49,814 bases of DNA, taken from the IMG/VR virus record IMGVR_UViG_3300038429_000105, positions 1 to 49,814 of that record; one strand, written 5' to 3'. The notes below the pieces were generated by a model, which saw nothing but the letters and a program-made list of their open reading frames with translations, made no database searches and was not told the origin of the DNA. Shown here one piece after another: positions 1 through 49,814 of this stretch. The number at the start of each line of letters is the position of its first letter. Positions within the stretch are counted from its first letter, which is position 1. Origin of the DNA: a virus. The position numbers were made by a program, and so were the translations under genes.

Positions 1-177
1 TCCTGTTAAATCAATAGGACTAAAGGTCTTTTCAAGATATGCACCAGCCGCACCGGCAAGGGCGATTGCTTTTAAAGAATAATACCCCTGAGTCTTAATT
101 GTAGCCTCGGAATAATCCTGTAGATAATAAAGAGTAGGTTCTCCAAGTCCTGTTGCAATTTTTATAAAATCGAGGTG
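1..177. repeat. terminal redundancy, left copy
   Basis: These 177 bases reappear at 49638-49814 with one difference (G at 50, A at 49687). The repeat lies inside a long leftward gene and reading continues in frame across it, so it marks circular closure of the assembly rather than a physical end. The mismatch changes Ala to Val in the encoded protein, which suggests variation between reads or genomes. Confidence 0.95.
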
Positions 178-1341
178 ACTGAGCATACCGCTTGTCGTTT
201 GACCATATTGAACATACTGAATCCTGCCATCATCTCCAAATGAAGCGGTATAATTACAATCAAATGTCCCCAATGAAACATCATCTAGGAATATTTCCGC
301 TGTCGCGGATGACTCAACTGTCTTGTTTACTTGAAACCGCCATGTTTGCCATCTTGCATTGGCATCATGCGGCACATCGGTGGTAACTACAACATCTGCA
401 CCACCTGTTTTTTTTATAACAAGACCTTGAAACGATGACCAGTACAAATTCAATGCCCATGTGTTTGACTGATACCATAGAACAGCTTCATTGAAACCGT
501 TTGCCAGAGAATCGAAATAGGTTTTTATTTCCAAAGTAAATTCATTCGGAGGAGATGATATATACTGAAAACGAGCTGCATAATTAGGAGTTTTATGAGC
601 ATTTGCGGCAAAACTAAATTGTCCTGCCGGAGAAACAGAAGACACTCCATTACCAACATCATTATTAGTCCATGAAGATATGTCTGTACACTCCTCGTCT
701 AGTATGTCCCAACCTAACACACTACTTGTTACATAGGCTGCTTGCGCTAAAGCATCTGTTCCATATTCAAAATTGTCTAATGGAATAATGGTAGAGCTGG
801 AAATGTTTGGCAGGGAATAATTAACTTGGTCTGTATAATCATACCAGAAACTCCCAGCAGGGTCAAAAACTATAAACTGTCCGCAGTTCGTCTCGTATCC
901 TTCCCATATTCGATTAATCACCCCATTGCAGACACAAACTCCATTATTAGGAGCCTCACTAAAAAAGACAGTATTCTCGTTTTCCAATATCTGGAAAGAA
1001 CTAAAAGTATCTTGATTTGGTATGTTAGTTGTATTATCAGATAGATATAATACAGAATTACTTCCAGACGTACCTTGAACAAACGTATGATACTCTGAGG
1101 TATTATCTTTTCGATAATAGAAACCATTCACGGTGGTTGTATAAGTAAGGGGTGTCGCATTAATCGGGGTCATCCCCTGAATACCTTTTATACCATCCGG
1201 CGAGTACCTGAAATTTACTAACTCGCGGAAATTTGACTCACCTATAAGGGATGGGTCTACATCAGTCCGCAACTTGCCGATGAGTGGCCAATCGAAATGG
1301 AAGTGACCTGTTTGTTTTCTTATATCTTTCGCAACAGCCAT
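1..1341 (-). CDS. nozzle-like tail protein, N-terminal 447 codons (continues at 49637)
   Basis: ATG at 1341 opens a frame that runs off the left end and resumes in frame at 49637, ending at 47364; the whole protein is about 1,204 aa. The first 60 residues (MAVAKDIRKQTGHFHFDWPL, then VDPSLIGESNFRELVNFRYS and GIKGIQGM) resemble the N-terminus of podovirus tail-tubular-B/gp10-type proteins, where defined ends are followed by 'N.r..pdG...r.G'. Residues about 205-405 look like an inserted laminin-G/concanavalin-type jelly roll (FTLEIKTYF, WYQSNTWALNLYW, ARWQTWRFQVNK, IFLDDVSLGTFDC), a fold often used for glycan binding. It follows the connector gene by 3 nt. The nozzle role is inferred from position and N-terminus; the lectin-like insert is a pattern call. 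Confidence 0.65.
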   Translation of the reverse strand, partial: MAVAKDIRKQTGHFHFDWPLIGKLRTDVDPSLIGESNFRELVNFRYSPDGIKGIQGMTPINATPLTYTTTVNGFYYRKDNTSEYHTFVQGTSGSNSVLYLSDNTTNIPNQDTFSSFQILENENTVFFSEAPNNGVCVCNGVINRIWEGYETNCGQFIVFDPAGSFWYDYTDQVNYSLPNISSSTIIPLDNFEYGTDALAQAAYVTSSVLGWDILDEECTDISSWTNNDVGNGVSSVSPAGQFSFAANAHKTPNYAARFQYISSPPNEFTLEIKTYFDSLANGFNEAVLWYQSNTWALNLYWSSFQGLVIKKTGGADVVVTTDVPHDANARWQTWRFQVNKTVESSATAEIFLDDVSLGTFDCNYTASFGDDGRIQYVQYGQTTSGMLSHLDFIKIATGLGEPTLYYLQDYSEATIKTQGYYSLKAIALAGAAGAYLEKTFSPIDLTG

Positions 1342-1344
1342 TTT

Positions 1345-2283
1345 TTATGTCCAACTCCTAGGATTTGGTGAAATAAAGTTAACACGAAATCCTAGTGCGC
1401 CAACAGCCTTCCTATGAACATTCTTTGCTTTACGCAACGCCTTGTCATAAGCCATATACAATGGGTCAGCAAACTGCGGCTTGCTATCTCTATACCGATA
1501 GAGCCATGCCGAATACTTTAATAATGCTTCCTCATATCCTGTGGCAAAAGGGTACATACCATAATCTGAATATACAGGGAGTGGTTTTGCATAATAGGGA
1601 ACTGTGATAATTTGACCTGTGGTTGTCGGGGCAGGGTCTAGGAATATTTGATACCGTGGCTGTGGTTGGATGATATAGCTGACTCCGTTTGCCCACCCTA
1701 CATACTGACTGCTCCTTGTTGAAATATTGAACATAGCAGTCGTAAGTGAAGTTGACACAGCGAGAACTTTGCCAAAATAATTATTGGTGACATCTATAAT
1801 GTCATCACCAACAGCTACCGTTGAAAATAATGTTTGCACAGAGTCAATTAGACTAGACTGACCACCAGTAGCGGTGCTTGAATTTGTAGTGCTTCCTGTG
1901 ATTTGTATAACGATGGGATAATCGGCTATCGCGTGTGACGTAGGTGTTCCGGGCGAGTTATTATTCTGTAAATAATTGGAATAACTTTCCCATCCAAGCC
2001 ATGATATAACGGGAGATGAAATTGTTCCGGTATTGTATTGCACAAGACCGAAATTGTCATCGTCAGTCGTCAATACCTCTAGGAAATCAGGATTAAGAGG
2101 ATATGCCGCTTGGTTAGCAACGGTAGTTATCGCTTGCGAATTTGTGCAACACTTTGTTTCCTTGGCAAAGTCCTTCGCCGCCTCATACATAAAATCGAAT
2201 GAGCCTTTTAAATCAATCCATTGGCTTCCACTGGACTCTGAAAGAAGAAGATTGATACGGGATTGATAATCCAATCCTAACAT
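1345..2283 (-). CDS. head-tail connector / adaptor-like protein
   Basis: 312 aa. It begins MLGLDYQSRINLLLSESSGS, followed by a helix ending in KDFAKETKC and then a 'Q..YPLNPDFLEV' segment. That order (N-terminal helical bundle, Cys/Thr turn, 'aYpLP.d' strand) is usual for podovirus connector proteins that dock under the portal. The C-terminal part holds helices with 'YEEALLKYSAWLYRYRDSKP', as in adaptor families that assemble as dodecamers. It sits between the head genes and the nozzle-like gene, in the expected place. ATG start at 2283. The family call rests on layout and motif pattern only. Confidence 0.6.
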   Translation of the reverse strand: MLGLDYQSRINLLLSESSGSQWIDLKGSFDFMYEAAKDFAKETKCCTNSQAITTVANQAAYPLNPDFLEVLTTDDDNFGLVQYNTGTISSPVISWLGWESYSNYLQNNNSPGTPTSHAIADYPIVIQITGSTTNSSTATGGQSSLIDSVQTLFSTVAVGDDIIDVTNNYFGKVLAVSTSLTTAMFNISTRSSQYVGWANGVSYIIQPQPRYQIFLDPAPTTTGQIITVPYYAKPLPVYSDYGMYPFATGYEEALLKYSAWLYRYRDSKPQFADPLYMAYDKALRKAKNVHRKAVGALGFRVNFISPNPRSWT

Positions 2284-2292
2284 TGTTTACTC

Positions 2293-3015
2293 CTATTTAC
2301 GATAAGAAACGTCTATATGTTCTCCAATGAGTTTTGCCATAACAGAGGCAATCATAGTGGCGTGATTCTGGCTTATCTTGCCATCTTTAATCCTCATGCC
2401 TCGTTGCTTTGCGTATGAACCAACCAATTCATTTTTTATCTCTATGCACGGCTGCTCCATTCTTTTCGCTAATTCGTGCGGGTCTGCCGTTTGCTTCCAG
2501 CACTCGTCATATGAGTATTGGGATTTCTTTATATCATCACAAAGCTCTCTCAGGGAACGGGACATCCTGTCCTTATCTACCGGGGAGAGCTTGGGTTTTC
2601 CTTCTTTAATTTTTTCGAGACGGTCTGTCATTGTTTTCAATCTTTTCATTTCGTCTCTTTTCCTTGTCCCTTGGAACACCCCGTCTTCAATGGCTTGTCC
2701 CAAATCCCTTATGTTTTCTTCAAGCTCATACATCTGAGCCTCGAAGTAATATGCGGGATAGTCGCCAGAGACCTTGCCTTTGGGGTTATAATCTACTTCA
2801 GTAAACCACTTAATACCCGAAGATGTCTTAATTGCCTTGGAGGATTTTTTGGCGTTCTCAATAGATGTGTCTGCACTAAGACCCGTTAATTTCACATCTG
2901 TGTCCTCAAGGACTGCCGGTGGGTAGGCAGCTTCCAGTTTTTTAGACGCTGTTCTCTCTTTATACCTCAATCTTAACTTTTCCTTAGTCTCTTCACTCAT
3001 AGGTTTTCGTTTCAT
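2293..3015 (-). CDS. hypothetical charged helical protein of the head module
   Basis: 240 aa, rich in Lys, Glu and Asp, with long predicted helices (for example YYFEAQMYELEENIRDLG near residues 88-105) and a basic start (MKRKPMSEETKEKLRLRYKE). No catalytic motif or membrane segment is visible. It lies 9 nt before the connector gene and is co-directional with all the head genes, so a structural or assembly role is likely. The final third (MIASVMAKLIGEHIDVSYRK) looks like an ordered C-terminal domain. I do not recognise the family. Confidence 0.55.
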   Translation of the reverse strand: MKRKPMSEETKEKLRLRYKERTASKKLEAAYPPAVLEDTDVKLTGLSADTSIENAKKSSKAIKTSSGIKWFTEVDYNPKGKVSGDYPAYYFEAQMYELEENIRDLGQAIEDGVFQGTRKRDEMKRLKTMTDRLEKIKEGKPKLSPVDKDRMSRSLRELCDDIKKSQYSYDECWKQTADPHELAKRMEQPCIEIKNELVGSYAKQRGMRIKDGKISQNHATMIASVMAKLIGEHIDVSYRK

Positions 3016-3043
3016 AATTTTCTCCTTCTTGGGGTGCTTTCGC

Positions 3044-3262
3044 TTAACGCCCTTCTAAAACTTTTTCTATTAAACTTCCTCTTACAAAACTTTTATCCAA
3101 ACCAAAATGCTTCTTTATTTTTCTCTCGAGGTAAGCGCATTTGTCCGCATCTTCGGGGTTTTTAAAGGAGGAACCCCAACCTTTGTCAACTAATTTTTTA
3201 TCTGTATCAGTCCTGCTTTCGCCTTTCGGCTTACTGTCTTTTATAATAATTGTAATTCCCAT
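3044..3262 (-). CDS. hypothetical 72-aa protein
   Basis: I chose ATG at 3262 (MGITIIIKDSKPKG) because GGAG lies 6 nt upstream at 3269-3272; an in-frame start 24 nt further up lacks a ribosome site. The product is small, basic and Lys/Asp-rich (GESRTDTDKKLVDKGWGS, AYLERKIKKHFGLDKSF), with no membrane segment. It is embedded in the head operon between the beta-helix gene and the 240-aa gene. Function unknown. Confidence 0.55.
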   Translation of the reverse strand: MGITIIIKDSKPKGESRTDTDKKLVDKGWGSSFKNPEDADKCAYLERKIKKHFGLDKSFVRGSLIEKVLEGR

Positions 3263-3311
3263 AAAAGCTCCAAAAGGAGGAGCCAATTAAGGCTCCCCCT
3301 TAAAGAATTGA

Positions 3312-4268
3312 TTAACTTGTAAACCAACCTCTGTTCGTCCAGTTTCCACCAGCATCAACAAGACCATTTAATACTATATTATCTGCGGTAACAACTGATG
3401 TAGCTGTGGCAAAGAAATTATCATAAACCTTGCCTGTATCTGAACCACCACTAAAATAGATGTATCTGGCCTTACCGGGTGCGGCATGAGAGGGAAGTAA
3501 CCCAAAGCTATTACCATCAATAATAGTTCTTAAGTGACCTGTAGTAGAGAAACCGATAATATCACCGTAATTGTTAGCAGCGTCCTGAACAAACTCATTG
3601 GTGGAAATCCTAGTGCCTACCAAATCGGCAGTTGCACCAGCAAGACCAACACCCACTGAGCAACGGTCAAAGAAGCAACCAGCCACCGTGGTATACCAAG
3701 CGGAATTGATAGTAACCGCTGCCGTGTTGTAGGCAGTCCCGTTACCCTGATTAAACTTACAATTCCCAATATATCCACCAAACCCCGGAGAATAGAACTG
3801 AACTAAAGGATACCCTGTCATTCCACCTTTTTTAAAGTGGAAATTCTCTATATCGACATATGGAGCCAGAATATTTAATACAGGGGTCGATGTCACACCC
3901 GCTGCACCCTGAAGGGTAGTAGCATAACCTTCACATCTCGCTCCCTGACCCGTCCCAGTTCCAATAAGGGTAAGCCCATACAAAGTCTTGGCAATAGAAA
4001 GATTCGCTGTTAGAGACGTGGGGATAATAACCTGAGGGTCTCCGCCAACTATATCTGGTGTCCTTGGGCGGACATAAATAGTAGCCCAAGCACTTGCGGC
4101 AGCAATGGCGGTATCAACATACTGATAGGGTGAATCCATTGTCCCTGCTGCACCACCACCTTCGTTATCTACGAACAACATCTGATTACTCCACCAACCG
4201 GCAAAAGTAGAGCCACCACCTATATTTGGTGTTGCCAGTATGCCGTGTGGAAAATTAGTTAAACCCAT
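3312..4268 (-). CDS. beta-helix virion protein next to the capsid gene
   Basis: 318 aa, dominated by short Gly/Asn/Thr-rich turns and repeated strand rungs (IENFHFKKGG, IGNCKFNQGNG, VAGCFFDRCS, GTRISTNEFVQ, IIDGNSFGLL, VYDNFFATATS). This is the signature of a right-handed parallel beta-helix such as pectate-lyase-like domains. The N-terminus (NEGGGAAGTMDSPYQYVDTA) has the 'G....PY.....A' entry found in many such phage proteins. It is the first gene after the capsid gene, separated by a strong hairpin, so it may be a capsid decoration or head-fibre protein; a glycan-cleaving role is the alternative. Fold fairly sure, role uncertain. Confidence 0.6.
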   Translation of the reverse strand: MGLTNFPHGILATPNIGGGSTFAGWWSNQMLFVDNEGGGAAGTMDSPYQYVDTAIAAASAWATIYVRPRTPDIVGGDPQVIIPTSLTANLSIAKTLYGLTLIGTGTGQGARCEGYATTLQGAAGVTSTPVLNILAPYVDIENFHFKKGGMTGYPLVQFYSPGFGGYIGNCKFNQGNGTAYNTAAVTINSAWYTTVAGCFFDRCSVGVGLAGATADLVGTRISTNEFVQDAANNYGDIIGFSTTGHLRTIIDGNSFGLLPSHAAPGKARYIYFSGGSDTGKVYDNFFATATSVVTADNIVLNGLVDAGGNWTNRGWFTS

Positions 4269-4355
4269 ATAAATCTCCTTAAATTAGGAACTCTGCCCTG
4301 TCTTTAACTCGCATGCACAGCCGGGAAGAATTTCACTCCCCCTTACCCTATTGGT

Positions 4356-4392
4356 GTGAGTGTGGGGCTTTTGAGTTACCCCACACCCTCAC
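4356..4392 (-). other. strong hairpin between capsid and beta-helix genes
   Basis: Arms 4356-4367 and 4379-4392 form 12 base pairs (7 GC-rich plus 5) with a 2-nt bulge and an 11-nt loop. In the leftward transcript it follows the capsid stop by only a few bases and is not followed by a U-run, so it is not a classic terminator. A role in transcript stability or partial attenuation after the most-expressed virion gene is inferred. Confidence 0.6.
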
Positions 4393-4399
4393 TTTTAAA

Positions 4400-5350
4400 T
4401 TATGGAACCTGTTGGAAGTAAAATGCTTGCCAACCTGTGAAGCCGTAGCCCCAATAACTGTATAGAGAGAATTTGAGACGGAAGGTTTCAAAATCAATCT
4501 TTGCCCCACCTTCATCTTCCATACGGGTTATCCACATGGCAAGTTTCTTTAAAAGACCCCAATCGACCATTATCCAGTTTTTCGTTGAATAATCGTTGAA
4601 ATACTGGGATGTTTTATATTCCCACTTCCTTCGGTTCTGGACATTGATAGTCCCCTCAGCAGAATACAATCCTTTTTCAGTTGCAGTCAGCTCTTCAAAT
4701 CTCTGGTCATAGGATGTCGCTCCTATAAAACCATCGGGATTAATGGCGAGGATTTCACCATTAAGACCCCTGAATCCCCTCATAAGGATTCGCGTGGCTT
4801 CTACAGTAGTGGGATTAAATGCAGCAGTTCCCAAGTTACTGTTTCCCGGCTGGCTAAATGCTGAGTAAGTCACATAATCATTTTTGGTGGTATGTGCTGT
4901 GCTGGCAATAGCCACGCCTTCTTCATTCCACGGCATGAAATCGAATGCGGCAGAATTAAGGTTTGCATAACCTCTAATTGCGGCTTTCTCTTTGGTTCTG
5001 TGGGCTGCGGTCATCAGCTCCCTAGGAATGTCCTTTAGAACATTATAGAGGTTGTTTAACCAAAGCTTTCTTTCCAATTCTACCGCAAATGCAAATTCGG
5101 CGGGTTCGATACGAACTCCATAACCCGGAGCCATATCTACATACCGGAGTGTTCCGTTAAAACGTGGCATATCCGGTAAACCGCTTACGCTGTATTTTTC
5201 GTAAAAGGCTGAGTCTATGTGTTCGTGAGTATAAAGAGTCTCTGCCAAGGTTTCCCTCTGATGCAGTTCCTCTGTCACCTCCGCCGTAACTTTGTCCCAA
5301 CCTTTTCTAACTAATTCGGGTAATCTTGATTGAACTATAGGATTAGGCAT
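4400..5350 (-). CDS. major capsid protein (HK97-fold type)
   Basis: 316 aa, beginning MPNPIVQSRLPELVRKGWDK. The fixed features suit an HK97-type shell protein: an N-terminal helix, a long central helix around ERKLWLNNLYNVLKDIPREL, an E-loop-like middle, a core with VEATRILMRGFRGLNGE and LAINPDGFIG, and a C-terminal aromatic strand (YSYWGYGFTGWQAFYFQQVP) typical of these families. It comes after scaffold and portal and before the connector, the normal position. The scaffold is a separate gene here, so no N-terminal delta domain is expected. Its 11-nt spacing from the upstream 273-aa gene suggests co-translation. Confidence 0.82.
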   Translation of the reverse strand: MPNPIVQSRLPELVRKGWDKVTAEVTEELHQRETLAETLYTHEHIDSAFYEKYSVSGLPDMPRFNGTLRYVDMAPGYGVRIEPAEFAFAVELERKLWLNNLYNVLKDIPRELMTAAHRTKEKAAIRGYANLNSAAFDFMPWNEEGVAIASTAHTTKNDYVTYSAFSQPGNSNLGTAAFNPTTVEATRILMRGFRGLNGEILAINPDGFIGATSYDQRFEELTATEKGLYSAEGTINVQNRRKWEYKTSQYFNDYSTKNWIMVDWGLLKKLAMWITRMEDEGGAKIDFETFRLKFSLYSYWGYGFTGWQAFYFQQVP

Positions 5351-5361
5351 AATCTATCTCC

Positions 5362-6183
5362 TTATCTTCCTGCGAAATGTGCGGGTGAGAATCTACAGAT
5401 TATCCTTTCTTTGCCAGCTTCAGCAAAGTCGAGTTCCTTGACCTGAACTCTAAAGTAATCTGTCGCCGGTGTCGCGGCGCAGTTAAAGCACATTCCTAGA
5501 TAATCAGATGTAGAGTTAATCTGGACATAGGAATCACCTAATCTATAAGGCAGAATCACGCAGGTATCCCCAGCTGCGATAGCATATGGAAAAGCCATTG
5601 TAAAGGTGTGACCTGTGGTGCTTGCTGCCAAATTCACCCTGTATATTCCCTTATTTAAACCTGAACGGAAATATGTGGTTGACAACTGTGCAACAGTGGC
5701 AACATCTGCTCCGGGGGTAACTGTCATGCTTGCTCCAGTTGTATCTCCCGTAGTAACCGTCTGAAGTGTTGGTGCTACTCCATATGTTGCATTATATATT
5801 GGGGCTTCTACAAAAATCGTGCCGTCTAAAAGAGCAACTTGCACTTTTGGTGCAGGGTCTCCCAACGCTCCGAATTGCCCCATCTTCATTATCGCTATCT
5901 GTGATGCTTGGCTTGTAACCGAAGCCATATACGCACCATAGGTAGAATTGTTCAACTCTGTCATTGGATAGTTATTGAATCCTACCACTATACCCGTGAT
6001 AGTTTTTGCAACAGTCGTTACATCTGTAGCACCTGCCGCAACCACCAACGGAGCCATCCCGTTGAATGAACCACTATCGCACTTGACAAGTTGTCCCATG
6101 TAGAGGCTTGCAGCAGTTACCGAGTCAATCGGAAACCACGCAGTTTCTACATTTCTTGTTCCTTGTGCAATCTTAAAAGCCAT
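5362..6183 (-). CDS. probable capsid decoration / stabilising protein
   Basis: 273 aa, Ala/Thr/Gly-rich and beta-rich, with no charged coiled segments. It starts MAFKIAQGTRNVETAWFPID. Its middle has repeated Thr/Ala strands (TGIVVGFNNYP, VTTGDTTGASMTV) and the end, KERIICRFSPAHFAGR, is ordered. Small beta-rich proteins just before the capsid gene are often decoration or cementing proteins expressed at near-capsid level. No known motif fixes this; position and composition are the only support. Confidence 0.5.
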   Translation of the reverse strand: MAFKIAQGTRNVETAWFPIDSVTAASLYMGQLVKCDSGSFNGMAPLVVAAGATDVTTVAKTITGIVVGFNNYPMTELNNSTYGAYMASVTSQASQIAIMKMGQFGALGDPAPKVQVALLDGTIFVEAPIYNATYGVAPTLQTVTTGDTTGASMTVTPGADVATVAQLSTTYFRSGLNKGIYRVNLAASTTGHTFTMAFPYAIAAGDTCVILPYRLGDSYVQINSTSDYLGMCFNCAATPATDYFRVQVKELDFAEAGKERIICRFSPAHFAGR

Positions 6184-6194
6184 GATTGGCCTCC

Positions 6195-6617
6195 TTATCT
6201 AAATTGTTTGCAACCACACTGAGGACACCCTGAGGTAATAATCTCCGTGTTACTATGAATCACTCCTATCGGATTTCCGTCTGAATCTAGTTGCATTAAT
6301 CTAGGCGTTGATACCGTGGTCACACATATCTTGGCCGCTTGTAAAGAAGCGTTTGAGCAAGGATACTGAAAAGCAGCGGAACCGTTATTATTGTAATAAA
6401 GGTCGGGCTTGTCCGTAACATAATATCCAACACCATCACCTAATTTGTCTCTGTCGGTATTGCAGACAAATCCGCAATTCCAACACCTGTAAAACTTATT
6501 GGATTGGTCTTTTGTGACCCTTCCGTCAATATACGCGGTAGCCCCAAAAATACTTATAACTCTCTTCTCTCTAGGCAGCCGTGTTTTGTAATACTTTCTG
6601 TTTCGTGACTCTGCCAA
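6195..6617 (-). CDS. zinc-ribbon protein of the head module
   Basis: 140 aa with two CxxC knuckles far apart: FYRCWNCGFVC near residues 42-52 and GCPQCGCKQFR at the very C-terminus, plus further cysteines (YPCSN, KICV). This pattern suggests one bipartite zinc ribbon closing the protein on itself. It abuts the scaffold gene and precedes the decoration-like gene. Small zinc-binding virion or assembly proteins occur in environmental phages, but I do not know a function for this one. Confidence 0.5.
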   Translation of the reverse strand: MAESRNRKYYKTRLPREKRVISIFGATAYIDGRVTKDQSNKFYRCWNCGFVCNTDRDKLGDGVGYYVTDKPDLYYNNNGSAAFQYPCSNASLQAAKICVTTVSTPRLMQLDSDGNPIGVIHSNTEIITSGCPQCGCKQFR

Positions 6618-7505
6618 TTATAAACCCATCTCTGATAGTTCTTTATCGGAAAATAATTTTGCAGCTTCTCTCTCTAAGTCGGAAAACTTACTTCTGTCTA
6701 CGACTTTCTCAGCCTGTGTAGTAGTAGAGGGAATATTAACCGCCCCCACTTTGACAGTTGTAGTCTGACTTTTTAAAACTTTCTTTTCCATAGGATTCCT
6801 TAACTTAGCAATATAAGCTGTGGTTGCATTACGGTAATTAATAAGAAAATCCTTCTTGGCATCACCTGTATACGCCTTATTGAACTCCCCTCCGATGGCG
6901 ACTCCGCGAGCGTCTCTGCCTTTTACTTCTGTCATCATCTGGTAGATTTCGGGACTTTCATCAGGGTCAAGCGAATCCTCGATTAACTTCGTATATTCTT
7001 TTCCGTAATCTGCTTTTCCTTTTTTGGCTTCCGAGTCTTTTTGTGCTTGCTTTCTCTCAATTGTCTTAAGGATAAATTCCCTATTCTCTTTAGTGTATCT
7101 TACTACATCTTCAGGGGTAGGGTCTTCCGGCATCACCGGCTCCACAAGTTCTTCCTCTTGCGAAACGGTTCCGCGAGTTTTTATTTCCTCAAGTGTTTCG
7201 AGAACGGGAGAAAGTTCCTCCTTCAACTGTTTCTTTAGTTGTCGAGTAATAATTCTTCCGATGTGGGAGCGGACTCCCTGTGGTAAGTCATCTTCTGCTT
7301 CCTTGGCTAACCGTTCAGCTTCAGCGACTCTTGCGGCTTCTTCTGCGGCTTCCTTGTCGGAAGCTTCCTTAGCCGCTAGTTCGGCGGCTTCTTTCTCTGC
7401 CGCTTCTTTGTCGGCAATTTCTTCTTTTGCTTTGGTCTCTGCTAACAGCTTTTCAGCGCCAGTGGTGGCTTGTGTCAAGTCATCACTGTTATCGGCTTTT
7501 GCCAT
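6618..7505 (-). CDS. scaffold protein
   Basis: 295 aa, extremely Ala/Glu/Lys-rich and predicted helical. Residues about 18-75 are an almost unbroken charged coiled coil (repeats of KEAAEKEAAELAAKEASDKE type), and the C-terminus is basic-acidic helical (FSDLEREAAKLFSDKELSEM). Low-complexity helical proteins encoded between portal and capsid are typically internal scaffolds that template the procapsid and then leave. It is encoded after the portal and 129-aa genes and before the two small virion genes and the capsid. No protease domain is seen. Confidence 0.7.
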   Translation of the reverse strand: MAKADNSDDLTQATTGAEKLLAETKAKEEIADKEAAEKEAAELAAKEASDKEAAEEAARVAEAERLAKEAEDDLPQGVRSHIGRIITRQLKKQLKEELSPVLETLEEIKTRGTVSQEEELVEPVMPEDPTPEDVVRYTKENREFILKTIERKQAQKDSEAKKGKADYGKEYTKLIEDSLDPDESPEIYQMMTEVKGRDARGVAIGGEFNKAYTGDAKKDFLINYRNATTAYIAKLRNPMEKKVLKSQTTTVKVGAVNIPSTTTQAEKVVDRSKFSDLEREAAKLFSDKELSEMGL

Positions 7506-7530
7506 TTTTCAGTTACCTCCTTTTATAATA

Positions 7531-7920
7531 TTAATTCCCACGCTTTTTCTTCCTAGCGTCCCTAGATTTTTCCAATGCTACTCTACCTTCAGGTGTTTTT
7601 AGGAAAGAAGATGTTTTGTTAATACTGTTATTAACAACATTATAAGACGCCAAATCTTTTGCTATCTTTTTTATTCTCCTGTCCAACACTTGTAATTTTG
7701 CTACATCTATCGGTTCAACTTTTCCATCTTTCAACAAAGAAGCATAAACTTTATTAAACAAATCAGAATGTTCTTTTACATCTTCCTCTAAAACTTCTTT
7801 ATATGGAGAGGTATCCATTTTTTCAATAACCGGACTAAGCTCACTAAGTATGCTGAGTATTTTCCATCCTTGTTTCCCCATTAACTCTAAGTATTCTTTT
7901 AAGTCGTTACCAGATAACAT
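7531..7920 (-). CDS. hypothetical 129-aa protein coupled to portal
   Basis: ATG at 7918-7920 overlaps the portal stop as TAATG, so translation is probably coupled. The protein is helical and charged (MLSGNDLKEYLELMGKQGWK; KVEPIDVAKLQVLDRRIKKI) and ends in a strongly basic tail (ALEKSRDARKKKRGN). It lies between portal and scaffold. Possible roles are a portal accessory or a second scaffold part; nothing in the sequence decides. Confidence 0.6.
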   Translation of the reverse strand: MLSGNDLKEYLELMGKQGWKILSILSELSPVIEKMDTSPYKEVLEEDVKEHSDLFNKVYASLLKDGKVEPIDVAKLQVLDRRIKKIAKDLASYNVVNNSINKTSSFLKTPEGRVALEKSRDARKKKRGN

Positions 7921-9926
7921 TATTTGGGCATACCTCTTGTCGCTATTTCTTCGGGTGATTGGGGGACACCTGTTTGATTGGTAGCCGCCTCGTCTTTCAT
8001 ATCTTTAACCTGTTCTGCACCTTTTTCTTCTACTGGTTTAGCATTAGCTATCTGGTCAACGATATGAGCCACCTCTCTGTATTCGCTTCCGAGCAATTCC
8101 ATTTGTTTTCCAAATATATATGCGGCTGCTTTGGGTATTGCTTGCGGGATTATCTTGGCTAATCCCGCCAAACGTCCCTGAATTTGGTCGTAGGTAGAAA
8201 CCTTCTTTTGTTTTTGATGTTCGTTTTCGAGGTTTTGGCTGAGAGATACATAGGTATAATCGCTACGAGGGTCAAAGTATTGGACTAACTCTTTCCCTAG
8301 TATTTTCTCCAATGTCTCATACCTCATGTTTCGATATACGAGTTGCTGTATCATCCAGTAGAATTCCACATCCACCGTATATGTCCAAGTGAGACCTTTT
8401 AAATTCGCTCTTGTGGCGGTCTTCTGTGCCGACCCTGACACCGCAGTTGCCGTGGTCGAAGTCTTTTCGGGCAGACCGCCCTCAGTTGTAGTATACACAG
8501 CATCCATCTCGGACGATATGCCCCTGATAAAATTCATCTGAGCCATACCACCTTGAATGTTATCTTTTACTATAAGCTCTAATAAATCCTTTTCTGGATT
8601 TTCCATGAGCATTACATTTTCTGGTTCGATAAAAATAGTCGGATTGTTTTCGAGGGCATCCCTTCTACCTTTGAACATGGGCAAGGTTGCCAGCATTGTT
8701 CTATCATTATTGAGGTTAAAGGTGTCATTCATGGCAATATTCATTTCACGAAGATTCTTGCCATCACTTAATCCAATGTCTTTTGTCGGATGTATGTAGC
8801 ACCAACCCCTTATTATAGGCTTGAATGGTCTCCCGTAAGCATCAATAGCCCATGTTGGCTTAAATCCAATAAGAGTAAAATTACCACCTATTCCGGCATA
8901 AGTTATGATAGCTTCAACCAATTCCGCCTTATCTTTTATTTTGCCATCTTTATATCCGGGTTCTATTTCAGTAGGATTATCCCCATCATCCCTTTCTTTC
9001 ACTACAGCCCATATTTTCCCATACCTATCAAGTATATCAAGGTCAGGGTCAACCTTTGATAGAGTCTCTTGCTTGGGACTATACGCACCGCCTAACTTAT
9101 TGAACGACTCTTTGGATGTATCTGTTTCGGGGGTGCTTCCGGGTTTCTTATCTTTGGTTCCCCCATAGATTTTTTCTTCTAAAACGTCAAGGTTAAAATA
9201 CTGCATCCTCTCTTGGTCGTCTTTTAACTGGCTGAATCGTTTCACTGAGCGAAGAGTAATCCACGGTTTTTCCTGCGCTGAATAAGTGAAACTAGCATCA
9301 GTGAAAGCATTACGGGCATCAAATACCTCGTAGTTCATTCTGTCGAAAATTACTTCTTCAACTTCTCTTGGTTCCTGTGGGATTTCTACAACCTTTGCAG
9401 TTGGGTCGCCGTTACTGTCAAACCCTCTCTGAACTTCGGTTCTTGGTTGCTGAGGAATTTTTCTTGTAACTACTTTTTGTTCCCACCACATCAGCATATA
9501 TACTTGGCCGAATATCCAATTAATAGTTCTGCCCCTGATACGCTTGTGATAGTGGTAAACATCTTTAATATTTAAAAGTGCGTTAAGAAGTATCTTTGCC
9601 GCTTTAGCCTTGTGCTTATCATCAGGTTGATTGCCTTCTAGGTAAATATCAACGAAATCCCTCGATTGAAAGTCCACAGCAGCCCAAGAAGAAGCCTCAG
9701 TAAGCATATGGGAAAGTAGATGTCCTATGAATATATCGCTTTGCCAAGAGTAGTTCTTCTCACCCCTGACAAGCTCTATCATGTCTAAGATAGATTCATA
9801 GTCTGCGTATTGCTGTTGATTGTTGGCGGCGGCTATTTTATATTCATTGTCAATGACAAGGGATTTTATATAACCCTCAGCGTCTCCAAACTTTCCATTC
9901 TTTTCTACTGCTTTCTTCTTAGCCAT
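7920..9926 (-). CDS. portal protein (podovirus, P22-like size)
   Basis: 668 aa. The length and helix-rich layout match P22-type portals, which form the dodecameric DNA channel at one capsid vertex. Visible features include an N-terminal wing (IDNEYKIAAANNQQQYADYE), a central segment with GFDSNGDPTAKVVEIPQEPR and YEVFDARNAFTDASF, the 'RPFKPIIRGWCYIHPT' strand, and a long C-terminal helical barrel-like part ending in an acidic, Gln-rich tail. It directly follows the large terminase and the zinc ribbon. The stop overlaps the next start. Functional call from length, order and pattern. Confidence 0.85.
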   Translation of the reverse strand: MAKKKAVEKNGKFGDAEGYIKSLVIDNEYKIAAANNQQQYADYESILDMIELVRGEKNYSWQSDIFIGHLLSHMLTEASSWAAVDFQSRDFVDIYLEGNQPDDKHKAKAAKILLNALLNIKDVYHYHKRIRGRTINWIFGQVYMLMWWEQKVVTRKIPQQPRTEVQRGFDSNGDPTAKVVEIPQEPREVEEVIFDRMNYEVFDARNAFTDASFTYSAQEKPWITLRSVKRFSQLKDDQERMQYFNLDVLEEKIYGGTKDKKPGSTPETDTSKESFNKLGGAYSPKQETLSKVDPDLDILDRYGKIWAVVKERDDGDNPTEIEPGYKDGKIKDKAELVEAIITYAGIGGNFTLIGFKPTWAIDAYGRPFKPIIRGWCYIHPTKDIGLSDGKNLREMNIAMNDTFNLNNDRTMLATLPMFKGRRDALENNPTIFIEPENVMLMENPEKDLLELIVKDNIQGGMAQMNFIRGISSEMDAVYTTTEGGLPEKTSTTATAVSGSAQKTATRANLKGLTWTYTVDVEFYWMIQQLVYRNMRYETLEKILGKELVQYFDPRSDYTYVSLSQNLENEHQKQKKVSTYDQIQGRLAGLAKIIPQAIPKAAAYIFGKQMELLGSEYREVAHIVDQIANAKPVEEKGAEQVKDMKDEAATNQTGVPQSPEEIATRGMPK

Positions 9927-10076
9927 TTATTTAACTGAAAAACTCACTGGGGTTATTATTCTTTCTATTTTACGTTTGCAGTATTTACACTTCACCGTTT
10001 TGTCATAGTCCGCTAATGGAACTATGATACCGAATAGTTTTTGACAATTCCTGCATACAAAAGTATAGAGTGGCAT
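9927..10076 (-). CDS. FmdB-type zinc-ribbon mini-protein
   Basis: 49 aa; ATG at 10076 overlaps the terminase stop (TAATG) and the stop abuts the portal start. The sequence MPLYTFVCRNCQKLFGII with a second CKYC pair near residue 30 fits the FmdB zinc-ribbon pattern (MP.Y.y.C..C...fe.......d.....C..C). A lone FmdB-like ribbon between terminase and portal could assist packaging or bind nucleic acid. Family call is good by motif; function is unknown. Confidence 0.7.
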   Translation of the reverse strand: MPLYTFVCRNCQKLFGIIVPLADYDKTVKCKYCKRKIERIITPVSFSVK

Positions 10077-11635
10077 TACCTTGATAAACCTTGAAAAAAA
10101 GTATTTTTCTGATGAAACTCATCTCTCGGTGAATAGTAGTTTGTTACCTTGAATCTTGAGTCCTTAAAAATAGCTTCTAAACACATATTAAAGTGTGACC
10201 ACTTGGACTCTTTCTTATCACGAGGGTCTTTAGTCACTTGTGCATCTCGGTCTAACCACTCGGTCATTTTCCAATTCTTTAGGGATAAGGCATGTTGTTT
10301 ACAGTTATCCAAAATCCAAAGCGTGGGCAACTTAACCTTTCTACCGTTGAGCATCTGGTCATTTTTAAAAGGGCTGCCGCATATCTTTGCGTTTATCAGT
10401 CGTTCCCTTACCTTATCCTCTCCCGTATGGGTCTTGTCATCCCACGCTTGGAAAGCTGTGTCACCATCATACCTTAATCTCCCATTCTCTCTTAAAATAT
10501 GATTTATCTCATCTGTCGCCGTTCTGTTTACCGTAGTCAGGTTGGGCTGTATCTCGCTCGCCAACTTATCTATCAAATTTATTCTATACGAATAGTCAAG
10601 GCTCTTCTGTATCATTTCTTGACATATCCCGTAGGTTGTGTAATTATGTGGGTCAGGATTCATTTCCTCCCACACAAACGCTTCATCATCATTAGACAAT
10701 GCTATCCAAGATATTGCCCAAGGAACTGATTGATGATAGTCAATCATTCGGGCGAATTTCCATCCCCTCGGTATCCCATCGGGGAAGTATCTCTTCCCAT
10801 CAATGACATGAACCTGCCAGCTAAATTCCTTATGAACCGCACCAGTAATCTGACGAAATACCCCATAACGCCGCATAGCAATAGTATCAGGGTCGTCATA
10901 CATAAAAACAGAGTCCAGATACTCATTAACAGTATCAAAAGGAAAATCCTCGGACTTGATAATGCCTTTTTTAATCTCATTTTTCTTTTGCCTTAGCATT
11001 AATTCCCAAATTGGGTTGTCGTCTGTCGCCGCCTGAATAACACATATATCACTTTTGGAGTCGGTTTTCTCTACTTGCTTTACTTTTTGCCCATATTGTT
11101 TTAATAAAAAGCTCCTTACTGCCGGTGTCCGAATATAGGTTCTGGCTCGTTCATACAATTCAGTATACATCCATCCAGCTTCTATTGGTGTCGCGCCTAC
11201 GCAAAATTGCCCATTTGTCGTAGCCAATCTTGGTAGGGACTCCTCATAGAACTCATAAGGACTAACTTCATCAGGTATAATTATCCTTCTCTCAACACCC
11301 GCTTGCGCTTGAGATGTCTGTCCATAGGATACAAATTCTAACTGCGCTGATTTTCCGCCAAGCATCGGTGTAACTGTTATAACAGGGCTTCGTGCAGTAA
11401 TGTCTTTTTTAACAACACTACAAGGTAGCTGATACTTTAACAGAGGATATACCGTGTTCTTTACTTCATTGTCTTTGTCCTCTGGCAAAAGCTCTGCCGC
11501 AAATCTAATTACCCGACACTTATCTTCCGGTTTTATGTTGTGGTCTGGTATAGGGCATAACCCTAATACTGGATATACGCCCTTAGCTCTAGTTAAGGCT
11601 CTTGTTTTACCAAAGCGATTCCCTGTAACAATCAA
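10076..11635 (-). CDS. terL: terminase large subunit (ATPase-nuclease), N-terminus unresolved
   Basis: 519 aa from TTG 11635. It has a Walker A (GNRFGKT) only 5 residues in, a Walker B (IIIPDEV), a C-motif-like GATP, and a nuclease half with an acidic MIDYHQSVPW motif, so it is the packaging motor that pumps and cuts DNA. The same frame stays open upstream to 11755 and encodes terminase-like sequence (SDYIPNPVFSTLLNIRNKVI), yet that stretch holds no ATG, GTG or TTG. The likely true N-terminus starts there: an ATA at 11747-11749 overlaps the stop of the upstream 31-aa gene as ATAG. Point mutation of an ATG is an alternative. Confidence 0.9.
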   Translation of the reverse strand: MIVTGNRFGKTRALTRAKGVYPVLGLCPIPDHNIKPEDKCRVIRFAAELLPEDKDNEVKNTVYPLLKYQLPCSVVKKDITARSPVITVTPMLGGKSAQLEFVSYGQTSQAQAGVERRIIIPDEVSPYEFYEESLPRLATTNGQFCVGATPIEAGWMYTELYERARTYIRTPAVRSFLLKQYGQKVKQVEKTDSKSDICVIQAATDDNPIWELMLRQKKNEIKKGIIKSEDFPFDTVNEYLDSVFMYDDPDTIAMRRYGVFRQITGAVHKEFSWQVHVIDGKRYFPDGIPRGWKFARMIDYHQSVPWAISWIALSNDDEAFVWEEMNPDPHNYTTYGICQEMIQKSLDYSYRINLIDKLASEIQPNLTTVNRTATDEINHILRENGRLRYDGDTAFQAWDDKTHTGEDKVRERLINAKICGSPFKNDQMLNGRKVKLPTLWILDNCKQHALSLKNWKMTEWLDRDAQVTKDPRDKKESKWSHFNMCLEAIFKDSRFKVTNYYSPRDEFHQKNTFFQGLSR

Positions 11636-11745
11636 GATGACTTTATTTCTAATATTCAGTAAAGTGCTGAATACAGGATTGGGGATGTAATCGCTGAAAC
11701 CTATGAACGGAGAATAGTCCGTGTTCTCAAATAACGTATTATGGT

Positions 11746-11841
11746 CTATCTCTTTTTACCCTTTTTCTTTTTTCGTTTCTTTTTATCTTGGTTATACATT
11801 CCCTTGGAATGGCTATGGCCGTGTCCGCTATGTCCACCCAT
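11746..11841 (-). CDS. 31-aa His/Gly/Lys-rich peptide
   Basis: ATG at 11841 overlaps the stop of the upstream 24-aa gene as TAATG. The peptide starts MGGHSGHGHSHSKGMYNQDK and ends in a poly-Lys/Arg tail. The His cluster could bind metal and the tail nucleic acid. Its end overlaps the open upstream part of the terminase frame. It is short enough to be doubted, but the coupled overlaps favour a real gene. Confidence 0.5.
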   Translation of the reverse strand: MGGHSGHGHSHSKGMYNQDKKKRKKKKGKKR

Positions 11842-11915
11842 TATAAGTTACCTATTACATAACCTAATGTGAATCCAATTATAAATAGTATGAACCACAA
11901 ATCCATGTTGCTCAT
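11841..11915 (-). CDS. 24-aa single-pass membrane peptide
   Basis: ATG at 11915 overlaps the stop of the upstream basic-protein gene (TAATG) and its own stop overlaps the next start in the same way. The peptide (MSNMDLWFILFIIGFTLGYV plus a short tail) is one hydrophobic helix. Function unknown; a small inner-membrane peptide or a coupling ORF are both possible. Confidence 0.5.
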   Translation of the reverse strand: MSNMDLWFILFIIGFTLGYVIGNL

Positions 11916-12082
11916 TATCGTCTCCCCCTTTTTCGTCTCTTTCTTTTCCTATCAGGGGCGTTGGCATATAGGGCTTTTTGCTGTCGCCTTGCTTTTGCCT
12001 TGCTCATGGGCTTTTTAGACTTAGCACCACTAGGGCTATAGACTTTATAACCACCCTTTACCTTGCGTATCGTATAGGGCAT
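11915..12082 (-). CDS. 55-aa very basic protein
   Basis: ATG at 12082. The sequence MPYTIRKVKGGYKVYSPSGA, followed by KSKKPMSKAKARRQQKALYA, matches a recurrent phage mini-protein pattern found next to terminase genes; the last 12 residues are almost all Arg/Lys. It probably binds nucleic acid or packs in the virion. It overlaps the upstream 66-aa gene by 25 nt and couples to the next gene. Confidence 0.65.
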   Translation of the reverse strand: MPYTIRKVKGGYKVYSPSGAKSKKPMSKAKARRQQKALYANAPDRKRKRRKRGRR

Positions 12083-12258
12083 AAAGAGATACCTTTCCCA
12101 AATCTTTTTTCTAGGTCGGCTTTCTTTTCAGCCTGTATTTCTTCACTGGTTTTAAAAGTTGGGGGAACAGCTAATTTTGCATTATCTATGATTTGATTAA
12201 GTGCCGAATTAATTACATTGCTCTTATTTGTTATTTTATTTTGCACTCTATTTTCCAT
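12058..12258 (-). CDS. hypothetical 66-aa protein
   Basis: Starts at ATG 12258, one base after the upstream stop. It is helical and polar (NKSNVINSALNQIIDNAKLA; EEIQAEKKADLEKRFGKG) with no membrane segment. It lies between the terminase subunits. No family recognised. Confidence 0.5.
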   Translation of the reverse strand: MENRVQNKITNKSNVINSALNQIIDNAKLAVPPTFKTSEEIQAEKKADLEKRFGKGISLCPIRYAR

Positions 12259-12259
12259 A

Positions 12260-12580
12260 TTAATTAAGTGGCTTCCCGCTCAAATCAATTCTATCCTCAG
12301 CCCTGACAAGAGTTAGTCCAGTTGTGCTTTCCTTGTAAGCCCTAATGATATTTTCATCGTGAACATCTTGATTTACTTCTATGAGGCTTCGGTTAAAGTC
12401 AATTACTTCGGGATGTCCAAACGGCTCTCCGATGGTAAACTGAATACCTGCCTTTTCTTTTCCATTCTCCGGCTTATGTATAATTATCTGGCGGGGATTT
12501 TTAATGGACAACACGTCCGCCTCGCTTTTGTTCCTTTCACCAATAAACACACCAAACGAACTAAAAACAATTCTAATCAT
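12260..12580 (-). CDS. hypothetical 106-aa beta-rich protein
   Basis: It starts MIRIVFSSFGVFIGERNK and contains IIIHKPENGKEKAGIQFTIG and TTGLTLVRAEDRIDLS. The layout (a leading strand, 'iGe', a 'NPR' turn, a late 'TTGLT' strand) is a conserved-looking small phage protein pattern encoded near terminases, without known function. Its start overlaps the stop of the preceding 27-aa membrane peptide. Confidence 0.6.
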   Translation of the reverse strand: MIRIVFSSFGVFIGERNKSEADVLSIKNPRQIIIHKPENGKEKAGIQFTIGEPFGHPEVIDFNRSLIEVNQDVHDENIIRAYKESTTGLTLVRAEDRIDLSGKPLN

Positions 12581-12656
12581 CTTGGTCTCCTGATATATGT
12601 CTGACTAACATTAAAAAGATTAAAAGGATTATAACACCAAAAAAGAAATAACTCAT
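12573..12656 (-). CDS. 27-aa membrane peptide
   Basis: ATG 12656 overlaps the small-terminase stop as ATGA, and its TAG overlaps the start of the next gene. The peptide (MSYFFFGVIILLIFLMLVRH plus ISGDQDD) is one membrane helix with a charged tail. Several such peptides are tucked between genes in this genome. Confidence 0.55.
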   Translation of the reverse strand: MSYFFFGVIILLIFLMLVRHISGDQDD

Positions 12657-13156
12657 TCTGTTTCTTCTGCCTCGACTACGCTACCTTCAGTAAGCAAGTT
12701 ACCACCACCCATGTCATTCTTGACTATCTGCGCCAGTAACTCTTTTATAGAGTGTGATATTTCCGTTCTTTGGTCGTTATAGATTTGCTGGATATAAAGG
12801 GACTGAATATTGCTAGATAGTATCTGATTGCTCTCAAGGAGGCGTATACTGGCTTTAAATCCATGGTCACGCAACTGCTCATCGGCAACTTCGAAGACTT
12901 CCCCTTTTTTAGACATCTTCTTGATTACTGCGCCTTCTTTGTAGCTTTTAACAGCATACTTAATATTTTCACTTGCGGCATCCAGTGCATTCTGGATTAG
13001 GTCTTGATTGATTTCTTCGATATAGGTACGGACTTCTGGCTTGGACAAGTGGCGGTGAACCTTGCTTTTTGTTATACCCATACCGTCAGCAATTTTCTGT
13101 TCACTCGCACCATCTACCCTTTTGTCCGCCATTTGTAATTCTTCAGGTGTAATCAT
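12653..13156 (-). CDS. terS: terminase small subunit
   Basis: 167 aa. The N-terminal 45 residues form a helix-turn-helix (EELQMADKRVDGASEQKIAD, GITKSKVHRHLSK) like those used for pac-site recognition. A helical middle (ASENIKYAVKSYKEGAVIK) suits ring assembly and an acidic C-terminus ends VVEAEETE. It is encoded early in the leftward late operon ahead of the large subunit. A transcription regulator is the alternative, but position supports packaging. Confidence 0.75.
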   Translation of the reverse strand: MITPEELQMADKRVDGASEQKIADGMGITKSKVHRHLSKPEVRTYIEEINQDLIQNALDAASENIKYAVKSYKEGAVIKKMSKKGEVFEVADEQLRDHGFKASIRLLESNQILSSNIQSLYIQQIYNDQRTEISHSIKELLAQIVKNDMGGGNLLTEGSVVEAEETE

Positions 13157-13157
13157 A

Positions 13158-13328
13158 TTAACTTATATGTATTAAAACTTCGTTTCTTTCCTTGTCTTCA
13201 TCCACTCTCTCTAAAAATCCATACGCGCCATCCGCATCATAAAAGAAGACCAACTCCTTGTCGTCAGGATATTTCGACAGTAACTTTTTTAGCCCACTCA
13301 CTGTGGTATCTATTTTGTCTTTGGGCAT
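13158..13328 (-). CDS. hypothetical 56-aa acidic protein
   Basis: ATG 13328 (MPKDKIDTTVSGLKKLLSKY) with GGAAG upstream. The sequence contains FFYDADGAYGFLERVDEDKE and looks like a compact acidic fold. It overlaps the upstream 75-aa gene by 65 nt in another frame, so one of the two may be wrong; this one has the more protein-like pattern. Confidence 0.55.
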   Translation of the reverse strand: MPKDKIDTTVSGLKKLLSKYPDDKELVFFYDADGAYGFLERVDEDKERNEVLIHIS

Positions 13329-13491
13329 GGGTATCTTCCGGTTTTACACTTAAGAATTTATAGTCCCCAAAAATTATGCGCATCGGGTTATACTTAGCCC
13401 TTTCTACGAACTTATAATAATAAGTCCCATATACTGCTATATTTCGGATAGCCTCTATTTGGAATTTTTTTGGTATTGGTATATAAGTCAT
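13264..13491 (-). CDS. hypothetical 75-aa protein, first gene of the late operon
   Basis: Starts at ATG 13491 with an AAAGAGA site just upstream. It is Tyr/Lys-rich (MTYIPIPKKFQIEAIRNIAV; YGTYYYKFVERAKYNPM). It is the first reading frame after the structured leader downstream of the perfect late promoter. No family recognised; its 3' part overlaps the next gene by 65 nt. Confidence 0.5.
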   Translation of the reverse strand: MTYIPIPKKFQIEAIRNIAVYGTYYYKFVERAKYNPMRIIFGDYKFLSVKPEDTHAQRQNRYHSEWAKKVTVEIS

Positions 13492-13630
13492 ATTCTCTTT
13501 CTATTTTCAGCTTTAAGAACTACACGCATAGGGTTAGTTTCTCGCCGCCTAGCCCATTCGGGCAAGTGCTTTCGGATTGGGCTTGCAAACCCCACTAACC
13601 TTTCCTACAAGCACCATCTCTCACTATAGG
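13492..13630 (-). promoter_or_regulatory. structured leader of the leftward late operon
   Basis: About 135 nt lie between the likely start site of the 13634-13662 promoter and the first gene. The RNA can fold: GGTTAGT (13532-13538) pairs with ACTAACC (13594-13600) around an inner GCCC/GGGC hairpin at 13552-13563, and a GGG/CCC element lies nearby. Such a folded leader could act in antitermination (put-like), stability or sensing. Only the pairing is seen. Confidence 0.5.
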
Positions 13631-13633
13631 ATA

Positions 13634-13662
13634 ATTATACCACGAGATTTCTCATTTGTCAA
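13634..13662 (-). promoter_or_regulatory. leftward late promoter, perfect sigma70 consensus
   Basis: On the minus strand TTGACA (13657-13662), a 17-nt spacer, then TATAAT (13634-13639), preceded by TGG giving an extended -10. Start is expected near 13627. It faces the whole packaging/head operon. Confidence 0.85.
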
Positions 13663-13670
13663 ATAAAAAG

Positions 13671-13768
13671 TTATATTTTATATTAATTATATATTATATA
13701 ATATTTAATATATATTATAATTATATATATTATTATATATAATATATATTATATTAATTATAATATAA
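13671..13768. other. 98-bp block of A and T only
   Basis: Every base from 13671 to 13768 is A or T, mostly TATA/TTAATTA steps. It is likely to melt readily, as a DNA-unwinding element would. It sits beside the late promoter and 56 bp from the first decamer array. Confidence 0.9.
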
Positions 13769-13789
13769 GCATTAATTCCTATTTGTCAA
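13760..13789 (-). promoter_or_regulatory. second leftward promoter-like element
   Basis: Minus-strand TTGACA (13784-13789), an 18-nt spacer and TATTAT (13760-13765) lying in the edge of the A/T-only block. It is weaker than the 13634 promoter and would read through the A/T block into it. Confidence 0.45.
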
Positions 13790-13823
13790 GGGGTAATGCA
13801 AAATATATTTTTATAGTTGCTAG

Positions 13824-13863
13824 AACCTAACAAAACCTTACAAACCACGACATATCCTGACAT
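13824..13863. repeat. decamer array 1 (4 units)
   Basis: Four abutting 10-bp units: AACCTAACAA, AACCTTACAA, ACCACGACAT, ATCCTGACAT. Consensus NNCCT(T/G)ACA(A/T). The 10-bp period puts each unit on the same face of the helix, as iterons for a replication initiator would be. See the sister array at 14120-14180. Confidence 0.8.
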
Positions 13864-13901
13864 TGATGCTGTCGATGCGTTTTGGTTCGCTTCATCGTAG
13901 G

Positions 13902-13918
13902 ATTCTATACAATAGAAT
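13902..13918. promoter_or_regulatory. palindromic operator, upstream copy
   Basis: ATTCTAT-ACA-ATAGAAT: 7-bp arms around a 3-bp centre. Its core is the reverse complement of the operator at 14375-14389. No good -10 is spaced from it, so it may be an auxiliary site. Confidence 0.6.
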
Positions 13919-14097
13919 ATCCACTATCAGGCATTGTTCACTTCCGAATGAACATTGGGCAAAGGTAAACAATTCGGCACCATTTTGGCACCAACCTGCT
14001 ATTTCTCTTATATACAGATAGTTATCTGATTTGTATATTCTGTGTGTTGAGTGCTGTTAGTCATACACATTCCAATAGATTCCTTCAATCGGGTCAT

Positions 14098-14115
14098 CCC
14101 CCCCCCTCTCTCTCT
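14098..14115. repeat. C9-(TC) pyrimidine tract
   Basis: Nine C residues followed by alternating T and C up to 14115, immediately before decamer array 2. Such tracts can form unusual DNA structure and are prone to length error in sequencing. Confidence 0.8.
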
Positions 14116-14119
14116 ATGA

Positions 14120-14180
14120 AACCTTACATAACCTTACAAGTCCTGACATACATCTTACAAAACCTTACAACATCCGACAT
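14120..14180. repeat. decamer array 2 (6 units)
   Basis: AACCTTACAT, AACCTTACAA, GTCCTGACAT, one extra A, CATCTTACAA, AACCTTACAA, CATCCGACAT. The order is two TTACA-type units then one GACAT-type unit, repeated. Same consensus as array 1. An inverted CCTGACAT also lies near 14274. Confidence 0.8.
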
Positions 14181-14236
14181 GGGTAATTGAAAACAGAGAG
14201 GTGCAGGTAACTGAGTTGGTGTGTGTGTAACCTATG

Positions 14237-14277
14237 ACTGATTGAAACCATACTGATTGAATCTATATTGAAACCAT
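14237..14277. repeat. short direct repeats
   Basis: ACTGATTGAA occurs at 14237 and 14252, and ATTGAAACCAT at 14241 and 14267. They lie between the decamer array and the operator-promoter and may bind a protein. Confidence 0.55.
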
Positions 14278-14374
14278 GTCAGGGACTAAAGTTATATTCA
14301 ATAAACAATAATAGCGTATGCAGTATATATAAAGGCAGATTGGCGCGAAGTCGTGGATATGTAGGTTCACAGTG

Positions 14375-14408
14375 TTCTATTGTATAGAATATAGGTGCAA
14401 ACTATTAT
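14375..14408 (+). promoter_or_regulatory. operator-promoter (TTGTAT-N17-TATTAT)
   Basis: The palindrome TTCTAT-TGT-ATAGAA (14375-14389) contains a -35 TTGTAT (14380-14385), followed by 17 nt and -10 TATTAT (14403-14408). The same -35, spacer length and -10 recur at 15776-15804. A regulator bound to the palindrome would cover the -35. Confidence 0.65.
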
Positions 14409-14472
14409 AAAATTTATTTTCGTGTTTAACTTCTTGATTTGACTGGAAAACAAAGATTTTTGAAAAAAAGTC

Positions 14473-14500
14473 TTGACAAGCGTTTTTTTTGTGGTAAACT
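14473..14500 (+). promoter_or_regulatory. rightward promoter with T-tract spacer
   Basis: TTGACA (14473-14478), a 16-nt spacer holding T8 and GTGG, and TAAACT (14495-14500). Start near 14507. It faces the 14655 gene. The spacer resembles those of the promoters at 28404 and 28608. Confidence 0.7.
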
Positions 14501-14654
14501 CGCTTTTAACCAAAATCTTTTTCTTTGACAGGGTAAGGGTGATTAGCTAGTTTATAGGGGATGAAAAACTAAAATAGTGGAGGTTTGTCTTACCCAGAGT
14601 AGTTACCCTTACCGCTTAATTAATTAATAGTCGTTGACTAGAGAGGAGTCAAAA

Positions 14655-14801
14655 ATGAAAAAGGTAGATTTTCAAGAGTTATCAAATAAGCGGTGTAACG
14701 ACTGTCATAATCGCCTTAAACAAAATTTGGTAAATAGGAGACCGTCAGCAACATTATGTTATAAGTGCTTTAAAAAGGATAAATCCTCTGACGAGTCTTA
14801 A
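14655..14801 (+). CDS. 48-aa zinc-knuckle protein
   Basis: ATG 14655 with GAGAGGAG 6-13 nt upstream. It holds CNDC near residue 14 and CYKC near residue 35, giving one four-Cys zinc knuckle in a basic protein (KRCNDCHNRLKQNLVNRRPS). It is the first gene of the rightward early block, about 150 nt from the promoter. A small nucleic-acid or protein-binding regulator is likely; the family is not known to me. Confidence 0.65.
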   Translation: MKKVDFQELSNKRCNDCHNRLKQNLVNRRPSATLCYKCFKKDKSSDES

Positions 14802-14810
14802 CAAGACGAA

Positions 14811-14897
14811 ACTGCCCTAATGGGCAGTCAGGATTTGAGAGTGCCTACGATGTAGGCGAAGCGCAAACAGTTCTTTGACATAGTCCTCAATGAGGAC
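14811..14897 (+). promoter_or_regulatory. three tandem hairpins, the last hiding a ribosome site
   Basis: Perfect stems at 14811-14828 (ACTGCCC/GGGCAGT), 14843-14857 (GCCTAC/GTAGGC) and 14883-14897 (GTCCTC/GAGGAC). The third contains GAGGA, the ribosome site of the 14906 gene, so the RNA can block its own initiation. None is followed by a U-run. Confidence 0.7.
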
Positions 14898-14905
14898 AGA
14901 AAGTG

Positions 14906-15340
14906 ATGACAATCATGGTAAAAGCGAAAGTACCAGCCAAAGTCAAAACAGTCGCGGATGTTAGGAAAGAACGGGGAGCACCGTTGACGCAAAAACTTCC
15001 ATTAGCACCGGTAGCGGCAAAGACACATGAGGATGTCTTGCAGAAGTTTTACGACATGACCGCTAAGTTCATTGAAACCTACACCAAACTGTATAATGGT
15101 AAGACAGGCAAGGACATTACCGGCGTTCATTGTAAGTTCAGCGGTTATCTAACATTTATGAACAACAAGTTCAATTTCACCACCACAGAAACCATAGAAC
15201 ATATACAGGAGCTTGTCGAACAAGGATTGTTGGAACAACGCGGAGCTAAGGGCGGTTACGTCCTTTACATGGCCGGAACAATGCCAGCGAGCAAGACAAT
15301 CGTAAGTGCTGATGAATTGATGAAAGCCTTAGGTGAGTAA
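14906..15340 (+). CDS. winged-helix-like DNA-binding candidate regulator
   Basis: I use ATG 14906, 9 nt after GAGGA; GTG 14903 and ATG 14915 are alternatives. The protein is about 144 aa. The N-terminal 40 residues are basic and Pro/Ala-rich. The C-terminal half (TTTETIEHIQELVEQGLLEQ followed by RGAKGGYVLYMAG) reads as recognition helix plus wing of a winged helix. With the shared operators nearby, this is the best candidate for the phage's own regulator. Its ribosome site is sequestered in a hairpin. Regulator role is inferred. Confidence 0.55.
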   Translation: MTIMVKAKVPAKVKTVADVRKERGAPLTQKLPLAPVAAKTHEDVLQKFYDMTAKFIETYTKLYNGKTGKDITGVHCKFSGYLTFMNNKFNFTTTETIEHIQELVEQGLLEQRGAKGGYVLYMAGTMPASKTIVSADELMKALGE

Positions 15341-15342
15341 TT

Positions 15343-15558
15343 ATGGCGAGTCTGACACAGTGCCAGAGTTTGTTGAAGTCAATCCAACAGAATCTTGCTA
15401 TCGCTGATGTATCTAGCAGAGAGTTATTGGAAATCATCAAGGTTAAAATGGGTGAAGCCGTAACTAGCAACGACATGACTAAGTGTGTTAATCTGCAAAA
15501 TAGATTATTGGCGGTGACAAGGGGGATTGACAGTATTAAGCCGAGTTTCACTTTCTAA
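15343..15558 (+). CDS. hypothetical 71-aa helical protein
   Basis: ATG 15343, two bases after the upstream stop, so co-translated. It is helical (MASLTQCQSLLKSIQQNLAI; SSRELLEIIKVKMGEAV) without a metal or membrane motif and is followed by a strong terminator. It could be a partner of the winged-helix-like protein. Family unknown. Confidence 0.6.
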   Translation: MASLTQCQSLLKSIQQNLAIADVSSRELLEIIKVKMGEAVTSNDMTKCVNLQNRLLAVTRGIDSIKPSFTF

Positions 15559-15591
15559 GATACATAAAAATTAAATAAGGCAAACAACACT

Positions 15592-15628
15592 AAATACCCT
15601 AGTCCGAAAGGATTAGGGTATTTTTTTT
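15592..15628 (+). terminator. rho-independent terminator
   Basis: AATACCCTA pairs with TAGGGTATT around a short CCGAAAGG-containing loop, followed by eight T. It ends the 14655-15558 unit. Confidence 0.92.
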
Positions 15629-15912
15629 GTTTAGAAGGGTTTTCCGGTTCGTCAGACCTCTGAAAGTCCGGTTTTTTACCGGCTGGAAGGCGATTTAAGC
15701 GGCTTTTCCGTCAAACGGATAACCTAGTGTCAATTTTAGCCAAAATTGATTTAACGTAAAATTTGTTGCTCTATTTTGTATAGAGGTATGTATGCAGATA
15801 TTATATTTAGTTATAGTGTTTGGTCTATTGATAATATTTATAATAGGTATAGAGGGATAGAGGAGTGAGTAGTAGTAGGTAAAGAAAAACGCCAACCGTA
15901 AAGGAGGATACT
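15629..15912 (+). other. gene-free stretch with hairpins and half-sites
   Basis: Together with the terminator this is a 354-base gap. It holds a CCGG/CCGG hairpin near 15663-15690, a perfect CAATTTT-AGCC-AAAATTG hairpin (15731-15748), the operator-promoter at 15769-15804, and two more ATAGAGG half-sites at 15849 and 15857, eight bases apart. A leftward 66-codon frame here looks spurious. Confidence 0.6.
15769..15804 (+). promoter_or_regulatory. operator-promoter (TTGTAT-N17-TATTAT)
   Basis: Palindrome CTCTAT-TTTGT-ATAGAG (15769-15785) contains -35 TTGTAT (15776-15781); 17 nt later is TATTAT (15799-15804). The architecture is identical to 14375-14408. It drives the 15913 onward genes. Confidence 0.7.
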
Positions 15913-16083
15913 ATGTTTAAAATAACCTGTGTAATAATTATAGTAATATCTATATTGGTTAGCATCTTGTCATTAATTGGTATAATTTACTATAACTCTA
16001 AGACAGATAAATTGAATAGTTTAACCCCTCTTTGGAGATATGGAGTGTCTGATTATTGGTGGTATTGGAGTAAAAAACTATAA
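15913..16083 (+). CDS. 56-aa single-pass membrane protein
   Basis: ATG 15913 after AAGGAGG. The N-terminal 27 residues are a membrane helix (ITCVIIIVISILVSILSLIG), followed by a short soluble tail with a Trp cluster (DYWWYWSKKL). It is the first product of the operator-controlled promoter at 15776. Function unknown; superinfection exclusion or membrane anchoring are possibilities only. Confidence 0.6.
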   Translation: MFKITCVIIIVISILVSILSLIGIIYYNSKTDKLNSLTPLWRYGVSDYWWYWSKKL

Positions 16084-16107
16084 TTAATTTTAGCAAAGAG
16101 CGATTTC

Positions 16108-16265
16108 GTTCCTATCGTCTAAGCATGGTTTGGTGGGTAGTCGAACCAGAGCGACAGTCTGTATGATGCCCAATTGGTAGCATTACTTGCGGAGACCTAA
16201 AAGAACATCAGGACACTTCTCCTCTCGGAGAGGAAATCTTGGTTCAAGTCCTAGTAGGAACGCCA
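16108..16265 (+). tRNA. tRNA-like element, oversize (possible intron)
   Basis: A perfect 7-bp acceptor-like pair GTTCCTA (16108-16114) / TAGGAAC (16255-16261) is followed by G and an encoded CCA. A T-arm (16238-16254, loop TTCAAGT, one T-T mismatch) adjoins the acceptor, and a 6-bp hairpin at 16220-16234 resembles a type II variable arm. A D-arm-like ATGC..GGTA..GCAT lies at 16166-16183. The total of 158 nt is about 70 nt too long, and I cannot fold a proper anticodon arm. A tRNA with an insertion, two merged tRNAs or a tRNA mimic are possible. Confidence 0.4.
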
Positions 16266-16288
16266 AAAAAACAATTAAGGAGTAAAAA

Positions 16289-16639
16289 ATGGAAGCAACT
16301 TGTAAAATACATGGAGGATGGGGAAATCATATCGAGTGGTGTACGCTAGAGGAATTTCAGAAACAAAGTCTGATTACGGGAGTATTTAGTGTATGGGGAC
16401 ATCTCCCAAGAATACCAGCGGTCGATGAAACCGTTATGGGAGAATTCACAGAATCATTTATGAAGTTTGTTTTTATCAGCGTGAAAAGAATGGAAGACCC
16501 TGCCGATATGTTCTTTGGGAAAGTCAGGCTTATTGAAGTGGAACCAAAAGATGGTTCGGGTAATATAAAAGTTAATATGCGAAAATGGTTCAATCCACAA
16601 CGATGGCTCCAAGGAAAATATTACTGTAAAAAAATATAA
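16289..16639 (+). CDS. hypothetical 116-aa protein
   Basis: ATG 16289 after a TTAAGGAG site. A globular-looking protein with early Cys and Trp (MEATCKIHGGWGNHIEWCTL) and a basic C-terminus (NMRKWFNPQRWLQGKYYCKK). No membrane segment. The spaced Cys/His at the start (C5, H8, H14, C18) could bind a metal. Family not recognised. Confidence 0.6.
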   Translation: MEATCKIHGGWGNHIEWCTLEEFQKQSLITGVFSVWGHLPRIPAVDETVMGEFTESFMKFVFISVKRMEDPADMFFGKVRLIEVEPKDGSGNIKVNMRKWFNPQRWLQGKYYCKKI

Positions 16640-16654
16640 AAGCAGGGGGATGAC

Positions 16655-16789
16655 ATGAAAAACAAAAAATCTGCCCGAAACAAGACAGTAGTTCAGGGGG
16701 CGAAAGAAATTTGTAAGGTACTTAAAAAATCAAAATGTCGCCTCTTGAAGCCAATTTCAAAAACACAGGCATATGGAGAGGTAGATTAG
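16655..16789 (+). CDS. 44-aa basic protein
   Basis: ATG 16655 with AGGGGG 5-10 nt upstream. It is Lys-rich (MKNKKSARNKTVVQGAKEIC; KVLKKSKCRLLKP) and probably binds nucleic acid. It ends one base before the next start. Short, but has a ribosome site and tight packing on both sides. Confidence 0.5.
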   Translation: MKNKKSARNKTVVQGAKEICKVLKKSKCRLLKPISKTQAYGEVD

Positions 16790-16790
16790 T

Positions 16791-16943
16791 ATGAAAAAAT
16801 TCAGCACTATAATTGACGAACTGGAAGTGAAATGCCAGAAGGGGCAAGCCGGAGCTAAGATGAACATTATCAGGAAACTCCGCTTTTCCATAGGTGAACT
16901 CAAAAAGAGTTGGCTCTACCGTATTGTGAGGTTTATTATATGA
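16791..16943 (+). CDS. 50-aa helical basic protein
   Basis: ATG 16791 follows the previous stop by one base and lies after a GGAGAGG within it. Sequence MKKFSTIIDELEVKCQKGQA then KMNIIRKLRFSIGELKKSW. Its stop overlaps the next start as ATGA. Function unknown. Confidence 0.5.
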   Translation: MKKFSTIIDELEVKCQKGQAGAKMNIIRKLRFSIGELKKSWLYRIVRFII

Positions 16944-17152
16944 AAGAAAAAAAGAGATATAAAATCATCATAAATTGGAGTGGGCAAGTCCATACATTTT
17001 ATAAGTGGGCGGTTGAGTCAGGGTTAGCCCTATATTTAGCTTGTATAGATTTGGCGGGGAAACTGGGGTATAGAGACGGTTCTGTAACGTACAATGCCCT
17101 AATAAGTGGAGCTATTCGTAACGGACATTCGTGGGAAGTAATAGAGCTATAA
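16940..17152 (+). CDS. hypothetical 70-aa protein
   Basis: ATG 16940 is chosen because it overlaps the previous TGA (ATGA). Sequence KEKKRYKIIINWSGQVHTFY and ALYLACIDLAGKLGYRDGSV. Looks like a small alpha/beta fold. It ends 4 nt before the tRNA-like gene at 17157. Family not known. Confidence 0.5.
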   Translation: MKEKKRYKIIINWSGQVHTFYKWAVESGLALYLACIDLAGKLGYRDGSVTYNALISGAIRNGHSWEVIEL

Positions 17153-17156
17153 ATAT

Positions 17157-17230
17157 GTTCCCGTAGTTTAACTCTTAGAACGCCGTATGCTCATACGGAG
17201 ATATTGGTGAAAATCCAATTGGGAACGCCA
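17157..17230 (+). tRNA. tRNA or tRNA-like, 6-nt anticodon loop
   Basis: 74 nt with encoded CCA. Acceptor GTTCCCG/TGGGAAC, D-stem GTTT/GAAC (17066-like position 17166-17169 with 17178-17181), T-arm ATTGG-TGAAAAT-CCAAT all pair. The anticodon stem CCGTA/TACGG (17183-17187 with 17194-17198) leaves a 6-nt loop, TGCTCA, not 7, and the D-loop lacks the usual GG. If T17188 is U33 the anticodon would be GCT (Ser), but the variable loop is only 4 nt. It may be degenerate or a tRNA mimic. Confidence 0.55.
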
Positions 17231-17249
17231 TAAAATATTGGAGGTGAAT

Positions 17250-17285
17250 ATGTGTAATAAACTGCTTATAGGGAGGAAAAAGTGA
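17250..17285 (+). CDS. 11-codon leader ORF
   Basis: ATG 17250 after GGAGGTGAAT; encodes MCNKLLIGRKK and ends at a TGA overlapping the GTG start of the next gene (GTGA). The strong ribosome site and coupling suggest it delivers ribosomes to the next gene. Confidence 0.4.
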   Translation: MCNKLLIGRKK

Positions 17286-17563
17286 CACGACAAGAATTTA
17301 GAAACCTCCAAGTGGGTGAAAAGATATGGGATAACCGTCATCTTACTGCCGAACTAGATTTACTCCCTTTCACCGTCACATCTAAAATGAAAGAGGATAA
17401 TAGAGAGATACCGAAAAGTAGAGACCCAATGGGAGAAGACTCGAGTAATTATAGGTTTAGGGTAAAAGATAAGTGGGGATACCTAACTTGGGTGTATATA
17501 AGTAATTGCTCAAATTATCAAGAAGACCCTGTTGATGCGTATCTTAAGTGTTTGGAGGCTTAA
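17282..17563 (+). CDS. hypothetical 93-aa protein, paralogue 1
   Basis: GTG 17282 after GGGAGGAAAAA. It begins MTRQEFRNLQVGEKIWDNRH. The next gene begins MTREEFALLDIGTVLWYNHG, and both end with a 'DP.(D/E)AYL' element (VDAYLKCLEA; IEAYLSALTY), so they are tandem paralogues. The fold is probably small and beta-rich with a partner-binding edge. Function unknown. Confidence 0.65.
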   Translation: MTRQEFRNLQVGEKIWDNRHLTAELDLLPFTVTSKMKEDNREIPKSRDPMGEDSSNYRFRVKDKWGYLTWVYISNCSNYQEDPVDAYLKCLEA

Positions 17564-17565
17564 CG

Positions 17566-17880
17566 ATGACTAGAGAAGAATTTGCCCTATTGGATATTGG
17601 GACGGTGCTTTGGTATAATCACGGATTTAGTAATAATTATAACTTATATAAATGCACCATACTGTCCCCGTTGAAATATAATGGTAAGCAAAGGAATAGA
17701 GACGAAGTTAATAAAATTATTGAACAAAAATCAGAAGTAACTGATGATATGCTCAGGTATGGATATTTCTCAGTCCAATATGTCCATGAAGATAGACCAG
17801 TTTCCTTAGAGGTGAGGAAGAATTATAATTTTTATTGTCTTGACCCCATAGAAGCATACCTGTCAGCCCTAACATATTAA
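17566..17880 (+). CDS. hypothetical 104-aa protein, paralogue 2
   Basis: ATG 17566 is chosen because the match to its paralogue begins there. It shares MTR(E)EF...G...W at the start and the 'DP.EAYL' end with the preceding gene but diverges in the middle (NYNLYKCTILSPLKYNGKQ). A local duplication followed by divergence explains the pair. Confidence 0.65.
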   Translation: MTREEFALLDIGTVLWYNHGFSNNYNLYKCTILSPLKYNGKQRNRDEVNKIIEQKSEVTDDMLRYGYFSVQYVHEDRPVSLEVRKNYNFYCLDPIEAYLSALTY

Positions 17881-17891
17881 AGGAGGTAAAA

Positions 17892-19112
17892 GTGAAACAA
17901 ATTATAAAAGAGTGCCGTGATTTCTTGGATGGTGAATGCGCCGATTACGGTATGTTGGAAGATATTATTGTAAAACATTTTGAACAAAAAAAATGGCTTG
18001 GCGATTCCCTAGAACTCACGAAAGAGAATAACTGGAGAAGGACGTTTGAAATACCGGCGACATTAAGTAGCATTCTTGAACTAAAAAACCTTTTCGATTA
18101 CATTAGCTCAATAACGGGAGGAAAATTCATACCGACAGAGGATTTGAAATTCACCGATGGGAAGAAAAATTACTATTCAGTGACGACAGTTATCAAGGAG
18201 AATTTTGAAAAACTATTATTAGGGTGCGGCATGATGTTACTAGACTACAATTTGGGTTGTGGAAGGAAGACCTTCATGGAGTATTATGCCGCCTCACTAC
18301 AAAAAGGGAAGGAAAAGGCGGAAGCAGGTTTGTTATGTAGGATAGGAGAACTCGCAAAGCGTGGCACGCTCATCACATTGACTATCAACCCATTTGACTT
18401 TTTAACAGCGAGTGATGATGACGGGAGAAAAAAGTATTGCGCCTACACCTCATGCGTGAGATTTCACGGAGAGATGTTCAATACTATTCTGGATTATCTT
18501 GCCAGTGACAACGTAGTGATGTCCTTCACTTCATATAGCGACAAACCTTTATACAAATTAGGGCGTATGATAAATTATGTCAGCCCCGTCAGGATAGCTC
18601 AAACAAGGTCATTCGGTAGTTACTCTAATTTTGAGAGAGACCTGATTTTGCTGTATATTCTTGATAAGATTGGTGGGGATTTCCAAAAGGATTACGAACC
18701 GGCAAGAGCAAGGGACTTCCAATTAGAGAGAACCCCCTATATAGATTATCAGGGTGCAGTTTATACAAAGCATGGAAACAAACGGGAGCAGTTGCATATA
18801 GATAGTGGTTGTTGTTTAGGATGTGGGAAAAAATTGGAAATAGGGAACAATAAACTTGGCCTATGTCATCATTGTAAGGAATCCATGAAGCCATGCATTT
18901 ATTGCGGAGCTTATAGATTGGAAAACAATATGACAACCGTTAATGGAAAACAATATTGTAATAATTGTCTAGAGCGAGTCCAATGGACTAACTGTAAAGA
19001 GTGTGGAAGCGTCATGGAACAAGGGCGGTGGTGTATAAAGTGTAAAGACACCCCGATACCTAAAAAACAAATCAAGCCCTCTTATCCGTGGCTGGGAGGT
19101 GGGATTGCTTGA
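17892..19112 (+). CDS. 406-aa protein with C-terminal zinc ribbons
   Basis: GTG 17892 after AGGAGG. The N-terminal 270 residues are a globular domain with a central 'CAYTSCVRFHGEMFNTILDY' stretch followed by VVMSFTSYSDKPLYKLGRMI, a pattern I have seen in uncharacterised phage proteins. The C-terminal 120 residues carry eight or more Cys in CxxC pairs (CLGCGKK, CHHC, CIYCG, CNNC, CKECG, CIKC), i.e. two or three treble-clef or ribbon units. It overlaps the metallopeptidase gene that follows, so the two are made together. Function unknown; binding of nucleic acid or a protein target is inferred. Confidence 0.65.
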   Translation: MKQIIKECRDFLDGECADYGMLEDIIVKHFEQKKWLGDSLELTKENNWRRTFEIPATLSSILELKNLFDYISSITGGKFIPTEDLKFTDGKKNYYSVTTVIKENFEKLLLGCGMMLLDYNLGCGRKTFMEYYAASLQKGKEKAEAGLLCRIGELAKRGTLITLTINPFDFLTASDDDGRKKYCAYTSCVRFHGEMFNTILDYLASDNVVMSFTSYSDKPLYKLGRMINYVSPVRIAQTRSFGSYSNFERDLILLYILDKIGGDFQKDYEPARARDFQLERTPYIDYQGAVYTKHGNKREQLHIDSGCCLGCGKKLEIGNNKLGLCHHCKESMKPCIYCGAYRLENNMTTVNGKQYCNNCLERVQWTNCKECGSVMEQGRWCIKCKDTPIPKKQIKPSYPWLGGGIA

Positions 19113-20169
19113 TAAAATATTATCCACCAAAACAAGTGAAATAATTAAATTACTGACGGATATTTTTATAAGTATCGTGGGGATAGGGAGAAGTGATGGG
19201 AAAAATTATCTGTATTTTCCTAATAAACAGTCCCCCCTGTTGTATCAGGCGCATTTTGATACTAAGTTAGACGAAAAAGATTATAACAAATATAGTTTAG
19301 TCCGTTATAGGGGAGACGTAGTTGTTTCCGCAAAGGATAGTGTAATGGGAGCAGACGATAGAGCCGGTGTATTTGCCTTGTGGTCTATAGCGAAGTCTCT
19401 CCTTGAAAACAAGTTACCAATACCCTCTCTATTATTCACAAATGGAGAAGAGGACGGTGGCAAAGGGATGAAACAATTTGTCAAGAATTACTTAGCTAGC
19501 GAGTTCGACCATATAAATTTGGCGATAGCTTTTGACCGGAGACACTGTAATGATTATGTCAGCTATGTTAGTAACCCCGATGAGGTAGAGAGTTATATTG
19601 AAGGGTTTGGATTTGTTAGTGAATTTGGTAGTTATTCCGATATAAAAGATTTTTCGGAGCATACGTTAATACCGTCAGTGAACGTATCGGTAGGTTATTA
19701 TAACGAGCATACGGTAAAAGAGGAATTACATTTAGACGAATTAAAAATGACCATGCGTAGGGCTGTCGGAATAGTCAAAGACCCAATTGATAAGCGTTAT
19801 CCATGTAAAGCCAAGACGTGGGGATATTCCGGTGGTTACGGGTATGAAGGGTGGAACAATGGGTGGAAAAATGGCGTAGACCAAAAATGGGACTACCTGA
19901 CAAAGACGTGGGTAGATGTAGTTAAAAGCGGAGAGGAACAACAAGGGGCCTTATTAAATAGTGACGATGGGCAAGAAGCATCGGGTGTTGGAATACAACA
20001 ACACTTCAACGGTTTAGGACGAAAAAAAAGAAATAAATTCAAACTTCGTTGCGAAGCGTGTAAGACCAAAAAAGATGTTTCTTTGCGTTATTGCTACGAT
20101 ACCCAAGATTATGTAGCCGTTTGCGGTAATTGTGCAAAGCGTTTTAACGTAACGATGAGGTCGTTTTAG
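19105..20169 (+). CDS. M20/M28-like zinc metallopeptidase with zinc ribbon
   Basis: TTG 19105 is chosen because GGGAGGTG lies just upstream. The product is about 354 aa. It has the di-zinc peptidase ligand series: AHFDTK (H50, D52), MGADDRAG (D84/D85), NGEEDG (the catalytic Glu pair, near 115), AFDRR (D144), and a late YYNEHT His. These fit M20/M28/M42-type exopeptidases that cleave peptides or amides. The last 45 residues add a zinc ribbon (CEACKTKK ... CGNCAKR), which is unusual and resembles the partner gene upstream. There is no signal peptide, so it acts in the cytoplasm. Activity is a family inference. Confidence 0.75.
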   Translation: MLDKILSTKTSEIIKLLTDIFISIVGIGRSDGKNYLYFPNKQSPLLYQAHFDTKLDEKDYNKYSLVRYRGDVVVSAKDSVMGADDRAGVFALWSIAKSLLENKLPIPSLLFTNGEEDGGKGMKQFVKNYLASEFDHINLAIAFDRRHCNDYVSYVSNPDEVESYIEGFGFVSEFGSYSDIKDFSEHTLIPSVNVSVGYYNEHTVKEELHLDELKMTMRRAVGIVKDPIDKRYPCKAKTWGYSGGYGYEGWNNGWKNGVDQKWDYLTKTWVDVVKSGEEQQGALLNSDDGQEASGVGIQQHFNGLGRKKRNKFKLRCEACKTKKDVSLRYCYDTQDYVAVCGNCAKRFNVTMRSF

Positions 20170-20195
20170 AGAAAGGAGATTGAAGTGAGGACAAG

Positions 20196-20843
20196 ATGAA
20201 GAAAGATGACGAGTATAAAAGAGTAGATTGCGTTCATTATGACCACACAGGGTATAAATGTGGCAGAGAACCCAAACCGAGAGATTGGCATAGTAAGTGT
20301 GGCTGTAAAGATTGCGTTTCTGTAACACTAAAAACAAAAGGAGGAGAAATGAAAAGTATCAAAGTTGGAGATTTCGATGTACTGTATGATGAGAAGTTGT
20401 CTGGTAAAAGGATTGCCGAAATACGACCTAATTGGGATTTGATGGATTCGTTTATTGACGATTTCAGTTACTCGTTGATATTGCCACCGACAATGGTAAC
20501 GGATTTAGTCAACGGCGGAAAGTTCACCGACCCATTGATTGACATGGGATTACTGGTGATAAGCAAAAACAAAATAAAGAAAGGAGACGAAAATAAAGTG
20601 TACGAAGTTGGCGACAAATTTAAGGTAAAAGTGCCATCGGGAGAGAAGATTTTGACACTGAGCAAAATGACAAACCCGTATATGGGTAAAGGACATTGCC
20701 TGTGGGCGTTAATAAATAACAGCAGCGGCGAGAGGTGGAATGGAACATTGGCAACGGAGGAAAAAGATTTCCTGACGTTGGACGAGTTCACGAATATAAC
20801 CGGAACGAAACAGTCTTACGACAAGTTTATTAAGGTCGCGTAA
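20196..20843 (+). CDS. hypothetical 215-aa protein with nested starts
   Basis: ATG 20196 opens a frame with a Cys/His-rich head (DCVHYDHTGYKCGREPKPRD, KCGCKDC). Two in-frame internal starts have good ribosome sites: ATG 20349 after AAAGGAGGAGAA and GTG 20598 after AAAGGAG. Products of 215, 164 and 81 aa are possible, with domains breaking near those points (IKVGDFDVLYDEKLSGKRIA; YEVGDKFKVKVPSGEKILTL). It may be three fused small genes. Function unknown. Confidence 0.6.
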   Translation: MKKDDEYKRVDCVHYDHTGYKCGREPKPRDWHSKCGCKDCVSVTLKTKGGEMKSIKVGDFDVLYDEKLSGKRIAEIRPNWDLMDSFIDDFSYSLILPPTMVTDLVNGGKFTDPLIDMGLLVISKNKIKKGDENKVYEVGDKFKVKVPSGEKILTLSKMTNPYMGKGHCLWALINNSSGERWNGTLATEEKDFLTLDEFTNITGTKQSYDKFIKVA

Positions 20844-20860
20844 ATCTATCAGGAGGAACT

Positions 20861-20935
20861 TTGCTAGATGCAATAGCATGGATTATCTTATTTTGTTATC
20901 TAGCAGTCCTTATTGTTCGAGCCAAAAGGAGGTAG
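20861..20935 (+). CDS. 24-aa membrane peptide, TTG start
   Basis: TTG 20861, 4 nt after AGGAGG, encodes LLDAIAWIILFCYLAVLIVR plus AKRR, one membrane helix with a basic end. Its stop is 3 nt before the next ATG, and its tail codons provide the next ribosome site. Plausible mini-gene. Confidence 0.45.
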   Translation: MLDAIAWIILFCYLAVLIVRAKRR

Positions 20936-20938
20936 TAT

Positions 20939-21082
20939 ATGTCGGAGGTTAGAACAAAATTAACGGATGGGTTGAACGAGATTTTTGTTGAAAACGGCGT
21001 AAGTATAGACAGCCCTATGGTTGAACAGGTGATTGATTTAATAGAGGACGTGCTGGATATTGACGTGGATGTTGACGGTTGA
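20939..21082 (+). CDS. 47-aa acidic protein
   Basis: ATG 20939 after AAAGGAGG. Sequence MSEVRTKLTDGLNEIFVENG and MVEQVIDLIEDVLDIDVDVD, a strongly acidic helical protein. Acidic phage mini-proteins sometimes mimic DNA, but nothing proves that here. A terminator follows. Confidence 0.55.
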   Translation: MSEVRTKLTDGLNEIFVENGVSIDSPMVEQVIDLIEDVLDIDVDVDG

Positions 21083-21101
21083 ACGGGCTGGTGTGGTGGC
21101 A

Positions 21102-21137
21102 GGCAAGGGGTGTTCTCATAAGCCCCTTGCCATTTTT
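21102..21137 (+). terminator. rho-independent terminator
   Basis: GGCAAGGGG (21102-21110) pairs perfectly with CCCCTTGCC (21123-21131), followed by ATTTTT. It ends the unit started at 15776. Confidence 0.92.
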
Positions 21138-21151
21138 AGAGACGATTATTT

Positions 21152-21439
21152 GTGAGAATACTAAAAGAACCAATAACACTGACATTTAGAGATGGGGTAA
21201 GATGTTTTGCTGAAGGTGAAAAAGTAGAAATATCCGTCATAAGGGAGGAAAAGGGTCATTGCCAAACATTTCCAGCTCTACCATGCCAAAGCGGTTATAC
21301 GGCACTCGCAGAAAAAGGTGGAGAACATTGGTGGTTCGATGTTGCATGGTTCAGGGAGTTTGGAGAGATTCGCGGGAGAGAGAAAAATATAGTGCGGTTT
21401 AAGTTTAAAAATAACCGAGTAGCGGATTTCGTTGTGTAA
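21152..21439 (+). CDS. hypothetical 95-aa protein
   Basis: GTG 21152 (MRILKEPITLTFRDGVRCFA) with only a weak ribosome site, directly after a terminator. The protein is beta-rich with a HWWFDVAWFREFGEIRGREK stretch and is followed by its own terminator. It may depend on read-through or on an undetected promoter. Family unknown. Confidence 0.55.
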   Translation: MRILKEPITLTFRDGVRCFAEGEKVEISVIREEKGHCQTFPALPCQSGYTALAEKGGEHWWFDVAWFREFGEIRGREKNIVRFKFKNNRVADFVV

Positions 21440-21443
21440 TATA

Positions 21444-21473
21444 GGGGAGGGCGTTTTGCTCTCCCCTTTTTTT
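21444..21473 (+). terminator. rho-independent terminator
   Basis: GGGGAG/CTCCCC stem (21444-21449, 21461-21466) with seven T. It ends the rightward early block before the convergent 21521 gene. Confidence 0.9.
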
Positions 21474-21520
21474 GTCTTTCCGCTTGTCTAGACCACTTTT
21501 AAAACAACCTGTTTTCGTGT

Positions 21521-21958
21521 TTAATTGCCCTTTTTAGCCCTGATTTGCTCTGGTAGGGCTTGGAGTATCCCAAAGTCCTTTGAATCAAGCATTTCCTCAA
21601 TTTCGGCGGTTTCAAAAGTCCTTCCCTTGTATCTATAAGCGTTTTCTTTCAACGCTTCATACCCGAATTTTCCCAATCGTCTTAACAGAATATCCCTGAA
21701 TAACTCAAACTCGCCTAACTGGTGCGACCTACGGATATGACAATAGAAGCAAGACCATATTAACTGTGGCAAGTAAAAACGTAAATGTGGAAACGCTTTC
21801 TTGCTGTATGGGTGCGCTGTTTGTGTTCCTACCTTACCGCAAACCTCACAAATACCGTTTGCTCTTTTCTTAACGAATTCTGAACAAACGCCGTCTAGTT
21901 TTTTTACTAGCTTAGCTCGGTTCGGTTTCCTCTTTTTTACTTGAACCATTTGTTGCAT
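21521..21958 (-). CDS. NinG/HNH-like nuclease-type protein
   Basis: 145 aa. It has CEVCGK (Cys37, Cys40), then QTAHPYSKK (His48) and LRFYLPQLIWSCFYCHIRRS (Cys69, Cys72, His73) with a following H: the C..C / aH..sR / LRf....N..  C..CH layout of lambda NinG (Rap) and HNH proteins that process branched recombination DNA. The N-terminus is very basic, as in NinG. ATG 21958 overlaps the upstream gene by 22 nt. The role in recombination is inferred from family. Confidence 0.65.
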   Translation of the reverse strand: MQQMVQVKKRKPNRAKLVKKLDGVCSEFVKKRANGICEVCGKVGTQTAHPYSKKAFPHLRFYLPQLIWSCFYCHIRRSHQLGEFELFRDILLRRLGKFGYEALKENAYRYKGRTFETAEIEEMLDSKDFGILQALPEQIRAKKGN

Positions 21959-22428
21959 TTTTTACACCGGTTCCAAAGCTCTGTGTCTTCGTGGTCACAA
22001 TTATCCGTTGTTACCAACCCTTTCGCTTCCCGTAAGTTATTACGGATGTCGTTTACTTTTAGGGTTTTTGCTTGATGAAACAAATCCTCTATTTCTTTTT
22101 CGCTTTTATTCTTCATATGCGGTAACAAGAGAACTACTTTATATATATCAATGCCCTTAAATTCAGGCTTCTCCAGCCACTTTCCGGCATCATTATAGAC
22201 CTGAATTAATCTCATTGCTTGGCTATAACATATCTTTAGTTCGTTCTCTACCCACTGGCGGAAAGTCAAACTTATATTATCGAGTCTCCATAATTGCTCC
22301 TTTTTAATGACGGACAATACTCTGCCCATGATTAAAAAGCCGGATGACATGGAGTTTGCCGCCTCTTGCCACTCGGACATCAATTTAAAATATCTCTTGC
22401 CTTTACCTACCTTATCCATGTTACTCAT
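21937..22428 (-). CDS. helical phage protein with C-terminal Cys/His knuckle
   Basis: 163 aa. The body resembles helical phage regulatory proteins that contain 'F..WVENELKICYSQAMRLI' and a following 'Y.....W' helix (LTFRQWVENELKICYSQAMR; QVYNDAGKWLE). It ends with CDHEDTELWNRCKKCNKWFK, a likely zinc site. A DNA-binding regulator is possible. It overlaps the NinG-like gene. Confidence 0.5.
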   Translation of the reverse strand: MSNMDKVGKGKRYFKLMSEWQEAANSMSSGFLIMGRVLSVIKKEQLWRLDNISLTFRQWVENELKICYSQAMRLIQVYNDAGKWLEKPEFKGIDIYKVVLLLPHMKNKSEKEIEDLFHQAKTLKVNDIRNNLREAKGLVTTDNCDHEDTELWNRCKKCNKWFK

Positions 22429-22457
22429 TAAATTTTATCTCCAAGAAAAACGCCAAA

Positions 22458-22721
22458 TTATTTAACGAAGCTAGGTTTCCCTTCTCTGACCGTCCATTTT
22501 ATAAACCATCCTTCTCTCGGTTGAACATAATAACAATAACCGTCTTCGGCATATAGTCTATGGCCTCCACTGGGGCTGACATTCAAATAAAGTGGGCTTT
22601 TGATAAACAGTTTTTTACCGTTAGGGAGGGTGTATTCTCTGTTGTCCTCTGAACTAATATCTGTAAACGCTAAACCCGACTCATTAATAAATCCCTCGTT
22701 TGGTTTTTCATCCTTTTTCAT
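22458..22721 (-). CDS. hypothetical 87-aa protein
   Basis: ATG 22721 is chosen because AAAGGAG lies 9 nt upstream. Sequence MKKDEKPNEGFINESGLAFT; later YTLPNGKKLFIKSPLYLNVS and YAEDGYCYYVQPREGWFIKW, beta-rich and aromatic. No family recognised. Confidence 0.55.
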   Translation of the reverse strand: MKKDEKPNEGFINESGLAFTDISSEDNREYTLPNGKKLFIKSPLYLNVSPSGGHRLYAEDGYCYYVQPREGWFIKWTVREGKPSFVK

Positions 22722-22734
22722 ATAATTATCTCCT

Positions 22735-23409
22735 TTAAATACTGCGGTCAAGTGGTTTTGAAAAATCAACCACCTTGTAATATAATTTTGCCACATCAGT
22801 GACATCGGCCTTACAATGACTTGTTATGTAATTCATGGCTTTCTCGTCATCACACAACGTGGCAGCCCTCCACAAATGTCTCTGCATGGGCGTCTTATCC
22901 GATTTTCCTAGTATGGCCTGACAGGCGTTTTGTAAACTATTCCTAGTTAATGCAAACCGATTCCGCACCATATAATATACATCCCTCTGGTGTATCTCGT
23001 CATAGAAAGGAAAAGGTATTCCTAATATGACTGCCCTTGTCCTAAGAAACTGTAGGTCAAAACGGGAGCTAAAAAACCCTATCAGGATGTCAAAGTTACT
23101 TACTGTCTCAATGCAATCCTTCACAACTTTTCTGTCCATTATCTTTTTGTCGTGCATATCCTTAAACTGTATTCGGTGTTCGTAGAACTTACCTTCTGCC
23201 GACATAAAACAAGCACACAATAGGATGCCCCAATCGGCCTTGAAGTCTGTTGTCTCCAAATCAAAGAAGGCAACGCGCTTGCTACTTGGGTTTTCCCTAA
23301 GGTAGCAATTATAGTGTTCAAGGAAGGTATGGCCATGCTTTTCGCAACGGTGCTTTGCAAGCCAAATTATTTCCGTTTTTTTAAGTCGTGTAATGGGAAT
23401 TTTTTGCAT
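22735..23409 (-). CDS. RNase-H-fold 3'-5' exonuclease (DEDD type)
   Basis: 224 aa. The N-terminus has FFDLETTDFKADWG, giving D50 and E52 of exonuclease motif I. GFFSSRFDLQFL (D near 120) is motif II, and YITSHCKADV(T)D near the C-terminus gives the His/Asp of motif III. This is the DnaQ/RNase-H-like fold that trims nucleic acid. The proofreading-type sequence without a polymerase gene suggests it works with the host enzyme or alone. Its start overlaps the upstream nucleotidase gene by 29 nt. Confidence 0.75.
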   Translation of the reverse strand: MQKIPITRLKKTEIIWLAKHRCEKHGHTFLEHYNCYLRENPSSKRVAFFDLETTDFKADWGILLCACFMSAEGKFYEHRIQFKDMHDKKIMDRKVVKDCIETVSNFDILIGFFSSRFDLQFLRTRAVILGIPFPFYDEIHQRDVYYMVRNRFALTRNSLQNACQAILGKSDKTPMQRHLWRAATLCDDEKAMNYITSHCKADVTDVAKLYYKVVDFSKPLDRSI

Positions 23410-23872
23410 TTAGGTCTCCTAATGAATTGAGTAATTTCGCTAACTCTTGTGGCGTCTTTACTCTTTTGTCGCACTTAACATTACGATTATATAGCCTATC
23501 AATCAAAATTATTTGGGAATAGTCAGAAAAATTAGGGCTATCTTCTACAAGATAATCACCCTTCATCAGCCATTTCAACTTTTCGTCACTTGTCTCTGTA
23601 AAAAACAAGGTGAAGCCAAATCCCATGTGTTTGCCTTCCAACCATCTTATCGTTCTCGCCTTCCAATTATCTGGTTGTATTGATAAAATTGTTATGGGGG
23701 CTTGCCATAGAATAAGGTCAAAATACTCAGTTTCGGGGGCATTTAATAATACTTCAGGATTGTCGTTAATGTAGTCGCAGAACGATTTTCCAAATATCGG
23801 CTCATCCCACGTTTTAAAACTACCTATGTATTGTAGGTCTCTTATTACCCCATCTAGGTCGTAATATATCAT
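23381..23872 (-). CDS. HAD-family 5'(3')-deoxyribonucleotidase-like
   Basis: ATG 23872 is chosen because it overlaps the upstream stop as ATGA. It starts MIYYDLDGVIRDLQYIGSFK: DLDGVI is the HAD nucleophile motif (DxD). Later ILWQAPITIL holds the loop II Thr/Ser region and GDYLVEDSPNFSDY the acidic motif IV. Size (163 aa) fits small NT5C-like HAD phosphatases acting on nucleotides. It could adjust the dNTP pool. Family fairly sure, substrate not. Confidence 0.65.
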   Translation of the reverse strand: MIYYDLDGVIRDLQYIGSFKTWDEPIFGKSFCDYINDNPEVLLNAPETEYFDLILWQAPITILSIQPDNWKARTIRWLEGKHMGFGFTLFFTETSDEKLKWLMKGDYLVEDSPNFSDYSQIILIDRLYNRNVKCDKRVKTPQELAKLLNSLGDLNAKNSHYTT

Positions 23873-24072
23873 TCCCTTAAATCCTTTCTGTAACAACTAT
23901 ATTCGTCTTTGTATTTTTGTCTTATCTCGTTCATCACGGTCTCAAAATTCTTCCACTTAACATACAGGTGTCCACATTTAATGCAGCTTGTCCCCATTTT
24001 AGGTGGCGATTCTATTTCAAATAGAAACCCACACTTCCTACATTCATAACGACATGGTGTCACGGCGAACAA
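23869..24072 (-). CDS. 67-aa zinc-ribbon protein
   Basis: Contains CRKCGFLFEIE and CIKCGHLYVKW, a clean four-Cys zinc ribbon, with a helical tail (NEIRQKYKDEYSCYRKDLRE). ATG 24072 lies within the end of the upstream hydrolase gene. It probably binds nucleic acid or a protein. Its stop overlaps the nucleotidase start. Confidence 0.65.
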   Translation of the reverse strand: MFAVTPCRYECRKCGFLFEIESPPKMGTSCIKCGHLYVKWKNFETVMNEIRQKYKDEYSCYRKDLRE

Positions 24073-24592
24073 CCCTTGGTATCATAAATTTATGCCCATC
24101 TACAATAGCGATAACCTCCATGTTATTTATCCATTTGTTGTGGCAATTTACCTTTGCGAAATTCCTTATGCCATATTTATCTATTACCGGATGTATTGGT
24201 AATGCACCTGATAGCAGCATATCGACTATAAGATAGCTCTCTTTCAGGGATTGATATTTCTTTAAGCTACCCTTAAAGTCACGAGCCACCTTCTCCACCA
24301 ATGGGTATCCCTTATCCCAATCATTATAACAGGAGAACCATTTAGGGTGAAGGCAGATACTTTTCACACTCCAATGCCGCCATTCCCTTATTTCCAACGG
24401 GACTGACCCAATCATCCAACGCCCCTCTATTGAGGACTTCTTATTGCTCTCCGCCCATATTGTTAACGCCAATACCTGTTTAGTGTTGAGGTGGTAAAAC
24501 ACGGCTCTTGGATTTTCCACTACATTGGGCTGTGCTACAGCCGTTCCGTAGAGGAAAAACGCCGATAAAATAAGGATTATTATTTTCTTCAT
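24044..24592 (-). CDS. secreted SleB-type cell-wall hydrolase
   Basis: 182 aa. Residues 1-21 (MKKIIILILSAFFLYGTAVA) are a Sec signal peptide. The mature part has LALTIWAESNKKSSIEGRWM, the 'E...S..e....i' core of the Hydrolase_2/SleB family of lytic transglycosylases, and CLHPKWFSCYNDWDKGYP, the usual 'p.qFsc.' segment. It would cut peptidoglycan from the periplasm. Odd points are its place in an enzyme operon far from the lysis cassette and its signal peptide. It may help entry, or be an alternative endolysin. Confidence 0.7.
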   Translation of the reverse strand: MKKIIILILSAFFLYGTAVAQPNVVENPRAVFYHLNTKQVLALTIWAESNKKSSIEGRWMIGSVPLEIREWRHWSVKSICLHPKWFSCYNDWDKGYPLVEKVARDFKGSLKKYQSLKESYLIVDMLLSGALPIHPVIDKYGIRNFAKVNCHNKWINNMEVIAIVDGHKFMIPRVVRRDTMSL

Positions 24593-24612
24593 TAAACCTC
24601 CTAAATTAAGGA

Positions 24613-24817
24613 GCGAGTGACGATTCCGAACCCTCTCTCGTTTAAAACAAAAACATTTACAAGTTACTTTAACATTCTAGGTCTAAAACAGCGCACAACA
24701 ATTATATGGTTGCAAAGTGCCTAGAGTTAAACCAATGAGCTGTTGACTCAGTCATATAAGCAGATTCGCCGGAACCGTCACTAGGGTTCTTTACAGAGAC
24801 CCTAGAACGTCACTCGC
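24613..24817 (-). ncRNA. structured non-coding RNA candidate
   Basis: The 310-base gap 24593-24903 holds no gene but a nested fold. GCGAGTGACG (24613-24622) pairs with CGTCACTCGC (24808-24817); next, ATTCCG pairs with CGGAAC (24770-24775). A CTAGGGT/ACCCTAG hairpin (24781-24805) is inserted in one strand, and CTAGG/CCTAG (24677-24681, 24720-24724) encloses a GCAC/GTGC and CAAC/GTTG arm. On the minus strand a stretch near 24740-24710 (CAGCTCATTGGTTTAACTCT then CACTTTGCAACC) looks like the 5' half of tRNA-Ala. I cannot assign it to a known class. Confidence 0.55.
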
Positions 24818-24903
24818 CTTATAATCAAAACCTATAACCTCAGTTGTCGCGTTAGCCATCTTTACTTTAGAGTCCGCCTCGAACAGGAAGTTCTGTAGTT
24901 CGA

Positions 24904-25065
24904 TTATTTTTTATCTACTTCCTTAATATCATATTTTGGCTCTATCACTTTTTCCGGTTCCCTATAATACTTCTCTACAACGGCGACCTGTGTTCTTATT
25001 GCTTTCAGGTCGTTCAATCTTTCCCTAACGATTTTTACTAACGACAACACTTCATTGATTTTCAT
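24904..25065 (-). CDS. 53-aa helical charged protein
   Basis: ATG 25065 is chosen for the GGAGGAGAGAA site just upstream. Sequence MKINEVLSLVKIVRERLNDL and YREPEKVIEPKYDIKEVDKK, helical and Lys/Glu-rich. Its start overlaps the end of the upstream gene by 14 nt. Unknown function. Confidence 0.6.
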   Translation of the reverse strand: MKINEVLSLVKIVRERLNDLKAIRTQVAVVEKYYREPEKVIEPKYDIKEVDKK

Positions 25066-25291
25066 TTCTCTCCTCCTGTTTTGCAAGTTTTCTGAAAACT
25101 TTTTCTTGTTTACGTATTAGTTTTGCTAGTTCTTTGTCTTTTCGGGACAACATGATACCGAGCAATACCGCTGTCAATACATAGTCGGGCACAGGGTCAG
25201 TTTTAGGTATCTGCATAGTTACGCCACCATCAGGAGAGAAAACAAGAGCCGCCTCATCCTTCTTAAACCTTCTTTTCGCTTTTTTCTTCAT
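25052..25291 (-). CDS. hypothetical 79-aa protein
   Basis: ATG 25291 is chosen for AAAGGAG 8-14 nt upstream. It begins MKKKAKRRFKKDEAALVFSP, has a hydrophobic segment (DYVLTAVLLGIMLSRKDKEL) and a basic helical tail. The overall plan (basic start, 'LVFSPDGGV', 'AVLLGI') resembles the 86-aa gene at 27425 (CALVFEEIDKGF, STASIILGCITLLL), suggesting distant paralogues. Confidence 0.55.
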   Translation of the reverse strand: MKKKAKRRFKKDEAALVFSPDGGVTMQIPKTDPVPDYVLTAVLLGIMLSRKDKELAKLIRKQEKVFRKLAKQEERNENQ

Positions 25292-26102
25292 CACCTTCTC
25301 CTTTACACATTGACAGCCATTTACATGAAGGAATTTTTTCAACATTATAGGTGGCAAAAATTACTTTATGCCCCTTCCCCTTAGAAGAATTTATATGGCT
25401 TTTTATTCCATAGTCCGTCTTAAATTCACGGTCACAGCTTATACACTTAGGAACAGTCAACATTGTTGTCTTCTTGCGATAGCATTTCCATTCGGGGCAA
25501 TCAGGCAACAGCGTGTGGGAAACCGTATCCCAATCAAGAGCATGAAGGAGACAGTCCTTCATCTGTAATAGACGAAGTTGCTCCTTTTCTATTTCCTCTT
25601 GCGTGAAATTAACATCATAACACACCATTTTTGGTGCGCTTCTAAATTCGTCTGTGGGTTCCAAGAGCGACCATATCCAAAGCTCCCCTTGGTTAATCCC
25701 TTCACAGGCACAATAACCAACAAGCTGTTTAAGGTAGCTTTCATACCGTTCCCTTTCCTCGCCTTCCTTGGCAAGCCAACCCCTACGGGTCTTCATTTCG
25801 ATAGGCTTATCGGTAATCATAAAGTCCACGCCATACCAAATACCGTTCCATTGCTTGCTTTCCGGCTTAAAATAACCCGTATATTTATGAACTACTTCCT
25901 CATGTCCCCTACCTATAACGTAATAATTAACCTCATCATCCGTTATCGGAAGTGGGAATTTCTTTTGGAAGTAAGCCTGTTTGGGATATAAGAGGTCGGA
26001 CAATTTGATGTTGTCGGACTTTCCGGCGTCCTTTATTGTGAAGTAGTCTTTGATTTTTTGGAACACTTCGGCCTCCCGATTCAAGTTTCGAGATAATTCC
26101 AT
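25263..26102 (-). CDS. PD-(D/E)XK nuclease, RecB/Cas4-like, with C2H2 finger
   Basis: ATG 26102 gives 279 aa. The nuclease motifs are in order: GRGHEEVVH (Glu), GVDFMI (D93), IEMKTRRG (E102-x-K104) and YLKQLVGY (Gln126), as in RecB-family exonucleases. After it comes CISCDREFKTDYGIKSHINS (C2H2 finger with HxxxxxH spacing). The operon places it with NinG-like and RNase-H-like genes, so recombination or end-processing is likely. The same frame is open up to 26177, but that stretch encodes the upstream gene in another frame; see the overlap at 25936-26280. Confidence 0.75.
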   Translation of the reverse strand: MELSRNLNREAEVFQKIKDYFTIKDAGKSDNIKLSDLLYPKQAYFQKKFPLPITDDEVNYYVIGRGHEEVVHKYTGYFKPESKQWNGIWYGVDFMITDKPIEMKTRRGWLAKEGEERERYESYLKQLVGYCACEGINQGELWIWSLLEPTDEFRSAPKMVCYDVNFTQEEIEKEQLRLLQMKDCLLHALDWDTVSHTLLPDCPEWKCYRKKTTMLTVPKCISCDREFKTDYGIKSHINSSKGKGHKVIFATYNVEKIPSCKWLSMCKGEGDEEKSEKKV

Positions 26103-26280
26103 ACCTACCTGTCTCCTTAATTTCCTGTATTTCTTCCCATGCTGATTTAATATTTTTATCGGATATTTCCATGTCAAATGTTTCCGAAAAATATATTGGG
26201 TTCTTTTTCATATAGTCTTTAAATTGTTTAAATGTATCTCTTGGAAGGTCTTCGACCTCTATAAATTTTTTCTTAGGCAT
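25936..26280 (-). CDS. hypothetical 114-aa frame overlapping the nuclease
   Basis: ATG 26280 after GGGAGT. The first 61 residues (MPKKKFIEVEDLPRDTFKQF; AWEEIQEIKETGRYG) look like real protein, while the rest (IISKLESGGRSVPKNQRLLH) is the nuclease sequence read out of frame. The nuclease ATG lies exactly where the protein-like part ends. Either a real 114-aa gene overlaps by 166 nt, or a +1 frameshift joins the two into one 340-aa nuclease. Confidence 0.45.
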   Translation of the reverse strand: MPKKKFIEVEDLPRDTFKQFKDYMKKNPIYFSETFDMEISDKNIKSAWEEIQEIKETGRYGIISKLESGGRSVPKNQRLLHNKGRRKVRQHQIVRPLISQTGLLPKEIPTSDNG

Positions 26281-26290
26281 ATTTTACTCC

Positions 26291-26455
26291 CTAGATATAA
26301 TCCCATATTTCTGCACCAAATCCTCCCGAAAGAATTCCACTTACCACAACTACAGGAAAGTGCCAAGTAAAAAAATCACACTCTTGTACCCATAACACAC
26401 TGCTGATAATCCAAACAATCATTGCGGCTGTAAAAACAATAAATTTCTTCTTCAT
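26291..26455 (-). CDS. 54-aa membrane protein
   Basis: ATG 26455 with AAAAGG upstream. MKKKFIVFTAAMIVWIISSV is an N-terminal membrane helix, and VVVVSGILSGGFGAEIWDYI a second hydrophobic segment. It lies in another frame over the end of the following 67-aa candidate. Role unknown. Confidence 0.5.
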   Translation of the reverse strand: MKKKFIVFTAAMIVWIISSVLWVQECDFFTWHFPVVVVSGILSGGFGAEIWDYI

Positions 26456-26579
26456 ATTTTTTTCCTTTTCGGGGCTGTGGTGAGTTCAGGTCGCTCATTG
26501 CCAAGGTCTTCAGGTCGTCAACGGGAATCAATCCCTCTTCACCCATCACTTGTATAACAACGCCCTCAATGCTCACCAC
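26376..26579 (-). CDS. 67-aa candidate, weak
   Basis: GTG 26579 (MVSIEGVVIQVMGEEGLIPV) without a clear ribosome site; the last 27 residues overlap the membrane protein in another frame. The first half looks protein-like (VDDLKTLAMSDLNSPQPRKG). It may be a short gene or chance. Confidence 0.35.
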   Translation of the reverse strand: MVSIEGVVIQVMGEEGLIPVDDLKTLAMSDLNSPQPRKGKKYEEEIYCFYSRNDCLDYQQCVMGTRV

Positions 26580-26584
26580 AGCTT

Positions 26585-26986
26585 TTAATGATTAGTTTTG
26601 AGCCATTTATAAATCAATTCGGCTCCGGTTAAGGTGTGAAGAGTTGGGTCTTTCGCGAACTTACCCGTCCCAATTTCCGCAACCGTCAAATCCTTTGCAT
26701 AAGATACCGCCATACTTTTTAACCGGCTGTCTTCACTCTCACTTGTTTTAATCCCACCCTTCAATTCAGGAAGGGACTTCTCATCTTGCCCAAGAGACTT
26801 AACCAACTTCAGTCTCCAGTGGTTATTCTTGAGTTCCTCTGTAAATTCTATGGTGTCCCCTATCTGAAGAAGTCCACCTTCTTTTTGCCAACAGGAATAG
26901 TCTTTAGGATTCCCTTCTATTTTGATATGATAAAATGGTATGTCCTTAAATTTATCTTGACTTATATTTATTATTTTACCGGTCAT
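26585..26986 (-). CDS. OB-fold-like protein, possible ssDNA binder
   Basis: 133 aa. The first 60 residues (MTGKIINISQDKFKDIPFYH, YSCWQKEGGLLQIGDTIEFT, NHWRLKLVKSLG) read as alternating strands ending 'GD.IEF', typical of an OB barrel. An acidic linker and a helical end follow. Its place beside nucleases would suit an ssDNA-binding role, which is inferred. Confidence 0.5.
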   Translation of the reverse strand: MTGKIINISQDKFKDIPFYHIKIEGNPKDYSCWQKEGGLLQIGDTIEFTEELKNNHWRLKLVKSLGQDEKSLPELKGGIKTSESEDSRLKSMAVSYAKDLTVAEIGTGKFAKDPTLHTLTGAELIYKWLKTNH

Positions 26987-27327
26987 ACTTCCTCCTTAAT
27001 TATAAAATTTTTACGTTGTTTCATTTCTTCCTTTTTCCCCGGATTCCATGCTTGCACAGGGCGTAAATAACCTACCACACGTGAAAAAACCTCTGTTTCC
27101 CTATAATTGGTCAGCTTTGGATTTTTTTCAAAGCACTCTTTACATTTAACAAAAAACTGTTCAATTCTGTTTTTAGGCTCATACCAAAAAGGGTTGTCAC
27201 AGGTTATTTCCTTCCCGTCTTTTTCAACCTCTACGACAACAGGTTTCTTACAATCGTGACAAAACCCTTCAATCCTTAAAAAAGTATCCTTGCCAATTTT
27301 CTTTAAAAGCCATTCTTTTGTATTCAT
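26983..27327 (-). CDS. NrdD C-terminal-like zinc protein
   Basis: 114 aa with CHDC (near 23-26) and CKEC (near 62-65). The end, EVFSRVVGYLRPVQAWNPGK then KEEMKQRKNF, closely matches the 'eVYSRVvGYyRPVq.WN.GK..Ef..R..F' tail of anaerobic ribonucleotide reductase (NRDD)-type phage proteins. There is no full reductase barrel, so it is a stand-alone fragment. It may bind zinc and regulate or complement a host NrdD. Overlaps the next gene as ATGA. Confidence 0.6.
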   Translation of the reverse strand: MNTKEWLLKKIGKDTFLRIEGFCHDCKKPVVVEVEKDGKEITCDNPFWYEPKNRIEQFFVKCKECFEKNPKLTNYRETEVFSRVVGYLRPVQAWNPGKKEEMKQRKNFIIKEEV

Positions 27328-27416
27328 CTAGTATTTCTTCCAAGCACGAGTAACCTTAAAACTAAATATACGAAAAGCAAAAATACTATTATAGCTGTTA
27401 CGTCTTGCCAAGTCAT
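27324..27416 (-). CDS. 30-aa membrane peptide
   Basis: ATG 27416 after a strong AGGAGGAATT site; MTWQDVTAIIVFLLFVYLVL is one membrane helix with an Arg-rich end. Its stop overlaps the next start (ATGA). The good ribosome site makes it likely real. Confidence 0.6.
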   Translation of the reverse strand: MTWQDVTAIIVFLLFVYLVLRLLVLGRNTR

Positions 27417-27424
27417 AATTCCTC

Positions 27425-27685
27425 CTATTGAACCGATATTTTTTTAAAACCTAATACTTCTTCTGCTTTCTTTTCTATAAAGGCCATAAACTCCTCGTCC
27501 TCTTGAGCAAGAAGTAATGTGATACAACCAAGAATGATAGAGGCGGTACTTGCTGGTTTATTTCTTTCGCCACCCGTATAAAATGACTGTTTGAATCCTT
27601 TATCTATCTCCTCAAACACCAACGCACACATACCTTCTTTTAACTCGATTTTGTCTGCAGAATCTGCCTTACTTTTTGCTGTCAT
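27425..27685 (-). CDS. hypothetical 86-aa protein
   Basis: ATG 27685 overlaps the upstream stop (ATGA). Sequence MTAKSKADSADKIELKEGMC, ALVFEEIDKGFKQSFYTGGE and ASIILGCITLLLAQEDEEFM. It shares the 'ALVF...' then hydrophobic 'S/TA.I/L.GI/CI' plan with the 79-aa gene at 25052. No membrane topology certain. Function unknown. Confidence 0.55.
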   Translation of the reverse strand: MTAKSKADSADKIELKEGMCALVFEEIDKGFKQSFYTGGERNKPASTASIILGCITLLLAQEDEEFMAFIEKKAEEVLGFKKISVQ

Positions 27686-28125
27686 CTCGTCTCCTTTTTA
27701 ATACTTTGAATTCTATTATTATATTCTCTAATCCATTTATGCGGAATTTCTTCAAATCCATCCAAATATCTTACAATAGCTTCTTTTATTTCCCTAACAC
27801 GAAGTTCATCCACTACAAACTTTGGTCTCAATCCTAACGGTGGCTTTTTAAATATCTTATTTCTACATTCATCACACATACCGTCTTTTACATACCTGTC
27901 TTCTTCTTCTTGTGTTTTAATGTAAATTGGAGAACAACACTCAAAACATCCCGTTAAATACCTGTTGTATTTAGGTTTGTATTTTTCAAATAGGGGTTGA
28001 CCAAGTAATCCTTTATGAACAACGTACTCACGGCAACCGTTACAGCGATAATCCTCATATCGAATAGGTAATAAAAAGCATTCGCTTCTAAGAACGTCAA
28101 AGTATTCACAGTCTTTTTTAATCAT
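27682..28125 (-). CDS. multi-Cys zinc-binding protein, 147 aa
   Basis: Cys pairs: CRNGC-like YRCNGCRE, GCFECC, MCDECRNK, plus earlier single cysteines. At least two zinc sites are likely. The C-terminal helix (LRVREIKEAIVRYLDGFEEI) may mediate contacts. It is near the promoter of the leftward operon. Family unknown. Confidence 0.55.
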   Translation of the reverse strand: MIKKDCEYFDVLRSECFLLPIRYEDYRCNGCREYVVHKGLLGQPLFEKYKPKYNRYLTGCFECCSPIYIKTQEEEDRYVKDGMCDECRNKIFKKPPLGLRPKFVVDELRVREIKEAIVRYLDGFEEIPHKWIREYNNRIQSIKKETR

Positions 28126-28139
28126 AAAAATTCCCTTTT

Positions 28140-28373
28140 CTATTTCATCCTTTCTTTTACCAAATCTTCCAAAATTTCGTTTACAATAGAACTTAGGTCG
28201 TTAGATAATTTTGTGAACTTGACCAACATTCTAATTACAATGTCGCTAATAATACCAACAAATACTAGATAGGTTATTAATATATACAATGCCACTTTAT
28301 TATCAAGCCACACAAAAACCAATAAGCCCACCAATGACAACCAAGTAATAACTATCCAAATTCTTTCAAACAT
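28140..28373 (-). CDS. 77-aa two-helix membrane protein
   Basis: ATG 28373 is chosen for AAAAGGAG 7-14 nt upstream; it is the first gene after the operator-controlled leftward promoter. MFERIWIVITWLSLVGLLVF and VALYILITYLVFVGIISDIV are two membrane helices, followed by a charged helical tail. A holin-like or superinfection-exclusion role is possible; position before enzyme genes argues for an early role. Confidence 0.6.
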   Translation of the reverse strand: MFERIWIVITWLSLVGLLVFVWLDNKVALYILITYLVFVGIISDIVIRMLVKFTKLSNDLSSIVNEILEDLVKERMK

Positions 28374-28385
28374 GACTTTCTCCTT

Positions 28386-28402
28386 TTCTATTTTGTATAG
28401 AA
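28386..28402. promoter_or_regulatory. palindromic operator at a start site
   Basis: TTCTAT-TTTGT-ATAGAA, lying immediately after the -10 of the 28404-28432 promoter, so it covers the start point. Its central 15 bases are identical to those at 15770-15784 and 35646-35660. Confidence 0.75.
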
Positions 28403-28403
28403 G

Positions 28404-28432
28404 ATTATAGCACACAAAAAGTGGTTTGTCAA
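28404..28432 (-). promoter_or_regulatory. leftward promoter, perfect consensus
   Basis: Minus strand TTGACA (28427-28432), 17-nt spacer with T5, TATAAT (28404-28409). It drives the 28373 to 21521 operon and is flanked by the operator. Confidence 0.88.
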
Positions 28433-28522
28433 GCAAAATCTTCAGGAATCTTTTTTGAATAAAATCAGGCATTTCCAAATTTTCTATTCTATGCTATGGG
28501 TTTTATTTTTAACAGGGACTAT

Positions 28523-28603
28523 GTGTAACATACACTGCCCGCCGATAGAGCAACGCTTAAGCCGCCTCTTGACGGTCGGCTCGTGCTTCCGAGCTAAAGC
28601 ACG
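28523..28603 (-). other. three hairpins in a leader RNA
   Basis: CGTGCTT/AAGCACG (28582-28603), AGCC..GGCT with one bulge (28560-28581) and GTGTA/TACAC (28523-28535) follow the 28608 promoter on the minus strand. No U-run follows, so this is not a terminator; a structured leader or small RNA is possible. Confidence 0.5.
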
Positions 28604-28607
28604 GCTG

Positions 28608-28636
28608 ATTTTAGCACAGAAAAATGCTTTTGTCAA
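28608..28636 (-). promoter_or_regulatory. second leftward promoter, duplicate of the 28404 one
   Basis: TTGACA (28631-28636), 17-nt spacer, TAAAAT (28608-28613). Over 30 bases it matches the 28404-28432 promoter at 24 positions, including the T5 and TGTGCTA of the spacer. Confidence 0.75.
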
Positions 28637-28658
28637 GAAAAATATTTTATTTTTTTAC

Positions 28659-28687
28659 TTGACATTCCGAATCTTTGGGTGTATACT
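28659..28687 (+). promoter_or_regulatory. rightward promoter
   Basis: TTGACA (28659-28664), 17-nt spacer, TATACT (28682-28687). It faces the phosphoesterase and replication genes. Confidence 0.85.
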
Positions 28688-28719
28688 GTTTCAGACTGAA
28701 AATTTTGAAAGGAAATTTT

Positions 28720-29187
28720 ATGGAATATTTTTTCACAGCCGACCAACACTTTGGTCATACAAATATTATTAAATACTGTAATCGCCCATTCCAATCTGCT
28801 GAGGAAATGAATGAGGTAATTATTAAAAAGCACAATGAAATCGTTACTAAAAACGATACTGTAATTCACGCAGGAGATTTTAGTTGGGGAAATCCAATAA
28901 ATTATTTCATTCAATTAAAAGGTAAAAACATTGTATTAAAGGGGAGTCATGGTAAATATGGTAATTGGCATTTTCTGTGGGAAAAAGACATTCAAGATAT
29001 ATATATAGTTGTCTGCCACTATGCAATGTTGACGTGGCCGCGATCACACTATGGAAGTTGGCAACTTTTTGGCCATTCTCACGGGAAACTAAAAAACTAT
29101 AATAGAGAAAAGCAGTATGATGTGGGGGTGGATAATAATAATTTTTATCCTGTCCCTTTTGAAAAATTAAAGACTATCTTGAAATAA
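28720..29187 (+). CDS. calcineurin-like metallophosphoesterase
   Basis: ATG 28720 after GAAAGGAAATTTT; 155 aa. Motifs in order: FFTADQHFGHTNII (D..H), IHAGDFS (GD), then GSHGK where the family has GNHD, VCHYAML (H) and LFGHSHGKL (GHxH), ending DVGVD. This is the di-metal phosphodiesterase/phosphatase fold. The GSH for GNH swap removes the usual catalytic Asn and may alter activity. It leads the rightward replication operon. Substrate unknown. Confidence 0.8.
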   Translation: MEYFFTADQHFGHTNIIKYCNRPFQSAEEMNEVIIKKHNEIVTKNDTVIHAGDFSWGNPINYFIQLKGKNIVLKGSHGKYGNWHFLWEKDIQDIYIVVCHYAMLTWPRSHYGSWQLFGHSHGKLKNYNREKQYDVGVDNNNFYPVPFEKLKTILK

Positions 29188-29195
29188 GGAAGTCT

Positions 29196-29432
29196 ATGAA
29201 CGAACATCTTGAAAAACCAAGCCCTGACCACTGGGTGCATAAAGTAAATAAGGAAAAATTTATGAAAAACTTTGTTTGGATAATCGAAGGATTGTGGAAA
29301 AATAATAAATACAGTCCTTGTTATGGTGAATCTTGTTTATCGGAACTACAGGCAAATATGATAGCGAAACAATATAAAGATAGGTTTGGTATAGAGTTTA
29401 GAGTAAAGAAATATGAGGCTGTGGATGAATAA
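29196..29432 (+). CDS. hypothetical 78-aa protein
   Basis: ATG 29196 (MNEHLEKPSPDHWVHKVNKE; IAKQYKDRFGIEFRVKKYEA). Small alpha/beta. It overlaps the primase start by 8 nt and is co-translated. Function unknown. Confidence 0.6.
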   Translation: MNEHLEKPSPDHWVHKVNKEKFMKNFVWIIEGLWKNNKYSPCYGESCLSELQANMIAKQYKDRFGIEFRVKKYEAVDE

Positions 29433-31008
29433 ACATTACCAATCCGCAAAATGGTATCTTCAAAAAAAAGGGTTCAGCGTAATCCCTGTTGGTCAAAACA
29501 AGATACCATTAATATCATGGGAAGAGTATCAAAAAAGATTGCCCACGATAGAAGAATTAAATATTTGGTGGAAAAAATATCCTCAAGCTAACGTAGGTAT
29601 TGTATGTGGTAAGGTACCGAACCTTGCAGTTATTGACATTGATGACCCACAACTAGATAATGAAACGATTAAGGGCATCGAGGAGTTTTTGGAACCACCT
29701 ACTTGCATAACGCCAAGGGGCGGGAGGCACCTCTACTTTACATACCCATCCGGTAGCGACCTAAGAAACGCCGTTTCTATAGTCCCCAAGGTCGATATAC
29801 GGGCGGAAGGTGGATATGTTCTCGCCCCACCCTCTTGCAACGAAGCAGGAGTAGAATATAAATGGAGGGATGACAGAAGAATAGACAAGCTCGCTATGAG
29901 CGAGTTCCCTATGAGCGTTGTTAAATTAGTTAGTAAACGTCCCGTCAAAAATGATATGCCTCCTTTTGAGATGTTTACTGAAGGCAGGAGGGATGATGAT
30001 TTGTTCCACATAGCGAACACAATGGTCAAAGGTGGGGCGCAGGAAAGTGAAATCAGGGCAACCCTAACACAAATAGCCCTTACCTGCAAACCACCCTTTC
30101 CTGCCGATGAAATGGATGCAAAAGTGGATAGCGCATTAAAGAGAGCGGAACGGAAGGAACGTAACCTTACAGAAGAAGTCCGTAGGTGGGTTAGTATTCA
30201 AGACGGATATTTTGATACATCTATTCTGTATAGAGAGCTAGGTCTTATTACTATGCAAGAAAAATCAACTTGCTACACGATAATAAGTAGGTTGGTTAAA
30301 GAGGGGTTGATAGAAAAATATGGTAACAAAACAGGGCAATACCGAACTGCCAATACCGAGATTGATATTATGGATTGGGAGAATGCCTCGACAGAACATA
30401 TGGATGTTGTTTATCCTTTAGGTATCCATAACTATGTGGTTACTTATCCGGGCAATGTTTTTGTGATAGCAGGAAGCCAAAATTCAGGCAAGACTACCTT
30501 CAATCTTAACTTTACTAACCTAAATAAAGACAGGCATGAAATACATTACTTTAATTCCGAAATGGGGGAGGGTGAATTAAAAGTAAGACTGCAATTATTT
30601 GAAGAACCTATGGAGAACTGGAAGAAGGTAACCTTCTATGAAAGAAACTCCAACTTCGATGACGTGATAAAACCGACCAAAATAAACATTATAGACTATT
30701 TAGAGGTTCTAAACGACTTTTGGACAGTCGGTGAGCAAATAAAGGCAATACATAATAAGCTAACAACGGGCATAGCAATCATAGCGATACAAAAAAACAA
30801 GAATACGGAACTAGGAAGGGGTGGTGGATTTGGAACGGAGAAACCACGACTATATTTGTCAATGGATTACGGGCATATTAAAATGGTCAAGGCAAAGAAT
30901 TGGCGAACCGCGTTAAATCCAAATGGTCTTTGTTGCGACTTTAATATAGTGCGAGGTTCTCAGTTCGTGGAGAACGAAAAAGGGTGGTATAAAGCAGATG
31001 AAGCCTAA
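29425..31008 (+). CDS. bifunctional primase-polymerase / RecA-like helicase
   Basis: ATG 29425, 6 nt after GAGG; 527 aa. Residues 1-170 are a Prim-pol (archaeo-eukaryotic primase) domain: VIDIDDP (D71, D73), GGRHLYF (H102), KVDIRAEGGYVLAPPS. About 180-240 is a PriCT-like helical domain (FTEGRRDDDLFHIANTM; ALTCKPPFPADEMD). About 262-310 is a winged helix. From 340 is a RecA-like ATPase with Walker A GSQNSGKTT (350-358) and Walker B-like IAIIAIQKN. It should prime and unwind at the origin. With no separate polymerase found, it is the main replication protein encoded here. Confidence 0.88.
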   Translation: MNKHYQSAKWYLQKKGFSVIPVGQNKIPLISWEEYQKRLPTIEELNIWWKKYPQANVGIVCGKVPNLAVIDIDDPQLDNETIKGIEEFLEPPTCITPRGGRHLYFTYPSGSDLRNAVSIVPKVDIRAEGGYVLAPPSCNEAGVEYKWRDDRRIDKLAMSEFPMSVVKLVSKRPVKNDMPPFEMFTEGRRDDDLFHIANTMVKGGAQESEIRATLTQIALTCKPPFPADEMDAKVDSALKRAERKERNLTEEVRRWVSIQDGYFDTSILYRELGLITMQEKSTCYTIISRLVKEGLIEKYGNKTGQYRTANTEIDIMDWENASTEHMDVVYPLGIHNYVVTYPGNVFVIAGSQNSGKTTFNLNFTNLNKDRHEIHYFNSEMGEGELKVRLQLFEEPMENWKKVTFYERNSNFDDVIKPTKINIIDYLEVLNDFWTVGEQIKAIHNKLTTGIAIIAIQKNKNTELGRGGGFGTEKPRLYLSMDYGHIKMVKAKNWRTALNPNGLCCDFNIVRGSQFVENEKGWYKADEA

Positions 31009-31219
31009 ACGATTCATAATCTGCCCCGAACCCGAAGAGATGCACTACACCTGCCTTAAGTGCGGCGGTCACGCCATATACATTTCCTTGTTACATATAT
31101 GGGAAAGAGAGGTATTGATTTGCCGAAACTGTGGGGAATCTGACGATGCCTATTATGGAATTGCAGAAACCAAAACAGGTAAGAGGTTATTAAATAAAGA
31201 TTTTAGAGGAACGATATGA
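30998..31219 (+). CDS. 73-aa zinc ribbon
   Basis: ATG 30998 overlaps the primase stop. CLKCGGH and CRNCGES form a four-Cys ribbon. Translation coupled to the primase suggests a related role. Ends with ATGA overlap. Confidence 0.65.
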   Translation: MKPKRFIICPEPEEMHYTCLKCGGHAIYISLLHIWEREVLICRNCGESDDAYYGIAETKTGKRLLNKDFRGTI

Positions 31220-31440
31220 AAAAAACAACTAAAGGTAAAAAAATAAAAAATGTCCAAACAATGTTTACCATGAGAAGGGGTGGGGCATACGGTTCTAAAG
31301 TGTGCGTTGAAATATACAATTCTGTTACACAAAACTGGTTGCCTCTTTCAATGGTATTATCGGCTTTTGACGGAGTAACCGAGAGTTACTTGATGTCTCT
31401 GCCAATAGAAAACCACGAATTGTTCGAGGAGATAAAATGA
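31216..31440 (+). CDS. hypothetical 74-aa basic protein
   Basis: ATG 31216 in an ATGA overlap. Very basic start (KKTTKGKKIKN), then FTMRRGGAYGSKVCVEIYNS. Beta-rich, likely nucleic-acid-binding. Unknown family. Confidence 0.55.
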   Translation: MKKTTKGKKIKNVQTMFTMRRGGAYGSKVCVEIYNSVTQNWLPLSMVLSAFDGVTESYLMSLPIENHELFEEIK

Positions 31441-31640
31441 ATAAAAAAGTAGAAATAATAGATTTTGACTCACTGTCATCCGAAGCAAAGCAAGAGTGGG
31501 TGGATATTTGGCTCCATGAAAGGGAACGCCATGTAGATGATATAATGTCCATAGATGGTTACTTGAGAATAGCAAAGCAGCGATATGGGATAAAGCCAAG
31601 GAAAATATATGTGGGGAAATGGGTAGAGATAAAGCCGTGA
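31437..31640 (+). CDS. hypothetical 67-aa protein
   Basis: ATG 31437 in an ATGA overlap. Sequence MNKKVEIIDFDSLSSEAKQE; WLHERERHVDDIMSIDGYLR. Helical, acidic first half, basic end. Unknown. Confidence 0.55.
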   Translation: MNKKVEIIDFDSLSSEAKQEWVDIWLHERERHVDDIMSIDGYLRIAKQRYGIKPRKIYVGKWVEIKP

Positions 31641-31711
31641 CTTACAGGGCTAATGCTTCTCGCTTATGCGCTGTGTATTTTATTTTTAAGTATGTTTAGG
31701 TGAAATTATAT

Positions 31712-32122
31712 ATGGGTAGATTATTTGCATACAAGTGGTATTTGCCATCGAAAATATTTGCTAATTTATGGTGGGCATATATTAATATTTCCCGCGGTAT
31801 AAGGAATCTTATTACTTGGTTTTCTGTTATTTTTTGGCTTGATTGGATTGATTGGTCATACCTTTGTGAATTAATGGAAAAACAACTTCGTATTATGGCA
31901 GACAGATATAAAAAATATGGTAGTTTAACCAACAAAGATAAGACCGTGAGAGAAACACTGATTTGTGCAAATCTTTTAAAACGATTAATAAATGACGATT
32001 ACTTAATGAAATGTAGGGAAGGGAATAAGGGCGACTACGACAAAGCTGATAGGATGCAGGAATACGATAAGGAGCTTCTATTTAAGATAATGAGCAAGCA
32101 TTTATTTACATGGTGGGATTAA
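31712..32122 (+). CDS. membrane-associated 136-aa protein
   Basis: ATG 31712, 8 nt after TTAGGTGA; GTG 31700 is an alternative. An amphipathic to hydrophobic segment near residues 28-45 (LITWFSVIFWLDWIDWSYL) precedes a soluble helical half with basic and acidic clusters. Probably membrane-attached. No family known. Confidence 0.5.
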   Translation: MGRLFAYKWYLPSKIFANLWWAYINISRGIRNLITWFSVIFWLDWIDWSYLCELMEKQLRIMADRYKKYGSLTNKDKTVRETLICANLLKRLINDDYLMKCREGNKGDYDKADRMQEYDKELLFKIMSKHLFTWWD

Positions 32123-32177
32123 ACGCTGTGCTTGTTAATTTTATAGCAATTTAGGGGAGATTGCGTGAGGGAATGAA

Positions 32178-32357
32178 ATGAAGGAATTAATAATAAAAGC
32201 GTCTTGTGGTAATTGCAGTAAAGCTAAATATGTTGGCCGATGTGTTGATCTCTGTAAAAAAACTGGCAAGCAGATAAATTTTGGTTCGCTAATTTGTTCT
32301 GATTGGAAGCCGACAAAAAAAGATATGGTTACTTGGATAAAAAGGGCGACTCCATGA
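32178..32357 (+). CDS. 59-aa Cys-rich protein
   Basis: ATG 32178 after GTGAGGGA. Cysteines CGNC, CVDLC and a later IC form a compact zinc site. The pattern 'C..C........C....' then 'W.P' resembles small phage zinc proteins. Unknown function. Confidence 0.6.
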   Translation: MKELIIKASCGNCSKAKYVGRCVDLCKKTGKQINFGSLICSDWKPTKKDMVTWIKRATP

Positions 32358-32396
32358 CTCGTTTAATTAATTTCAATTTAGGGGAGGGGAAATAAA

Positions 32397-32645
32397 ATGA
32401 GAATCGCTTGGCTAATTGAGAGAAATTCTAATCTGTGGGGGGCAGAATGGTTTTGCGGAGGGAATGATAGGTGGACGAAAGACGCTAATAAAGCAGTCCA
32501 GTTCCCAGACAAAGATTCGGCAGTTGAAGTCGATACGTTATTATTAGGGCTAAAAATCCCAAAAGATTATCCCTATACCGAATCAGCCGGTGATTGGGAT
32601 TATACTTACAGTATCACTGAACATGGCTTTATTGATGCCCCCTAA
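32397..32645 (+). CDS. hypothetical 82-aa protein
   Basis: ATG 32397 after GGGGAGGGG. Sequence WLIERNSNLWGAEWFCGGND; WTKDANKAVQFPDKDSAVEV. A small alpha/beta fold with a typical 'Y.SI..A'-like pattern seen in phage proteins of unknown function. Confidence 0.65.
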   Translation: MRIAWLIERNSNLWGAEWFCGGNDRWTKDANKAVQFPDKDSAVEVDTLLLGLKIPKDYPYTESAGDWDYTYSITEHGFIDAP

Positions 32646-32681
32646 ATCTTAAAAAGCCCTGCGCTGATTAAGGAGAAAGAT

Positions 32682-32852
32682 ATGACCAAAGAACTACAAA
32701 CGAATGAACAAAAGAATAAGTATCTAGCCCTGAAGTTTGGGAAGAAGTGGCATGAGTTTGAAGACGGTAAATGCTCTTGTGGGTTTGTGACGCTTAGCGG
32801 TTATGCAGAGTGGAGTCATCTTCAAGATAATCCAGGTTTGGGTAGATGTTGA
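32682..32852 (+). CDS. 56-aa protein with CSCG motif
   Basis: ATG 32682 after AAGGAGAAAG. KFGKKWHEFEDGKCSCGFVT resembles the 'LG.K.HEW....CSCG' core of the 136-aa protein at 33619, so they are likely related small phage proteins. Overlaps the next gene by 50 nt. Confidence 0.55.
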   Translation: MTKELQTNEQKNKYLALKFGKKWHEFEDGKCSCGFVTLSGYAEWSHLQDNPGLGRC

Positions 32853-33081
32853 TATCAAAATAGCCGATATGGTTAAATACCTTAATACAATTTCGGGGGT
32901 GAGAACTTATGCAAGTTGTCAAGGAACAAGAGGGGAAGGCGGTGCGCTCCCTTATGAACCTTATGTTTTAGCTCATTGGCCGGAAGCATGGTCTGCGCGA
33001 CTTAAAACAGAATTTAATGTTACAGAAATCAGTGAGAATTATGGATACTTGCATCCAAAATGGGGGTGTGAAAATGAGTAA
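32803..33081 (+). CDS. hypothetical 92-aa protein
   Basis: ATG 32803 lies within the previous gene; the best-looking sequence begins VDVDIKIADMVKYLNTISGV and RTYASCQGTRGEGG, a pattern of phage proteins with 'GV.TyaSCQGT.gEgg..PY.pyV'. The start may be later. Ends within the next gene. Confidence 0.6.
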   Translation: MQSGVIFKIIQVWVDVDIKIADMVKYLNTISGVRTYASCQGTRGEGGALPYEPYVLAHWPEAWSARLKTEFNVTEISENYGYLHPKWGCENE

Positions 33082-33241
33082 AAAGAAATTTTCTGTAGAG
33101 GCGGAAGGTTCTTTTGAAAAATATTTCCTTATTGTTTCTGTCTATGTTGGTGTCACTGTTATTATAACCTCCTTTATGGGTTTGTTTCTTTTTATTGGTT
33201 GGAAAGTCGTCTTATGTGTTCTTGTTTTAATATTAAATTAA
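33074..33241 (+). CDS. 55-aa membrane protein
   Basis: ATG 33074 after GGGGGTGTG. A charged start (MSKKKFSVEAEGSFEKY) followed by one or two membrane helices (LIVSVYVGVTVIITSFMGLF, WKVVLCVLVLILN). Overlaps the previous gene by 8 nt. Confidence 0.55.
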   Translation: MSKKKFSVEAEGSFEKYFLIVSVYVGVTVIITSFMGLFLFIGWKVVLCVLVLILN

Positions 33242-33252
33242 GGAGCGTGAAA

Positions 33253-33441
33253 ATGCCGGAAAATAAGTTTCACAATATAAGCGGCAAAGATGCTGTGGCA
33301 AAGGGATATGGCAAAGGGATACCAGATTTTGAACTATTGCATTTTGGCGGGTATAAGAGAGCTAGGCGTGAGTATCTTAAGGCTTTGACCGCCGAAAGGG
33401 AGAAAGAAGGAGGGAAGGATAATGAAAAAGTTAGAAGATAA
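33253..33441 (+). CDS. hypothetical 62-aa protein
   Basis: ATG 33253 after AGGAGCG. Sequence MPENKFHNISGKDAVAKGYG; YKRARREYLKALTAEREKEG, with a basic helical tail. Unknown. Confidence 0.55.
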   Translation: MPENKFHNISGKDAVAKGYGKGIPDFELLHFGGYKRARREYLKALTAEREKEGGKDNEKVRR

Positions 33442-33622
33442 AATATTATTTCCGGTATCTTATTTGGTTCATACACCTAGCGGAGCTATTGAGGCTTGCG
33501 AGAGGCACAAAAACGCTATGATTAATATATATGGTGCTTTAGGATGTCATATTGGAGTCCAACAAATAAAGAGTAACAATGAATGCATCAATTGCGTTAA
33601 TGAAAATAAGATAAAACCATGA
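33422..33622 (+). CDS. hypothetical 66-aa protein
   Basis: ATG 33422 after AGGAGGGAAGG, inside the end of the previous gene. Cys/His residues (EACERHKN; GCHI; ECINC) hint at a metal site. Ends in an ATGA overlap. Confidence 0.55.
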   Translation: MKKLEDKILFPVSYLVHTPSGAIEACERHKNAMINIYGALGCHIGVQQIKSNNECINCVNENKIKP

Positions 33623-34029
33623 CCACCTACAAAATAACTGAAGAAATGCGTAAGCTTTTGACGGAAGTGTTGGGAGAAAAATACCATGAGTGGGTAGAAC
33701 AAATTCCATTTACTAAAGAAATGAAAGAAAGTGGGTTTGTTCAAGTAGCTCTTTGTTCTTGTGGAACATTCTCTTGCCACGAAATAAACCGCACCTTCAC
33801 CACCGACCAAGACCGGACTGACCTTTTTAGGAAGTTGGTTGAGTTGGGGAAGTTTAATAAGTTTCTCATGTATCTTGCTGACGCTTCTGTTGGCTATTTT
33901 AAAAATTTTATTGATAAAGACGATACATATTATTATGGCTTCCGTTTTATTGAAGACCTTTTAATTAAATTTTCACCAGAACGAGCCTGTGTGCTCGTAT
34001 CTCAATATTGGAAGGAGAATAAGAGATGA
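33619..34029 (+). CDS. hypothetical 136-aa protein
   Basis: ATG 33619 in an ATGA overlap. LGEKYHEWVEQIPFTKEMKE and VALCSCGTFSCHE share the 'HEW...CSCG' core with the 56-aa gene at 32682. The rest is helical (FRKLVELGKFNKFLMYLADA). Unknown. Confidence 0.6.
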   Translation: MTTYKITEEMRKLLTEVLGEKYHEWVEQIPFTKEMKESGFVQVALCSCGTFSCHEINRTFTTDQDRTDLFRKLVELGKFNKFLMYLADASVGYFKNFIDKDDTYYYGFRFIEDLLIKFSPERACVLVSQYWKENKR

Positions 34030-34163
34030 TACGAAAGATACTAGACAGATTAAACCAAGAAAACGGTACAAGCTTTACCGACATTGAGGACGCTATTGCT
34101 GCCGGTTGGGAAAAGGACATCTTAATTCTTTTGCTTGTCGCGCTAGATTCTTATTTCGCGTAG
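34026..34163 (+). CDS. hypothetical 45-aa protein
   Basis: ATG 34026 in an ATGA overlap. MIRKILDRLNQENGTSFTDI then a hydrophobic end (ILILLLVALDSYFA) that could sit in a membrane. Unknown. Confidence 0.5.
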   Translation: MIRKILDRLNQENGTSFTDIEDAIAAGWEKDILILLLVALDSYFA

Positions 34164-34182
34164 CAATGTTTTGGAGGGAGAT

Positions 34183-34491
34183 ATGAACTTAAAAGAAATG
34201 CCGCTTGAAGAAATAATTACTCATTTAGTTAATTGTATAATTTCTTATGCTGAAGATGATGCTGATGATAAGACCTTATGGAAGGGAGCAGATAGATACC
34301 GAACTGAACTTCTCCGCCGTTTTAAAGACCTAGAACAGAAGGTCGAAGAAGGGCAGAAGGCTTTACACGGCTTATATCTTTTTGTAAGCAGTGGAATTAT
34401 TTCCCGTTGGAGGTGTGCCGAACTATTGGGTATAAACTTAGCCGACATGGATGAATGGGAAGATTGCCAAGCCAAGAAGGTAAATAAATAG
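34183..34491 (+). CDS. 102-aa protein with possible HTH end
   Basis: ATG 34183 after GGAGGGAG. A helical body (YRTELLRRFKDLEQKVEEGQ) is followed by SSGIISRWRCAELLGINLAD, reminiscent of short helix-turn-helix ends of UPF0175-like proteins. A small regulator is possible. Confidence 0.5.
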   Translation: MNLKEMPLEEIITHLVNCIISYAEDDADDKTLWKGADRYRTELLRRFKDLEQKVEEGQKALHGLYLFVSSGIISRWRCAELLGINLADMDEWEDCQAKKVNK

Positions 34492-34515
34492 ATGCTGCAA
34501 AGGAGGTGAAACAAG

Positions 34516-34647
34516 ATGGTAGAATTTATTATTGGATTAGTGGTTGGATTGGTGGTGGCAGCGATAGTTATTAAAACATTCCCAAAGATTGTCGGTATAG
34601 CCACAGTTGCCGTTACAGATGTAGAAACAGAAGCAAAGAAACTTTAA
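34516..34647 (+). CDS. 43-aa membrane peptide
   Basis: ATG 34516 after AGGAGGTGA. MVEFIIGLVVGLVVAAIVIK is one membrane helix with GxxxG packing, then a short charged tail. It ends in a 4-nt overlap with the convergent holin-like gene. Confidence 0.6.
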   Translation: MVEFIIGLVVGLVVAAIVIKTFPKIVGIATVAVTDVETEAKKL

Positions 34648-34937
34648 CCCGGAGCATATGGAGGGGGGGGCTTTGGTAAGTCCTCTTCTCCGTTTCCGTT
34701 TTTATACCCATTGTGGGAGAAACTATGGACAGCTTTAGCAAGAATGGCCGAGACGAACACAACGCCTGTCCCATAGGGGATGTCCGCCATCGTCCACGTC
34801 TTTAGACATTCCCAAGTCCACACCACGAGTATATCAACAACCGTTATAAAACATAGCAAGCGGGTCATTGATATATCCGACTTTGCAGAAAAGAGCTTAT
34901 TAATCAGCGTTGAAACACGCGAGAGTCCCACCTTCAA
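34644..34937 (-). CDS. holin-like membrane protein
   Basis: Up to 97 aa; TTG 34937 is the furthest start, GTG 34931 an alternative, so the N-terminus is unsure. It has two membrane helices (LLCFITVVDILVVWTWECLK; GTGVVFVSAILAKAVHSFSH) and a charged Pro-rich tail, the plan of many small phage holins. It is the last gene of the lysis cassette. Confidence 0.6.
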   Translation of the reverse strand: MKVGLSRVSTLINKLFSAKSDISMTRLLCFITVVDILVVWTWECLKTWTMADIPYGTGVVFVSAILAKAVHSFSHNGYKNGNGEEDLPKPPPPYAPG

Positions 34938-35397
34938 TCCCTTCGATATACTCCATTAATCTGATTGTATTGTCCCTGATTATTTTTGTGGTATAGAACT
35001 TGTTTGCATTACTGGCCTTACCGGCTGTGGACAATACTTTTTTTGTGGCGGGTTTTGAATTGTCCCCGGACACATTAGACTGCAACACCCCGTGAGCATT
35101 AAAATCGCTAAAAATAGTATCAAATATCTGTGCATCATTTCCTCCTATTATGCAGTTTGAATCTGAAGTTTCTAACAAAAGTTTTGCAAGTTTATCGGCA
35201 GAGCTTTGGATAGCCACCTGTGCCTCCTGCGCAGCGGTTACATTCCTCTGCGCCTCCGCCAAACTCTTCTGCAAGGCTGTTTTTTCTTCTGTCAATATTC
35301 TAGCCTTCTCCTCTGCTACTTTAGATTTTTCCCACAATCCATAACTTGTCGCAAGAAGAGTAACCACGAGCAATGCCATAATTATATATTTTGCCAT
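34900..35397 (-). CDS. i-spanin-like (Rz-type) lysis protein
   Basis: 165 aa. An N-terminal membrane anchor (AKYIIMALLVVTLLATSYGL) is followed by a long Ala/Gln/Glu coiled coil (ILTEEKTALQKSLAEAQRNV) in the periplasm, then a Ser/Asn-rich C-terminal half. This is the Rz-like layout that spans the envelope of Gram-negative hosts. No separate outer-membrane lipoprotein was identified. Function inferred from layout and cassette. Confidence 0.6.
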   Translation of the reverse strand: MAKYIIMALLVVTLLATSYGLWEKSKVAEEKARILTEEKTALQKSLAEAQRNVTAAQEAQVAIQSSADKLAKLLLETSDSNCIIGGNDAQIFDTIFSDFNAHGVLQSNVSGDNSKPATKKVLSTAGKASNANKFYTTKIIRDNTIRLMEYIEGIEGGTLACFNAD

Positions 35398-35398
35398 A

Positions 35399-35821
35399 TT
35401 AAACCTTTCCCATAAATTTCTCTAAAGCCACAACTCTGTTTTCCCAGCCATCTTTGAATTTAACTTCTTTGGGGTTTTCGGTGATTACGTTGATATAGTG
35501 CTGCCGCCTACATTTTATCATGTCTTCCCAATTACCACACTCTGGAAGCCAATTCAAGACCCTGTGAACTCCGCAGTTGACTGAGGTGTCGAAAGACACC
35601 ATATCTAAGTCATCATCGTTTCCTTGTGCTACCTTGTCCCAATAATCTATTTTGTATAGACTAATTGCTTGGTCTTCCGTTAGGCTTTCAATATCGACAT
35701 CAGGGTGACTTCTTTGTGCTATTCCAAACTTTGTCGTGCCACCGGGGTCATCAGGGTCGTGGGTTACGTGAGAACCGCCTTCCCACCTTAATGTGAATTG
35801 TATAATTCTTTCAAAACCCAT
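35399..35821 (-). CDS. endolysin, GH108-type muramidase
   Basis: 140 aa. LRWEGGSHVTHDPDDPGGTT holds the catalytic Glu and the 'EGG...DP.DPGG.T.fGI' signature of glycoside hydrolase family 108; later YDVSVNCG-like FDTSVNCGVHRVLNWLPE fits the fold. No signal peptide, so it needs the holin. It sits between the two membrane genes of the cassette. Contains an internal operator-like 15-mer. Confidence 0.85.
   Translation of the reverse strand: MGFERIIQFTLRWEGGSHVTHDPDDPGGTTKFGIAQRSHPDVDIESLTEDQAISLYKIDYWDKVAQGNDDDLDMVSFDTSVNCGVHRVLNWLPECGNWEDMIKCRRQHYINVITENPKEVKFKDGWENRVVALEKFMGKV
35646..35660. promoter_or_regulatory. operator-like 15-mer inside the endolysin gene
   Basis: TCTATTTTGTATAGA is identical to the cores at 15770-15784 and 28387-28401, with 5-bp arms here. 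It may be a functional intragenic site or chance. Confidence 0.4.
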
Positions 35822-35828
35822 TTTTTAC

Positions 35829-36140
35829 CTATGCTTTGTAAGATGGTTGGTCGCATCCTTTTTGATGATGAATCGTCTCGATGCTAGTCAGTCTTCCCTC
35901 ATGGTTATTCCGGGCATTATATAACTGCTCGTGTTCCTCCCTGTTTGATACACAATAACCCGATATTTTATCAATAATGGTTTTATGCCAATCATCTAAA
36001 TTCTTTGTTCTTAGGTCATCGGCTTGTTTTAAAGCATCCCTTACTTTTTCATCCTTTTTAATAATAAAATAAGAGAAAGCCCACAATGCTCCCGGTATCG
36101 CCACGAGAGTAATAAGAATATGTAACCAAGATTCGTGCAT
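35829..36140 (-). CDS. membrane-anchored coiled-coil lysis protein
   Basis: 103 aa. MHESWLHILITLVAIPGALW is a membrane helix, followed by charged coiled coil (IIKKDEKVRDALKQADDLRT). Small anchored coiled coils of this kind (XhlA-like) accompany endolysins and holins. First gene of the cassette. Confidence 0.55.
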   Translation of the reverse strand: MHESWLHILITLVAIPGALWAFSYFIIKKDEKVRDALKQADDLRTKNLDDWHKTIIDKISGYCVSNREEHEQLYNARNNHEGRLTSIETIHHQKGCDQPSYKA

Positions 36141-36180
36141 AAACGTACCGCTCCTTTACCTACTGTTAGTTATCATAGCT

Positions 36181-36489
36181 CTAAGCTAGTGTTATAACAA
36201 TAACACCACTCTGCACACCACTCGAAGCTATGTACAGGTTAGTCACCCATGCCCCGTAAAAATATTTAATTACGGATTGGTTGGCTACTGTTGCGGTTTC
36301 CGAAAAGATGGTGTTGCCGCTTGCTTTATCCGTAATTAAGGCGGTATGCCCAACAGTCGTGGGTGTTTGCCATTCTATCGAGTTTACCTTAAATGGTGTT
36401 CCGGGTGCAAATCCGCAAGAGGATGCTAAGTCTATAAGACTCGAAAATGTATCCAGAACTATCGGATTTGTTCCATATTGATTTGCCAT
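36181..36489 (-). CDS. small beta-rich virion protein
   Basis: 102 aa, Thr/Ser/Val-rich with no charged clusters (FKVNSIEWQTPTTVGHTALI; ITDKASGNTIFSETATVANQ; IASSGVQSGVIVITLA). It resembles small beta-sandwich tail or fibre-associated proteins. At the end of the fibre genes. Confidence 0.5.
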   Translation of the reverse strand: MANQYGTNPIVLDTFSSLIDLASSCGFAPGTPFKVNSIEWQTPTTVGHTALITDKASGNTIFSETATVANQSVIKYFYGAWVTNLYIASSGVQSGVIVITLA

Positions 36490-36499
36490 TATAAACCTC

Positions 36500-37201
36500 C
36501 TAAGTTAGTGAAACTACCAATGTATATGTTCCATTTGGGACAATCCCATTATTACTTGTCCAATTATAGGTTGCCCCTTGCTTTGCTGATACTATTCTTA
36601 CGCCATCGGTTGATGGCAAGTTTACCGAAGAGAAAGAAACATTGTCTATGTTCAATGTTGAGCCGCCAGCGTCCATGCCGAAAAGATGAAGGTCGGCACT
36701 GGTCGCTGTAATGTAGTCTGTAAAAGTTGCTTTTGTTAAATGAGCTGTTCCACTTGCTCCTGCTACCCAACCGGCACTACCGGAGGTGTAATCCGTGATA
36801 GTCATTATCCCTTTATAGAGAAGACCGGAAGTAAGTAGAGCTGTTTTATTTATTCCAGCGTTAGCTGCCACGGCTGTAAAAACGCATTTCCCACCGGCAA
36901 TAGACACTCCTGTATCCTTAGACCAAAACCCTGTATCAGAGGTAAAAGTCCTATCGTCAGAGACAGTGATTAGTTCTGTCGTTGTCTCCCCTGTTCCTGC
37001 GGATTTAACCCATCCGACAAGGGTTTTGCCACCACCTGTCAGAGTAAGCTTTCTGTCAACAAACCCACTAAGCCTCACGGAGGGATTTGATATAAAAGCA
37101 CTCCCATTGACCGTAGATAAGTTACAAGTAAAATTAAGCAGGGTAACTGTCCCGATAAAATTGCTCGTCAACGATGTTCCTGTTTCCATTGATGGTTGCA
37201 T
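36500..37201 (-). CDS. fibre-type beta-rich protein
   Basis: 233 aa, Thr/Ser/Gly-rich with repeated strands (NFIGTVTLLNFTCNLSTVNG; GVSIAGGKCVFTAVAANAGI; ADLHLFGMDAGGSTLNIDNV). The middle looks like a carbohydrate-binding jelly roll (FWSKDTGVSIAGGK ... GIMTITDYTSGSAG). Likely part of the host-binding apparatus. Start at ATG 37201 has a weak ribosome site. Confidence 0.55.
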   Translation of the reverse strand: MQPSMETGTSLTSNFIGTVTLLNFTCNLSTVNGSAFISNPSVRLSGFVDRKLTLTGGGKTLVGWVKSAGTGETTTELITVSDDRTFTSDTGFWSKDTGVSIAGGKCVFTAVAANAGINKTALLTSGLLYKGIMTITDYTSGSAGWVAGASGTAHLTKATFTDYITATSADLHLFGMDAGGSTLNIDNVSFSSVNLPSTDGVRIVSAKQGATYNWTSNNGIVPNGTYTLVVSLT

Positions 37202-37204
37202 AAT

Positions 37205-37573
37205 TTATCCATTACAGAAGAACAGATTAGACCCCGTAGAGGCAGTACCCTCTATAAAAGTGTTTCTCGTTCTTTGTACAGGTTGGTATTTTTGTGTGGT
37301 ATCATACCACGTCATTACAATATTATACACAGGCATTGTTGAAGGCGGAGGCTGAACATATGCAGCCGAAGTAAATAGTTTCGGTCTGCGTAAATAATAA
37401 TATTCTGGTACGGGTTGTGGGTACATCCACGATACCACAATATTATACATAAAATCAGGGTCTCTTGCACCATAAACAGGTTTGGGGGTATCACCCCATA
37501 CTGTCCCATCCAAAAATGGCGGGTCTAGTTTTCGCCCCTGTTGAGGCTGAGGAGGCTGCCTAAAAATACCCAT
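37205..37573 (-). CDS. 122-aa Tyr/Pro-rich protein with internal repeat
   Basis: Two similar units, MYNIVVSWMYPQPVPEYYYL and VYNIVMTWYDTTQKYQPVQR, suggest an internal duplication. The start is Pro/Gln-rich (MGIFRQPPQPQQGRKLDPPF). Between fibre-type genes; probably a small virion part. Unknown. Confidence 0.5.
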   Translation of the reverse strand: MGIFRQPPQPQQGRKLDPPFLDGTVWGDTPKPVYGARDPDFMYNIVVSWMYPQPVPEYYYLRRPKLFTSAAYVQPPPSTMPVYNIVMTWYDTTQKYQPVQRTRNTFIEGTASTGSNLFFCNG

Positions 37574-37619
37574 GTTAAAACCTAACTATTATCCACAAGT
37601 TGCTGTAAATATTAAGAAA

Positions 37620-38105
37620 TCATCCAAGTTCGGCGTACGTTACACCAAAGTTCCAGTTAGTCAATGTGGCTGGTTGTGCCGGAAACTGCATAACAAAAGC
37701 TGATGCGCTCGTTCCTGTAATAATAATAGTCTCACGAGGGGTCGGTATCCATAAATAGCCGTTCAATACGTTGAAGGCATCGGCAACGATAGTTGTCAAT
37801 GTTCCACCACCCTCGGCTGAAGCATTGATACCACACTTACCGGCAGCAATAGTTGTAGCACCGGAAATGTTAGACGCGGGGTCACTTAGCTTAGTAAGAG
37901 CCGGAGTCGCCGAAACAACCGTCTGAAAGGCTGTTACTTTGGAACCGAGTAAAACTCTTTGCTGTGCAGAAGTGGCATTAGCGTGTTGCGAAATCCAGCA
38001 GCGCAATATCTCAATCGCCCCACCTGCTACCGGCATTATAGCAACAAGCGAAACCGCCTGTGCCGCAACCGTTATGTTTGTTCCTGTTACTGTATACTCT
38101 CTCAT
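37620..38105 (-). CDS. 161-aa beta-rich virion protein
   Basis: Ala/Thr-rich (MREYTVTGTNITVAAQAVSL; IASE-like ETIIITGTSASAFVMQFPAQ). The pattern resembles small tail or decoration proteins that end in 'G..WiPtPre.iiitgtsa..f'. Co-directional with fibre genes. Confidence 0.55.
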   Translation of the reverse strand: MREYTVTGTNITVAAQAVSLVAIMPVAGGAIEILRCWISQHANATSAQQRVLLGSKVTAFQTVVSATPALTKLSDPASNISGATTIAAGKCGINASAEGGGTLTTIVADAFNVLNGYLWIPTPRETIIITGTSASAFVMQFPAQPATLTNWNFGVTYAELG

Positions 38106-38142
38106 CTCTATCTCTCCTTATTAAAGTTTATATTTCCCGATA

Positions 38143-38784
38143 TTATTGTGCCAATATCGGCATTAACGGATTAATTTGTCTGTATATATGGTCTATCCAC
38201 TCAATGTGAATAAGCACTGTTCCGGGAAAGCTGTCATACTCCCATACATTCCTCGCTAGATTAGCCCCACTCCTACCGTCATGGTCATCCCAAAAAATAA
38301 CCATATTATTACTATTCACCCATGTAGCTTGGTTGACAATCTCCTGAACGATAGTGGAAATATCTGGCGAGTTATACTGAACGCCGTCTGTCCAAGGAGG
38401 CATACCATCCCATTCTACCTGAGCGGTAGTCCTTTTTGTATTATCTCCTCCCCCTGCGGCTGTGCCTCTTCGTGCTTGGTAATCAGCTATGGTCGTAAAT
38501 GTCGCCGCACTAGCTTCTTTATCTCCTGTTAGCCTCGTATACATATTTGTGGAGGATTGATTCCCAAGAGAAGTTATAGTAATATATGCTTTATATATCA
38601 ATGAATATTGCGGGATAGGAACATTAAGAAATCTGAATCCCCCGCCTTGCTTTGTTACTCCGACAGCCGTGCTGTCACCGACGAGCATATTCCCTGAAAC
38701 TAAATTTATAGCCCATGCAGATGAATAGTAATAAACATAACAATCGTCTGCACTGGCTGCAACTTGTATATCACAGGTTGGCAT
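38143..38784 (-). CDS. fibre-type protein with DNRLRE-like fold
   Basis: 213 aa. It holds FRFLNVPIPQYSLIYKAYIT and later GVQYNSPDISTIVQEIVNQA, MVIFWDDHDGRSGA; this 'P.G..I..A.l.i' then 'D....V.ei....w..gN...i...d' order is that of DNRLRE/disaggregatase-related beta-sandwich domains used in secreted and fibre proteins. Probably host-surface contact. Confidence 0.55.
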   Translation of the reverse strand: MPTCDIQVAASADDCYVYYYSSAWAINLVSGNMLVGDSTAVGVTKQGGGFRFLNVPIPQYSLIYKAYITITSLGNQSSTNMYTRLTGDKEASAATFTTIADYQARRGTAAGGGDNTKRTTAQVEWDGMPPWTDGVQYNSPDISTIVQEIVNQATWVNSNNMVIFWDDHDGRSGANLARNVWEYDSFPGTVLIHIEWIDHIYRQINPLMPILAQ

Positions 38785-38792
38785 AAAATCTC

Positions 38793-39431
38793 CTAAGCGT
38801 TTCTACAATCCCCATAAGTTATTCCTCCACAAACAAGGAATGTCAATATGTCAGCCTTGTTGGCAGAACTGGATAAGGTCGGCGCACCGCTACCACCCAT
38901 CCATGTAATTGTCGGCCATGTCGTAATCATAAATCCACCTGTTCCCTGCAATAGAATCAACCTGTAAACCTGCCCCGCTACCTGATTAGTAAACGTGATT
39001 GTTCTACCCGTACCCGTAAGGGTGCAATAAGCCGTGGCCGCTACGTTCCAATCTATTGCTATCGTCCCCGTAGTATCAGAAACTAATTGCGTTCCACCCT
39101 CCAACATACCTGATGTGCTGATGGGTGACATTATTCTTACATTAGATATAGTGGTGGGGTCAAATGTATTCGCCCCATAAGATGTATTGGTATATACAAT
39201 ATCGAACCCCTGTGATGTCGCATAATCACCGTCATCAACATAAAAAACATACTTCCCTGTTATGGAGTCACTGGTGATACTGTAAACGTCTACCCCACCG
39301 CTTAAAGCGGCGTACATCTTCGCTGGTGTGGTTGTCCCTGTCAAATATAGAGATACGGTTGTGCTAGGAAGCAGTTTACCGTTCTGGTCTAATGTAAATC
39401 CAATCCCCTCTAAAGGATAAGAAAAGCGCAT
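38793..39431 (-). CDS. tail-fibre-like protein
   Basis: 212 aa. The N-terminus (FTLDQNGKLLPSTTVSLYLT) with ITGKYVFYVDDGDYATSQGF is the common head of podovirus fibre proteins ('G..lp.a.v.ly..GT......tDa.G.y.f....G.Y'). The remainder is beta-rich. Likely attaches fibres to the tail. Confidence 0.6.
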   Translation of the reverse strand: MRFSYPLEGIGFTLDQNGKLLPSTTVSLYLTGTTTPAKMYAALSGGVDVYSITSDSITGKYVFYVDDGDYATSQGFDIVYTNTSYGANTFDPTTISNVRIMSPISTSGMLEGGTQLVSDTTGTIAIDWNVAATAYCTLTGTGRTITFTNQVAGQVYRLILLQGTGGFMITTWPTITWMGGSGAPTLSSSANKADILTFLVCGGITYGDCRNA

Positions 39432-39440
39432 GATGGTCTC

Positions 39441-39968
39441 CTACAGTTCTATGCGGTATAGATTATGGGTCTCGCCGGTTGAAAACCAATCTTCTCGGCT
39501 CTCAATAAACTTACCGCCAAACTTTTTAAATAAATAATCCGATTGCCCAACATGGGCGTGCGAGTAAATCACCTTAAATCCTTCATCTTTGCAAGTGGCA
39601 AGCGTATCCGCTATTAATTGTTTACCAATACCCTTATCTTGATATTCCGGCAAAACTGCAAAGGACATAAAATAAACACCATTCTCTGTTTTCATTTTGG
39701 CAAACACTTCTTCAAGATGAATAGTATCTCGATGACCCTCTTCTCCCATGTCCCCTGCACTATCTTTGGCGACATAAGCCTCGCCGATTATTTTATCGCC
39801 ATCGTAGGCAAATAAAACAATATCAGATTTGAGAACCAATTCTTTTTTACTTTCCCAATCCTCTTGGATGTTTTCGTCAAAACACTGTTCCTCAATTTCC
39901 ATAAGGTCGTGTTCAAATTTATCGGTCAAATCTTCAGAATTAAATCTTTTTATTTTGTAATAACTCAT
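39441..39968 (-). CDS. GNAT-family N-acetyltransferase
   Basis: ATG 39968 chosen for GAGG upstream; 175 aa. FAVLPEYQDKGIGKQLIADT is the acetyl-CoA-binding motif A (Q-D-K-G-I-G-K), preceded by the IVLFAYDGDKIIGEAYVA strands of the GNAT core and followed by FKVIYSHAHVGQSDYLFKKF. It acetylates an amine of unknown identity. It overlaps the HELIE gene by 29 nt and belongs to a three-gene cluster with the ATP-grasp gene. Confidence 0.8.
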   Translation of the reverse strand: MSYYKIKRFNSEDLTDKFEHDLMEIEEQCFDENIQEDWESKKELVLKSDIVLFAYDGDKIIGEAYVAKDSAGDMGEEGHRDTIHLEEVFAKMKTENGVYFMSFAVLPEYQDKGIGKQLIADTLATCKDEGFKVIYSHAHVGQSDYLFKKFGGKFIESREDWFSTGETHNLYRIEL

Positions 39969-40323
39969 TGCAAGCCTCATCGTAATGTTCTAAATCCACT
40001 CTTGATTCTATCGCCACCAGTGTCTCACAAGCGTCAGAGAATATATGTTCTTTATGTATGGGGCTGTCGGGGCTTTCTGAATCGGGGCTTTCGCCTTCTG
40101 CAAAAATCTTGTCGCAATAGGTATCTATTTTTCTAACAGGAATACCATGCGCCATAAGCAACGTGTTTTCGATTAATTCGTGTATTGCTATAAAGCGATT
40201 GTAAAGCTCGTTACCTGTTTCAGCCACATATATTCTCGTGGTGTCCCCTATTGTTTCATAATAGTCCCCTAGACCATGCCACCGCATTTGTTCTATAGGA
40301 AGGGTCTCTATCGTTATCTTCAT
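39940..40323 (-). CDS. HELIE-motif protein (candidate metal-dependent enzyme)
   Basis: 127 aa. IAIHELIENTLL (H48, E49, E52) resembles zinc-peptidase helices but has Glu where HExxH has the second His. TTRIYVAETGNELYNRF and a Ser/Asp/Pro-rich loop (EGESPDSESPDSPIHK) flank it. It overlaps the ATP-grasp gene by 4 nt and the GNAT by 29. A metal-binding or degenerate-peptidase role is possible; catalysis is unproven. Confidence 0.5.
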   Translation of the reverse strand: MKITIETLPIEQMRWHGLGDYYETIGDTTRIYVAETGNELYNRFIAIHELIENTLLMAHGIPVRKIDTYCDKIFAEGESPDSESPDSPIHKEHIFSDACETLVAIESRVDLEHYDEACNELLQNKKI

Positions 40324-41576
40324 ATCTCTATACCAAACGGCTTGCCCTTATCTATTACCTCTTGTGCTTTATCAAAAACGGATTCGTCATACTCCATGCC
40401 AAGGCAAATTATTGAACCGGCTACTTCGAGTGCTTTACTCGTGGCGGATTCCACACTGTTGCCAGTAGCCACGACCGCTCCAAAATATCCATCTTTTGCA
40501 TCGTTGGGTAAGCAATAATATTTTTTATTATATTTATATGAGTGCTGTAATTTTACATTATCCTTGTATTCTTCAGGAAACTCCACACAGATTTCATGGT
40601 CTTGGTTAAACCAAGAAGTCAGGATAATTATTGCCCCGTGGCTGTTTTTGCTTTCCATTTTTGGCATATCACCATTCGCTACATCAAAAACATCCTGTGG
40701 AAAGTCTGTATAGGACTCACAAAATCCTTGACCCGGAGGAGAACCAAACCTCGCTGTCCCGTCTGTGAACCGTTTTATCCCCTGCTCGTTAATCCTTATT
40801 TCCGTTGACCAAGCCCCTTTATACCCTCTTTCTCTAAACTTGGGTTCCATTCTTTTGTCAACATCATCTATAACTTCGGGGAAGGAATCGGTTATTCTAT
40901 ATATATAGCCTTTATCCTTTATTTCATATCCTATTGAACCTACGGGCGTTCTTTTTCCGTTGACTATGTATCTGTCGCCCCCTGCCTCTACAATGGCAGG
41001 AAAGTTATCCTGAATGAGTAATTCGATAATATTTGAAGCCCGTTCACCCAACTTGGCTCTCTGGACGTTTACCCACGGCATAAAGGTGTCCAAAGTATCG
41101 AATGGGATAGTATCGAAATCACCCCTACAGTAAGGTGTTTTAACCCATAACCTACCATTCCCACGTTTTTTAAAATACTCTATCGCCTCATCGAAACCTT
41201 CGGCAAAGTAAGTATGGATAGGAGTCAACCCTACCTCTGCGCTAGCTTCAAGGAATAGTCTACGATTTATCTCAAACTCTGCTGATAGCCCTGAGCCAAA
41301 GCATCTATACCCCTCATCCCATAATGTATTGCATAACTCTCCATCAAACTCTCCGGGAAAGAAAATCAAATCCGCCTTATCTTTATATTCCTCAAAGTCA
41401 TCTATTTTCTCCACGCCATCGAGACCCGCACCAATCTGGTCTTCCCTAGACGTTGGCTGCTGTCCAAGTATAGGGGTGAACAACCAAACTTCTGCCGCCC
41501 TTTCTGCCAATTTCTCAACTAGATAAGTATGGTATCCGCGCTCATAACAGAGAATTTTTTGATGTTCAATTCCCAC
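40320..41576 (-). CDS. ATP-grasp ligase (PurD/carboxylase-like)
   Basis: GTG 41576 after GGAG; 418 aa. GSGLSAEFEINRRLFLEASA (95-114) is the family's early helix, GRLWVKTPYCRG (K146) the ATP-binding lysine strand, WSTEIRINEQG (E259) and DGTARFGSPPGQGF (272-285) the metal and nucleotide site, like GAR synthetase 'DARFGDPE.Q'. ATP-grasp enzymes join a carboxylate to an amine or thiol. No purine genes are nearby; the neighbours are a HELIE protein and a GNAT, so peptide or protein modification is inferred. Confidence 0.75.
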   Translation of the reverse strand: MGIEHQKILCYERGYHTYLVEKLAERAAEVWLFTPILGQQPTSREDQIGAGLDGVEKIDDFEEYKDKADLIFFPGEFDGELCNTLWDEGYRCFGSGLSAEFEINRRLFLEASAEVGLTPIHTYFAEGFDEAIEYFKKRGNGRLWVKTPYCRGDFDTIPFDTLDTFMPWVNVQRAKLGERASNIIELLIQDNFPAIVEAGGDRYIVNGKRTPVGSIGYEIKDKGYIYRITDSFPEVIDDVDKRMEPKFRERGYKGAWSTEIRINEQGIKRFTDGTARFGSPPGQGFCESYTDFPQDVFDVANGDMPKMESKNSHGAIIILTSWFNQDHEICVEFPEEYKDNVKLQHSYKYNKKYYCLPNDAKDGYFGAVVATGNSVESATSKALEVAGSIICLGMEYDESVFDKAQEVIDKGKPFGIEI

Positions 41577-41579
41577 TCT

Positions 41580-44500
41580 CTATTCTCCTATTTCCTTAAC
41601 GGGTGAGTTTGGAATCTCCGGCTCAGTCTCGCTCTGTTTCGGCTGTGTTTGATTCCTTGTCAACAAAAACTCATAGCCTTTTATTGCGTCCAGATAGAAT
41701 GGTAACATCTCTTTATATTTTTCAGGGTGGCTTTTCTCTAAAAGCCCCATTCTCTTCTCCAATATCGGGAAGTAATACATCTTCTCATCCGAAGTGGCTT
41801 TATCCCACACCTTAAAGATAGACCTCAAATCCATGCGGTTATCCGATATATACTTTTCAACCATGTCCTCTTTTGCATACTTCTCTATCTTTTGGACATC
41901 CTCTCCGTATAATTTATTATCTATAAGTGCTTGATTTACTTTTTTATCTGCATCGTTATACTTGTCAATGTCGTGTTCTTTAATTGCTTCCCGCTTTTGC
42001 CTCGCTAATTTTGTGACCAGATTATACCTGTCCCGTTCTTCTCTTGGCATTGTAGTAACAACTGCCTTGCTGTGTTCCCACATTAATGCCCGTTCAAAGG
42101 TTGTTCTGGTCTTGAAAGCATTGACACCCATAGAAGCTAACACCTGTTCCCATATCTTTCTTTCGTTCTTTGTCTGAAACGGAATAGGGACGGATGTAGC
42201 CGCAAATGAGTTTACTTGGTCTTGCAAATCCATGTATCTACCGAACTCGTCTCGCCTTGATAATGCTTTAATAATTGGCAAGGCTAGAAAGGGGCTTAAC
42301 CTATTATAAGCGAACCCTTGAGGGTCTGTAACTAAGTGCATGACATCTCCGGGGACGCTTCGTAAGGTGAACTCCTCGTCTCCCCACACCACAGAGAACG
42401 CCTTATCTGCTCCCCATTTTGCATCCCCATTATTGAGTAGGGAATTGGCTATTCTAGCGGTGACATACATTCCTAATGCTCCCCTTACTACGGCTGCCAT
42501 AGCTTGTTCATTAGGGGTTAAATCAGATAATTTCTTTGGTATACCTCCGTATGGTCTCATTGCCTGACCTGCAAACCTGATACGAGCTTCCAAGAAGTCA
42601 GGAGCCAGCCCAATTAATCTAAACACATCCTGTATGGTAGGATTACGGGCTAACTTGGCATAATTCAGTTCTCCAAAGGCTGCGTTTGATTGGTCGGCGG
42701 TGAGGCTCATAATCTGTTCATCAGTTAGTTTACCTGCATATCTTTTTGTATTTCTCGCATATGCCTCTTTTGCCATACTCATTTTTAGGCGTGGGATATA
42801 GTCGGTAAACAGATAATCCGTATACATCTGTGTGACCTTCCCAATACCGGGAATCTTTGCTATTAAACCACCAGAGGTCAACCCCTCATGGAACAATTCC
42901 ATGTTTTTATAATCGGAAACTATAAGACCCTTTTTTACCAATGCTTCCTGCAAAGGGTCGCTGAAGTCTATCTTTCCTGTTCTCTTCCACCCTAAAATGT
43001 CCATACCAAAAGGGTTGACTTTATGGAACATGGCATGAACACCAACTTGAACTTGATGGAATCCACTAAGGGATAACAAAGTCCCTTTTAGCGTTGCCGC
43101 TGTTTGCAGGACAGCCCTTCCAAAACTATTCTGTCTGATTGCGGATGTCTTGAGGATATTGTTCAGTTTCTTATAAATATCCTTATGGACTAGCATATCG
43201 GCTTGTGTAAATATGGGTTGTCCATCGGCATCTTTGGATACCCATTTCCATTTCCTTAACGCGGGGTGGTCTATTATTTTATAATTATCATACGCCTCAT
43301 CTGGTATAGAACGCGGTTTAACAAAGTAACCACTACCCATTGTTTCATCTTCTTTGACCCAAGACCTGTATTTCCCTGAACCCATAGGGACAAATGCAGG
43401 GCTACCATCCTTCATATCCAAGTCATGTAGAGATTTTATAAAAGTTCTTGCGGCAATGGCTCTGTTAAACGCTTGGTCGTATGCCGTTATCATTGCACCT
43501 ATATCTTTATTCAAAGGTTTTAAACCAACTCTCTCCCCCTCAAAATAAGAACTTAAAATTCTCTTCCGTAACATAGATGGTTTCGTGGTTAGCTTTCCAC
43601 CGATAATATCTCCTTTGAGTGCCGTAGATATTGCATTGTCTTTTTTCCACATTTGTGGGATATAATTATCTATACCCGCCTTTAGCATCCCACTATCTTT
43701 GGCTATCTGTAATTTAGCGTCAAAATATTGAGCAACATTGCCCGCCCATATTTTTTCTTCTGGTGTTAGCTCGGTGGCTAACTTGTAACCATCTGCGTAT
43801 TGCTTTGCCTTATTATTGGCAAGATGTTCTTGGTGCTGACGCATCAACAAGCCGTCATCACCATCGGCTTGTAAATAATTTATTATGGCTTCCCTTCTTT
43901 TAGGGTCGGATATTTGTTTCCTTATATTTGCGGCAAATTGTTTTGCTTCAAATGAGGTTATTTGATAACTGCCAATATACTCGTCCCTTATTCTATCGAA
44001 GTCAGTATATTTTGGTTTCCCTATTTCTCCTGATTTTGCATCGTTCCATAAAGTTCTTCCAAGTATATTTAATTCAGTGATGCCCCTGTTTAGCGAGTCC
44101 TTAAAGTTTGAAAATCTGTCGGCAAGGGATACTGCGTTTGACATCCTTTTCCTCAGCGGGATTTTGGGCGACACAACTCCGTCTAGTGCTTTGTTTAATT
44201 GGGTAATGTCGGTAGGCGTCTCTCTTTTCGATTTAATACCTCTAGCACCAACACCTTTTTCGCCCGCTAGCGGTTGTTCCTCTGGTTTCCCCTGTCCTAA
44301 CAATCTCTTTAATTCTGCCGATTCAGTTTGTCGGATAAACTTGCCACTCTTGTCAACGAACCCTGTGATAGTCCCACCATATGAAGTGCCAGTTCTCTCA
44401 ATAATATCTGCGTGGGTCTCCCCAAGTTCTCCGACATAAATCTTCCCGTCCTCCATATTGGCCAAACGTAGACCTTGAGGGTTTTTTTCCGATATTATAT

Positions 44501-45443
44501 TAGTAGTTTCTTCTTCCTGTCTTTTATCTAACTCATTCAAGTAATCTTCAGGTGTTTGTTTTATATTTTTAGTAACAGCAGATGTTTTTGCTGCTTGTTC
44601 TTTTTTAGATTTTCCCACTTCAGCTAAGGGGGGTGTCTTTGATAGTTCGGGTATTTCTGAAAGAACTCTAGGCTGTTCGAGGGGTTTAGAGCCACCTTTT
44701 CTCCAATCCTCCCATGCTTTCGCCCTATATCGTATCTCTTCAAGCCTGATAGGAACCCCGACTGCTTTACGGGCTAATCTTGGTGCTTCTGCTAAAGCCC
44801 ATGTTTTTAGAATAGCTGCTATTATTGGCTCCCCAATAGTCCTGTCACCGGAGCCTTCGATAATTGCTTGTTTTACTTTATCCCAGTTTGCCCCGGTAGA
44901 TGCCATGCCAGCACCAGCAGCGAGACCCATTGTTGGTTTAATGAGAATATTACTTGCCACCCAGTCGGCAATATTAAGTAATTTTTCAAACGGCCAGCCA
45001 ATCAGTTCCAATGATTCTTTTTCTGTCTTGGTTAGGTTAAGTTGTTCTGATAGCCAGTTTGATGTTTTCTCGCTTGCTTCCTGTGCTGATGCAAGGGATT
45101 CATCTATATTCCCACCAGAAGATATCCTGCCTAGACCTGCCGCCATTCCAGAATAACCACCGGCAATCTGCCCCGGTATGCTTCCTGTGGCAGCAACAGG
45201 CACTTTCCATAAAGCATTTCCAAAACTCTTTACGGACTCCCACATATTTGAGTCGGATGGTTCTTTTTTAAGAGAGTTCAAATACTGTTCAGGTGACTGA
45301 TTTTTTGTATCAATCTTGGCAGGGGTATTTTTCTGCCTACCTTCAAGGCTATTTACATACTCCTCTGGAGTAAACTCTGATGGTGGTTTCTGCGCCACAG
45401 AACCTTTGCCCTCAAGGTTATTTAAGTATTCTTCAGGTGTCAT
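41580..45443 (-). CDS. very large internal virion / ejection protein
   Basis: 1,287 aa. Four copies of a short motif start it or its linker: TPEEYLNNLEG (2-12), TPEEYVNSLEG (25-35), SPEQYLNSLKK (50-60) and TPEDYLNELDK (297-306). A Gly/Ala-rich hydrophobic stretch (170-183) could insert in membrane. A long helical C-terminal region follows. Size and place after the nozzle and internal proteins match podovirus proteins ejected with DNA. No lytic motif is obvious. Confidence 0.7.
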   Translation of the reverse strand: MTPEEYLNNLEGKGSVAQKPPSEFTPEEYVNSLEGRQKNTPAKIDTKNQSPEQYLNSLKKEPSDSNMWESVKSFGNALWKVPVAATGSIPGQIAGGYSGMAAGLGRISSGGNIDESLASAQEASEKTSNWLSEQLNLTKTEKESLELIGWPFEKLLNIADWVASNILIKPTMGLAAGAGMASTGANWDKVKQAIIEGSGDRTIGEPIIAAILKTWALAEAPRLARKAVGVPIRLEEIRYRAKAWEDWRKGGSKPLEQPRVLSEIPELSKTPPLAEVGKSKKEQAAKTSAVTKNIKQTPEDYLNELDKRQEEETTNIISEKNPQGLRLANMEDGKIYVGELGETHADIIERTGTSYGGTITGFVDKSGKFIRQTESAELKRLLGQGKPEEQPLAGEKGVGARGIKSKRETPTDITQLNKALDGVVSPKIPLRKRMSNAVSLADRFSNFKDSLNRGITELNILGRTLWNDAKSGEIGKPKYTDFDRIRDEYIGSYQITSFEAKQFAANIRKQISDPKRREAIINYLQADGDDGLLMRQHQEHLANNKAKQYADGYKLATELTPEEKIWAGNVAQYFDAKLQIAKDSGMLKAGIDNYIPQMWKKDNAISTALKGDIIGGKLTTKPSMLRKRILSSYFEGERVGLKPLNKDIGAMITAYDQAFNRAIAARTFIKSLHDLDMKDGSPAFVPMGSGKYRSWVKEDETMGSGYFVKPRSIPDEAYDNYKIIDHPALRKWKWVSKDADGQPIFTQADMLVHKDIYKKLNNILKTSAIRQNSFGRAVLQTAATLKGTLLSLSGFHQVQVGVHAMFHKVNPFGMDILGWKRTGKIDFSDPLQEALVKKGLIVSDYKNMELFHEGLTSGGLIAKIPGIGKVTQMYTDYLFTDYIPRLKMSMAKEAYARNTKRYAGKLTDEQIMSLTADQSNAAFGELNYAKLARNPTIQDVFRLIGLAPDFLEARIRFAGQAMRPYGGIPKKLSDLTPNEQAMAAVVRGALGMYVTARIANSLLNNGDAKWGADKAFSVVWGDEEFTLRSVPGDVMHLVTDPQGFAYNRLSPFLALPIIKALSRRDEFGRYMDLQDQVNSFAATSVPIPFQTKNERKIWEQVLASMGVNAFKTRTTFERALMWEHSKAVVTTMPREERDRYNLVTKLARQKREAIKEHDIDKYNDADKKVNQALIDNKLYGEDVQKIEKYAKEDMVEKYISDNRMDLRSIFKVWDKATSDEKMYYFPILEKRMGLLEKSHPEKYKEMLPFYLDAIKGYEFLLTRNQTQPKQSETEPEIPNSPVKEIGE

Positions 45444-46397
45444 TTATTCTGCTTTTAATCCGTATTCCTCTGGATATGCTTTAGTTATAGAGAGGAAATC
45501 CGCCCTTGATAACTTTCCAGCCTGAAAGTCCGATGTCGCTTTCTTTAAGTCTCCACCATACATACTATGAAGAGCCTTTACTCTCGGTTCTATCGTTTGC
45601 TCTTTTCCCTTTTTAATCCTGTTATAAGCAGTTATAGCTTGTTCTTTGGTTGACCCTTTGTGATTTTTCATGTAGTCAGAAACAAATTCCTTTTGTGTTC
45701 TTTCAGTTCCGGTTGTCTTATTAGCGGATATTTTTGCGGCCTCTATCCTCGTCTTATCATGCTCTGCTGCTATCTTACGCTGGTTTTCTTCCTTCATTTG
45801 CTCTGCTTGCAGCTTCTCAACCCTGTTACGCTCTGCCTCGGAAGTAACATATAAAGTATTACTTATCTGTTTGTTTAACCCCGCTATCGAGCCTTGAGTT
45901 TGTTTTATCTGAGCATCTAACTTAGGGTTTTTTATGGGCTCCCCATTCCTATCCAACTTGCTGTTCTGTTGCCCCATAAGCTCATCAAGGTCTTTTTGTT
46001 TCTCAGATACCTGACCACTTAAATTATTTATATGGATTTGTGAGAATTGGTTTTGCAACTCCGCATTGTTCTTTAACAGGTCAGTGACATTACGCATATC
46101 TGCCTTTGTAATAACATCGACCCCACCAACCTTCTTAACGTAAGGTTTGGATACTTCCTTGAGGAAATTAAGTTCGGGTTCAAATCCTTTTGCCTTCATC
46201 GGGGCAGCAATGGTATCTATTGGTATCGGTGTTGCGTCATCTCTCTGCTTCTTTTTAGCTTCCTCTAGTTGTATCTTATTCATAGCAGTAGTCTGCTGTG
46301 CCTGTTTTGCCTGCTCGACATCGTAAGCTGCCCTGCCTATATTTTCTCCCAATCTGTCTACTGAACTTGTATCGACTGTGTAGGCCGCATCCGCCAT
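45444..46397 (-). CDS. internal virion coiled-coil protein
   Basis: 317 aa, mostly helical, with a Gln/Lys/Glu coiled coil (ILEEAKKKQRDD-like IQLEEAKKKQRDDATPIPID; EKQKDLDELMGQQNSKLDRN). It ends one base before the 1,287-aa gene. Expected to be an internal or ejection protein. Confidence 0.6.
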   Translation of the reverse strand: MADAAYTVDTSSVDRLGENIGRAAYDVEQAKQAQQTTAMNKIQLEEAKKKQRDDATPIPIDTIAAPMKAKGFEPELNFLKEVSKPYVKKVGGVDVITKADMRNVTDLLKNNAELQNQFSQIHINNLSGQVSEKQKDLDELMGQQNSKLDRNGEPIKNPKLDAQIKQTQGSIAGLNKQISNTLYVTSEAERNRVEKLQAEQMKEENQRKIAAEHDKTRIEAAKISANKTTGTERTQKEFVSDYMKNHKGSTKEQAITAYNRIKKGKEQTIEPRVKALHSMYGGDLKKATSDFQAGKLSRADFLSITKAYPEEYGLKAE

Positions 46398-46399
46398 GA

Positions 46400-47350
46400 T
46401 TACACCTCCTGACCAACAAGGATGAAAAATAATTCAGCCACTTTATATGTAAGTCTGCACAAGGGCAAACCAATAATTAATAACAGCTTCCCTAAACAAT
46501 TTCTTTTTACAGATGGGTTAACTCTCCCTGCCATTTCGTAAGCAAATCCCCTAATAAAAGGAGTTATAATTTCCGTGAATATTATGCTATTTTGCATTAG
46601 CTTAACGAGTGGGTCAGCCAATATTCTGTATCCAATGTATTCTTCTCTTGTGATAAGTTTCTGTATATAACTCCATTCCTCTTCAACGATACTTGCTCCT
46701 AATTTATTCTGTCTAACAAGTTCTGAACACAATACCCAAGCCGCTGCCGCAGAGCCTAACGCTTCTGTGATATAAGATATAATTGAATCTCCTACTGCTC
46801 CTGCTACTTCTGTGCTAGCTGCTGCTTCTCCTGTTGCACTAGCACCCTCTACGGCTGCCGCACCACCTTCTGCCGCACCTGCCCCTATGGACGCTGCTGG
46901 CGTTGCTTCCGCCGCTGTCATAAGTGCAGGGTCTGCTGTCAACAATGGTTGCCCAAATGCCGCCGTTTCTCCGGGGGTTGCCGTTGTCTCTAAAGCACTT
47001 GGAGTAAAAGCAGCCTCACCAAGTGTCTCAGTTCCTTTGGTAGCACTAAATAGTTTTGCACCACCCAAGGCAAGATTCCCTACTGCTGCTGCGGTATTCA
47101 CCCCAGTTTGAACCATACCGATAGTTTCCTTAGCACCTTCGGATTTACTCCTAAGTGCTGATTCGCCAGCGGCTATATTAGTTCTTTGCTGTTCTATGTT
47201 GAGTTGTCTCTCTTTGGCTTCAGCTTGATAACGGGCATTTATGTCTCCCTGAAAGGCAGCCTCAATTTGTTGAGGAGTTAATTTTCCGCCACCTGTTATT
47301 TCTTTTTGTGCCTGACCGCTAAGTATATCTTGTAAATAAGAGTCCGCCAA
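46400..47350 (-). CDS. internal virion protein, TTG start
   Basis: I choose TTG 47350 because AAGGAGG lies 8 nt upstream; 316 aa (MADSYLQDILSGQAQKEITG). A long Ala/Gly/Glu-rich low-complexity region (ASIGAGAAEGGAAAVEGASA) is followed by a Cys/aromatic C-terminal domain (VLCSELVRQNKLGASIVEEE; then CLGKLLLIIGLPLCRLTYKV) that may contact membrane. The C-terminal 'CsEl.rQ..l' pattern recurs in phage internal proteins. Confidence 0.6.
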   Translation of the reverse strand: MADSYLQDILSGQAQKEITGGGKLTPQQIEAAFQGDINARYQAEAKERQLNIEQQRTNIAAGESALRSKSEGAKETIGMVQTGVNTAAAVGNLALGGAKLFSATKGTETLGEAAFTPSALETTATPGETAAFGQPLLTADPALMTAAEATPAASIGAGAAEGGAAAVEGASATGEAAASTEVAGAVGDSIISYITEALGSAAAAWVLCSELVRQNKLGASIVEEEWSYIQKLITREEYIGYRILADPLVKLMQNSIIFTEIITPFIRGFAYEMAGRVNPSVKRNCLGKLLLIIGLPLCRLTYKVAELFFILVGQEV

Positions 47351-47363
47351 TTTATTTGCCTCC

Positions 47364-49814
47364 TTACAGTAAATCCTCACGCAAAATTTCGTAAAGCCCT
47401 GAAACCAATAAAGGTTCCATCCCAATAACTTCATTTGTGGTTGTCATATCAAAGCATAGTCCGTGAAATACTGCGTTTTGGTCTATTGACCACTTTGCTT
47501 GGTATAATCTATGTGTCAAATCCTTTTGCGTTTGTATCGGTAAAAGTGTGGTTCCCGTAATAGCTGCATCTGGATAATAAGTAGCAGTAATTGTCGCCGC
47601 AGATACGTTCTTTGATTTGGCGGTAAGTTTGATATGTCTCAGTTTGGTGACATACATTGCTGTCTTTGCCAGAAGAATGTCGCCAAGAAAAAATCTATAC
47701 CATATCGGATTACCATCAAACGTAGTTCCGTTTTCCAATCTCTCTACAAATCCATCTGTAGTTCCACCATATAAATAACCTGTTCCCTGATTATCCTGAA
47801 CAGGGAAGAAGCAATTAAGTGACTTGCCTGTTCCCCTGTAAAACCGAGACCATTTTTTGTCAGCTAAATTATAAATCCATTCCTGTTTTCCATCTATATT
47901 AGTAAAAATCCAGTGATACTCTCCATTGTTTTCGTCATATCCGGCAGACTCCTGACTTACATCATATATCATCGGGTCAATATATTCTGTTTTTGACGGG
48001 TCAAAGAAATTTTCAATATCATCACTTATAGTTGCAATAGTATTCCCATCAAAGAACTCTATACTCCCACTTGCTCGCCATATAAGAACGTGCTTGGTGA
48101 TTCCCTCCGCCACCTCAAAACCCATATCGCACTTTTTAAAAGTGAGAGGTGCAATACATCCCTTTTTATCCGACACTGTATATAATATCCAATTAGACGG
48201 GCTAGTGCCATCTATTAAATAAGTACTATCTCTTCCGCATACGATTAAATTATCATAAAGATTGCTTCCGTAACGGCTATACATAGATTCGGCGCACATC
48301 AGTTCTTTTGTTCCAAATTCAAATTCAACCGTGTCATCTCCATTAAACACAGAATTAGTTCCGTAATTTGAACAAATTCCATAATTTTTCTTGTAGGCTT
48401 GGTCATTAAATAGCCAAAGTCTATTTTGCCATAACGCAGAAAATCTGTATGGCGAGATTGTTTTCGGAGATGTTATTCCACCAATAGTATCAATATTGAC
48501 TGTAGTGTGAGAAGGAACCCCCTCTACAATAATCGGAACATTGGCTATTTTATGGTCAAATGTTATTTGATAATAATACCATTGATTTTGATTATAAACA
48601 TTGGTTTTAAACTCTGTATTTTGGATAGGCGGAGACCATGTGACTATACCTGAATGACTTAGCGTAACCCCTGAATCTGAAGTCCCATCCTGCAAATCAG
48701 TAACAGGAGTAAATTCTATCCCATTACAGTAATTCACCGTCATATTGGATGCATTGGTATTAACGTCTTTACCATCAGCCAAGTGAAAAAAAATACCCAT
48801 TTGTGGTTCCGCAAAAGCAAGATATAAAGAAAAACTGCTATTATCGGAGTAAAATGGCATAAACGTCCAAGGGTTTGACTTATAATATACTTTTGGATTT
48901 GAGGATGTGGAGGCAGCAACATTAGTTGTATAATCAGTATAATTCTTACTTGAGCTATCATCGTGCCATAAGCATTGCATCACTGAACGATTTACACCAT
49001 CCCATAAATCCGTAGTGGGTTGCATGGGGGCATCAATAGTACAATGAATAACGGTAACACCGGAATCAATTCCTGTAAAAACAAACTTATAGTAATAGGC
49101 CACCGAAGTGTTGATTGCTTTAGGAACCGATGTCCCAACAGTGGATGCAAATGATATTTCACCAGATTTAGCCAGTGTCTTTCCTCCCACAGATGTTCCG
49201 TCCGAGATGGTTAATCCTGCCCATGCTGAACCATTCCATTGAAAACCTGTGGCTGTTGCGGCACTTGTGTTGGCTGTTCCTATATAAAAAGTTGCTCCCT
49301 GTATTGGTCTTTGGGAGGCAATATAGACACTACAAACACCGCCAACTGTCCACATTGTGGCAGCGTTAGTATATAGACTTGCCCCACTTTTATTAGCGAA
49401 GAAATTATCAAAGTAAGCTGTCCACCCGTCAGTAATGGCTGTAATGCGTATTTTAGTTATACTATTTTTATTAGCATCAACTACCCCCGAAATATCCCAA
49501 GATATGTTTTGAAAATCATTAGCTACAATAATATTGGGTGTAGTTGTTGTCCAAACCGCTGTATTGGAATTATAAATTCCTATAGAATAATTAGAACCAG
49601 TTAGAGTGGACTCTGTATCCAACAAGAGGGTATTTACTCCTGTTAAATCAATAGGACTAAAGGTCTTTTCAAGATATGCACCAGCCACACCGGCAAGGGC
49701 GATTGCTTTTAAAGAATAATACCCCTGAGTCTTAATTGTAGCCTCGGAATAATCCTGTAGATAATAAAGAGTAGGTTCTCCAAGTCCTGTTGCAATTTTT
49801 ATAAAATCGAGGTG
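47364..49814 (-). CDS. nozzle-like tail protein, C-terminal part (5' end at 1341)
   Basis: Continuation of the gene starting at 1341; the shared sequence at the ends joins in frame (GVAGAYLEKTFSPIDLTG here, GAAGAYLEKT in the left copy). A GTG at 49688 is a misleading internal start. This part holds further beta-rich domains and, at about 580-960 of the whole, a propeller-like core (RFSALWQNRLWLFNDQAYKK; YLIDGTSPSNWILYTVSDKK; IFTNIDGKQEWIYNLADKKW; GYLYGGTTDGFVERLENGTT) expected of nozzle proteins. The C-terminus, NEVIGMEPLLVSGLYEILRE, ends the tail gene. Confidence 0.7.
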   Translation of the reverse strand, partial: HLDFIKIATGLGEPTLYYLQDYSEATIKTQGYYSLKAIALAGVAGAYLEKTFSPIDLTGVNTLLLDTESTLTGSNYSIGIYNSNTAVWTTTTPNIIVANDFQNISWDISGVVDANKNSITKIRITAITDGWTAYFDNFFANKSGASLYTNAATMWTVGGVCSVYIASQRPIQGATFYIGTANTSAATATGFQWNGSAWAGLTISDGTSVGGKTLAKSGEISFASTVGTSVPKAINTSVAYYYKFVFTGIDSGVTVIHCTIDAPMQPTTDLWDGVNRSVMQCLWHDDSSSKNYTDYTTNVAASTSSNPKVYYKSNPWTFMPFYSDNSSFSLYLAFAEPQMGIFFHLADGKDVNTNASNMTVNYCNGIEFTPVTDLQDGTSDSGVTLSHSGIVTWSPPIQNTEFKTNVYNQNQWYYYQITFDHKIANVPIIVEGVPSHTTVNIDTIGGITSPKTISPYRFSALWQNRLWLFNDQAYKKNYGICSNYGTNSVFNGDDTVEFEFGTKELMCAESMYSRYGSNLYDNLIVCGRDSTYLIDGTSPSNWILYTVSDKKGCIAPLTFKKCDMGFEVAEGITKHVLIWRASGSIEFFDGNTIATISDDIENFFDPSKTEYIDPMIYDVSQESAGYDENNGEYHWIFTNIDGKQEWIYNLADKKWSRFYRGTGKSLNCFFPVQDNQGTGYLYGGTTDGFVERLENGTTFDGNPIWYRFFLGDILLAKTAMYVTKLRHIKLTAKSKNVSAATITATYYPDAAITGTTLLPIQTQKDLTHRLYQAKWSIDQNAVFHGLCFDMTTTNEVIGMEPLLVSGLYEILREDLL
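49638..49814. repeat. terminal redundancy, right copy
   Basis: Repeat of bases 1-177 with A at 49687 in place of G50. See the left copy. Confidence 0.95.

Follow-up and report, generated by a model that had tools for sequence, protein, structure and literature searches.

In the window, by which we mean the whole 49,814-nucleotide stretch of viral DNA analysed, three overlapping genes are located on the minus strand. The first (41576–40320, minus strand) has a GTG start and encodes a PurD-like ATP-grasp protein of 418 amino acids, the core of the unit. It is followed by a gene for a protein of 127 residues (40323–39940, minus strand), here called HELIE, which contains an HExxE motif and has a weakly matching zincin-like fold, and by one for a GNAT acetyltransferase (39980–39441, minus strand). 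The latter is 179 residues long when read from its first ATG and 175 residues when read from the second (at 39968, minus strand, beginning MSYYK). The ATP-grasp and HELIE genes share four nucleotides (ATGA), while the HELIE and GNAT genes overlap by 41 nucleotides from the first GNAT ATG and by 29 from the second. Directly upstream lies a large reading frame of 1287 codons (41580–45443, minus strand), for which an ejection-type function is suggested by size and position; directly downstream is a fibre-like reading frame (38793–39431, minus strand), with a PHROG tail-fibre match of 3.9e-6. The sequence-only reading had placed a three-gene cluster with overlaps of 4 and 29 nucleotides between the ejection protein and the fibres. 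The list of open reading frames agrees on both points, with same-strand reading frames at either side, the value of 29 presupposing the second GNAT ATG. Its statement that the cluster is transcribed with the virion genes is in keeping with the common strand and the overlaps, and it is from these two features that shared transcription would follow. A promoter search of the window gave 43 matches against 39.3 expected, no excess over chance.

Elsewhere in the window, matches to an SU10-type adaptor (1345–2283, minus strand), weakly to a capsid protein (4400–5350, minus strand) and to a GH108 endolysin (35399–35821, minus strand) indicate that the record comes from a tailed phage whose virion module is divergent. 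A Peptidase_M28 protein (19099–20169, plus strand; 8.5e-6, over the cut-off) is also encoded, its reading frame overlapping one of 406 amino acids (17892–19112) with a weak zinc-ribbon match.

Neither the ATP-grasp nor the HELIE protein has a significant match in Pfam, PHROGs or NCBIfam. The AF2 model of the ATP-grasp, calculated with 59 relatives from the fetched loci as input, has a pLDDT of 96.3 and a pTM of 0.92. In the PDB its top match is GAR synthetase (PurD), with a Foldseek E-value of 2.7e-23 and a VIA Z of 30.8 for 374 residues at 3.2 Å. PurD occupies ranks 1 to 13 throughout in both Foldseek and VIA, with PurK and PurT ranking after it (VIA Z 24–26). A family profile made from 38 phage ATP-grasp sequences, with no PurD among them, matches the full length of PurD 2yw2 (2.6e-45). 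The fold is thus nearest to GAR synthetase over the entire chain, and it is this fold, together with the profile match, that places the protein in the PurD branch and gives it its name. Loci and contigs of this analysis are designated by L-numbers, L001 being a copy of the window. The profile used for the locus tally (atpg.hmm) absorbed one bacterial PurD (L002) during iteration, so its E-values cannot separate phage ligases from PurD; alignments A2 and A8 are free of this sequence.

The window ATP-grasp belongs to group I, in which E102, K146, R151, D201, E218, K220, E259, D272 and R276 are identical in 59 of 59 sequences. Six of these (K146, E218, K220, E259, D272 and R276) are the basic and acidic residues of the ATP and metal site. 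We assign their ligand roles by analogy, taking E259, D272 and position 274 to correspond to the residues that bind metal in other members of the superfamily. The protein had been named an ATP-grasp from its sequence, and its conserved core, ATP pocket included, is kept by both sequence and predicted fold. The resemblance to GAR synthetase is one of fold and profile: identity is about 15%, and alignments and residue counts show that the PurD motif E-x-N-x-RFGDPE has become D-x-T/C-x-R-x-GSPP in group I, while the PurD loop GPNTGGMG is absent from its alignments. The window protein has neither PurD motif. Replacement of the E-x-N asparagine by T or C implies an altered metal site, and the loss of the PurD hallmarks argues that this is probably no purine enzyme. 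The phage ATP-grasp is therefore, probably, a ligase that has departed from purine synthesis; to judge from the model, ATP-dependent amide formation is its likely activity, with a virion component, a host component or a small molecule as candidate targets.

The AF2 model of HELIE has a pLDDT of 95.1. Residues D20, H48, E49, E52, D71, P88 and H93 are invariant in 43 HELIE sequences, and all 43 contain HExxE, not the HExxH of zincins. Foldseek gave no match to the model below 0.001, the best viral match (0.026) being an IrrE protein. The top VIA matches are IrrE, BlaR1, PprI, CapP and Spartan, mostly metallopeptidases, with Z of 5.0 to 4.3, a range which according to VIA's own note possibly reflects merely a common arrangement. 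The likeness to the zincins (IrrE/PprI, BlaR1 and Spartan, Z up to 5) is thus weak, and HELIE differs from them in the HExxE motif and in a later histidine where the usual third ligand is acidic. A zincin-like protein with a putative metal site, perhaps of SprT/IrrE type, is, with this weak fold match, a reasonable lead, not a result.

Relatives were reached solely through a HELIE DNA pattern built on a family consensus, which the retrieved sequences bore out; the pattern gave ten viral loci, at least nine of them with clear relatives. In a subsequent profile scan 195 candidates passed tblastn and 80 loci were retained. Used singly as queries, neither the ATP-grasp nor the HELIE protein of the window found a match in viral contigs, and tblastn against INPHARED at 1e-5 was likewise negative. 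HELIE is an unnamed and common phage protein family with a conserved putative metal site.

In the HELIE-seeded set, which is biased to HELIE and counts the window and its copy, an ATP-grasp gene is present in 51 of 92 entries, and HELIE occurs without it in 40 of the 92 loci examined. Several of the latter (L028, L030, L043, L047–L051) have HELIE beside a small-terminase-like gene, pointing to a HELIE role apart from the ligase. The ATP-grasp-seeded set comprises 65 loci, in 64 of which the gene was detected; HELIE accompanies it in 25 of these 64 and is by this count its commonest partner. The two genes nearly always overlap or lie at most 200 nucleotides apart in this set (one pair is separated by 443). 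The ATP-grasp gene precedes HELIE in the window, L003, L027, L150 and others, while HELIE comes first in most. When the pooled ATP-grasps are clustered at 80% identity, 85 clusters result, 53 with HELIE, 7 with a SpeD-like gene and 5 with a GNAT (these categories overlap); 21 are without a recognised partner.

The nearest relative of the window ATP-grasp, with 56% identity, is found in L150, where ATP-grasp and HELIE are directly followed by a fibre gene; a GNAT search found none between HELIE and the fibre gene, nor elsewhere in that contig. The trio proposed in the sequence-only reading is accordingly recovered in part: GNAT–ATP-grasp and HELIE–ATP-grasp pairs recur in phages, but the exact trio is absent from the other loci examined. 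From this, and from the missing GNAT of L150, it follows that the unit has the ligase as its core, around which HELIE, GNAT and a SpeD-like decarboxylase are exchangeable partners. The recurring gene unit around the PurD-like ligase is real.

The window GNAT matches Pfam PF00583 (Acetyltransf_1) with 39.5 bits against a gathering score of 20.7 (7.6e-10), contains the acetyl-CoA motif Q/R-x-x-G-x-G/A as QDKGIG and shows weak similarity to RimI and NAA50. A GNAT-seeded scan of viral contigs gave two confident matches, in L138 and L168, each of them adjacent to an ATP-grasp gene; a third hit was weak and concerned a different protein. L138 was already known and formed part of the query, while L168 was new and outside it, leaving the latter as one independent confirmation of the GNAT–ligase linkage. 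In L168 an ejection reading frame, the ligase and the GNAT are consecutive, with a 4-nucleotide overlap. The 50 ligase-bearing contigs contain five Pfam GNATs, distributed over four of the contigs. Four of the five are no further than about 1.5 kb from the ligase (L138, L127, L117 and L093); the chance of this is 4e-4 by base share, a descriptive value as the 1.5 kb was picked after seeing the positions. The GNATs of L020 and others were set aside as window-type partners, being of a different kind and four genes away from the ligase.

These data also bear on the idea that the ejection–fibre junction is an insertion hotspot and the genes are independent cargo with no joint function, which we consider very unlikely. 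It would account for the sporadic partners and the 21 partnerless clusters, for the lower GC content at the window GNAT (0.368) and its absence from L150, and for contigs that have related ejection genes and no ligase. The start/stop overlaps, the adjacency kept despite reversed gene order and the window-type GNAT family being confidently found only beside ATP-grasp genes all speak against it.

In 7 of the 85 clusters a SpeD-like gene is located directly or closely upstream of the ligase. The loci are L093, L095, L096, L098, L102, L103–L105 and L107, mostly with the gene directly upstream, and a SpeD-like gene also lies upstream of the ligase in MAG contig L165. PF02675 is over its cut-off in L102 and below it in L096, L103 and L107; the proteins conserve E-S and C. 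In L093, a GNAT, an HExxE protein, the SpeD-like protein and the ligase are encoded by four overlapping genes. The HExxE protein of L093 (4947–5597; HEELE), located between the GNAT and the SpeD-like gene, is a second protein of this kind, and its kinship with HELIE is not established (hhalign probability 9%). Among the loci that lack HELIE, L138 encodes a C39 peptidase (4e-15) and L133 has, next to its ATP-grasp gene, a gene judged M28-like by eye, for which Pfam stays short of its cut-off (0.16). Both are single cases picked out by eye and carry little weight.

The SpeD-like neighbours with their conserved E-S and C could mean that the unit belongs to a small-molecule pathway, forming for instance a polyamine or amino-acid conjugate in the infected cell. 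Decarboxylation of ornithine or arginine by SpeD homologues of phages has been published (PMC10407285), and the product of PurD is itself a small molecule. However, SpeD-like genes are missing from the window unit and never occur together with HELIE proper in the loci examined, and most units are devoid of an amine-making enzyme; we regard such a pathway as unlikely.

A reading frame of at least 500 residues is positioned directly upstream of the ligase in 41 of the 64 loci with enough flank for this count, and directly on either side in 51. Relatives of the 1287-residue ejection-type protein of the window are present in L071, L066, L124 and L152/L154. At its amino-terminus a TPEEYLNNLEG-like motif is repeated three times in tandem, and many of the ejection proteins encoded next to the ligase begin with short tandem motifs. 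At the amino-termini of large ejection-type proteins such motifs occur both with and without the ligase, examples being DLSxFM in L020 (3209–6004), DPYAAAY in L029 (2821–5574), NPYAKF in L067 (9904–11559) and DWSQFTPD, present twice, in L183 (930–3980). The tandem motif was considered as the ligase substrate; L183/L184 carry one with no ligase in the contig, so it is not ligase-specific and the idea is weakened. A further control scan (c29) retrieved no contig beyond those collected before. Some contigs with related ejection genes, L183/L184 included, gave no ligase; these contigs are fragments, and the ligase search detects four known cases, among them L168, which was kept out of the alignment.

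The large neighbours raise the alternative that the enzymes are injected effectors, HELIE processing the ejected protein, while GNAT and ATP-grasp would be packaged and act on proteins of the host in the early phase of the following infection. Injected phage proteins are described as including zincin-like peptidases and RimI-like GNATs (PMC5512222), and the frequent flanking of the ligase by large reading frames and the weak RimI and NAA50 similarity of the window GNAT agree with this. Here, however, the enzymes are separate small reading frames, not domains of an ejection protein, and HELIE is often beside terminase genes, away from any ejection-type neighbour. We deem this alternative unlikely.

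The ligase family is nearly exclusive to uncultured phages and is unnamed in Pfam, PHROGs and NCBIfam; a search of the available papers found none on it. It comprises the roughly 85 clusters of viral contigs, and in INPHARED one full-length relative was found (MW202796), a metagenomic phage genome with a member of a second ligase group and, several genes upstream of it, an annotated GNAT; the remaining matches of that search include bacterial PurD. Prokaryote genomes gave two ligase matches in 84,980 species, both with partner genes, a rarity in cells to be read at lower sensitivity, as the search patterns can miss divergent members. Unlike PurD, then, the family sits in virion modules and almost never in cellular genomes.

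Phage C–N ligases in gene clusters are also known from LUZ24-like and phiEco32-like phages, which have an amidoligase, a glutamine amidotransferase and an ATP-grasp. The LUZ24-like cluster is in an early module on the other strand (PMC3890496), whereas the units described here consist of other families, with HELIE, GNAT or SpeD-like partners and a late-module position. An R2K ATP-grasp and a GNAT form an operon for which peptide ligation followed by acyl capping was proposed (PMC4431377); the operon arrangement is common to both systems, but the R2K ATP-grasps are CDC123-like and the window family PurD-like. The patterns of PMC4431377 and PMC5512222 each support a reading of their own, and the present data favour neither over the other.

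By our preferred reading, the PurD-derived ATP-grasp would most likely convert a carboxylate to its acyl phosphate, which it then couples to an amine. HELIE and GNAT may be accessory enzymes of this step or of one preceding or succeeding it; they could trim or provide a peptide or amino group and acylate a free amine. The product would probably be an amide on a late-phase peptide or protein. We hold the chances of such a ligase unit to be evenly balanced. The PurD fold and profile match, the invariant core, the HELIE linkage in 25 of 64 loci, L168, L093, the SpeD-like neighbours and the published ligase–GNAT operons (PMC4431377) support it, while the altered metal site, the partnerless clusters, the 40 of 92 loci with HELIE alone, the weak HELIE fold match and the lack of GNAT in L150 count against it. 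A narrower proposal is that these ligases act on a phage protein of the late phase, possibly the ejected one, to which they would attach a group through an amide bond, the interchangeable partners providing, trimming or capping that group; we consider this improbable.

The ligase usually adjoins a presumed DNA-ejection gene and is found nearly always in uncultured phages; these features recommend it as a candidate for late chemical modification. Should it be active, phages would have recruited a purine enzyme for modification late in infection, in a form that current family libraries do not name, and its position beside the ejection gene would allow a test of whether injected or virion proteins are chemically modified.
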